In this document: one piece after another, positions 1 to 64,000 of the stretch
Layout: each line of letters begins with the position of its first letter
Position numbering within the stretch: position 1 is the first letter of the stretch
NCBI RefSeq assembly: GCF_040954835.1
Contig: NC_090704.1
Location: forward strand, 44,396,979 to 44,460,978
Reading direction: 5' to 3'
From: Lepisosteus oculatus
Lineage: Eukaryota > Chordata > Actinopteri > Semionotiformes > Lepisosteidae
DNA: 64,000 bases
Position numbers and translations under genes: made by a program
The notes under the pieces: generated by a model
What the model was told of the DNA's origin: nothing
Database searches by the model: none
What the model saw: only the letters and a program-made list of their open reading frames with translations

Positions 1-811
1 TCTGGTGAACCCCGTGTACGACTGCCTGTTCAGGCTGGCCCAGCCGGACTCTCTGCAGAACGAGGAGGAGGTGAGTGAGCCTGGCTGACGACGCAGACCC
101 CCTCCCGCGATCGCTGGGGTCCGTCGCGCCGTCTGATTCGTTGAGAGTAGCCCGCCGCGTGGCGGGTCCGCAGACCAGCCGGGGGAAATCGCTCTGCTTG
201 CTGGAGCGCGCCGCTGGTCTTTTCCACCTCGGTGGTGATTAACGCAAGCGAAGACGTGAGCCGGCTCCCTTCTGCTGCTAGGGTCGTTAGTGTCAGGCGA
301 ACAGATTGCAGCTCCGCACTGGGCGAGTTTTGTACCGGGGGGGTCTCGACAGCTTGAGGCCGTCTCCACCGAGCTCGCTCTGAAACTCATGGGTGTCGTG
401 TGTTCGCGGGCGACATCCTAGGATGGGTAGCATTAGTGGGTGCAGAGGATGGAGGGATAAAACCGGCTCGCGGATGGGAAAGTGGGGGGATACACGCCGG
501 GGGGGGAGCAAACGCCGGAGTTGCACGAATCCCGATCGGCGCCGAACGGCAAAGAGCAACGTCCCGCCCTGTGTGTCCCGCAGGTCGACTGCCTGGTGCT
601 GCAGCTGCACCGCATCGGGGAGCAGCTGGAGAAGATGCGCGCGGAGCGCATGGACGAGCTCTTCTTCCTGCTGCGGGACGGCTTCCTGCTGCAGGAGGGG
701 CTGAGCTCGCTGGGCCGCCTGCTGCTGCTGGAGATCCTGGAGTTCAGGGCGGGGGGCTGGTCCCTCAGCGGCACGGCGCAGAAGTACTACTACAGCGAGG
801 TGACCGACTGA
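1..811 (+). CDS. MIF4GD: MIF4GD (SLBP-interacting protein 1), last two coding exons, partial
   Basis: MIF4GD is a small MIF4G-domain protein that binds the histone stem-loop binding protein SLBP and supports translation of histone mRNA. Two coding exons are visible: 1-70 (reading from base 2, donor gtgagt) and 584-811 (acceptor cccgcag, stop TGA 809-811). The first encodes LVNPVYDCLFRLAQPDS and the second starts VDCLVLQLHRIGEQLEKM and ends AQKYYYSEVTD. Both match my memory of the human C-terminal half almost residue for residue, including the YYYSEV ending. The 76 codons of the last exon are all open. The 5' exons lie outside the window to the left. MRPS7 follows tail to tail. Identity is near certain; only completeness is limited by the window edge. 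Confidence 0.96.
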
Positions 812-947
812 GGGGGGCCGGGGGGCGGAGGATGTGGGGACCCCACGACTGAGGATGGGGACTGGGAAACCTAGACCTCAGTGCAGGCACGGACCTGCAC
901 GAATGAATAGCCGCTCCCAAAAAGCATTTGGAACAGTTTGTTGGTTG

Positions 948-953
948 AATAAA
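948..953 (+). terminator. Poly(A) signal AATAAA, MIF4GD
   Basis: AATAAA lies 137 bases after the MIF4GD stop codon and is the first such hexamer on this strand. A second AATAAA at 3230-3235 could serve a much longer 3' UTR, but nothing else supports it. Confidence 0.6.
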
Positions 954-3420
954 ATAATGACAGCGATCAAATGTGTGCATTGGATTGACGTTCGCTTGAA
1001 ACACTGCCTGGATTTTGAAAATAGGTTTAGTTAGAAAAGGCCCTCAGAACAAAAATTTGTCCAATTGCCAGCTGACAGCGATGGCTGGTCTGTGTTCCTC
1101 ATTGACCCTAGTGATCGCTGGGCGCGGTGTTCGGCTCTGTGCCGCACAAAGCCTTGACCACGTTTCACCGCACGGCTAGCAGGGCGAGAAAGGTGCTTTT
1201 AAATTAAAGTGAAGCAGTTTTGAACACGTTGGTTATCATGGTTTTGCTGCCTTTTTTTTCCCCAAGGGTTTGAAAGATGGTGTCTCAAGGGTCTACGCTG
1301 TTCTTCATTGGCAGAGTTTGCTCTTGACTTCTCTAAGGTGGTGAATTGAATTCAGATAGTGTAAGTCTGGTACTGGAGACGGTTCATTTAGGTTTCTGAA
1401 GGCTGTAGAGTTGAGAACGTGTGTAAGTGATACAGAATGCTGATAGATCGTAGGTCGGTGAATAAGTAGCAGACATACAAGCCCTTTTTCTGCTGCCTTT
1501 AGTTACAGAGTTATGATTGTTTTGGGGGGGTCAGTGTCATTTTTTCCCAGCTCTTTAATACTCCAAGAGTACTAAACTTATTTTAGCTTAGAGGGAAGAT
1601 CCTGCAAGGCTGCAGTAATCCAAAAACGAAATCACTCATCTGCATTTCGGCAATCTACATATGCCTTAAAGTTGATTTTTTTAACCTAGAAGCTTATTTC
1701 AACAAGTTCAGTAACATCACCCCCTCTGCCTAGTCAACACTCTCAGTGATGAGGTTATTTAGGGTTAATGCAGCAGTCACAGCCATTCGGTCAGTTAATC
1801 CAAATAATGCCCAAACCATCCAAATCCATATATGTTATCTAAAAACATTTAGAATTACATGTATAATTCACCATAGAATCTGGGATCCATAAACTGTCAT
1901 GATTTAACAATTACCTGAATAAAAAGAAATACAAATGCTGAAATCCCCCTTCACATCACCTGTAGATTGCATTTACCTGCATTCATTTATAAGTTTGTTT
2001 ACTTAGAAACAAAGCATTCATAAATTACGTGACATCAGTGCCATTGGTTGGGGAGCTCCTGTTCCCTGCTGACAGAGGTGTTTCTGACCTGAAATGAATC
2101 TAGACATCGCAAATTGACACTCCAAACAGGATTGTGCGTTTCAAACTTGTGCTATCAGCTCCTTTTTAGGATTTCACCACATAATTGTATATTTTGTTGA
2201 AGGCAGTTCTTACAAGGGCTTGTGAACCCATTCTGGTGCTAATTCTGAAATGTATGTTGTTGTCGTGTAATATATGTATTGCTAAGAAAAATAATTTTAT
2301 AAGCTTGACTTTCTTATAAAGCCAAAGGCTAGTCTACACAATCCTATCAGGAAGATGGCTCCCTGCTGGTGTTAATGTACAGTATTACAATGGGTGTTTT
2401 TTTTTTAACGGGAAATGTTTTTCAGAGCCTTTTGATTTACTACTTTTACATTTGACACGTATAGTTAGCATGTAGGAAGTATTATATAACAATATGACTT
2501 CTTGAAATCTCCTTTTTTGCTCCCATATTAGCTTTCTCGTGTTTTAATTTGGTCTGTGCTGCACCTGACTATTCATAATCACCATCTAAATATTAATATT
2601 GGATTGTGTTCAAAGTCATGATATAATTTGCCTTTGTCATCCACAGGCACTTTTATTATCACCACTATTGCGTGTTCATTATAAAGATGAATAGAACATA
2701 AAAAATAGACCCAGATAGTATAAACTTGATTGTGTGGCTCACCTTTGGCGATACAGTGTGGTAACATTTTAAATATCTACACAAATTTATACATAGAATT
2801 ATTTATTTTCTGTCATATTGATGGTTTAGTTTGAATTGTATTGATCTGAATTTTGACACCTGTATGACTGGAATTTCTGATAGAACTGAGTTTTTTTGCA
2901 GATATTTTACTAGACAAATACCAGACAGATGTGGATTGCATGATCTTCAGCAGATACAGTACTATCCAGAAATCTGTCCTGTATGCAGACATAAGTCTTC
3001 AAAATCAATTGTGCAGGCTTCCATGTTCAGATCTCAGTTGTTTTTATGCCGTGTTCTCACAACTGCGGACAAACGTCTGTTTGTTTATCTTTTAATGCAA
3101 AATGAAGTAAATAAGTTGTAATCACAAAAAGACTTTCTCCCTTTTTGTACTGTATAAATGGTTTTTTTAAAGTACAGTTGCAGAAAAATCATTTTGCTAT
3201 TGAAAATTCTGGAACTCTTACAAACAAAAAATAAAGTTTTCACTTAACATGTTGATGTTGCATTATTCATTAATTCCTAGAAGTGAAACCAGATGTTATA
3301 GTTAACACACCCTCGAGGGAGGTGAAGCATCTCAGCCCATGTTATGACTTAAAGTATGCTTGTGAAGGAATCCATAGTGGGGAAAAAATAACCGGAATGG
3401 ATGGCGTACCATTTACTGTG
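954..3420. other. Intergenic interval between MIF4GD and MRPS7
   Basis: About 2.5 kb of AT-rich single-copy-looking sequence between two convergent genes. The small open frames (for example 2831-3121) have no splice context and no recognisable protein. I see no repeat family or RNA gene here. The two 3' UTRs may occupy part of it. Confidence 0.5.
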
Positions 3421-3426
3421 TTTATT
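3421..3426 (-). terminator. Poly(A) signal (TTTATT on plus), MRPS7
   Basis: Reverse complement AATAAA, about 220 bases downstream of the MRPS7 stop codon on the minus strand. It is a plausible 3' end for that transcript. Confidence 0.5.
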
Positions 3427-3644
3427 CCTAGGTCAAAATATTATAATCGTAAATCAAGGGGAACAGTGGCAAATACTTCTAAAATCACAAAGAACACACT
3501 CCATCCAGCACAAGGCTTGAGGTCCACAGTGAAGAAACCTGATGCTCAAATGGTCCAGACTGTCCGAGGGTGATGGGCAGCTCCTCCACGACACGGAAAG
3601 GGCACCCTGTGGCAGTTTGCGTGCGGGTATTTTCCTGGCACCCA

Positions 3645-5528
3645 CTACCACCAGCGGAAGTGCGCGAAGGCTCGGTTGGCCTCGGCCATCTTGTGCAGGT
3701 CATGTTTTCTCTTGATGACGTTGCCCTCGTTGGCGAAGGCCGCCATGAGCTCCTGGGACAGCTTCTCGTACATCAGGGTGCGGCGGTGCTTGTTGTCCCG
3801 GCACTCCACGATCATCCACTTCATGGCCAGGAAGCGCCGCCGGTTGTCCGTGAGAGGGGTGGGCACCTGCGTGAGCAAAGCGTGTTACAGCTGACGGGAG
3901 GCCCGCGCCTCGGCCGTGATCCTTCTCATTCCAGAACCTCGCCAGAATGCGGAAGATCAAAAAGTTTCAGCTAAAAGTAAAAAAACGCTTTGCAGAAATG
4001 GAAATGCACAGCAGCCCTGCGGTTGCTTACCTGGTAGAACTTGCCTCCTCTCTGAATGCTTGTTAGGCCAATCACAGGTTTGCAGTTATTCAGAGCTTCG
4101 TGGAAGATGGCGTATGGGTTGCACTCGATCTCATCCTTCTGTGCGGCTGGCGCTTTGTGAAACTTCTCCACCTGCTTTCTCTTTATGTTCTCCAGGGTCT
4201 AGAACAGTAAAAACAAAAACATGCTCATGTTGTGTGGGATGATGCCTTGAACCTTGTAAGCCATTGTGTTAATTGCTTTAGTACTGCAGTAACATGTACT
4301 CAGAAAATGTTTTTTACAGAAAAAGCTTTACGGAATCACAGAACGGGGTAATATATAAAATGTATGTACTTATTTAAAAAAGTAAAGCTTTAGTGGATTA
4401 CAGATTTTCTGATCTGTGTGTACTGCAGTGGCTGTGCACATCACATTCTCAGATTAGTTACAAATACATTAGATCACAGTGCAGGACAGACCTTTGTCAT
4501 GATAGACCTGGCCAGGACTTTATTACCATCTTGCATCATCATGTTCACAAATTTACTGTGGAAAGAAATAAAATGTTATTATAAAATAGTTTAAAGTAGC
4601 TTTTTTTAACTCTAACTGTTTAACCAAGTATCGGAAAGAACACAGCTATGGAAACTAGATTCTTAGTCCTAATAATACGAGTTTGAAAAAAGCTTTATGT
4701 TGATTTGCTATACTTAGATGCCATTGAAACCTTATTTAGTTTTATGTGCCATTGAAACCTTATTTAGTTTTATGTTGAAAATCCCTTCTGTTCCTTTTTT
4801 ATTCCCACCTGATAACGGGGTCGTTAAAGACAGAGCTGGTGATCCCAGCAGGAGCTGCTTTAATCGGTCTGACAGCCTTCAGTTCTCTCTCCTGCTTCTC
4901 CTGCTCCGACAGCTCCGACGCCGGGGTGAGGTACTTCTCCTTGTCCGGCTCGGGCTCCAGGTAATAAGGGTTGTACCTTCCCCATCTCGCCTGAAAAACG
5001 CTGCGGGATAACACCGAGTTATATACTGCATGACTAAAATAAATCCTGGCTGCAAACAGCTTCCAATAGACCATTTAAATTACAAATAACACTTGAATTA
5101 CCTCAGACGATTTCAGCCACATCAGTTGTATCGCAAAATAATATCTGTTAATGCATTCAAAGGTACACTGTAGTATAGTAAATGCCGCATGTCATCATCC
5201 CTTTCGGTATTGTCTAATATCTCAATTTAATGGAAAGATTTTGCTGCTTTTCGACACAAGTCATGGCTGTTTTAAGTCGCTTTCATTACACTAATATAAA
5301 TAGTAAAATATCCTGCATGATTCTTCATCATGTCAGGGAGAAATCAAAATGTTATGAGCGCCCCAGACACGTCCATCAAGAAAACAAGCGAATTGCGCAC
5401 AGTAATTCTATGATAGCCTTATCCTCACAAAATTGTTTGTGAAAACCAATCTAATTCTAAATATCTCCTAAAAAAAGAAATTACCTAGGGCTCCAGGGTT
5501 TCAGTAGCTTGGCTATGGAAGCAGCCAT
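3645..5528 (-). CDS. MRPS7: Mitochondrial ribosomal protein S7 (uS7m)
   Basis: MRPS7 is a small-subunit mitoribosome protein of the uS7 family; it binds the 3' domain of 12S rRNA in the matrix. Minus-strand coding exons are 5485-5528, 4809-5000, 4492-4555, 4031-4198 and 3645-3866. Phases join without a break into 229 aa (human about 242). Exon 1 is [13 protein letters not shown], a short basic leader suited to mitochondrial import. Later landmarks are [48 protein letters not shown] and the ending [16 protein letters not shown]. Exon 2 uses the acceptor cccgcag before CGTTTTTCAG; the nearer tttttcag would break the frame. The start ATG lies inside AAGATGGCTGC, a YY1-like start context common in mitochondrial protein genes. 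GGA3 diverges from the same 416-bp gap. All introns are GT-AG. Confidence 0.96.
4719..4774. repeat. Perfect 28-bp tandem duplication in an MRPS7 intron
   Basis: The 28-bp unit 4719-4746 is repeated exactly at 4747-4774, with no spacer. It lies between MRPS7 coding exons 2 and 3, about 35 bp from the exon 2 donor on the minus strand. Perfect identity suggests a recent slippage event. Confidence 0.85.
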
Positions 5529-5813
5529 CTTGGAAGACCTAAGGACCTCACAGCGCGTCACACAAACTGCCTGTGTACAATACAATTCGATTTCATAGCT
5601 ACCTATTTTAAACAATTCCCCAGTGGCATTAGGAATCCCGAAAAAATCCTATTTAAACTTGAAACCTCGGACCCCGAAAAACGACCGATTTATCATAATA
5701 AATTAAGGTACTATGATATATTTACAGTGTACCTAGAATTATGATACATTTAGAACTCATTTATTCTTATTTCCAGTAATTAAATAATACTCTAAGTCGC
5801 CTTGGGTGAAGAG

Positions 5814-5873
<60 letters not shown>

Positions 5874-5944
5874 TCTGGCGGTTTCTTGGCTACCCTCAGG
5901 CGAGATCCCCGATGCGACATCGCGAGATTTCTTGCGCTGAGAAT
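5529..5944. promoter_or_regulatory. Shared divergent promoter of MRPS7 and GGA3
   Basis: Only 416 bp separate the two start codons, which point away from each other. Both core promoters and both 5' UTRs must fit here, so the region is inferred to be a bidirectional promoter. The motif TCGCGAGA at 5920-5927 resembles the palindromic TCTCGCGAGA element of CpG-type promoters and lies about 18 bp before the GGA3 ATG. A 60-bp (TAA)n tract fills the GGA3 side. Confidence 0.7.
5814..5873. repeat. (TAA)n microsatellite, about 20 units
   Basis: An uninterrupted trinucleotide run lying 71 bp upstream of the GGA3 start codon. (TAA)n tails occur on the L2 and 5S-SINE copies elsewhere in the window. No retroposon body is recognisable next to this one. 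Confidence 0.9.
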
Positions 5945-8900
5945 ATGGCGGATCCGGAAGGAGAGTCACTAGAGTCTTGGCTTAGTGAGTAATTGGAAGG
6001 AAAAAATAATGTTCTATGAATGATAATGTTAATGAAACTGTGTTATTCAGAGACGTGTACAATACATTCCGCCCGCGAGTGACTGAACCATATAGCCTGA
6101 TGGACTTGACAGCTTTTATTTAATCAATAAGACTGTAGCTGTTAGTTTTGGATCTTAGTGGATTTGCATGACATTTGCAGACAACTTGTGTACGCTGTCT
6201 TATATCACAGAAATGACTTAGTTTCCTTGCTGCAGTCAACAGTATGCTTGCATCTAAATTTCTGGTGCTTACGCAAACTGTAGAAAGATAGCTTGTTAGG
6301 GCTTTCTCATAACGGTTACCCGCAAGGATCGTTGTCATTTGCATTTGGTTTTAGGTTCTCGACTCTTCTCCCTGTGACGCTGGCATGAAACCGCGATAAG
6401 CGTATGTCTAGACACTGTGTAGTACTTCGTTATTAAACCATCAATTTCTGCAGGCGAGTTTGCTTTCTTTTGTGGAATGTTGGAAAATCCAAGAAGGCAT
6501 CTTCAGCTTGATGCACACCATACCGCATGTTGCAGATGTCCTGCTGGCATTTCTTTCCAACAAGCCGGTGTCTTTCACAACTAACCCCTTGCTGATCAGC
6601 CCTGCCGGTGTTGATATTAATCCGCATAATGAATTTACCTTTGTCACGTCCGTTCAATAAAATATCAGTGTACAGTACTTGCCACAAATCAGATTGTCAA
6701 TAGCCTGATAGTATCTTTGGGAACTTTGTGTTGCAGTTGTAAGTGCTCTCTTTAATGGTCAGGGTATAATATATGATGAAGTGCCTCACATGTCTTTTAA
6801 GTATCATGATAATAATAATTCCTTACACTTATAATGCTTTTCTGGACACTCCACTCAAAGTGCTTTACAGGCAATGGGGATCCCCTCCACCAGCACCAGT
6901 GTGCAGCCCCACCTGGATGGTGCGATGGCAGCCACACACCAGCTCTCAGTGGAGAGAAGAACAGAGTGGTGAAGCCACTTCATGTCAATTAAGAATGATC
7001 TAATTCCATATAGTAACATGTAGTTAAATTAGTGCTGCAAATACTGGTATTCTTGACAGGCCTGTTTGTATCAGTAGTAGTGATACTGGCATATGTGGTT
7101 ACATTGACATTTCAAATGTCCAGACTTTCAAATGGCTGCCCTCAGTTTTTCTTCTTTGGATCTTCAGGAACATAGGGCATAACACCTAAAGTGATGAAAG
7201 CCTCAGACCACAAAGAACCTAAGATGTTATCGTAGCTGCTTCATAAAGTTTTAAAACATTTGCATGAGTTTGAAACTGTGCTGGTGAGCAATTGCTTCTT
7301 AAGGAGCAATAATTTTACTCTCCTCCCCAGATAAAGCCACCAATCCCTCCAACAGACAGGAAGACTGGGAATATATCATAGGATTCTGTGACCAAATCAA
7401 TAAGGAATTAGAAGGGTAGGTCACACTCTTTCTTAACTGTCTTCAGAGAAGTGGGAACAGAAAAGGTCTGTGAAGAGTGAGTTGGAATGGCCACTTAATG
7501 TGAAGGTCTGATATGAAGGGCTGTTTTGGGTCAAGGGTTGCAATTGCAGTACTGATGTCCAGAGCCTTCAAGATTATACAGTTTCAATAAACAGTGATTT
7601 GTGGATATTTCCGTTTACCGTTTTCCGTCGTGTGCTCCGCCCAGATAGAGATGCTGTGCGTGTTTTGTGAGCAAGCTCTGAATTGTTATGACCAACACTT
7701 TGCCTCTAAATCCCATTATCAGTATGGATCTTCAGGTGTTTCTGTCCACATGGACTGGGAAGATATGGCAGATGAAACCAGCTGTGTCCAGTAGACAGAA
7801 AGTCCAGAAGCCAAAAAGTCAAGGACATTGATACGAGTGTGGCAGACAAATTGCTCACATTCAGTAACCCATTTGGCTCCAATCCCAACATTTCTTTAAT
7901 ATACTCTAGGAAGAAGATTAAAATAATAAAATGAAGATTCTGTAAATACTTTAGATTGCAAATCCTGAAATCACGAGAAAGGTGAGTCACACGTATTGTG
8001 CATCATCTAATATTGTCAAAACATGGATTGCTTATACAAGGTAGGATGGATAGGCATGAAGATTTCTGTGTGTTGCTGGACAGTATGCTGCTTTTGGATC
8101 AAGGAGTTCTAAGCAAAAGGAAAATGTTTTTTTCTTTAGTCCACAGATAGCTGTGAGGTTACTGGCTCATAAAATCCAATCCCCACAGGAATGGGAGGCT
8201 ATACAGGCCCTGACTGTAAGTACCAGCTGCTCCTGAGACATACAGTCAATTCCTGCATTTTCCCTGTGTGGTGTCTCTCTATACACAATCTGCATTTCTG
8301 CGAGTGTTTAAGCTTGGTGCCCATGTTTTGATTTTAACATTTTTTTTAATCACTGCAGGTTTTAGAAGCTTGCATGAAGAACTGTGGGAGAAGGTTCCAT
8401 AATGAAGTTGGAAAGTTTAGATTTTTAAATGAATTGATCAAAGTAGTTTCCCCTAAGGTGAGTCCACAGGTATCAAATGATTTTGTCCACCTTGGGCAAA
8501 TGGAAAGCAGTAGGTGACAAAGGGTGAAATATAAGGGCATCGGCTCAAACTCCAGACTGAGACAGCAGCAGACCTGGGCTAACTCACTCCTGCGTAATAG
8601 TTTCTCCCAAATAGACCAGATAATGAACAGTAATTAATTTGAATTGTTTTTGTTATTGAGCGCTTTTCAAGCCGTTGTTGGAATTGCTTTCTTAGGAACG
8701 TGGGTGTGTTGTACTTGTCTAAAGCTAGTTCTCCAACTGCCATTCCTGCTCTGAGCTCTAATTACTTAATAGGACTTGTTGGCGAAAGAAGTCACAGCAT
8801 CTGCCTTTGCAGGTCTGTTGCTAATTAAAAAGTACCTGTAAAACCAGCTGGACCCTGGCTGTGCAGGATTGGAGTTGCCCTTCCCTGATGTAAAGGCTTT

Positions 8901-9059
8901 ACTGTCCCTCTTATTCCTGCCTTCGTTTTATTTCAGTACCTGGGTGACAGGGTATCAGAAAGGGTGAAGACAAAAGTTATCGAAATGCTGTACAGCTGGG
9001 CGGTGGCCCTACCCGATGAAGCCAAAATAAATGAAGCCTATCAAATGTTAAAGAGACAA

Positions 9060-9113
<54 letters not shown>

Positions 9114-12100
9114 TGCTTTCACTTATATAGCGCTTTTCTGGACACTCCACTCAAAGTGCTTTACAGGTAATGGGGATCCCCTCCACCACCACCAATGTGC
9201 AGCCCCACCTGGATGATGCGACGGCAGCCATAGTGCGCCAGAACGCTCACCACAAATCAGCTATTAGGGGAGAGGAGAGCAGAGAGTAATGAAGCCAATT
9301 CATAGATGGGGATTATTAGGAGGCCATGATTGGTAAGGGCCAATGGGAAATTTGGCCAGGACGCCGGGGTTACACCCCTACTCTTTTCAAGAAACGCCCT
9401 GGGATTTTTAATGACCACAGAGAGTCAGGACCTCGGTTTTACGTCTCATCCGAAGGACGGCACCTGTTTACAGTATAGTGTCCCTATCACTATACTGGGG
9501 CATTAGAACCCACATGGACCGCAGGGTGAGCGCCCCCTGCTGGCCCCACTAAGACCTCTTCCAGCAGCAACTTTAGTTTTTCCCAGGAGGTCTGCCATCT
9601 AGGTACTGACCAGGCTCACACCTGCTGAGCTTCAGTGGGCTGCCAGTTGTGAGTTGCAGGGTGATATGGCTGCTGATAGGTAGGTTGTGAGTCATCGCCC
9701 ACTGCTTTTCAGTGAATCTCGTAGAATTGTGGGCTGGAAAGGGACTCGTTTTTTCTCTTTTGGGTTTGTGTTTGTTGTTAGATTAATTACAGTGATAACA
9801 ATAATGGGATACCAGAATCAGTGCACTTTATTCTTACTTCTTTCTACACCTGCGCTTCATCTTTGCTGAAAGGCTGTGCAGCACACTGGCGTCAGCGTTT
9901 CCTTCTCAGGCACGCAGCTGCCCTGATGAAACTGTTTCCACCCTTTTCCACTGTCAGGCATTGTGACCTCAGACCCAGAGATCCCCGTCGACAAGACTCT
10001 GATTCCCTCTCCCCCGGCACGCCCCCGGAACCCCGTGTTTGAGAATGAAGAGAAGAGCAAGGTGGGGATCCAACATCAGCACCAGTTCACCACAGCGTGA
10101 AAGACAAGGGGTGCTGGGGGGGTCTTTAACATTTTCCTTGTGCAAAGCACCATAGTGGGCGAGAGAAGGGATAGGTTGTTTCTCCGTGTGTGTATGACAA
10201 CACTTGTGTGTACAGACAACACTTTCGCACTGTGTGCACTGTACATTACAAAGCAGTAAAGACTTGTGAATAATGACAGTACAGCAAATCACAAGAAAAT
10301 GGAAATGCAGACCAGTAAACACACAGGAGAATAAACATATGGTAGGCATGTAGCTACACATGAGGTGTTGTCATGAAATGGCACTATCTTGATAGGTCTT
10401 GATGGTGTACAACTGTTCCAATTTAAATGAATGTTCCTTTTTCGTTAGAACCAGTCTAGAAGCGTATTGTTGCTTCCCCTTGTAGATCCTGGCTGAGCTC
10501 CTAAAAAGCAAAAATCCAGAGGACTTGCAGGAGGCCAACAGGCTCATTAAGAACATGGTCAAGGAGGTAAGTGTGAGATTCACTTTCACTCATGCGTAAA
10601 TACTCTGAACAGAGATGGGCGTGAAAGATAATCGGAAATGGCCTTTACTTTTCAGGATGAAGCCAGAATGCAAAAGGTGACAAAGTGTGCAAACACCCTG
10701 GAGGAAGTCAACAACAACGTGAAGCTCCTCAATGAGATGCTGACCCACTTCAGCAGAGAGGAGTCTTCTGAGGGAGACAGAGAGCTGATGAAGGCAGGCG
10801 TGGAGCCCTTTTCTCTTTACCCAATTCTGCCTGCCTAGCTGTGGCAGTTCTGGGTTAACTCAGTTCTGTGAAATTATTTTTCTTCCAATTTAGACTCAGT
10901 ACTGCAATTAGATTGGCATTCTTTTTGTTATTGAGAGCTTTCAGGCTGTTGTTGGAATTACTTTCTTGGGAACGTGGGTGTATTTATCTAACTGCAGGAC
11001 TCCCTCTGCACTGTCACAGGCCTGCAATTTCGTTTCTGACTTCAAAATTAAGACGTACCTTTGAATGAGTCTGTTTGAAATGATGCACTGTATGTTGCTA
11101 GACACAAACAATGGATGTATTGAAAAAAATCTCTGTGTAAACGTTTGGTTCCTGGTGGTTCTTTTAGGAGCTGTACGATCGCTGTGACAAGTTGAGACGC
11201 ACTGTGTTCAAACTGGCCACGGAGACGGAGGACAATGACAGCAGCTTAGGTAACACATGTCCCGGCTGGGCGCCGATGTCTGCCATCGGTGCAGTTCGCT
11301 CTCCCTCATCGTGGATCCTCTTCTCTCTTACACAGGACAGATTCTGCAAGCGAGTGACGACCTCTCCCGAGTCATTAACTCCTACAAGAGGACAGTGGAC
11401 GGGCAGGCAGTCAACGGAGAGCTTGATTCCTTGGGACTGGCAGCTCGCGAAAGTGAGATTTGCGTTTCCCGTGCTGTAATTCCCCTGTGGCATCCACCCC
11501 TGCTTAATGATCGTGGCGTCAATGTTTCTGTTTGTCCGTCTCTTTAAATACGTTACAGCAAAACATAACTTTCCCCCTTTTCATATTCCTTGTAATGGGA
11601 GGCTTTTATCTGCATTCATAGGAAAGCAATCCATCATTGCTACTTTTCCCCCCCCTTTCTGCTGGGCAGCCCATAAAGGCAGCAGCAATACAGAGACGCT
11701 GATTGACCTGGCTGGCATTGACGTCTCGAGCCCCTCGCCCCCGGAACCAGCACCTCCTCCTCCTCCCAGGACTCTGGCTCCGGCTCCGGCGCCACCGATC
11801 CCCATCCTGCCTCCGCCCCCCCAGTGCTGCCCCGCCGCTCCGTCCGAGAGCCCCGGCGCTCAGCCGGCAGGCCGCGGCTCCGCTGCGCTCTCGCTGCTGG
11901 ACGAGGAGCTGCTCTCGCTAGGTGGGTCGTCATCTTCTAGCCCTTTTTAATCAACTGGGACGCACGCTAGCCCACCCGGGCTTTTTTGGACGAGTACAGT
12001 GTATGTTGAACAGAAAACAATTCTTTTTTTTTTTGCTTCTTTTGTACACGGGATGTTTAAGATTTCCTTATCCACCACTAGTCATACCGTACTGATGTCT

Positions 12101-14568
12101 TTCTTACGGTTCATTTTAGGCTTGAATGACCCAGTGCCCATTCCCAATAACCCAAAGGAAGATGCGTTGAGCAGTCAGTGGACCTCTCTGCAGGTAGTTC
12201 AGCTCCATCAGTGGTAAGATGGTAATGTAGGAGAAGCGTCATTTGTTGTATAAGACCTGGTGTTTTTCTTTGCCACAGGCTCCTAGTCCTGGGCTGGACC
12301 TTTTCAGCAACACACCCATGTCCACAGCTCCCCAGTCCTCGGGCTCTGCCTACCCTGCTGCCCCCAGAACCGGCTCCTACTCTTACCTCAGCCCAGCCCC
12401 CACGAACCCCAGCCTGCAGGACCTCACGATGCTGGACCTCGGGGAGCCCAGGAGGTAAAGGAAACCCCTGCCTCTCCTTGCCTTCCTCATGGTTCATACG
12501 GTGTCTGCGAGAGCCGCCATCTTCTACCAGTGACTGTACGCTGTGCGTGCAGCACACAGTTTCAAGACATTTGAGTTTTCTGTCCCTTGTTGCTGCACAC
12601 TTGAAAGTGTTCCCCTTCGCGGGCGACTCTCCTGTGTTTCTAGAATCGGTTTTATATTTTTGTTTTCTTTTCCATATCCTCAGCATGCCCGCGCCCTTGA
12701 ATCCAGGCTCCAGGTTTGGCGCGGGCGCCTCTGCCGGCCCTGTGGTTCCCACCATGCTGGGGTTCCCCGCCGCCAGCGCCACCCCGGCCCCCCTGAGCAC
12801 AGGCACCGCGGCGGCGGCCCCCTTCTCCCACTCCCTGGTGCAGGCTGCGAGCTCCTCCTCCACCCCTGGGAGCCCCCTTTTCCGCTCGCTCTCACCCATC
12901 CACCTGCCCCCCCAGAGCAGCCCCGCCAGGGGTCCCGACAGCTCCCTGGCCAGCGTGCACGTCCCTCTGGACTCCATCAAGCCCAGTGAGTCCCGCCAGC
13001 CCACCTGGCTCTGCTCCTCCGAGCTCCGTGCTGCAGGGACCGCTGCTCAAGAGGATGTTTACCGACGGGGAAAAAAATTAAACTGCCGATTATACTGTCA
13101 GCCTGCCAGTAAATAAATGTATCCCTAACGAAGAGCCCTTTGATACTGTGTGTGCTGCGTGTGACACCAGAGCACAGTCCTCACCTTCTACAGAAGGAAG
13201 CATTAGGATAAAAATGAGTCATCACGCTGATAAGTAAGCTTCAGGGAGGCAATGAGCCTGTAAATGGAATCTACTGAAAGCTCATTTAGTTCATTGAAAA
13301 TCCCAGTGCTTCTAATAATTACCAGTCCAGTTAACATAAGTGCTTTTTTTCTGCTTTAACACCGCTTCTCCTTGCGGCTCAGGTCAGGTCTTGCCGGTCA
13401 CTGCCTACGACAAGGATGGAGTCCGAGTCCTGCTGCACTTCGCCAAGGAGTGCCCCCAGGGCCGCCCCGACGTGCTCGTGCTCGTGGTCTCCATGCTGAA
13501 CACCGCCCCCCTGCCCGTAAAAAACATCGTGCTGCAGGCAGCTGTGCCCAAGGTGACCAGCACACACTCAGCCCAGATAACCTCAGCCTGAGAGTGGCTG
13601 TGAGGGGCTTCAGTTTTGTAAGAGCCTCCATGAGGCACTGTAGAACGTGCAAGATTCAAACAGCTTGAGGACACGGCAACTGTTTACAGGATGAATGCTT
13701 CTTTTTATCTATTCATTTGGATCTCGTGATGTTTTTTTTTTTTTACTTGAGGGTGCAGTAGGTTGACTAAGGCTGCTTTCTTGTTTCCACTGTATTCCAT
13801 GGCAGTCGATGAAGGTGAAGCTGCAGCCTCCCTCCGGAACAGAGCTGGCGCCTTTTAACCCCGTCCTGCCCCCATCAGCCATCACCCAAGTCATGCTGCT
13901 CGCCAACCCACTGAAGGTAGGATCGCTAGCAAATAGTAATGCTGGGCTCCAGAGTGGCTCGGGCCAGTCAAGGTATTCATGTAGAGTGCAGTAGTTCAGA
14001 CGTTGCTGGTTCCAGTCAGAGCACAGGTTAGGATGTAGCTCATTCTATCACTTGCCAGCTATGATTTCCCCAGCAGCACAAAATGAGCAGGGCTAACTCC
14101 CCAGGGCAGCGGATGGCTGACTTCCGGCGCTTTCAGGCTTTCGGTCAGAAGATGATTGTTTCTGACCAGTGACCCTTTCTGCTGGTCATCTTGTCTCTTA
14201 CGGAAGGCCTAGTCTTAAATACCTGGCAGTATCAAATTGTGTAGATACTCTATGATCCCATTGTTCTTGCTAATCCCCTATCTTACCATGAGAATCCTCT
14301 GACAAGTCTATCAGCACACTTCCCAAACACATCGGGTCTTAAATTCCTGTAAGTCCACGTTCCTATATTTGTTAGATGGGGAAATGGAGTCACTGCTTGT
14401 ATGTGTACTGCTCTTTTGGCTCACAGCAGAGATCACATGCCTGTATGTTTCTTGCAGGATAAAGTGCGACTGCGGTACAAGCTGACTTTCACCCTTGGGG
14501 ACAGGCCTTGCACTGAGGTGGGAGAAGTAGACCAGTTTCCTCCAGCTGAGAAATGGGGGAACCTATAG
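5945..14568 (+). CDS. GGA3: GGA3, ADP-ribosylation factor-binding clathrin adaptor
   Basis: GGA3 sorts cargo carrying DxxLL signals, such as mannose-6-phosphate receptors, from the trans-Golgi network to endosomes. Coding exons: 5945-5984, 7331-7415, 8140-8215, 8359-8457, 8937-9060, 9958-10061, 10486-10566, 10656-10793, 11168-11249, 11336-11452, 11670-11921, 12120-12193, 12279-12454, 12684-12985, 13383-13552, 13806-13916, 14458-14568. All phases close to 713 aa (human 723). The VHS domain is roughly residues 1-141 (ESLESWLNKATNPS, NCGRRFHNEVGKF). The ARF/ubiquitin-binding GAT domain is about 170-315 (NNNVKLLNEML, RVINSYK). A Pro-rich hinge about 316-583 has the clathrin-box-like LLDEELLSLG near 390-399. 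The gamma-ear domain is about 587-713 and ends EVGEVDQFPPAEKWGNL. Intron 8 has an apparent GC donor, and a SINE abuts the exon 5 donor. GGA3 is favoured over GGA1/2 by VHS, linker and ear wording and by synteny. Confidence 0.96.
6808..6995 (-). mobile_element. 5S-derived SINE, 5'-truncated copy
   Basis: Reading the minus strand, this holds only the 3' part of the family seen in full at 9061-9678: the CAGCCCCACC-type middle, then the shared tail, then a short (ATT)n run. It lies in GGA3 intron 1. 5' truncation is what target-primed retroposition usually leaves. Confidence 0.8.
8640..8860 (+). repeat. Intronic block, copy A (partner 10905-11070)
   Basis: The stretch around 8650-8720 (ttgttattgag, gttgttggaatt, aacgtgggtgt) recurs at 10920-10985 in another GGA3 intron, with about 85 percent identity by eye over 70 bp. 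Weaker similarity continues for another 100 bp. It is either an old dispersed repeat or a duplicated intron segment. Confidence 0.6.
9061..9678 (-). mobile_element. Full-length 5S rRNA-derived SINE (SINE3-type) with L2-like tail
   Basis: Read on the minus strand, the element starts near 9678 with a 5S-rRNA-like head: ccatatcaccctg, gaagctcagcagg, gagcctggtcagtacct, gacctcctggga. These match 5S rRNA segments in order. A body of about 400 bp follows, then a tail (gtaaagcactttgag, agaaaagcgctatataa) like the 3' end of the L2 LINE at 47.8 kb, and an (ATT)n end at 9062-9113. It fills most of GGA3 intron 5, and its tail begins at the exon 5 splice donor. About 615 bp long and apparently complete at both ends. 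Confidence 0.88.
9528..9543 (-). promoter_or_regulatory. CTCF-core-like motif inside the 5S SINE
   Basis: The minus strand reads CCAGCAGGGGGCGCTC, which fits the vertebrate CTCF core consensus as I remember it at essentially every informative position. Binding is inferred from sequence only. Equivalent positions in two other copies are 61531-61546 (CCAGTAGGGGGCGCTC) and 43442-43457 (decayed). Confidence 0.6.
10905..11070 (+). repeat. Intronic block, copy B (partner 8640-8860)
   Basis: Second copy of the GGA3 intronic block, between exons 8 and 9. The shared core is about 10920-10985, followed by a weaker match ending near the gtaccttt-like stretch. Same orientation as copy A. Confidence 0.6.
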
Positions 14569-16268
14569 CGCCCCTGAACACCTGATGACGGGGTGACCCA
14601 TGATGCCAGGCGAAGAGACAGATTGACCTTACATTGCTGGGAGAAAAATCAAAGCGTTGATGAATGTTTTCTTTAGTAGTCAAGTGCTGTTACTTTTACA
14701 CAATCCATTATCGCACACATTTTAATCACTTTCAGTTGTCAGCTGATCTTTTTTTTTTGTTTAACTCTTGCAATTCTGAATGTCCTGCCAGCCCTAGGCT
14801 GTTTCAAAGGCTGCACTTTAAGAGATGTTCCAGTATTGGGGGGGGACAACCCTGCATTTGCTACCGGTATCGCAAAGTATGTGTCTCTTCTGAAAGAGTC
14901 CGACTGTGCAAGATGTGTAGACTTAAATTATTACGCTGAAGTTGACTTGAAAAGAGCTTGATGCTTTACTGAAGGAGGAGAAGGGTAGCGTGACAGAAAC
15001 ACAGTATGCCGAAGGACAGTTCCAGCTTGTACAGCACATAAAGCCAAATGGGAAAACCAATTAGCTAATTGGAAGTGAACAGTTCTTGTATTGTTCAGTT
15101 ATTGGAGACCATGACTGATTGGGACTGCAAGAAATTCATATTTACCCTTCCCCTGCAATTACTTTATCAACCATGTCCACTTCTTTTACTCTGGTGCTCA
15201 AATAGATGGCACTAATTTTCTCTGCATTTGGGGGGTAAATAGTTCTGATGACTCAGATATGACGTCATGGCCTAATTGCTACTCTGCTTAGTGCTGTTGT
15301 CCTTTTTTATTAGATATTATTTATTCAAGGTATTTTGTAGTCCATGAAGTATTTGTACACTGGTGACTACCCAAATATTTTTGTTTTTGATGTAAATTTT
15401 AATTATTATTATTATTGTCTTACAGGTGTGGTTTATAATTCTGGATTATTTTGGTGAGAAAATATTTGGTTATTGTACCTAAAACAACCTAGAGTAAAAC
15501 AGTGTAACCTTACCCACAACACAACATAATCGTGTGTGGTTTGCAAAAGTTCATTTCTCACACTGTATTACTTTTCTGTGAGTGTAGTTACACAAAAGTA
15601 TTATTATTATTGATTGGTTTGAGATAAGGATTGATAACATTTCGCTCAAACCGGTTGTTACACTGCTGAATTTATCAAAACACTGAACAGCTCCCCACTG
15701 GCCTCTTGTTATTTTCTGTATCTCTAGGCTGCTATACTCATGTTTTTTTTTTTAAATTAGCTTTAACCTTTGCAAATCTCTAGTGGTAGAGCATGCTTAC
15801 AAAATGCAAAAGACTGCACACAGGAAGTCAGATATGGTCTTAGTATTTAGACTGGCAAGATACTGTCCAACAGCCTGAACAATCTCAAGAGAATATTCCT
15901 AATGGCTTCTGTGCTGCGTGGCTACAGCATGAGAAACGAGAGTGCGTCCCCCTCTGTGCTTTCTCTTCCCTTCATAACGTTTGCCGGCCCAGAAGCCTTT
16001 TCTTCTGTCAGCACCGATGTTAAAACTCTTTTTATGTGTTCTGTTGTATTTATTGTCTACTTCTAGAGATGTTTCTGTTCAATGTAACGTAACGTGCATC
16101 TCTCTTTAGCTAAAACCTAACAAAAGTTGTAAATATTTGAGTGTTGGAAGTTGTTTCACTGCATGAAGAATTAAAAATCTTCGTTTTAAAGCAGCCATAA
16201 CTGGGTCTCCCTGCCTACACTGTACTGGACACGTCCAAGTTTACCCTGTACCGTCCCGGAAAAATAAA
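14569..16268 (+). other. GGA3 3' UTR and poly(A) signal (AATAAA 16263-16268)
   Basis: About 1.7 kb between the GGA3 stop and an AATAAA hexamer, without another gene. No splice structure or repeat stands out apart from short ATT runs near 15405 and 15600. The next feature is the convergent NUP85 3' end only about 75 bp beyond. A long 3' UTR is an inference from the signal's position. Confidence 0.55.
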
Positions 16269-16342
16269 TAAGCCCCGTGTTCTTTTTTGCAGGCTGTAGC
16301 TTAACTCACTGGTCACAAACCAATTCTATGAAGAAAATGAGC

Positions 16343-16348
16343 TTTATT
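16343..16348 (-). terminator. Poly(A) signal (TTTATT on plus), NUP85
   Basis: Reverse complement AATAAA, 65-70 bases past the NUP85 stop codon. It gives that gene a very short 3' UTR and leaves the two convergent genes almost touching. Confidence 0.65.
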
Positions 16349-16412
16349 ATCTCGGCAGAAAAAAGGACCCATAATAAAATGTATATACACGAGTAGAGAA
16401 TTGGATCGGTTT

Positions 16413-25829
<9,417 letters not shown>

Positions 25830-27480
25830 TTCCTACCGAAAATGAAAAAAAAAAATAAACCTTTGCAAAGATGTTTCCTTCCGCAATAAGTGAATCAAAA
25901 AAAAATTCGCATGTGTAAGAAACTAAGCGCATTGAGATTTTTGTAAAAAAAACGAGACAGGACCCCATGTGCCCGGGCTTGAGCCGGACTGTCTACTCAG
26001 ATGCCTGCGTAAAATATTGTGAAAGCAAAAGTGTTGAACGCAGCTGATGGTTGTTCCTGGGTTTCATATCTTTTAAAACCGCGTTTAGGCATTTGAGTTT
26101 TTGTGTGATTTATTCACCACGAAATACGGCAGTATTTTAGACGTGGACATATTTGTTTCAAATACATACTTTTTAAAAAATATATATTTTTGTGATCATC
26201 TGTGCTGGAGGGAACCTGCTTCTCAAACGAAAGGAACTGGTCTCTCTTTTCACATGTGAACTGGAACAGAAACATAGTGGGGGGGTATTTTTAAACTGGA
26301 GATTGATTTTTTTTTAAATATAAATGATCATTTTAATGTTTGATGAAAATACAAATGGACGCATTCAATTAACTACTGGGTTTACGTTCGAAGACTACTG
26401 ATTGTGGTTCTAATGCTGATGTTTAAAAGGTCAAAGGATATGGTCGCTTACTTCTTAAATAATTATTTATTTGGATGTCCATGTGGCACAAAGCACACTT
26501 TTTCATATAATTTTGGGTCTAGCTGGTAATAAACCTGCCCCTTCGAGAGGGGAGAAAGAGAAAGGCTTTAAAACTACTTATTCAAAGATGTCATACAATG
26601 ACATAATACCTTTAACAATTCATGTTTATTTAGAAAAACGACCAACCACAAATCCTTCTCAATAAACACACCAGATACAGCATCAAACATTTAGAACTAC
26701 ATGAAACAGAAATTCTGTTGTTATTACTACTGTTGACACACTGTATAGTGTGGCTATAATAATCAGTGTTCAACGTTTAAGTGTCAAAGAGCATGGAGGA
26801 ACCACTATAAATTATGTGATATATGCATATAAGCTTCAAAAGAGTTTTGCAAGTTTGCTTTTCTTACTTTAAGAATCTAAATGTAAGGGTAAGTGGTGTA
26901 GTTATAAGATATAGGTAATTACTATTGTATGATGAAGATAGGGCCTGCCCCTGTGGTGAACCATGAGCAACTGGGGGTCAATTTCCCAGTGTCCCAGTAA
27001 ATCTTGCATTTCATATGCCTGAAATGTTGGAAAGCACAACCCAGGGTAATGTTTATTTTAAATGGCAAATTCATGAAATTATGTCATGGAATTGGAATTT
27101 TGGCATTTACAAAATAATTACTTTGTCCCGCGAAGAGTAAAGCTAATTATTAACACCTTCTTGGAAAATGTCTCTCTTTTAACTGAAAAAAAGGGTTTGA
27201 CTGTGTCTTTGTACTGTGGATAATTTGTAACTGGTGAAAAACAACCCACCACACAGGAAAACAAGATGGCTTCCACAGCCTGCTCCATCAGAATTTTCCA
27301 GAAATTGTCCTTTGGTCACCTACATTCCCAGAATACACTATAATTATGAATGTTGTTTTAAATGTCTATCCCAGAAGCCAGGGCATGAGAAAAATGTTAC
27401 TTTTCGGTCGAGTGGGATTCCTTTATGCTTCTCTCTATCCGTGTAAAACAAAACAAATTAAAAAAGATGAACATAATTTT
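25830..27480. other. Interval between NUP85 and SUMO2 start sides
   Basis: The two genes diverge from this 1.9-kb gap. The NUP85 side is AT-rich with no CpG cluster and no core motif that I can name. The middle shows no repeat family and no credible exon. Confidence 0.45.
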
Positions 27481-27725
27481 TTCGCCATGCGCGTGCACGA
27501 GCGGCGGCGCGGCGGCCAATAACGTGGATGACGTCACTCCCGCCTAGGCGAGCACGGGGAGCCGGCCCTCGTGACCGCCTCCGTCCAGTGAGCAGCGGGC
27601 GCCGCGGACGAGCAATGTCTCGTGCCCGCGCACGCCATGCCGGTTTAATGAGTCGGCGGCGAGGACGTGCGCGCTCCCGACTTACTCTTTGTGTGGCGGC
27701 GTAGAGAGACGCGGAGAGGAAAGCC
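27481..27725 (+). promoter_or_regulatory. SUMO2 CpG-rich promoter with CCAAT and CRE motifs
   Basis: An abrupt shift from AT-rich to CpG-rich sequence just before the SUMO2 ATG. It contains a CCAAT box at 27516-27520 and a perfect cAMP-response element TGACGTCA at 27529-27536, about 190 bp upstream of the start codon. CpG density continues into intron 1 to about 28.4 kb, as expected for a housekeeping CpG island. Confidence 0.7.
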
Positions 27726-30700
27726 ATGGCGGACGAAAAACCCAAGGTGAGCAAAAGAAAAAGCTGATTACGAAATGCCCGCGTCTTCCTCATACGCGTT
27801 ATTTCCTAAGTGAGATCGATTCATCGGTATCTCCGCTGACTTGTGAGCCAAGCGATCGGCGAAATCTACCGCTGGTCTAGCACCGGAAGGGATGTGAGCG
27901 AGCCTGCAGAGGCGGGCAATCAGAAAAGATCTTAACTTTTTTTTTCTTCTTTTTAGTAGTCGTTTTCTAAAATCGAGGAGTGCCCCGCTTCTGCGGCACG
28001 CCGCGGAGGGCGGCCGGGGGCCCGTCCTGGGGGCGAGGGGGCCCGGTCTGCTCTCCTTGTTTTGGGCCCAGTGTGGACCTCGCGTGTGTCGGGCTGCGCG
28101 CTCATTGGGAGTTGATGTCTTCCAAAACACCCCGGCGGCCCGGGCTGCCCGCTGATGCCCCCTCTCTCCCCCGGACCACCGCCGCCGGTGGTGTCAGGCT
28201 CGTCTTTTTCCCCTCCCCGTTCGCTTCGGGAGAGGCCGGGTTGGGATGTCTGGCGTCGGGAGAGACGGGGTGGGTTGGGGGGACGGGGGACGCACCTTCC
28301 ACTTTCCACCCGAAGTTTTGAGCCGCTTCTAAGGAAGGGCGACCTCCTCCACAACACACGGGTCGGAAGCCGGCAGTGGTAAAAAAAAAATAAAATAAAG
28401 AAGACCCTTACGGATACATCATCTGTCCCACCTCCGCTCTCTACCTGAGCAGATGATGGTGCTCACCAGATGCCCAAAGTGTAGCTCTTCCGTGCGCAGT
28501 TGGTCTCGCTGTCTGTGGGGGGGTGGGGTGGGAAGTGTAGTTGTCAGACCTTTCCCACGAGCGTGGAGATATTTTCATGGACACGAGCATGCCGACCGGT
28601 GACACAAAGGTGTGTGTTTTTTTTTAACCTGGACAACTGAAGTCATTCGTTAATGTTTACAGTACTTTTCTCAGACGCACAAAATCGCATGAGTAAGATA
28701 GTGGTTTCAAATAATAAGTAGACATTGTAGACTTATAATAAGTTGTGAACAGGAGTAAGTATTCTAATTCATAACATTTATGTGCTAACTGCAAAACATG
28801 TGGTTTTTCAGTCTCTAATCCAAGAAATATGTGGATTTTATACTTTTATACTGTGCACTTTTACGTACCCTCTGTAGAGTTAAAACCGCTAAATGTAAGC
28901 TTATTGTTGTTTAAGCGCTGGGAAAAAAAAGTTTTGTGGGTTTCCGTGTTGTGGAAGATAAGCTGTGGGGACAGTTTGCTTCACAGCCTTACCTTTAAAG
29001 TGACTGCTGTCTTATTCCATGGGACTCGGGGTTTTTGCTGGCGACAGTGCCACGCAGTGGAAGGAGAGGAGTAAGCACAGGAGCACCGATAGGAATCTGG
29101 GGGGGAACTGCGAAATGTTCCTGTAGAATTAAAGCAAGCCGTGCGTGGCTTAAAGCTTCTTACAGGCCTTGCAACCATCGTTTGGCCTTTTCTGAACAAC
29201 ATCTAGTTTATGCTCGCTGAGCCAGACTTACCGATTCCTTAATCCCTTCTTCTTAGTTCAAGCTCCCAACTCTCAGGGGTGGTTTTAGCTGAGGACACCT
29301 TGCACCGAAAGGTTTAGGTTTTGTGGTTGGCCTTCCGTGTCAATCACCTGTGCAGTGTATGTGTAGGTCTTAAACTTTTTTTTTACAAAGAAGACATGGG
29401 TGATGTGACGCGAATACACAACCCATTTATTTTCATTTTGTGTGAGCGTTTCTGTAGTGGCTTGAACGAGATGTATTCTGCAGTCCCTCTTGTTAAAGAA
29501 TATCTATCCCTGAGAACGAAATATGTGGTACATGCTAAGGTGGGGATTTGATATAGAAGCATTTCTAGTTGGCAGGAGTTTTTCATTGATCTAGAAGCAG
29601 TATAAACAACCTGGAGAAGATTCATCACAGTGTTCTTCATTAATGCATTCTTACCAGACTCCCTCAACGGGAATCCAGTCTCAGATTCCAGATGAAGAAT
29701 GTGAAGAAGGAAGACTCTTGAAGAAGTCTTATCCTGATTTTATGTTTTTCACTAAAAAAACCCAAGTTGAGCTGCAGCATCTCCTTTTTTTCCCTCTGTT
29801 GGTAGATCTGTAGACTTGAGTAATTTGCCCTGTTTGCTGCTTGAGTATATGGAGAATGCCAACCAGGGAAGAAGAAGGATAATAATGTGAAGACTCACCA
29901 GGCAGAGGCTTCCCACAGAATGAGCAGGTTCTTATTGTGTCTTGTGGCTTCTGTCCTTTAGGAAGGAGTGAAAACGGAAAACAACGACCACATTAACCTG
30001 AAGGTGGCGGGGCAGGATGGGTCCGTGGTGCAGTTTAAGATCAAGAGACACACGCCACTCAGCAAACTCATGAAAGCTTACTGCGAGAGACAGGTATGGC
30101 TGGGGAGCAGCGTGTAGGGGTGGGGACATGCACAGCCTTGGGTTGGAGGTAGGCACTCAGCTTTTAATGCCATTACTGCACATCAGACATTGGTCCCTGA
30201 CATCCTTGGGGTTTCAGTTTCCCCAGGGGCTTAAAATGCTTCAGAGCTTAATAGAATATTTTGTAAATGGTATGTATTCCTTCATTTTCAAATGCAACGG
30301 TAACATTATTATGAGTGACAAGTTACATACATGTGGGAAACATTTAGGGATTTTTATTCTTCTTTGAATGTTTTTTTATGTAAGATGCCTAAGGCACTAG
30401 AAGCTGTTCAGATAGACGGCTAAGTGTTACTGGTGTTTAATGTAAAACACCCCCTGCTTCTTAGTTCTAGGTGTGCAGGTTTACTCTGCGGAATGATGCT
30501 TTTAATCCAAACTCCTCAGAGGCTTGTCAGGCTGGTTTAGGATTATTTCCCTAGCAGCATTGCTCTATTAAGTAAAATGCGTTTATTTTGGGATGGCTTG
30601 GTGTGAATAATGTTGTTTAAATGGGCAACTACAGGGTAGCCTGATATCTGGTGATGCAAAATAACACCATACCACCCACCAAGAGGTAAAAGGTCTTTTT

Positions 30701-31692
30701 CCAAAACACAGTGTAGTAAAAACTATTTGAACAACCTGCTTGCTTTGGATGTGGGGTTGTGCATATGTGTTAGAGGGCTTCTCAGTATTTCCCTGCAGCT
30801 CTGCCTATTTTCTGGCAGACTGCTTTTGTGATCAACAGTTTGCTGACCAGCCTGGTTGATACAAGCCTGGTTGTTCCTCCTTACAGGGATTGACGATGAG
30901 GCAAATCCGATTCCGGTTTGATGGGCAGCCAATCAATGAGACAGACACGCCTGCACAGGTGAGAGCGCTGGCCACACAGATCCTGACTTGAAATGACTCT
31001 CTCGTTCCTAATGAGGGAATGAACTGCTGCCTTCTGAAATAGTGTGTTTTATCATGCACAGTGCATAACTAGGTGGAGTGTTTCTAGTGAGTCCTGTATG
31101 ATTGTTTTCCTCAAGAAGATATTAGAAATTATGGAAATAGCTGTACTGTCTTTACTATGGAGTCACTCCTGACCTTTCATCAATCTGACATGAGTTACAA
31201 TTTATGTAACAAAAAACAGATGGGGTTTATTAAATACATGTATGTGCAAAACAGTTTAGGTTTAAATGTTAGTGTTTTTTTTTTTATCCGGGAACCTGTT
31301 CTTTCCTTTAAGCTTGGAGATTTTGTCTCTTACAAGCTCACCCAAGCCACTCAGATTAATCTATATGCAGTATTCCAGTTCAGTGGCTTTGAGTTTATGG
31401 CCTACACAAACAAGCAGCTGATTTTGACATTTTTCTGACAAAATGGATGAGCAGTTGAGATACAGATGTCTCTGTTCAGCTACCCTACGTTTTCATGATT
31501 CTGACAGTCTGCAAAACGGCCCTACTAGTAGTAGTGGTACTAAATTAGCACTTCCAAGTCAGTGGAAACATTTCCTGTGTGAATTTGATCATTTCCCACA
31601 TGTAATCTTTTTTTTTTCCTCTTAAACAGTTGGAAATGGAAGATGAAGATACAATTGACGTGTTTCAGCAACAAACAGGAGGCCTCTACTAA
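27726..31692 (+). CDS. SUMO2: SUMO2, small ubiquitin-like modifier
   Basis: SUMO2 is conjugated to lysines through E1 (SAE1/UBA2) and UBC9 and can form chains. Coding exons are 27726-27746, 29962-30093, 30887-30958 and 31630-31692, giving 95 aa, the length of human SUMO2. The protein starts MADEKPK. It has the chain-forming consensus VKTE with Lys11, and the beta-grasp core VKVAGQDGS-type wording followed by [20 protein letters not shown]. It ends [12 protein letters not shown] cleavage after Gly92-Gly93 would release Leu-Tyr, where human SUMO2 has Val-Tyr. The two-residue tail separates it from SUMO3, whose tail is longer. The ATG sits in agccATGG, a good Kozak context. Intron 1 is 2.2 kb and begins in the CpG island. 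Confidence 0.97.
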
Positions 31693-32237
31693 AAGCATCT
31701 TCAAAAAAAGACCTTTCCAGATACTGTTTCTTTGCAAACTCTTCCCATTATCACCACAGGATAAATTCAGTACAGAGGTAGAGAGGTTTTCACAGTTATC
31801 TTAACTACTGTTGTATAGTGTTTTCATTCTTCTGTTTCTCTTTATGTACATAAATAACCTCACATGATGGCACACACTCTTCGAGCTATTTTGAAGTGGC
31901 CCTTCTGACATTTTTTGACCAAAATGCTGAAAGCAAAATGGGAATTTGATCCCACAATTTTGGGAATTCTGGTGGCGTCTTTCCAAAATGAACCCAGTAA
32001 GTTATTTTTTCAGCTCATTCTTTGGGAGATTGAGAATTACTGGTTTTCTGATTTATTTTTCTTTTATCATTATCAGAAGATAAATTTTATATCTTTTTTT
32101 ATTTGTAGTGATTATGTGTAGAATGAAACTTGTCTTAAGCATAGTTTGATTAGGCCATATGGTAAAAAGAAACCTGATAGTGTTTCTGAGTCAAGTCAAA
32201 CATCTGTATTGTTTAATAAATTTCTTGTTAAAATAAA
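31693..32237 (+). other. SUMO2 3' UTR with AATAAA at 32215-32220 and 32232-32237
   Basis: AT-rich sequence after the stop codon, with two close AATAAA hexamers and a third at 32273-32278. No other feature is seen. The cluster of signals fits the main 3' end of the gene. Confidence 0.6.
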
Positions 32238-32299
32238 ATGATTCTCTTTTTTAAAATTATTTTTGTCTGTCTAATAAAAGGTCAGCCAGTGATATCTGG

Positions 32300-35240
32300 A
32301 ATGTAATATTAAAGGGAACAAACGTCATAAATTGAAAAAATCACCTTGGGTTTTGTAAAAAATATTGTGATCAAGAGTGCTTTTTAAAAATCAGAACATT
32401 TTAATTACTTCTATATAAGAGGCACATTTTGTGGCCTTTCATTGTATGAAAAACATAAGGTTCATTTAAGTGTGAGATTTTTCCATATAAGCTGGTGTAT
32501 ATAACTGCTGTGCAGAAAGGGATTCATTAATGGCTGTGACAGAAGAGTGTTTTTTTATTAATCTGTTCCTTATTTTTGTTCAGGGATCTGTTCACAAACT
32601 GACCACAGGTAACAGATACACTCCGTATTTCGTTTTGCATTATTCCCTTAGAAGTCCAACATGATTCCAGCTTCCTTGTTTTTTAATGTAAAAAAACCCC
32701 ACCATTTAAGACTTTAATGATTTTAATCCACATCTTAAATACTTTTAACAAACTCGACTGTTTAAATGAAAACCTGAATTCCAAAGGTTATGCAGGGTCT
32801 TATTTGTAGTTAAGCATTTTAGATTTAAATGGGAGTCGAAGGAAACAAGTTAACCACCTGACTGCAGTATTGGTTCTGTGGCTTGACAGCTCCTTCTAGC
32901 AACAAGCGTTCTCAATTCCTTTAATGAACTAGAGCGTCTTTTAAAATAAGTTTAACATTGACATGTGTTGGAACAGATCAGTGTTGAGATGCACTACAGT
33001 TCCTCTCAGGTCTTGAATGTGTTGTGGAGATGGAGATTTGGGGTCAGACTCCTGTTGGGAGTTTCCTCAACAGGGAATCGTAGATGCAGTATGTACATCC
33101 GAGGTGCTCGTATTTGTCCAGTACGTCCCTGGGGAATGGAGGTGCATTTAGCATGTGGGCTTAGTGCTGTGGAAACAGACTGCAATGCAAGAGATGTGCA
33201 GGATGGTTGGTATGGACAGAAGATGCTTAACACTCCTCTGGATCACTCCTGGATGTTTTGTTTAATTGAACATTCGTTTATAGAACGCATCTGTTGTAAG
33301 GACGTAGCCGAGTTTGTAATGGCTTGGGAACACTTTGCAAGTCTGTTGCGGCATCTAAATGTTCTTTGGAAGCACGAAGACAAGCCAGCCCTGGAGAATA
33401 ATGTTTCATCAGAGGGCGACGTACCTTTCTTATTACAACTGCTGAGGGATCTGAACAGGCACAGCAGGGGTGAACTGAACAAACCTCACCCTCAGTGCCA
33501 GAATCTCAGCCTATCTTGAAGGATCCCAGAGCATCGATGGGAGACAGCTTTGGCTGGGCATTTTGTTCCAGGCATAAGGAAGCACTCGGAGCTGTATAAA
33601 AACAATGTCCGCTTTGACGCTGAATATTTTCCAGTCGGCGAAGTTGTTCCCAGAGCTCTTCTGTGCAGAAATAACTTTAATAAGGGTACATACTGTATTA
33701 TGATCATATCTGGTTATTGCAGTGATTTTTTTTGTTGTTTTTAATATTTCCATGCTAACTTGCGATGTCATTTCTGGCTTCTGTGACTGATGAATGTCTT
33801 CTAGATTCTCCATTGAATATTTTTCAATGCGCAAAGTACTTCCTTTATTGTCCCCAGTTGGGACATTTGGTTTGCAGGCAGGTGTACACAAGAAAAGTAC
33901 ACTCAGCACAACATGAATCCATTAACGGGAAGAAAAAAAAACTTAAGATTGGAGAGGAAGTCGGAAGCTTTCAATAATCCACACGGTGCAAACCAGACAA
34001 AAAGTTGGCTCATCAGTTAAGATGCACGAAGAAAATAAAAACTGAACAATTACCTGTGCGATTGAGCAGGCTTATAGACACGAGGAGGCAAGATAATGTC
34101 AGCTGTGTTGCACTTCAGTCTAGGAAGTCTAAATGCCCTGATGGAAACAGCTCGAGTTTACTGTGCAGGCGGTGGTCACCTCAGAGGTAAGGACCACATT
34201 TTAGAGCTGGCACCTGGAGAATAACCCCCCCCCCCCCAAAATAAAAACAGTTCAACACGGCTGGAGTTTGAAGTGACCTGAAATTTTAAAGCACCACTGA
34301 ACGGGCAGTTCTCCAGCTCGCTGATGGGAGACTGTGCTGGAGGACTGTGTTTGGGGGCTCATCTTGTCTGTGCCGACAGATGTGTGTGAGTTTAAAGACG
34401 GTCAGAGCCGGAGGAACAGCCGGGGCGATTCCTGGGCGCACAGTGGGTCCATTGTGCGAGAAGGGCAGCTAAGCGGGGGACACTGGAGCCTTTCATCCCC
34501 GAGCCCCTCAAAAAGAAAAGGACACGGTTATTTTCTTGAATAAAAACTGATCATACAAACAGAAACAACAAGGATTGGATTTCCCTCGGGCAGTTGCACT
34601 GCAGCACGCCAGGCCACGCGAATACGCGTATTCCAACCAAGGGAACACAAGTTGTGATTGTTTCAGCAAAAAAAAAAACGATCTAAGATCTTAGACTTAA
34701 TTTCGTTTCGTTTTCATAGCTGTCCCGGTGTTGCCACGATATATTTCCCCCCGCATTGCTTTTTCTATATGTGGTTTCGTACCCAAGTCATTGCAGCTTT
34801 TAGCCTCGATAGACTTGATCAGAGTTTATAATACAATCTAATATTTGTTAGCCCCAGCTGTAGTATCAGCTAGCAGGTGCCTTAAAAGACCACAATAATA
34901 ACACAAAGTCTGAATTACAAATAAATAAAGGATATAAGAAGATACACGAGTGCAGCCTAGTCATGCAGCTACTGTATGTAGTTATTTAACGTGTGTCAGT
35001 TGTCTTGGTTTTACGAAATCGCCGTCGCGCTTGTCTTTAGCTGTAGGGACTTAAATAAAGCAGTATAATACGGGGCTGTAATTTCTGTACTTTTACAATA
35101 CTACCTTTTTTCCAGATTTTATCCTCAAATGCCACCCAACGCAGAGCACCGCTCGGCTTCCAATTTTTTTTTTTCAAAAAAGAAGGGGGGGGGAGGGGGG
35201 GGCGTGAACCGTTGGGACTCTTTTTTTTTCCTCTCGAAAC
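32300..35240. other. Interval between SUMO2 and JPT1
   Basis: About 2.9 kb of mostly AT-rich sequence. It holds one unusually long open frame (32965-33519, 184 codons) with no recognisable homology, a poly(C) run near 34226, and homopolymer-rich sequence near 35160-35230. I see no repeat family and no RNA gene. Confidence 0.4.
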
Positions 35241-35677
35241 GCAGCCAATGAAAAGGCAGCACAAGAGACAACCCGAAGTTGACACTGACGGGCGGCGCCG
35301 GGACCCAATCACAAGGGAGACGCCGAACACGGGAGCCAATCACGGCGGAGACTCCTCCCACCCCCCAGCCTCCCCCTTCCGTCCCGTAGGTGGGGATTTA
35401 AAATGCCGGAAAAAAAAACCGACGTTATACCATCGCGCAGTGGGGTTCTGGTTTAGTCAGAGCCGGGTGGAGCCAGAGAGAGGACAGGATTTCCACCACC
35501 GACCGACCTACCCCCTCTTTTACTCGCATCTCAGTCTTTTTTTTTCCCTCCCCTCTGCGTACAGTCGTGCCCCCCGAATTTGTTTTTGGGGTATTATTAT
35601 TACCGAACTGCCTTGAAAAACGAGACAGGGAAACAACAAGGGAGAGAGAGAGAGAAAGAAAACTGCCCTGTGAAAAA
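35241..35677 (+). promoter_or_regulatory. JPT1 promoter with three CCAAT boxes
   Basis: CCAAT at 35245-35249, 35305-35309 and 35336-35340, all in the same orientation and spaced 60 and 31 bp. A TTTAAA-type box (gatttaaaatg, about 35395) follows about 55 bp downstream. Clusters of CCAAT boxes bound by NF-Y are typical of proliferation-linked promoters. The transcription start is inferred to lie between about 35420 and 35480. Confidence 0.65.
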
Positions 35678-38600
35678 ATGACGACGACGACCACCTTCCA
35701 GGGGATGGACCCCAGCTCGAAAAACAGTTCCAGGTAGGAGAGAGAGAGAGACGGTTGGGCGCAGACAAAAGGAAAATGGAAGCCCGTTATCTTATTAATT
35801 ATGGGGCGCACGATTTGCGATTTGCCCCGATTTCGGCACAAACGGTGCCGATAGCGTCCGTCTGGGGGGCCCTGGCGGCAGGGCCGGCCTTCTTTCCGGG
35901 GGGGGAGAGACCCCGTTCAGAGATCGGGGGACGAGGGCAGAAATGTCCGGCGAGCGATTCTGAATGCCTCGTTAGCCCGCGTTGCGTGTTTCTTTATTTT
36001 TGTAGTCGATTACGGTGGAGGGTGTTTTTTTTTTTGGGGGGGAAGGGGGGTCAGAACTTTATTTAAAGGAAATAACCCCTCCTAGCCGGGCAGCGGAGTT
36101 CAGATGTGCTCTCTTCGTCGTCGTCGTCGTGGTGGTGGTGGGGAGGGGGATACACCCCAAAAATCGAGAGAAAGAGAGAGAGAGACGAGTTGTAAATCAT
36201 ACCCCGGGCGCAAGATCCGCGTTTAAGTGTTGTCAAGAACTAAAAAATAATATTGAACAACCCCCCCGCCTCCTCCTCCTCCTCCATTGCCTCACCCTCC
36301 GCAGATTGAGGGGAGATGCACACTCCGGTCGTGTGGCTGAGTACGGACACGACCTTATTTTCTGTCGCTAAATTGCCATTCAGCCGCTTTCTATCCAGAC
36401 CCGGGCATTGGGATAACGCGATCCGGACTGAGCCTTTTTGCGATTTGATCTAAATCTCGTCCACTTTTCACAACCCACCCCCTCCCTAGTATGCTGGTGC
36501 GGCGTTGCCAGATAAGCGATAAAACGAGGGGGTATATCCTACCCCAGAGTCGTGTGTCATTTAAATACTGATTGATTATATATTGCTCCTCTGGACGTCA
36601 CGAGTTGATTCCCTTTTTTTTCTCCCCTCTAAAGGATTATGTTGTTAATCGTCTATGGCTTTAAAATAACAGTTTGGGCTTGGCTTAGCGTTAGCAGTGC
36701 TTTCCTTTCTAGCACACAATTTTATTTGTTAGGGCCCGTCATAATCTCAGAAATTTTCTTCTGAAGACGTGAAACCTTCATTATTATTTTTTTTTGCAGG
36801 CGTTGTTGGAAAGAAGTCGTTTTTTTGGGGGGAGGGGGGGTAATTCGCCAGTTCTCGACTCGTGTCGTTGTTATTGTAACGCCGTGACACTAACGTTAAT
36901 TCTTTCATTTTCTGCCCCCTTTTCTCTTCGTCCGTTGGGTGGGGTCTCTTTTTTTTTTTCCTTGCTTAATCCGAGTCCTTTGTGGGTGCTGTGAGCTCAT
37001 GTCTGCTCGCAAGGGGCTGCAGGGCGTCTGGCTCCGCCGGCCCGGCTCGCTGTGTGCACCAGGCGCGGCTGCTCTCCCCGGGGCTGGGACAGCTGCTCCG
37101 AGCCAGCTGGTAGACATGATCTTTCCATGAGGAAGGAGGAGAAGGCGGGGGGTCGTGGCCGCCGAGGAGGGCTGAGCGCATCCATTTTCCCCAGGGTTAG
37201 CGAGGTACCGGCGACTGCGGAGGCACGGCGGCGCCGCCTCCTCTCTGGGGTTGACACGGGCGGAAACGTGTTTTTAAAGTGACGCATCCCTGCGTATTTG
37301 CATGCTATTCAAAAGTGAGATGTAAAGCGTGCAAATGCGCAGGTGAATTTTGGTTTATCTGCGAAGCAAAGCAGATGGCTGGTTGGCTCTGATGTCTTAT
37401 TTTTGCATTGATCTGGTATGGGTTTTTTCTGTCCCCCCCCCTCTCCAGGCGTTATATAGCCTCCCTCGTTTTTATGCAAGCGAATGGTTTTGATTGATTT
37501 GAAGAGTTACCGCTCCCTATGGGTCCGAGACTTGAATCTGTCGCCGTATTGCGCGTTTGCGGAGGGAATCCTCAGGCGAGGAGGGCAGCTGGTCTGCTGG
37601 TGTCGGCATTGCCCGTCCGTGCGGCAGGGCGGTGCTGCAGTGCACACGCGTGGCGTGGCGTGACATGCGCTTGTCTCCTGGGCCCCTCACAGGGTGCTGC
37701 GGCCACCGGGCGGAGGCTCCAACATCTCCTTCGGCACCGGAGACGACGAGGCCAAAGCCCAGAACACTCGCAAGAACCGAACCGCCTCCAACATCTTCGC
37801 CGAGCCCGAGGACCCCCACGCTCACAGACGGAACAACCCGCCGGGTAAATACCGAAACCGCAGCTCCCCAATCAGGCTTGTCGGCCCCTCCTCTCCCACT
37901 CGGGGGAATCGCCATTCGCCTCAGTGAAGTGTCCAGCATCCTGTTGCAGGCGCTGCCCAGCTGGCAGCTGTCCCTGATGAGTCATCCCTCTGTACACCTT
38001 TGTCCTCATATTCTTTGCCTTTCAGTACTGTTAGTCTTCTGTAGTATGTCTGCACTCACTGTGACCAGAGGCTGTTTATTAACGTCTTACTGCTTCAGTA
38101 GGTGGAAGTGCAGTAGGTTTCATTATTACTGTGGGTAGATTGATCATGGATCCACTTCAGAGATTTAAAGACTTGCCATTATGCCATGTAATCCAGTAAG
38201 CCTTTGGCACCATCCTGTAGGTTCACAATGGTGTCCTTTCCCACCTGTTTGCATTCACATACATGTACTGCACCTTGCAAACTTGAACTTGTACAGCTTG
38301 ATTTCTTGATTTTTTTTTAAATAGTTTTTCTGAATGGTTTTAAACTTGGCTAGGAAGCATGATTGCATAATACCAGCCTGTTGGATGAACTAAGACACAT
38401 TTTCCCATTGTAGATGCGAAACAATTTAACCCATCCATGTAGCTTGCCACTTACTGTGTGCTGGGGCTTGACTTGTCATTTTTAAGTAGTCCTGAAGTAT
38501 TCATTTATACTGAATTCTTGGACTGAATCTGTTCATTAATGAATTTAGCAGGAGGTATTTCAGTGCCAATAAGTAGTTTAAGTAATGTGCTTGTTAGGAG

Positions 38601-41600
38601 AGATTTTAAAGGAACATAAGTTATATTACTTTTTTGGGAAGATGATGGACTTTTGCGTGTTTTTCATGAATCTGTTTATAGAACACCTGTTTTAATAAAC
38701 ACAATATTGAAACAACAACCTGAGGACACAAGTAGTAACAATTGAAAAGTTTATTTCAAAAAATCCCCTTTTCTACACACAGGCTTGTGGGCCTCTTTGA
38801 ATAAGATACACAGCCATATTGTTGACATCTGGATGGAAACCTTAAATCAGTTAGCTACTTGCCACCGAATGAGTTAGGTTGCCTCCAATCTTTTGCAGCT
38901 GTTCTTAAATCTGATATAATATCCCTTAGCTTTCAACTCTGTATCTGAATGGCTACAGTTACAATTCGTTTATATGCACACGAGAGGGTCTGAATGACAG
39001 GGTTTCACATTTATTTTATAATCACTATGATACCAAAGAAAACTGCTAAAAAATACACTGCCAACACTGAGCTCTGTTCAACATACAAGCATTAAAACTT
39101 TTCTTTCATAAGAGAGCAGTGCCCAAGTAGCTACATTATAAACATGTGCTCGGGAGCTCTGATGCCAGATCTCTAATGAAAGGGTATTCACTTGCTGCTG
39201 AAGTTCATTCAGTGCCTTCTTGAGTGTGTTATTGTTGAATTACAATAGCTGATTGAAAATGGTTTGCGCTTAATTAACAAGGGATTTACTGCGACTCCCT
39301 TTTTGAGGGATATGTACTGTACAGTATGAACCTGTTTTTGCCTAAAAGTCTCCTGCATTGAAATTCATATTCTTGTTAGGTAAAATCGCAACCCATATCA
39401 TTGCAAATAAGTGATTTTAATTCTTTAACTTAAAGCATGTTTGCCTTTTTTACACGAGCTTGATTTGATTTGAAAAATCTATTGTTTTTGTCTTCAGAAA
39501 GACTTTCTCTTGGTTGTTGTTGTTTTTTCTGTTTCTTCTCAGTCCTTTTGCCAGTAACAACTAGAAACCAAGGCAGATGGTGCTCTATTTAATAAGCACA
39601 CTTGCCTGGTGTCTTTGCAGGTGGGAAGCCCACAGGTATATTCAGTGGTGAGCCCTCAGCTCCCCTGAGGAGGTGTCACCCCCAGCCTGTTGTACAGACC
39701 AACACTGTCTCGGAGGAAGCAAAAACTGGGGTCAGTACCTGGAACGGTTTCATGCTCCTTGAATAAGCATAGTTTTGCATGGGGGTGTTTGATGACAGAA
39801 TTTGGTTCTTATGTTTGTTTATCAAAACACATTTAAAGTACTTAAGCAATACAGATATTGAACCCCTGTGTTGGTCCTCTTGACTGCATCATTGACTGAT
39901 GTGCCTGACATCCAGGAATGAACATGATAATAGCAGATATTTGCTTGACATTTCATTGAGAAACTAAGTGGGGTCATTGCATAGATTTCTAAGGAATATA
40001 GTTTTGTTTTTACCTGTAGTGGATTAAGCAAATTTGTATGGGCATTTTGTAGCTGCCACCTTTGTTTTTCAAAGTCAGGAGGTTCAGCTTAAAATCCTGG
40101 AATTCTAAACTGGTAAAACAGTTCCAGCTATCAAGTTTGATATTGTAGAGTTTAGTCGGCCTTGTAAATTGATTTGATTTTCCTGTAAACTTCACTACTG
40201 ACTTACCATTTACCGTTTGTTTGCAGGATGGAGAAACCGAAAAGGCCAGTGCTGGTAAGATTTTTTTTTTCCTCAATATAATACATCTGCTCATATTTCT
40301 AAGTTATGGCTCCTGACGGCATTCATTACTAAATCCCTAAGCATTAGGATTTAATTTATTGAAAAATGATTATTTTGAGCCAAGTTGTTTAGTCCTTGTG
40401 TTATACCTAATTTGGGGGAAGGATAAAAACTAAAGAAATGCACGGTATTGAGAAATTAAGTTTGAAAAGCCATTAAAGGAACAGTAGGCGATACCAGCCT
40501 GATGTTTGCCTGCTAGCTTTAAGTGGGCACACAGCCTGTAATAAGGAAAGGGTGATTACAGTTAGATACAGCGTGAGCACTTCAGAGTCTTGGGTTCTAC
40601 ATTGTACAGGTCCTACTTTGTGTGTTTGCTGCTTTGTGTTCAGTTTAAGACCATAATATAAATACTGTCTTTTGCTTTGTTTATCTGGATGGGAACTGGT
40701 TTAAAGGCTTGGGGGCCTTATTGTTTTCCCACTTGATGTGTCCCTGTCTTCCAGTTATGCGGTGTCATACACACATTGTTCCTGGCTCTATAGAGCAGCT
40801 TGATAGTGTGCTTGAAGACAGACTGCTTCAGTATATTTTTCGCTTTGATTGTGGCGCCACAGATCAGAGTTTTCTGAAAGAATTGTCATGAATTGTAGAG
40901 TTAGAATTTAACTTGCTTTCACTTTTAGACAGATTTTGCCCCCAGGTGAAATTTTCGTTTATGGTTCCTTCCTTTGCTTCCTGTGGTTTTAGTCATAGTT
41001 TTGCTGTTTTGTTCTTAGTCAACACTATTGAAACAATAAAACCTAGTCAGATGTGCCTAGAGTTGAAATAGCATTTGTGCAAATTAGTATGTGAAGTACT
41101 GGAGTACTTGAACAGTGGCGTATTGGAGATAAGCCCATATTTTGTTTTATTAATGTGTGAAAAAACATTTTGTTTTTTTGGAGGGTATCTTTCTATATCA
41201 GGCCAAGACTAATTTTAATTTGGTCTTCCAATGTTAGCTTGTGCAGTTTCTTTTTTTCTGTGAATATCTAAAATACTTTTCACCTAGTGTCAGTAGAAAA
41301 TCATGGGAATTGCCAGTTATACTTTTGGAAATGTAAGCTTTTTTTTTTTTTTAGTAGGAGGGAAACAAAATTCATTTTCCCAAATGAACATCCAGCTCTG
41401 CTGAAAATCCTAATACATTATGTGACCAGCAAAATAATAATAATAATTGGCTGTAAAGTGGACTTAGCATTAATCATGCACCTGTCAAGTGTTTACTTGT
41501 GTAGAAACTTAATTTACCTCTGTCATGGGATATTCTTTATTTGTGGTGTAAAGCCTGTCATTTTACAGTGGTGTTTCTATAGCAACTCAAGTCCTTAATT

Positions 41601-42011
41601 TCCTAAACATTGCTTATAGTTGAGTTTCCTTACAATAAATGAAAGTGGACAGGGCAAGAGTTGGTAACTGCAGGCAGTGTTTTGAGGTCATGAGCCTTCA
41701 GTATTTGAGGAGACAAATGAGTTAAATACACAGATACTATTTTCCCTTACACTTCAGTACATTTTGTATCACCAGGGGTGATCTGGTTGTGAAAAATTCA
41801 GTTTTAATGTATAGTAGTATTTTGTCCCTTCCTGATTAGGAAAACGAATTCACAATGTGATTTTGTTTTAATAGAAAATTCAGAAGAGGTTGAAAGTGTC
41901 CAGGAACAGAAGGAAGAGGCACCACAGCCCTCGGCGCCAACAGTACCTGCTGCTGCTCCGACTGGCCGGAGAAACCCGCCGGGGGGAAAGTCCAGCCTTG
42001 TCCTGGGTTGA
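35678..42011 (+). CDS. JPT1: JPT1 (Jupiter microtubule-associated homolog 1, HN1)
   Basis: JPT1 is a small, largely disordered phosphoprotein linked to cell-cycle and GSK3/beta-catenin control. Coding exons are 35678-35733, 37693-37844, 39621-39733, 40227-40254 and 41875-42011, giving about 161 aa (human 154). It starts [19 protein letters not shown], then [14 protein letters not shown], a [11 protein letters not shown] block, and two PPGGK motifs; the end is [15 protein letters not shown], as in human JPT1. Exon 3 is the weak point. The stronger-looking donor at 39730 (GG|gtcagt) would break the frame into the 28-nt exon 4. The donor at 39734 (TCA|gtacct) keeps phase, so I used that. The N-terminal TTTTT block and the LVLG end distinguish it from JPT2. 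Introns 1, 2 and 4 are 1.6-2.0 kb with no notable repeats. Confidence 0.93.
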
Positions 42012-42246
42012 GCTTGCTTTCTTTGAACTGTTTCATTTTTATTTTGTATCCCCCTTATCTGTGTGAGCCATGGAATTTCAATCTTACTTTTTTTTTCTAA
42101 TGCATCTACAGAAGCACTTTATGTATCTTTCATTTCAGCCCATCCTGTAGTGCACCAGGCCTGCTGGAAAAGGCATGAAGTTAAACTTGTCTCTCATTCT
42201 CCCTGATGTAAATGGTAAAGGATTTGATGCGTGAATTTCTAAATAC

Positions 42247-42252
42247 AATAAA
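42247..42252 (+). terminator. Poly(A) signal AATAAA, JPT1
   Basis: First AATAAA after the JPT1 stop, 236 bp downstream, within a T-rich 3' UTR. Confidence 0.65.
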
Positions 42253-42467
42253 GATTGATATGAAGTTGCTTTTGAGTTCTTTTTGTTTCCTTTTTCTTAT
42301 GGAGATGATGAAAGATTACTGCTGGTGTCAGGAATTCTGGGAATTGCAGTTTTTAGTTATTACTTTTTTACTTTAAAAATGTACGAATAACATGCAAGAA
42401 TGGGGGTTTTCTCAGTGACTTTCACCCAACTCGGACTCTTATTTACCCTGGTCCTATTCATTCTGCA

Positions 42468-42690
42468 GCTAGTGGTTAGCATTGCTGCCTCGCAGCATTG
42501 GAACCCTGTGTCTGATTACAGACCTGTGGTGCTGTCTGTGTGGAGTCTGTATGTTCTCCCTGTGTTTGCATTTCCCCCAGGCGCTCTGGTATCGTACCAT
42601 AGTGTAAACATAACGGTGGGTTAATTGGCTTTTGCCTTGTACCAGTTTACCACGGTAGGCTCTGGCTCCCTGACGACCCTGAATTGAAAG
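42468..42690 (+). mobile_element. Degenerate tRNA-type fish SINE (HE1-like)
   Basis: The wording tagtggttagcattgctgcc, gtctgtgtggagtctgtatg, ttctccctgtgtttgc and ggttaattggctt is that of a very widespread fish SINE family, with many substitutions. Family name from memory, so approximate. It lies 450 bp past the JPT1 stop codon. Confidence 0.65.
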
Positions 42691-43317
42691 AAGCTGAAAA
42701 TGGGGAAAAAAGAAAAATGGATGTGCAGTTTCATTATTTCTAGGGTGCGAGAGCATCATTGTGATTTACTAGCTCTTGGGTCACAGATCCCTGCTCTGGT
42801 GTCCATGTTGTGCTCTTGCTCTTCAATCCAGCTGCATAGTTTGCCTATATTGATGACTTGCTTTGATGCAAAGCTTTCTCCCATCACATTGCATCTCCTG
42901 TGCAATAGCAGGGACTGGCTAATCGGATAAAGGCAAGGTGTTCCATCTTATTCATGAGGATTTAAAAAAATATTTTACTCCATAAGAAGGCTTGGAGCTA
43001 ATTGCTTTTGAATGTGCCAGTTGAAGTGTGTTTTTTGTGCTTCTCATAGAAGCGTTTTAATGTCAAAGCTATTGCCAAATATAAAAGAATCATTAGCATT
43101 TGGACTCTGAGCCTCATTTTAAAAAAGGAACAAAATATAACATTGCTATTATCTCCTAATTATTATTCTACCTTTTGAGAATGTGAGAATTAAAGCTTGC
43201 TTTATTTTATCTTACGGAAGTCAAGCACAGAGAGTTCTATATGCAATCTTAATGTTCTGTGTTTCTCATTTTTATTCAATTTGAATGTAGTGTCGATCTA
43301 CAAAGGGGCATAATTCA

Positions 43318-43838
43318 GCCAGCGGCCATATCACCCTGGAACTCACAGCTGGCAGCCCCCTGGAGCTCAGCAGGTATGAGCCTGGTCAGTACCAGACTCC
43401 TGGGAAAGCTAAGGTTGCTGCTGGAAGAGGTGTTAGTTGGGCCAATAGGGGGTGCTCACCCTGTGGTCTGTGTGGGTCCTAATGTCCCAGTATAGTGATG
43501 GGGACACAATACTGTAAAAAAGGTGCCATCCTTCAAATGAGATGTAAAACTGAGGTCCTGATTATGGTCATTAAAAAGGGCATTTCTTGAAAAGAATAGG
43601 GGTGTTACCCTGGTGTTCTGGCCAAATTTCCCCCTGGCCTATACCAGTCATGGCCTCCTAATAATCCCCATCTCTGAACTGGCTTCATCACTCTGTTCTC
43701 CTCCCCACTGAGAGCTGCCGTCACATCGTCCAGGTAGGGCTGCACATTGGTGGTGTGGAGGGGAGTCCCCTTAACCTGTAAAGTACTTTAAGTGGATTGT
43801 CCAGAAAAGCGCTATATAAGTGTAATATTACTAATATT
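43318..43838 (+). mobile_element. 5S rRNA-derived SINE, near full length, older copy
   Basis: Plus-strand copy with head gcggccatatcaccctggaa, tgagcctggtcagtac and gctaaggttgctgctgg, the same body as 9061-9678, and the tail cctgtaaagtactttaag, agaaaagcgctatataag. There is no long (ATT)n end, and it carries many C-to-T and G-to-A changes, so it looks older. The CTCF-like site has decayed to CCAATAGGGGGTGCTC at 43442-43457. Confidence 0.85.
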
Positions 43839-44334
43839 GTTTTATTCTTCTTCTTCGAGTAATCGAGGTCTTCAAAGCACTGAAAGTCAAACACTGGATT
43901 TCGTTAGAATCAGCAGTGAAACTAGTGGTGTGAGTGGAAACTAAAAGGAAGGCATTTAAAACATGAGGCGGGCCTTTACGCAAAGGGTGGTGGGAGTGTG
44001 GAACAAGCTACCCAGACAGGATTCTCTCAAGAAATGATTGACGAGATTCTTGAATCAATTAGTTTCTGACAACCAAGCCTAAATTAGGCCAGTTGGCCTC
44101 TTGTTCGTGACAGTTAAATCAAACAGTTGATCCTTAAGTACAAGTTTTTACTATATATGTTCTATATATTTCTTGCAGTAATATGGCAGATATAATACAT
44201 TTCATAGTAAAAAGATGCTTCTGTGTAAATGTACTCATAAAATTCATATCTGACGATTAATACTGCTGTTGCATATGATAGAAATTCCCCCCCAAGGTTT
44301 CAACTGAAAAACAGTACAGTATTTAAAAGTTTGT

Positions 44335-44347
44335 CCACCAGGTGGCA
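44335..44347 (+). promoter_or_regulatory. CTCF-like motif outside a recognised SINE
   Basis: CCACCAGGTGGCA fits the CTCF core in the form with T at the ninth position. It lies between JPT1 and the B7-like gene. Sequence match only. Confidence 0.35.
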
Positions 44348-44619
44348 ATGTTATATAAACTTTTAACTTTTGTGTTCAATATAATGTGATATATTGGTGT
44401 ATAACGCTGCTTCGTTTTTAACAATCTGTTCTAAGAGGCTGTTTTATAAAATATCACAGTGCACTACATTGTAATTAAGACAGTTGAAAAATAATACTTA
44501 AAAAGGCCAGTTTAAAATAGAGATAAAGGTTGAACATAAAAGACTTTTTAAATCACAGTCTAGTTTTGGGACAGACAAGATATGAATCGAAAAACCAGAT
44601 GCTCCTTGTAAGTCATTTA

Positions 44620-44800
44620 TAAGACTCTAAAGGTCTATCCTATATTCAACTGGAAGCCAGTGCAGAGATTCTAGAACAGGAGTAATTTGTTGTGAGCATC
44701 AGACAAGACCTTAATTAAAAATTCTAGCTGCTGAGTTTAGAACATATTGTCCAATACTTAATTGTCGTAACAACCAGCTGCGTGGAAATTGGTATGTTAA
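44620..44800 (-). mobile_element. Degraded L2-like LINE coding fragment
   Basis: The plus-strand wording actggaagccagtgcagaga, tctagaacaggagtaat and ctagctgctgagttt parallels the antisense of the reverse-transcriptase C-terminal region at 48295-48390. It is a diverged fragment on the minus strand. Confidence 0.6.
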
Positions 44801-44851
44801 AGCTCTTACAATTGAAGACAATATACCATATGAAGTCGATAATACTAGACT

Positions 44852-45107
44852 GCAGTAGCTCGGGTGGCTAGCTTTGTCAGCATGCGTAGGCTGCAAAGGA
44901 ACAAGTAAAGGTTGATTCCCTGCTGAAAAGAGAAGAAAAACACAACGTTTTGGCTTTGGAGCCTTCTTCGGGTGTAAGGTTTTTGCTCACACCCGAAGAA
45001 TGCTCCACAGCCGAAACGTTGTGTTTTCTTTCTTCTCTTTTCAGCAGAGAATCAACATTTACTTGTTCCTTTGCAGGCTACACATGCGTGACGCTGCTAC
45101 CCAACTG
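44852..45107. repeat. Foldback element, about 120-bp inverted arms, 13-bp loop
   Basis: Left arm 44852-44975 and right arm 44989-45107 are inverted copies. Shared pieces include ctgcaaaggaacaagtaaa, ctgctgaaaagagaagaaa, acacaacgttt and ttcttcgggtgt. The arms are nearly continuous over about 120 bp at roughly 85-90 percent by eye, around the loop 44976-44988. The structure is that of a foldback MITE or an inverted repeat-pair insertion. No coding sequence. The family was not recognised. Confidence 0.8.
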
Positions 45108-45438
45108 AAATATTTGTTTTATGTCGACTAACCCTTCGTTACTCTGCATTTAACAAGTTCAGACATTTTTCCTGGCTTCTAACGAAGGTTACGCAGTTTG
45201 TGCCAAGAGCAATGTCACTGACCACATTTATTAAAGCCGTCAGCATTTACATTCGATCTATTCGATGCTTGGCCTACGTCTAATATTAAACATAGTTTAA
45301 TTGTTATTAATTAATATATTTCAGTGTTTTCAGTTATTGGCGTTAAAGGTTAAACATTTCATTTCACCGTTTCTGGAGCAAATACATTGTTTTTTTCGGA
45401 ACTTTTTTTTTAATTATTGCGATTAGGTGAGGTAGATT

Positions 45439-45781
45439 ATAAAAGTATAGCGTACATTTTTAGACGGGGCTTGCATTCACTTGACCAATTCACTTTTTCC
45501 CCGTTCGTCCTTTGTCGTAGTATGTAGAAAACGTTCTCTTGAAAGCAATACCGTACGACCTTAAGAGGAAAATAAAATCCCCCGCAGAGGCGAAGCGAAA
45601 GTGAAAGTGTCGAGGTTTGTTTAAAAAAAACAGTCAGATGAAGGCGGCTGCTGTCACACGGTTACAAAAGTGTCGCGCTGTTAAGTGTTTGGTCTTTTCT
45701 GCGCCCGAATTTCGTGACGGGAAAGGAAAGGATTTGTTAAAGCGTCCACACTGAACTCCTCGAAGGCTGTTGTCGGCTCAG
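45439..45781 (+). promoter_or_regulatory. Candidate interferon-responsive promoter and non-coding first exon
   Basis: The IRF/ISRE pattern GAAAGTGAAAG is at 45597-45607 (GAAANNGAAA fits exactly). A TATAAAAG lies at 45439-45446. Downstream sequence is locally CpG-richer and ends in a strong donor, GGCTCAG|gtaagac, at 45781/45782. No long plus-strand frame is present. The next plus-strand gene is the B7-like gene, whose first coding exon has its own acceptor (ccctttcag, exon from about 53551). I infer that this may be that gene's untranslated exon 1, with a 7.8-kb first intron. There is no direct proof. Confidence 0.4.
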
Positions 45782-46339
45782 GTAAGACATGTTCTCTTAA
45801 CTGGCGATTTACAGTGACGTGCTGGGAGACGCAAGACTGTTGATATCTGTTACACCGAGTCGACGGTGCGCTGTCGGAGCTGGTATCGGTTTTGGTCAGA
45901 GCAATTTCAATGTCTTCAAATCTGTAGTGCCACATCTTCCCCGTGGCTGCTGTATGATGGGACTTCACTCAGGGGCTGACGACTACACGAGGCACAGCCT
46001 CTCGTTTATAACCTTTTCTTGAGAAATCCGAAGAACAGCTCATTTTAGATGAAGGAATACTTTTTACGATGGAAATGACTTTGGTCGATCTCAACGAGCT
46101 TGCTTTCTTTCTGCAAAGAAGCCGATGAAGGGGCTTCAACATCACGACGGGCGTCTTGCTCCACACCCCCACCACCCTTTGTGTACAGAAACGTCTACCG
46201 CTCTGAGGTTTTAACGCGCTTCCTCAGGGGTGTCCATTGGGGTCCTCCTGTTCTTCTTGAGATTTTGTGCTGTTTCAGTGCCAGCCTGCTACTGTATGAT
46301 AAATACTATAATATATTAAAAATAAATCGAAGCCATTGT

Positions 46340-46470
46340 CACATCACTTTGAATAACCACTTATCCAGTTCAGGGCCATGGCAGCCCAGAGCCTATCGCA
46401 GGAAACGTTGGGTGCAATGTGGGGGTACCCCCGAACGGGGCAGTCCATTCCACCACAGATCAATTGAAGT
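46340..46470 (+). mobile_element. SINE 3' region fragment, degenerate
   Basis: The wording cacttatccagttcagggcc, gcccagagcctatcgcagg and aacggggcagtccattcc follows the 3' half of a common fish SINE (consensus gagcctatcccagg). The 5' tRNA-like part is missing. Confidence 0.5.
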
Positions 46471-47807
46471 ATTTATCCTTAACTGAATCACACAACATTT
46501 TTCTCAGTTAAAAACTATTTCAGGGAAAGGGAAGTCTGTAGACGTCTTGATCTTAACATTTTAGGGACTTTCCAAGAGGCATGTCCGCTTCCTCATGGTG
46601 TTAGCTAATTTCCTGTGAAGGTCTGAAAAGAGGAAGGCTCTTGAAGCAACAGGGACGTTCCTGAGAAATGTGTGACCCTTTCCCAAGTCACCTAGAATCA
46701 CTTTTAAAACACGACTTGTGAACCAGACACAACAGGTCATGATGTGTGGGAGTGCAGGTGGGTTTATTTAAATCAGAGGCTGCCCAGGCCTGCTCCTGTT
46801 AGCCCCAGGATGTGTGCAGTTGGTTGTCAATACTGGTGCTGTTGTGACTTGCTCATTCGTGATGAAGGTGTATGAACTGATATGTGGGTGGGAGTGTTGC
46901 CACCCACTTTTCACCAGCTGATTCATATAAGGAAAAGTTGCAGGTTGCAGGTCGAAGGTTTGGGTTTGGGTTCGTGCTTCTAGTTGCGCTTCTTTTTAAA
47001 AAACCTTTTCTGCTTTAAAAAAAAAAAGATGGATAAGGCAGATTAACTTGAAAAGAGGTGAAAAGGGCAAAACGTGGCTTTCGTTTTGACAGTCCTACTC
47101 CCTCCCTTCCTTACTTGGCAACATCGTGTGGACTTTCCTAGTTAGAGTCTAAATGCAATCACCCAGCAAGGGCAGTGCAACCTACGCATGCTGACGTTGC
47201 TGCTAAAATTGTGATTTGTTAAGTAAATTAAGATCATTCAGGACTGAAATCTAAGGACTCTTCTGTCCTAGGCGATCATTCTCTTAATTGAAGAGATTTC
47301 TTGCCTTTTTTTTATCAGTACCGTACAGGGTTAGGACTGAAGACCCCTGTGCTGAACATGAGTAGAAGGAAACAAACACTGGTGCATCTGTTGTGGAGGT
47401 TGTCAGACAAAATTCAAAGTTTGGTTGGCAAAAACAGGATTATTTGGCAATCTTTTTAAAAAGCACAGAAAACTGCTGATGTTGCACTTCAAATGATGGC
47501 ATATTGGAGCCCGGATAATGAATAAGAAATATACATAGTCAGGTCAAAACAGTTAACTTCTCCCAAATGCTTAGTGAGGACGAATTAAACTGGAACACTT
47601 TTTTCTGCACTGAGCTAAAGAGCAAAGATTTTATCTAATTTCCTGTTTTATTATTTAACAGTGAACATAAAAATTGAATGTAATTTTATACAGTATTGGA
47701 AGAAGAACAAAAGGATTTGATTCATGAGCGCTGTCCTGAACAGTCGATCAGAACTTATCCTTGGACATATAAAAGCTCAGTAAACAGACTTCATGAAACC
47801 AATACTA

Positions 47808-49150
47808 TAATAATAATAATAATAATAAACTTTATTTTATAAAGCACCTTTAAATGTCGCTTTTCAAAGTGCTTTACAGAATGACAACAACAATAAATAA
47901 AAATAATACACAAGATAAAACACAACTACAATACACAAAGACCGTGGATGGTGGTACTAAGTATTATAGGCGCAGAGGGGTAAAGAATGGACCCAGTTAA
48001 GTAAAGGCTCTTCTAAAGAAGAAGGTTTTGAGTCTGGATTTCAAGGAGTTTAGAGAAGGTGACTCTGATATCCTTGGGGAGAGAGTTCCAGAGCTTGGGA
48101 GCATAACAGGAGAAGGCCCTGTCACCCATAGAGTGTAGACAGGATTGGGGAACAGTAAGGAGAGCAGAATTAGAAAAGCGAAGGTTGCGAGGTGGGGAGT
48201 AGGGCGCTAATAGTTCAGACAGGTATTGAGGTGCCAAGCCATGCAGAGCCTTATAGGTGAGCATGAGGATTTTAAAGTCCACACAGAATTTGACAGGAAG
48301 CCAGTGCAAGAACTCTAGGATAGGAGTAATATGATCACTTCCACTAGACCTGGTCAGGATTCTGGCTGCCAAATTTTGGACAGACTGCAGTTTGTTCACT
48401 GTGGATTTAGACACCCCAGGGAGTAGAGCATTACAGTACTCAATTCGGGAGAACACAAATGTGTTGATCAGCTTTTCAGCCACAGTTAGTGATAACATAG
48501 GGCATAGTCTAGCGATATTTCTGAGGTGAAAAAAAGATATTTTGACAATATGCTGCACATGTGGGTCAAATGTTAAGGTAGAATCGAATATCACCCCAAG
48601 GTTTTTCAATTTAGACTGAAGCTCAAGTACAGTACCATCTACAGATAGGGTAACAGGACTGGCTTTACGAAGTTGATGGGGGGTGCCAATAAACATGACT
48701 TCAGTCTTGTCACAGTTAAGATGAAGGAAATGTGGAGTCATCCAAGTTTTTATGTCAGAGATGCAATTAGATAGAATAGAGACGGCCACATCAGTGTCAG
48801 CTTTGGTATGGATGTATATTTGAGTATCATCAGCATAGAAATGATAGCTGAGGCCATGTGATCTTAAAAGCTGACTTAGTGGAAACATGTAAATGCTGAA
48901 GAGCAAGAGGCCCAGTATTGAGCCCAGAGGAACACCAGACTTGACGAGACCAATTTCAGACATATATCCGCCAAGAGAGACAAAGTGACAGCGATCAGTG
49001 TAAGTGATCAGGTAAGACTTGAACCATTTGGGAGCAGCGTCAGAAACTCCAAACACAGTCTCAAGACGAGAAAGTAAGATGTCGTGGTCAACAGTGTCCA
49101 AAGCAGCACTGAGTTCAAGAAGGATGAGTACAGAAAGAGAACCGGAATCA
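47808..49150 (-). mobile_element. L2-clade LINE, 5'-truncated, open reverse-transcriptase frame
   Basis: A minus-strand frame of 362 codons (48013-49101) without a stop covers the reverse transcriptase from LDTVDHDILLSRLE through GVPLGSILGLLLFSIYM, the catalytic FYADDTQIY, and the C-terminal HWLPVKFCVDFKILMLTYK and LHGLAPQYLSELL blocks typical of L2 elements. In-frame coding continues upstream to about 49139 (LSAALDTVDH). The 3' UTR of about 200 bp ends in a ctttacag stem, ataaagttt and (ATT)n at about 47808-47828. The endonuclease and N-terminal RT are missing through 5' truncation. The intact frame implies a fairly recent insertion. It cannot move on its own as it stands. Confidence 0.9.
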
Positions 49151-49379
49151 GAATCAATACTAAAACTGAATTATACATGAAAGGATTTGGTTTTGAAAAT
49201 CAAGGGATTCTAAGTTGGGTTTGGAGGCGTCCGAAGCCACAGAATCTCTCATGTATCTGGTCAAGAGAAGGCTCTTGTGGAACCTGTACATTGGCACAGC
49301 AAGATGGCCTAAATCAGTAGAGATTTATCTCGGCCTGCGATCCGGACTATGCTCATGCAATGCTTACTGCAATTCAGGA

Positions 49380-49745
49380 GCAGCTTGGGGCAGAGTCCAA
49401 ATTCCAGCGAGAGCTGGCACCAGTTGCAGAGGATGTGAATCATGCGCCGATGTGAAGCACCTTAAATTAGCGAGCCACTCCATTCGGGTTGTACTGGAGC
49501 CTCAGAAAGGCTTTACAGCAGTCTAATCTTGCCGAAGTAACAGTGTGTAGCGTTATTATATCCCCAGGGAGAGAGGGAAGGCATTGGACCCTACTGTAAA
49601 CTAAGCAGTGTTACGCAGGTGAAAGAAAGATGCACTTCTGAGATTCCTGATTTGGTCTGCAAATAAATCAGAGTTTCATCAGCATAACAGTGAAACCCAG
49701 CAGATTGTACTGAAGGCGTATATTGTTCACAAGCCATCCACAATA
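49380..49745 (-). mobile_element. Diverged LINE fragment (L2-like)
   Basis: The plus-strand wording aaaggctttacagcagtcta, gcaggtgaaagaaagatgca and agagtttcatcagcataaca parallels the antisense of L2 reverse-transcriptase sequence (compare 48520-48560 and 48810-48845). It is much more decayed than the neighbouring copy and comes from a different subfamily. Confidence 0.5.
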
Positions 49746-51504
49746 GTTGTGTACTTTAATTCTTTGTGTGGCATGAGTCAAGGTGCCATGCCTAGTCCTT
49801 CTATGAGTTTTTAGTCTGTAAGTAAACAGTTATAAAAATCACAAGAAGAGAAGAAATGAATATTTAATTTTCTGTCTTGCTATGCCCTGTATCCTGTAAC
49901 TCTAAACTTTAGATCCACAGAATGTAAAGCTTTTCAGTGGAGCTATAGAAGTATTGTCTTTGATCATACTGAGTTTAAAAGGATCTGGGACAATGGCTGG
50001 CTTTGAAGTCTACAATAGTTCAGTTTTGAGAAGGAGATCTAACATAATGCAGCACCTAGGATTCTAGAGTGAAGTTTAGCAACGAACGATCTCACGGATT
50101 TTGACCTCTCCTTTCGACCCCGGGATTTTGCTCTTTTGGACTTCGCCTCACTGACTCGTTTGCCATCTCAGACACTCGCTACGCATAGGGTTCAGCTCGT
50201 TTACTGACGCTCTGGGGTAACGCAATGAGCTTTTCTAGGACTTTGAATTGTTCAGGAGTCTTAATTGAGTAAATCGGCTTACTTAAGTACTGCTGAGAAT
50301 AAAGCATAGGAGAGGCTGGGATCACATGGACCAGGACTGTGAAATACTACAGGAGATGCCTGTTCAGGGAAAGCAACCTGTTGGATATTGGTAAAAAAAC
50401 AGCAACAGGTACAGTATGTGAAACAAATCTCCTTACTAGATATTTTACTACTACTTATCTTCTAACCTTGAGCACAGAGCATTGTCTGCTCAATACAGAG
50501 GGGAAGGTATTTTATGTAGCTGTTTTGTTTTCCTTGTGGTTTCCCATTTTCCTTCCACACTGACTACTGCGAACAGTACGAGATGATGGGACGTGATGTC
50601 GGACATGGTCACAAAAAAGAGAAGCACGCTTTACATAAGAAAGCAAACACTTCCTCCTTCGCTGAAAACAACCCCTTCGCCAAAACAATGCAGCATTATT
50701 AAAAATGTCTCCCAGCTGGAAATACTAGTCCGACTCCCCGATTACGAGAAGACCCGACCATTGTTTTTTTATAAAAACAAAAATTCTCCGAACCTTTGCA
50801 TCACGCAGAAGATGTATTGTCTCCTCTCTCTTCTGTCCGTTGGTATAGGGGGTTTTGTACAGCTGAACACCCTGCTGGGGACAGCAAAACATATTATATT
50901 ATGCTTGGACTGGGCTTTGAAAGGAGGAGGGGGACTTTCAGTGAAAACTCCCAAAGCATTTCCTTAGAAAATCTGATTACTGTCAGGCTCCTCTCCCTTT
51001 CACACGGTGATATATTTAGTAGGGCTCCGGTGGTAGACAACTGTAAATAATCTACTTGCATTTAGCTAGTAAGAGTGCTTTCAGAAAGCAGACATGCACC
51101 AGCTCTGAGAGAAAACCTCACCCTCTCTCTTAATCCCTGTGCAGAGCAGAAGCATCATTGTGGGGGGGCTTTGTTATAAGGGCCCTCAGTATCCCCAGAT
51201 GGGATACAAATGTCACTTGGTAAGCTCGGTCATCATAGCTCCAGGTAATTGTGGGTACGCCCATTGACTTACCCCCGACAACTTGTTTTAAGGTGACCCC
51301 ACCCCCTCCAACCCTGCACTTGAACATGGGCATCTCTATGGGAATGGGAGGAGAGCTCTCATGTGGACGTTAACCCCATCCAGCGTCCCTGGTTCCATCT
51401 GTCCTAATGGTGTAGCCATCTTTAAATTAACACTGCTTAAGGAGAAGATTGAAAGATTTGATCAACAAGTGTCTGCTTTTCACCAAAGCGACGCCTGCAT
51501 GCTG

Positions 51505-52025
51505 TCACGATCGCAAACCCCTCCTCTTAAGGGCGCTCTAGCCCTTCCTTGTTTGTCTCATCTCCCGCACCTGTTCCCCGTTCCAGCCCCTTTTCAGTTC
51601 CCCCTTAAAAGCCAGACGCTGACGCTAATCCGGGCTCTGCATTGGTTCCCCCATCATGTGAGCCCGGGACCTGGATGCACCTGGCTCCGTTATGCTTTTA
51701 GTTCCTGTTCCTGTTCCTGCTCCCATTTCCCCTGCCGGTCCCGACCCGGTTCTGGTTTTAAATCGTCTGTCCCGGATGGATTGGCTGGCCTAGGACTTCT
51801 GCCCTGTTTTCGGATTTCCCTCTTGACTCCTCCCCAGATTGTTTCCCTCGGCCTCACCTCCCCCGAGCACCAGCACTCCGTGGACACGCCCCCCTGTTTC
51901 ATCCCTGTATCCTGCATGACTTTTTAACCGTGTTTTCTTCACTATCCCTGGATCGTGTTGTCTACATAGGGTCCAGAAAGAACTTCCCCTGGCATCTACT
52001 GTACCCCCTTAAATCTGGAAAAATA
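51505..52025 (+). mobile_element. Possible solo-LTR-like fossil
   Basis: The stretch starts tgtcacgatcgc, is CT-rich, has a cccttaaaagcc box about 100 bp in, and contains phrases (ctgttcctgctccc, gaccc/ggttctg, gtgttttcttcac) reminiscent of LTRs of Ty3/Gypsy-type elements common in fish. No internal coding region was seen, and its edges are uncertain. It looks old and broken. An open frame of 188 codons across it resembles no protein that I know. Confidence 0.3.
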
Positions 52026-52574
52026 ATAATCTCTTCTGCATGGTTCCAACACTCAGCCAGTGCGTATTGGCTTTGATTTGTCTGATCCATTTTGTTTTTT
52101 TGTTGTTGAAAAGTTTTGAAGGCAGCTCTGTTTTTGTAGCTCTCAGGAGTGTGGAAAATGGTTCTGGAGCCTAGGGGAGTGACAAAGAGAGTATCTGTCT
52201 GTGACGCAGTACATCATAAATTTCTCCCTAAACCTCAGCCAAATTAAATAAGTATGTTTCCCTTTCTCTAAGAAATGCAGCCATCGCCAATGAGGAAGTG
52301 CTTTGATATCAACATCATACTGGCACTCTGTAACAAATTAGTACTGTGGGGGTATTCTGCCACGTCATCCCAGATGTGTATATTAACATCAAAGACATTG
52401 CAAACCATGAGACACTACAGTAAATATACCTTTATACAGTACTGAGAGACATCTAAGTGCAACAAATGCTATTGATTCCAATAAATGGCTTTAGGAAGTC
52501 CAGAACAAGGTACCCTGCCATTTTGTTGAAGCTGATACCCTGGTTTCTTTCTAGTGAGAGTGATGGTTTTGATG

Positions 52575-52872
52575 CACTTTTTTTCTAACATAACATCACT
52601 TTATTGGCCCTATACAATTTCTTGCATTAGTAATTTGTCTTTTCGCATGCTCCAGCTTGCTCTCCATGAGGCACAGACACACAGAAAGGGAGAGAAGCTG
52701 GGGGTCAGAGCGCAGGGTGAGCCTTTAATACGCCGCCCCCGGAGCAGCTGGGGTTAAGGGCCTTGCTCAGGGGCCCAACGGAGTAGGAGTCCTCTGCCGG
52801 CCGCAGGATTTGAACTGGCAACCTTCCAGCCACAGGCGCAGATCCTGAGCCACAGAGCCACCACTCCGCCCC
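52575..52872 (-). mobile_element. tRNA-derived SINE, full-length-looking
   Basis: On the minus strand: tRNA-like head (ggctctgtggctcaggatct, gttgccagttcaaatcc), body (gttgggcccctgagcaagg, cccttaaccccagctg), then a tail (aagacaaattactaatgc, aagaaattgtata, aataaagtgatgtta). The same family occurs in the opposite orientation at 55710-56005. Confidence 0.8.
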
Positions 52873-53403
52873 TTGTGTTTCACTAGTTCATTTTCCCAGA
52901 AACCGTGTGGGACCGTGTGTTTTTGAAGACATCTCAGATAAAACACCTACGAGGCTGTGAGAATGATGGAGGGAAGAGATTCTGATTCGAACAGTATTCA
53001 TTGCTAAGAGCACAGGAAGGCCAGGGTTAGGGTCTCTGTTGCCGCATTGAAGTCATATCAGTGCCTTGTCTGGAAGAAAATAAAGCTGAGTTCACAGGGG
53101 AAAAAGCTGTATAAAAAGATTCTATGAAAAAGAGCTGCCCGTATGGTGAAGATCATGAAAAACACAAAAACACGTATTCCCTTTCCTGTTCGTGGGATCT
53201 CAGTGACGTTATTTGCTTGAAAAAGAGCTTTGTTTGTAAATAGAAATCGGTGCCGGCAGCTAATTGTTGTCTCCTGTTTTTTTTTTAATAAGTTTCCCAA
53301 TCAGTTTCTGAGAGGAACAGATGTTCCCCCAGCTGTATGTTCTTTGGATGCATTGGATTGTTTTAGAATTAGCGAAAACAGCAGAAGAATCATCCAGCTT
53401 CAC

Positions 53404-53515
53404 GCCGCTAAGAGGTCAGGTGGTGCAGTCGTGGGCTGGGTAGCAGTACAACCCCGACAGCTTCTGGGTCTTGGGTTCAATTCCAGCCTCAGGTACCTTC
53501 TGCGTGGAAGAATAG
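53404..53515 (+). mobile_element. tRNA-like SINE head, degenerate
   Basis: A B-box-like gggttcaattccagcc near 53470 preceded by ggtggtgcagtcgtgggctg. The stretch ends before the exon of the B7-like gene at 53551. Only a head-sized piece is recognisable. Confidence 0.45.
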
Positions 53516-53586
53516 CTTATTAATTACTGAAAATGCAACCTTCCCTTTCAGCAGGTTTCACCAAGCTAAGAATCATCCAGTACGAC

Positions 53587-56500
53587 ATGGACAGAAGTGC
53601 TTGGCTGTTTGCTGTGGTGTTTATTGTTGAATTCACCAGGGTAACCCCCTCTGACAGTAAGTGTATTTTTAATTGCATTTCCTGTTGTAGCTATAGAAGT
53701 GAATGTAGCTGAAAGTACCTCACCTTGAGTGACAACTGAAAGAAGATGGATTTGTGCTTGAGGACCATTCTTTCTTCTGCACTGTACACCTTCTCATTGT
53801 GCTGTGCCTCTTGGAACTGTTTGAACACAGTAAACACACTCGTACAGTGCATTAACCTAACACTTCTCAAATCAAAATCTTCTTATTTTAATTCCACAGA
53901 GCTTGTAAGTATGCACTGCCAGTCCGAACACCATGGGAAATTTGGCCAGGACACAAAGCTCAGTTGTATCGTGAACAGCACCTCTTCAGAAGTCAAAATT
54001 GCCAAATTACTTTGGAAGAAGGAATCTCAAGGTTCGGTGTTAACTTATGATTATGGCAAAAAGAAGGCAGAAGATCCTCGTTTTGAGCTAGCCCACCAAA
54101 GTTGGGGTCCAAACAATTTGGATGTCTCTTTGTTGGTGAGAAACACAAAGATATCAGATCAAGGAGCTTACTCCTGTGTGGTTGTGACAGACCGGGGTTT
54201 CTGTAATGGTGTGACCACACTGCAAGTCACAGGTAAGTTTCAGTGGCCTTAAACTCAAAAGGAGTTGTACTGAAAACAGTTAGCGTATGAGTGATATCTG
54301 AACTGTGAACACTATAAAAAAGCATTCCTAGTGTATTTTAAAAGGCTTTTTGTATTTAAAAAAAATACAAAAAAAAATTAGACTAAAAGATATGTCCTTC
54401 CTGGAGAATCATCCAGCTAAATGTTTAATCCCTGAAGTAGAAGGAAACAAAATGATACTTGTTAGGACTCTTCAAAGCTCATTACTTCCAAACTCTTCCT
54501 GTGCCCTCCAGGTCTGTGTTGTCCTGGTAGGCAGTGATCTCTCAGCCTCAAGACTGGCCTGAGTAGAGCAACAGCTCTCAGGCACAATCTCTTCTAGTTT
54601 ACTCTTGTCTCTGGAGAGACTGAGATCTCTAGATGACATCTGCGACGAAGATGTGTGCTTGTGTTTGAGTTACTAGAGGAAACATTTCAGCCGGAACACA
54701 AGCGCTGACTTTGGTTTTTCCCTTTCCATGACAGCTGCATACGCCCAGCCCGTCATGAGCTCCATACCAGCAGAAAACATTCAGGAAGACAGCACAGTGG
54801 AGATTTTCTGCAACACGAGTGGGGGTTACCCTGAGGGAAGAATCATGTGGCATGACCAGTATGGCACAGACTGGACACGGAGTGCGCAGACGAAGGCAGT
54901 GCTGACCGAAGACGGGCGCTACAATTTGACTAGCAAATACACAGTGCTCAAGTCATCCTCCAGCTCTCTTGAATACAGTTGTTCAGTACATAATAGTCAA
55001 CAAGTCAAAGAGGGAACACAGGTCCATCATCTGATGTTTGGTAAGTTCACATGCATGTCTTTATCTCTTGATAGTTTCGACTCTAATGCTTCCATTATTT
55101 TGCTTTTTTTTTTGCCTTTCTGATCAGAATGCAGCATGACTTGACCTGGTGGCACTCACATTGTGCAATAATGTGTTCATGTGGAGCCACAGACAGATTT
55201 ACTGTATTTGGCTTTCAGGTCTCAGATGGGGCTTTTGCGACCTTGAGAAAGATACTGACAGGCTGCTCCGGTACAATACCCAGCTGTGTAGATGAATGCT
55301 CTCCAGGTCTTCATTCTCTGTCCAAGTCAAAGTTTTTGATGTACTTAAAATGCAGGGTCAATTTAAAAGCTCCATTTAAAAGCATTTTCTTTTCTGAAGT
55401 CTTAATAATAAAACAGATCTAGGAGGGAATCTGCTTTTCCAAGATGTGTACAGTTTGGATCCTGGTATTTAAATAGCCCTTATATCAACGCAAAGAACAT
55501 AAGGTATTCTGTAGGCTTGGAGCCCTGGCACAGTTGCAGTATTCAGTGGTGCCAGTTTTTGAGAGGAGGCCTGAATGTCTGATAAGATGTGTAATACAGC
55601 CGTAATGACCTTTTTGTGGTGTGGTGACCCCGTGGCCTAATGGATAAGGCATCAGCCTCTGGAGGTAGGGATTGTGGGTTTGAGTCCCATCTGGGTTGTG
55701 TGTGATTACATGTAGTGGGTGGAGAGGTGACACTGTGGCTAAGGATCTGTGCCTGTGGCTGGAAGGTTGCTGGTTCAAACAGAGGAATCTTACTCTGTTG
55801 GGCCCCTGAGCAAGGCCCTTAACCCCAACTGCACCAGGGGCACTGAATAAATGGCTGACCCTGCGCTCTGACCCCAAGCTTCTCTCTCCCCATCTGTGTG
55901 CCTGGGTGTCTCATGGAGAGGAAGCTGGGGTATGTGAAAAAAGACAAACTCCTAATGCAAGAAATTGTATATAGTACGTATAAAGTGATTTTATCTTATC
56001 TTTGTAACCCGATGGCGCACACTGTAATTCTGTATGAGCAAGGAGCAGGTATTGAACAGCAGGGGTACAGCTGTGCCCTGTACTGAAAGCAGTTCACACC
56101 TGGACCGTGACCTTTGTGCACTGGGGTCCCCTTCACAGCTGTGTGCATTTTTAACTTCCAACCCACAGGCAGTGGCAGATCGTGTGTTGACGTGTAGCGA
56201 TCTTATTTCCGATCGCCCGGTGTTTGCCGTGCATGTGTACGTTACTGAGGTATGCAATGTTGGTGGAGGTGCAGTGTGTAAGCGCTCCGATGTTTCTCCC
56301 AGGTCCTAATAAGATGGAAGGCCCCAGTAACTCCACTGCAGTGGCAGCTGTGTTCGTTGTGGTGGGAGCTCTGGCCGCTGGCATTTTGGTTTTGTTCCTG
56401 TTTCGCCGAAGGAGGAACTCCGGAGGTGAGCCATGCTTTCCTGTGCGGAGCTGGGAGGGGGACTGTGGAGGGCATGCAGTCACTCGCCGGAGCCAGGGTG

Positions 56501-58701
56501 GGGGTGGGCAGGCAGGCCTTTGTTCAGGCACGTCGAGGGCTGGCATGGCAGGCGAGAAGGGGAAGTGACGCAGTCTCTCGGGGGTCTTTAAGGTGGAACG
56601 GAGCAGAACTGCTCATGCACGCACCGTGACTGTGCTTGAGGGCCATGTTTGGTCTATCAACGGACTGAAGAATCACTTGGGCGAGACTGTGCGATGGAAA
56701 AGTTTAGCAAGCATCTGCGTATCATACTGTGTATACCACACACACAGATTTGCACCTTGCATCCTGTTCGCAAGCCGAAGCTTTTAAAACAAAACCCTTT
56801 GGGTTGTCACAATTTTATTGTGGTGTGCTCAAAAGAAGAGAGAGAAAAAAAAGAGAAAGAAAAGTATCAGTAACATACATATATCAAACACAAAATTCAA
56901 TATCATGCTACATTACAGTGAGGATAGATATCCGCCAAATTACCAACACATTCTTCTCTAACAGTTATAAGCCGGAATAGCTTTAGGATGCAACAATCCT
57001 GCTACCCAGAACCCACCTGCTGGCTGGGGAGCTGTGGGCCGCTCACTGATAGAGGCCGCAGCGCAGCAATGTGTGCAGACAGGGGTTCGAGGTCAGCGGT
57101 AGAAAGAAGAGCAGCCCATAGTGATCTTTTCTGACTATCTCCGTTCTGCAGAATAACATGCCTACACTTAAGTGCTCACCTTCACCAATAATGATGATAG
57201 CCTCAAAGATCCTGGGATCGATTCTGGCCTCTGGTGTCTGTCTGTGTGGTGACTCGGGGGAATCTCTGAGTTTGCATGGGTTTTTGCTGGGTGCTCCCAT
57301 TAAAGATGGGTTGTTGTCCTTTTCTGTGTGTTGAGGGGAGCGGGGGTTCAGGGGGATTTCATCCTTGTTCCCACTACTTTTCCATTACAAAAAATAGTGT
57401 ATTAGCTGTGGGGCTATAGAGAACTTGAGTTGGATGGCTTCCTCTGATGTTCTGCTTCTTGTGAAGAATCTTTAAAGTCTCCACAATTTCATTTTTGATC
57501 CTACTGAGATCCTTAATGTGCTTCCATCTAGCTCAGCAGTTCAGTTCCCAGACCTGGTCCTGGTGCCCCAAACCTCTGCTGGCTCTTCATTCCAGCCCAC
57601 CTTCATTAGGCAGCTGAAGCCTTACCTGATCCAAGAAGCTGCTTCATTGGAATATTTGCGTTTTGCTTCTAATCATACGTTTGGAATTTTATTTCCCTTA
57701 CAAAATGCTGTGGTTAAAGCTCCAACATGTTTAACAGCTGGGAACGGACAGGTCTGATGAATCTGACTGTTATTAACCCAATAGATTGTCTAAGTGAGGA
57801 CACAGCTGGGTGTAAAAGCCACAGTGGTGTGGGTCACCAGGGTGAGGACTGGGCACCACTGATCTAGCTCCGTTCACAACCTTGATCCAGCGTCCTGGAG
57901 TCGTGCGTCGTGACAAAGAAAAGGGTAGCAATTTAAAACTAAAACGCTTGCCAGCAAAGGTGACTGACAGCAGTGTTTTTGAATTTGTCGACAGCTGGTG
58001 ACTACACCGCGAGAGAGAAGTGCTGAGGAGAGGAATCTTCTGAGCTGGCAGGATGTTTGATTCACTGTCTGCTAACAGAGAAACCCACCAGGGTCAGCCA
58101 GCAGGGCCTGCTCGTGTTCTAACATCTTGTGGACTTCCTGCCTGCCTGGTCCCCTAAAGAGAAAATCTTCACCGCTCCAGGCTCCTCTTGTAACTGATAT
58201 TTCAGCTTTAATGAAGGTTTAATGTCGTGAATTTCTTTGTTTCCTATCGTTTCAGTGCCCTTTCCTCTGCGGTTTTGTTTGCTTTCCTCCCACTTTCTCT
58301 TTGTGCCATGGAGACATTACAGTGATTCTACAGGACACATGCCATCAGTAGTTGAAACGTTAGGAAGGGGGATTGCAGTCTATAGGCTTCTGTTGAAACC
58401 CATGTTGATACCCTGTCTTTCACAAGAGCTGCAGTTCTGGAAGAAGGCTCTCTTAAGACAAATCTGCGTTTTGACACCATAAAAAAGATGACGATTTTTT
58501 CATTTGACATTTGTTCCTACAGTATATGAATGGAGGCCAGATATGATGAGAGCTCAGAATGAGGCCAGGGTAAATACGGTAGCCACCATCGCTTCTGTTT
58601 CAACCGTTGAAAAAAATAATACAATAAATCAATACAATATAACGTTGGAGGTTTTTCCAAGATCACCAGGCTGCCATTGTGTAAGTTCTGGAACAGCCTG
58701 A
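53587..58701 (+). CDS. B7-family-like immunoglobulin membrane protein
   Basis: Coding exons 53587-53656, 53900-54232, 54735-55040, 56303-56425 and 58523-58701 join in phase 1 throughout (the Ig-exon pattern), giving 336 aa. Exon 1 is a signal peptide (MDRSAWLFAVVFIVEFTRV). Exon 2 is an IgV domain with Cys46, Trp62 and SDQGAYSC (Cys116); Cys30 and Cys125 may form an extra bridge. Exon 3 is an IgC domain with Cys160, CNTSGGYPEGRIMW (Trp173) and LEYSC (Cys217); SGGYPE is a B7-type phrase, as in CD80. Exon 4 has a transmembrane segment at about 249-270, then RRRR. The tail of about 60 aa shows no clear ITIM or ITAM. N-glycosylation sequons occur at NSTS, NTSG and NLTS. The last exon could instead splice on at gtaagt (58681). 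Family is well supported; the exact orthologue (CD80/86, ICOSLG, other) is not. Confidence 0.8.
55626..55698 (+). pseudogene. tRNA-Arg-like sequence, decayed anticodon arm
   Basis: 73 bases with a D-arm region gtggcctaatggataaggc identical in wording to vertebrate tRNA-Arg, a T arm gtgggtttgagtccca, and acceptor arms gaccccg / ctgggtt pairing 6 of 7 (one G-U). The anticodon stem does not pair and the loop is scrambled. It is therefore a tRNA-Arg(CCT)-derived pseudogene or SINE head, not a working tRNA. It lies in the intron between the IgC and transmembrane exons. Confidence 0.6.
55710..56005 (+). mobile_element. tRNA-derived SINE, second copy, plus strand
   Basis: Head ctgtggctaaggatctgtgc and ggctggaaggttgctggttc, body gttgggcccctgagcaagg and ccctgcgctctgaccc, tail aagacaaactcctaatgc, aagaaattgtata, aaagtgattttatcttatc. 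It is the same family as 52575-52872 but inverted, with a slightly different 5' half. Confidence 0.8.
57000..57310 (+). mobile_element. Degenerate fish SINE copy (same type as 42468)
   Basis: The wording gattctggcctctggtgtct, gtctgtgtgg, gagtttgcatgggttttt and gggtgctcccat follows the family seen at 42.5 kb with deletions. It lies in the intron after the transmembrane exon. Confidence 0.45.
57534..57861. mobile_element. hAT-type MITE with intact 8-bp target-site duplication
   Basis: A 328-bp element bounded by ATCTAGCT at 57526-57533 and again at 57862-57869. The left end is CAGCAGTTCAGTTCCCAGAC; the right end read in reverse is CAGTGGTGCCCAGTCCTCAC. CAG ends with TTCCCA/GCCCA-type inverted repeats and 8-bp duplications are the hallmark of hAT non-autonomous elements. 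No transposase frame. It lies in the last intron of the B7-like gene. Confidence 0.75.
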
Positions 58702-61500
58702 CAGATTTCTTTTCTCCTTTTGTTTTTACTGTGATCCACTTTAGAAGCCTTTAGACAGTGAACCACCCAAGTTTCAACTGCAGTTGAAACAGTGTGCAGT
58801 TACAGGTGGAATATATTTTGCAATCTTTTGGCAAAGGACAATCACAATGTGTGTTACAGGAGAGTGTGTGAGTGAATATTGCCTGTGTTTCCATTATACT
58901 TTTAAATGCATGTGTTTGCATTTTGTTTAGTCATGCTCCTGTTATTTGTTTAAAGCGAAATGATTTACCCTCCCATCCTGCAGAATGTAGCCACAATGTT
59001 TCCTCATTTCTTATTTTTCAGTTTTTCTCTTCATAATCATGCGGAACATCAAAAATACTGTATATATGTTTATTACTTCTTAAATCCTGGATGTTTATAC
59101 AATTTTATAATCTAATTGTACAATGCCAACGTACTAAATCTTTTGGAATCACTGTATTTTTATATGTTGTATAGTGATTAGCAGTAGCTTTTGGGATGTT
59201 CACTGGTCTTGGCTGAGCCCCAGTGCCTGCTGGTTTGCAGTCTGACAGAGCCCTGGGTTTTTAATGAGCATCATGGCCCGTCGATGGGGTGGGAGGGGCA
59301 GGCGGGCTTGTTCAGAGCTCAGGGTGAGCCCTCGCTAATGGCAGGCTGGAGTCTGGGCTGTGAGTGGGACCCCAGGAGGCGAGGCGCTCCGAGGGCAGTG
59401 TGGGGGTCTGAGTGGGCTGTTCTGTCACTCGGCAGTGGGGAGAGAGCGTTGGCGCTCCGGGGGTCCCGCCGGACCAACGGCCTGAGCACAGCAGCGCAGC
59501 ACGCCACCCTCCTGCCAGAGCAGGCCGCGAGACTGGCCAGCGGTTTCAGACCAGCATGGGGGGCTATAACGAACAAGCTCTTTCAAATACTGCTGTAAGG
59601 AATCGGAAAGAAAAGAGCTGGATTTCCTCCACCTGAAGGAAGGTGTGAAGTGGGAAACAGGCTGGGTGAGTACTAGCAGGTGCTGGCATCCTCCAGGACC
59701 AAGACTGAAAAACTCGTAACACCTTTGAGAGACAATGTTTTTTTTTTACCTTTGTTGTCATGTTTGTGTAGCACTGTTTGTTTTCACTTCTGGGTACATT
59801 TTACCCTGTTGATGTTTTTAATTGTTCGTCAGTTTCTTCCACGAGTAATCCTTGTCTTTTAACAAGGATTCATCTGGGAGTCTTTTATTAAAACACTCAG
59901 CGTGGAGAATCCTAGGAGCCAACGCAGTATTTCAGCCAGAAGAGAATGGTTAACCGGGTGAGGATGTACAGTAATTGAACAAAAACATCTGCACTCAGCT
60001 GCACTGTCTTTTTCCTAACGTAAATGACATAAGGCGCTGGCCTTTCACAGCTCTTGACCATCCTGAAGAGTCACTGCTGTGGTGAAACGTTGATTTATTG
60101 TGTTGTGGTAATTAAAAGAGAATCAAAAAACAAATTTCTATTGGCTTGGCATGCAGGTAATGGAGAACTAGTGTAGAGTTTCAAAACTCATTCTGGGACA
60201 ATAAAAGGATTGAAAGGCCTTCAGTTCCAGTTCTCCACGTGCCTTCAGCTGTGGGATTTTGAAATGGCAGTGTCTGGACAGACGAAAGCGTGTCTTCACG
60301 AGTGAGGGTACAGGTTTTGTGCTCGGTAGGAGCAACAAAGATTGAACTCCTATCAGAATGACTGTGGCTTGTGAGAGTTACTTGTGTTGGGTTTTAATAA
60401 TATCATTGCGGATACCAATCAATAATGAATTGTATATACCTGTGTAACATTTAGTGCCTGTTATTTGCACTCCAAAATAAAGACACCTATTTTTTAAGTG
60501 TTGGCAACTGTGTTTAAAAAAATACCATTTTATACTTGCCAGCAATTTTTTTTCTCAGGTTTTCAGGCCGCTGGGGAAAAGAAACAGCCCAAAGTTAACC
60601 TTGAGAGCTGGATGTGATGGTTCAGTGACTTTGTATGGCAGGGCTCTGATGGGAATGGCTGGTTCATTCTCCGATGCCACAGGTAGCTCTGTTGTGATTA
60701 TCTCCCCTGTGCTCTGTGTTTCCTGATGGAACGTATTACTCGATCAGTGTCCCACAATCTTTCAAAACTGAGTGTAAGACCCTCGGAAAACCTGCAGGAA
60801 CATGCGGAGTGGTAGTACTGGCCTGTCGTCAGGTAACACTAATAAAGCAAGCGGAATGAAATTAGAATCTTTAACAGAATGGCGCATGTATTGATAAGCA
60901 ATCATTACTGTTGTGATCATTTTCAAGATTAATGTGCTACTGAGCCATTTTTACTACCGTGATTTCTTTGGTTGGGGGAGGGCAGAGATTCTTTGTTCTG
61001 TTGCTTATTTTACCTAAAAACTAAAAATAAAGCACATTTACAGATACGTTTTATGACTCTTGAGTGTTTCTTGCCATCACGGCATTCTCATGCAGCTGTT
61101 TCAGTAGTGAGTTATAACCTTTCTCTGTATTGTGTGACTTGTAAAAAAGTAGCAGTGTGTAAAATGAACTGCCTTTAGATTATTGTAGGTCCAACCTAAA
61201 ATCTCTGAGTCAAAATCGCCACACCTGCACAGGCTGAAAGGCCTCTTTTCATTTATAACTGCTGTTAGTTTCTTCCGAGTTACAGAGTGCACACCAGGTT
61301 ACCCTGAAAGGTTAATTAATGTTCTGCAATTCATACTGATGCAATGCAAAATTCTTTACAGTGCTTCCTGACTATATACCTCACCACAACTACTCTCCCT
61401 TCCAGTCCACTCCAGTGGAGCAAATAGCTCGTCAGTTGAGTATCCGATAATTAACAAGGTCACTTTCATCACTAAGGTGCTGCTTGTACTCCTTAGAAAG
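58702..61500. other. Region after the B7-like stop; UTR or intergenic
   Basis: The possible 3' UTR continues to AATAAA at 60476-60481 or about 61025. It contains a GC-rich block (59200-59640) in AT-rich surroundings and a short hairpin with 9-bp arms at 59847-59870. No credible exon is seen. Confidence 0.4.
58771..58790. repeat. Perfect 20-bp palindrome
   Basis: GTTTCAACTGCAGTTGAAAC is identical to its reverse complement. It lies 70 bp after the B7-like stop codon. Confidence 0.9.
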
Positions 61501-61504
61501 AGGC

Positions 61505-61665
61505 AATGGGACCCACACAGACTGCAGGGTGAGCGCCCCCTACTGGCCCCACTAACACCTCTTCCAGCAGCAACCTTAGTTTTTCCCAGGAGGTCTCCCA
61601 TTCAGGTACTGGCCAGGCTCACATCTGCTCAGCTTCAGGGGGTTGCAGGGTGATATAGCTGCTGC
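61505..61665 (-). mobile_element. 5S-derived SINE head fragment with intact CTCF-like site
   Basis: On the minus strand: ctatatcaccctgcaa, agcctggccagtacctga, gggagacctcctggga and ttgctgctggaagaggtg, then CCAGTAGGGGGCGCTC at 61531-61546. The element stops after about 160 bp and has no tail. This is the 5' end of the family without its 3' end, the reverse of ordinary 5' truncation. Confidence 0.8.
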
Positions 61666-62111
61666 CAATGTACATAGCTGCTCAAGAGCCAGACCAGTCT
61701 ACTTTATAAAGGCCTTCGACAGCAACGTGTGAATCGAAGTGAACATTTTGCAGTGTTTTTGTTTTTGTGGTTTCTTTTGCAGGGAACATCCTCATTTATT
61801 TTCGACAAGGGGGTTTCAGATCTGCTTGGACAGATGGCAGAGCTGTGAGAGAGTCATTTACAAAGCGAAGGAATGTATTGTCACCGATAGCATTAGGAGT
61901 GTGCTCCTTCATAAAAATTGAAGAATAGGCAACTATTTCAGCCTGCCATTAGCTGACTTGTCACATCAAGTCTTCTCTTTTTTGGTGTTTTCTGAAATGA
62001 AATTCCGGTTTCGGTTCTTGATCGTGGTTGAGAATTGGACATGCTGAGATTGTCCCAGGGGGAAGTGTTGGTCTCCCAACCTTACCTACAGTTATGCAAA
62101 AACCTGTTCCT

Positions 62112-62320
62112 CTGCTGCTGTCACGATGCACAGTTCGCTATCACGCCCTGTTGTCCACATTGCAATACGACGGGTCTTGCGTGACCCGCTGTCGCGATGC
62201 GGCGTTACTATCGTGACACTGACATTTATAGCACACTGCCGGTATCGCGACACGCCATTACTGTTGTGACTCCCTGTTTTAGTCCGCTTGATATCGTGAC
62301 ACCTATCGTGATATCGCAAT
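62112..62320. repeat. Cluster of ATCGYGAC-type motifs
   Basis: About nine related motifs in 200 bp on both strands, for example tgtcacgatgc, ctatcacgcc, tgtcgcgatgc, tatcgtgacact, tatcgcgacacg, atatcgtgacacc and tatcgtgatatcgc. Spacing is irregular (14-30 bp). CpG content is well above the surroundings. Possibly a decayed satellite or transposon part; the family was not recognised. Confidence 0.55.
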
Positions 62321-62471
62321 CCGTCTCGCTGCATACTTGAGAAGGGAAAGAGCGAACTCCGTATAGCAACATGAATTATTAACTGATCGCCGATCGCACC
62401 TGTCACACTATTGTGAACACCAGGAAATAAAAGATTTTAGTTTTCTTCCGATTTCAGAGGGGTTTCTATCT

Positions 62472-62477
62472 TTTATT
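62472..62477 (-). terminator. Poly(A) signal (TTTATT on plus) for the minus-strand gene at 62.8 kb
   Basis: Reverse complement AATAAA, about 270 bases past the stop codon of the candidate terminal exon. It would give that transcript a 3' UTR of about 290 bases. Confidence 0.4.
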
Positions 62478-62743
62478 AAAATTACTTGCTTGACGAGCTC
62501 CTGCACCTTCCTGATGTATCAGTAGTTTTCGCTCTTTATGGTATTGTATTGCTTCAGAATAAACGGTTTTAAGACTAATATCATACTTTACAATAGACGG
62601 ATTGAATTCTTGGGTGAGTGAACCGTCAGCTCCATTCAGCTGCTGCCTGTTACTGGGAAATAACCTTTCCCCTAAATACATGCACATACACGCACCATTT
62701 TCACCGTTCACGATTAAGAGGCTAGTTTATTCCTTGCTTTTTT

Positions 62744-62840
62744 TTATAAGGATTTTGATCCCAAATACTCCTGCACACATTCTGTAATAAAATCCAGCTC
62801 GTCCATTGGCAGCAGCGTGTGCAGAATATTCCAATGGAAC
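62744..62840 (-). CDS. Candidate 3'-terminal coding exon of an unidentified gene
   Basis: The minus strand shows a good acceptor (tctcccggcag) followed by 1 + 96 nt of open frame: FHWNILHTLLPMDELDF, then ITECVQEYLGSKSL and a stop at 62744-62746. The helical, protein-like composition, the acceptor and a downstream poly(A) signal support a real last exon. The other phase after the same acceptor is also open, so the frame is not certain. I do not recognise the protein. It does not match NT5C, the gene I recall beyond JPT1 in human. Upstream exons must lie between 62841 and the window edge or beyond; I could not find one. Confidence 0.45.
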
Positions 62841-64000
62841 CTGCCGGGAGACACGAGAGAGATGAGCGCTTGACAGGGGAAAACTATCTTTTTTATGATC
62901 AGTATTTTTATTGAACCATCTATATGCAACTTAGGGCGCAACATCCAAACGTGAACATTAATTTAAAAAGCAAAACAGGTAACTCGCGGGCAAAATGTAA
63001 AACCACGACATGGATTTTATTGCTAGACTTTGTTTTTCAATACAGTAAAAACAATTTCAGCTGGGTTTTCAGACTTTGCACTATTTTCCATTAGAATAGA
63101 TTCATTCGGGAGTTAAAAACCTTATTGACATTTAAAAAAATAGCATTTTTAAATAGCTTACATTTTATATGAAAACAGGAATAAAACAAATTGATGTGGT
63201 GTTGTTGTTTTTAGATCACCCAGTTTTAAGACTGACGGGGTTTTGAAAGAAACACACCTATCTGGCAAAACCTGACAAACGTATCATTGATTTAAAGAAG
63301 ATTTTCCTATACAGAACAGCATTCTTCCGGTCACATGAATTATCTTTCTCATACAGTACAAGACCACAGCAACTCTCTGCGGTTCCTGTTTTGGCGCAGA
63401 GCTATTAGTCTTCTGAGCAAATTTAGCTGTCTGATTAGTCACCCTGTAAGTACCCAGTTGAGAATCTCCACACCGCCCGGGGAGCCCCGATCGTTCAAAC
63501 GTGATCTCCATTCCTCGTGTACAGACAAGTTACCCCAGGGCCCATTTGGGAATGAAACAAGTCGGAGAACCTGCAGGTCTGGGGTCTCAGTCAGCACAGA
63601 CTGGGGTGACTGGGGGGAAGGGGATGGGGACTCATGAGGGGAGCTTGTTTCGGAACACCTCAGGGCACCAGGGTGTAAATTAGATCATTTATGTGCCCCC
63701 CCTCACCCCCAGAATCCCTTGGGGTGGAATCTCAGCCCATGATTGTCACAGTGCTGGAACACTTAAATACGAAATAAAAATTATAGCATACTGGGTTATT
63801 TAAAAAAAAAACGATAAAAAATTATACAGTAGAATATTGAGCCATTTAGAATTGGAAAGAAAACAAATGCATTGTCACACATACTGCTGCTTCGTGATGT
63901 TTTATTACGCCATTGGGAATCTGCTCTGGTTGGATCCGAAGTCATGTGACATTCAGTGGCGAAAGCCTGGTGGGTTTCTCTGAAATGAAATTCCTGTTTC
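62841..64000. other. Right-end interval, no supported exon
   Basis: AT-rich to about 63300, then mixed composition. It probably belongs to an intron of the minus-strand gene whose last exon precedes it. No repeat family or RNA gene recognised. Confidence 0.35.

Follow-up and report, generated by a model that had tools for sequence, protein, structure and literature searches.

The window, the whole 64-kb stretch of Lepisosteus oculatus DNA analysed here, contains several protein-coding frames and a family of dispersed SINE copies. On the plus strand, an exon at 8937-9059 encodes a GGA3-like VHS domain (top PDB match GGA3, E 3.3e-17). Minus-strand frames matching MRPS7 (3645-3884) and NUP85 (20505-20813) lie close to this GGA3-like gene, a neighbourhood that resembles human 17q25 and is in keeping with a vertebrate host. 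Immunoglobulin V-set and C2-set frames at 53764-55120 resemble a B7/butyrophilin-type protein, and a tRNA-Gln-like gene or tRNA-derived element is found at 55625-55699. The GGA3-like exon apparently ends at 9060, precisely at the start of one of the SINE copies, and is followed by GT and then (AAT)n. Positions 9061-9062 of the plus strand are thus both the GT of the apparent splice donor and the edge of SINE copy 1; because GT and (AAT)n adjoin the exon end, the SINE tail would provide the donor intron bases from +3 on.

By blastn within the window, the SINE is represented in the 64 kb by two full-length copies, one head fragment and two 3'-end fragments. These copies, their parts and the LINE fragment discussed below are as follows.

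6803-6934, minus strand: SINE 3'-end fragment, motif-less, from element position 451 on (blastn 90.3%, 134 columns).
9061-9678, minus strand: SINE copy 1, full-length, 5S-headed (Rfam 5S head; blastn against copy 2).
9063-9113, minus strand: (ATT)n terminus of SINE copy 1 (from the sequence).
9114-9166, minus strand: LINE-like 3' tail with stem-loop, copy 1 (alignment and folding with the LINE tail 47807-47879).
9528-9546, minus strand: CTCF-like site GGGCCAGCAGGGGGCGCTC of copy 1, core CCAGCAGGGGGCGCTC at 9528-9543 (24.07 bits, p 2.6e-9).
9559-9677, minus strand: 5S rRNA-derived head of copy 1, including the putative type 1 internal promoter for Pol III (RF00001, 41.0 bits).
22481-22589, plus strand: SINE 3'-end fragment (below, the fragment at 22475), motif-less, from element position 484 on (blastn 90.8%, 109 columns).
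43318-43855, plus strand: SINE copy 2, full-length (blastn 79.5% over 594 alignment columns, E 8.7e-149, against copy 1).
43439-43457, plus strand: weakened CTCF-like site GGGCCAATAGGGGGTGCTC of copy 2, core CCAATAGGGGGTGCTC at 43442-43457 (16.15 bits, p 1.5e-6).
47807-49170, minus strand: LINE fragment with a reverse transcriptase frame at 48013-49170 and a 3' tail at 47879-47807 (RVT_1, E 6.9e-18).
61502-61664, minus strand: SINE copy 3, with head, motif and the start of the body only (blastn 82.5%, 177 alignment columns).
61531-61549, minus strand: intact CTCF-like site GGGCCAGTAGGGGGCGCTC of copy 3, core CCAGTAGGGGGCGCTC at 61531-61546 (23.32 bits, p 5.9e-9).

Copy 1, which runs along the minus strand, consists from its 5' end of a 5S-like head, a body with the CTCF-like motif early in it, a tail and the (ATT)n terminus. 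Copy 3 breaks off abruptly at 61502-61520, early in the body. Since such a tail-less 5' fragment is unusual for target-primed insertion, a later deletion or rearrangement of this copy is likely.

The element had been predicted to be a 5S-rRNA-derived SINE, and this is borne out by its heads, which match the Rfam family RF00001. The gathering score of 38 is exceeded by the heads of copy 1 and copy 3 (61562-61666, 42.8 bits) but not by that of copy 2 (43318-43426, 36.1 bits). The promoter region was compared with that of human 5S rRNA. Identity to the human sequence in copies 1, 2 and 3, respectively, is 38/48, 31/48 and 37/48 for positions 50-97, 31/49, 31/49 and 24/49 for positions 1-49, and 14/24, 14/24 and 15/24 from position 98 on. 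On this comparison, copies 1 and 3 conserve the internal control region better than the sequence upstream of it. In copy 2 the promoter region, where a deletion is located, is conserved no better (31/48 versus 31/49).

The 3' tail of the SINE resembles that of the LINE fragment (E 1.5e-6 by blastn within the window, helped in part by the ATT repeat). The LINE tail opens with the same 16 bases as the SINE tail, CTGTAAAGCACTTTGA, and terminates in an ATT repeat. A similar stem-loop is formed by the LINE tail and by three of the four folded SINE tails (copy 1, copy 2 and the fragment at 22475); the fragment at 6803 carries a 2-base deletion and folds differently. By eye, a G-C pair of the stem in the fragment at 22475 corresponds to an A-U pair in the LINE. 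Judging from these letters, the LINE in the window represents the likely partner type of the SINE. The tail common to both is presumably L2-like.

The CTCF-like motif lies directly downstream of the 5S-like head in all three head-containing copies, and in copy 1 it begins 15 bases past the head, in the body. When the window was scored with a JASPAR-type CTCF matrix (127,964 positions, both strands counted), copy 1 ranked first, copy 3 second and copy 2 fourth, so that all three head-containing copies in the window carry the motif at p 1.5e-6 or better, two of them intact and one weakened. The third place is taken by TGTCCACCAGGTGGCAATG at 44332-44350 (20.9 bits, p 5.4e-8), a strong CTCF-like site outside the SINE copies, which lies about 0.5 kb beyond copy 2 and is oriented towards copy 3. 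The original prediction had given the positions and letters of the motif core correctly for all three copies, and the fit to the vertebrate CTCF core that it proposed is confirmed by the two top matrix scores of the window.

When the SINE was dinucleotide-shuffled 5,000 times, the top score was 20.9 bits, and when the entire window was shuffled 200 times it was 22.9, so that 23.3 bits was never reached; about 3e-4 matches as good as that of copy 1 are expected in the window (p multiplied by positions). The level of copy 2, 16.1 bits, was reached by 33 of the 5,000 SINE shuffles, and its score is therefore weaker evidence by itself. With a looser 15-base consensus, allowing up to three mismatches, eight matches were obtained versus 2.79 expected, a number reached in one of 100 shuffles. 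The 14-mer CCAGCAGGGGGCGC of copy 1 is found in an oligonucleotide termed core site in CTCF zinc-finger crystallography (PMC8629902), and the 16-mer GGCCAGCAGGGGGCGC of the same copy in the HighOc1 CTCF site of cohesin experiments (PMC10132984). On the basis of the matrix scores, the shuffles and these shared 14-mer and 16-mer, the SINE motif is, by sequence, a full-strength CTCF core. Three motif-bearing copies, all within the 64-kb window, do not establish a family consensus; as the motif is common to them by descent, they constitute a single observation and not three.

The divergence of the copies was counted on the three-copy alignment (columns 6-182), omitting columns with a gap in any copy and the 27 columns round the copy 2 deletion (alignment columns 79-105). 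Over the remaining 136 columns, copies 1, 2 and 3 have 7, 8 and 8 private changes. Over columns 1-190, which take in a few flanking columns, the corresponding numbers are 8, 9 and 10 (142 columns compared), and one column differs in all three copies. Copy 2, with its weakened motif, is not visibly older, the number of private changes being about equal in the three copies. Its motif departs from the majority motif at two places, where one change (C to T) is of the CpG type and the other (G to A) is not; position 5 of the motif is T in copies 2 and 3 and C in copy 1, and either letter fits CTCF. CpG decay in copy 2 is real: copy 1 has 12 CpGs to which a base of copy 2 is aligned, and two of these are retained. 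The proposal that old copies lose the site through CpG decay, so that young ones should matter most, is nevertheless not supported by these three copies: they are about equally diverged, one of the two motif changes is not of the CpG type, and the weakened site still passes the ordinary threshold of 1e-4.

The resemblance to CTCF sites might be due to chance or base composition. The element is G-rich at the motif, short G-rich cores recur by chance in large collections, and bacterial contigs match the 19-mer GGTGAGCGCCCCCTGCTGG at 17 loci. These 17 loci were considered as possible relatives of the SINE and rejected: blastn alignments at the motif do not exceed 28 columns, and all remaining matches have E values of 0.2 or more. 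The bacterial matches are therefore taken as chance. No relative of the SINE was detected in viral contigs (0 matches in five pattern scans) or in phages. For the motif as a whole, the absence of any shuffle at 23.3 bits or more, of the SINE or of the window, and the small number of matches expected at the copy 1 level already disfavour such an origin, which we consider very improbable. The same scores bear on the idea that the G-rich stretch is kept as a hairpin of the SINE RNA, GCAGGG-GGCGCTCA-CCCTGC, so that the likeness to CTCF sites would be incidental and CTCF uninvolved. Copy 1 forms this hairpin at -21.8 kcal/mol (z -1.68), and so does copy 2, with its altered motif, at -16.1 (z -1.51), but shuffled sequences are equally or more stable in 10/200 and 18/200 cases, respectively. 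Copy 3 folds differently, with z +0.37 and 127/200 shuffles at least as stable. Taken with a CTCF resemblance above that of all shuffles tried, these values make an RNA hairpin across the motif unconvincing, and we regard it as an improbable reason for the conservation of the stretch.

The main rival explanation concerns ADNP, which belongs to the ChAHP complex and competes with CTCF at SINEs. If the motif were read mainly by ADNP, the element would be mostly closed and few CTCF sites would have been seeded. The opposite strand of the copy 1 motif, at 9531-9542, fits exactly the ADNP-type consensus CGCCCYCTNSTG, and CGCCCCCTGCTG (9531) and CGCCCCCTACTG (61534) are the only exact matches to this consensus in the window. 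Competition between ADNP and CTCF is described for mouse B2 in PMC8136502. However, since the two consensuses overlap, a match to one nearly implies a match to the other, and the footprints reported in zebrafish SINE3-1a were called as CTCF (PMC9341505). We consider a predominant role of ADNP possible but rather doubtful.

The reading that we prefer is that a SINE3-like 5S SINE with a LINE tail delivers directional candidate CTCF sites, a minority of which would be bound and most of which would be silent; we estimate its probability at roughly 0.7. The closest published case is that of zebrafish, in which SINE3-1a is credited with 1,016 CTCF-bound sites, identified by ATAC footprints with CTCF ChIP as a check (Lee et al. 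2022, PMC9341505). That paper also reports enrichment of SINE3-1 and SINE3-1a in proximal ATAC peaks of multiple tissues, and a SINE contribution of 7.0% of TE fragments versus 11% of those at CTCF sites of TAD boundaries; 5S rRNA is not mentioned in its text. Like the SINE described here, SINE3-1a and SINE3-1 belong to fish and to the SINE3 class, a likeness at the level of class. SINE3 is placed by Repbase in the 5S class (PMC5753468 and PMC10886601), and a 5S head of SINE3-1a is suggested by the class name; the head of the window SINE matches RF00001. In the literature consulted, the SINE3-1a footprints are the only CTCF data on a 5S-class SINE of fish. AmnSINE1/DeuSINE is also of the 5S class (SINE3/5S rRNA in human Repbase; PMC5753468), and CTCF is absent from the main text of that paper.

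In contrast to the window SINE, with its 5S head and different LINE tail, rodent B2 elements have a tRNA-type head and depend on L1. PMC8136502 describes a B2 subfamily consensus with a CTCF motif, which spreads CTCF sites. In lamprey, SINE/tRNA-V is listed with CTCF ChIP-seq peaks (59/602 regions, odds ratio 17.83); it differs from the window SINE in being classed as tRNA-headed and in its jawless vertebrate host, and the text of the study emphasises LTR and hAT elements rather than this family (PMC5504073). With these lamprey data and the zebrafish sites already in print, the originally predicted novelty of a 'parallel invention' in this fish is not sustained: the main claim has been published for a zebrafish SINE of the same class (PMC9341505). 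What we did not find, in the main texts consulted, is a report that places a CTCF motif within the consensus of a fish 5S SINE. The accessible parts of the platypus genome paper and the Aspergillus SINE paper contain nothing on CTCF motifs in 5S SINEs. SINE enrichment at TAD boundaries is described in PMC9077971, but non-mammalian genomes are named among the exceptions, and SINE3 is absent from that paper. Literature searches with letters of the SINE body and tail matched only with the shortest term, of 10 letters, among others in a barramundi BAC paper. The motif letters also occur in a salamander primer list, where they are those of a primer.

What the sequence itself shows is the anatomy of the SINE, the strength of the motif, its occurrence in all three copies of the window that have a head, and the LINE-like tail. 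The steps that we infer for the delivery of CTCF sites by the SINE are Pol III transcription, mobilisation, CTCF binding and effects on loops. The 5S head would act as an internal Pol III promoter, and the LINE reverse transcriptase, through the stem-loop tail shared by SINE and LINE, would copy the SINE RNA into the genome. Lying inside the mobile unit, the motif would travel with each head-containing insertion, so that every insertion reaching the end of the head would deliver a directional candidate CTCF site. The orientation of this candidate site would follow that of the insertion, as motif and element read in the same direction. By the orientation rule known for CTCF in mammals, a loop would fall on the LINE-tail side of the SINE. 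In the window, the motifs of copies 1 and 3 point left, and the opposite orientation, rightwards and facing copy 3, is seen at the 44332 site; such orientations are an arrangement and no evidence of a loop.

The bound minority would consist of unmethylated copies with an intact motif in open chromatin, as reported for zebrafish SINE3-1a, and the remaining copies would be silent passengers. CTCF binding probably needs low methylation. The motif contains a CpG, which, together with reports on TE methylation, counts against the preferred reading: in zebrafish only 1-4% of TE CpGs are lowly methylated (PMC9341505), and SINE3-1a is highly methylated in 13-hpf embryos (PMC4275248). For mouse B2, binding is described as independent of the number of methylated cytosines (PMC8136502).

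More tentatively, the CTCF/ADNP-type site may be a founding part of an old 5S SINE lineage common to distant fishes. One element would then have seeded directional CTCF sites on repeated occasions, separately from the rodent case; ADNP would be its antagonist, and the interior of the loop would lie on the LINE-tail side. Beyond the published principle and the zebrafish case of the SINE3 class, the value added by the present SINE lies in taxonomic breadth, the exact position of the site and its orientation. If the motif belongs to the family consensus, the head-containing and head-less copies would provide built-in controls, and the family would constitute a natural non-mammalian experiment on the rewiring of CTCF sites by mobile elements.
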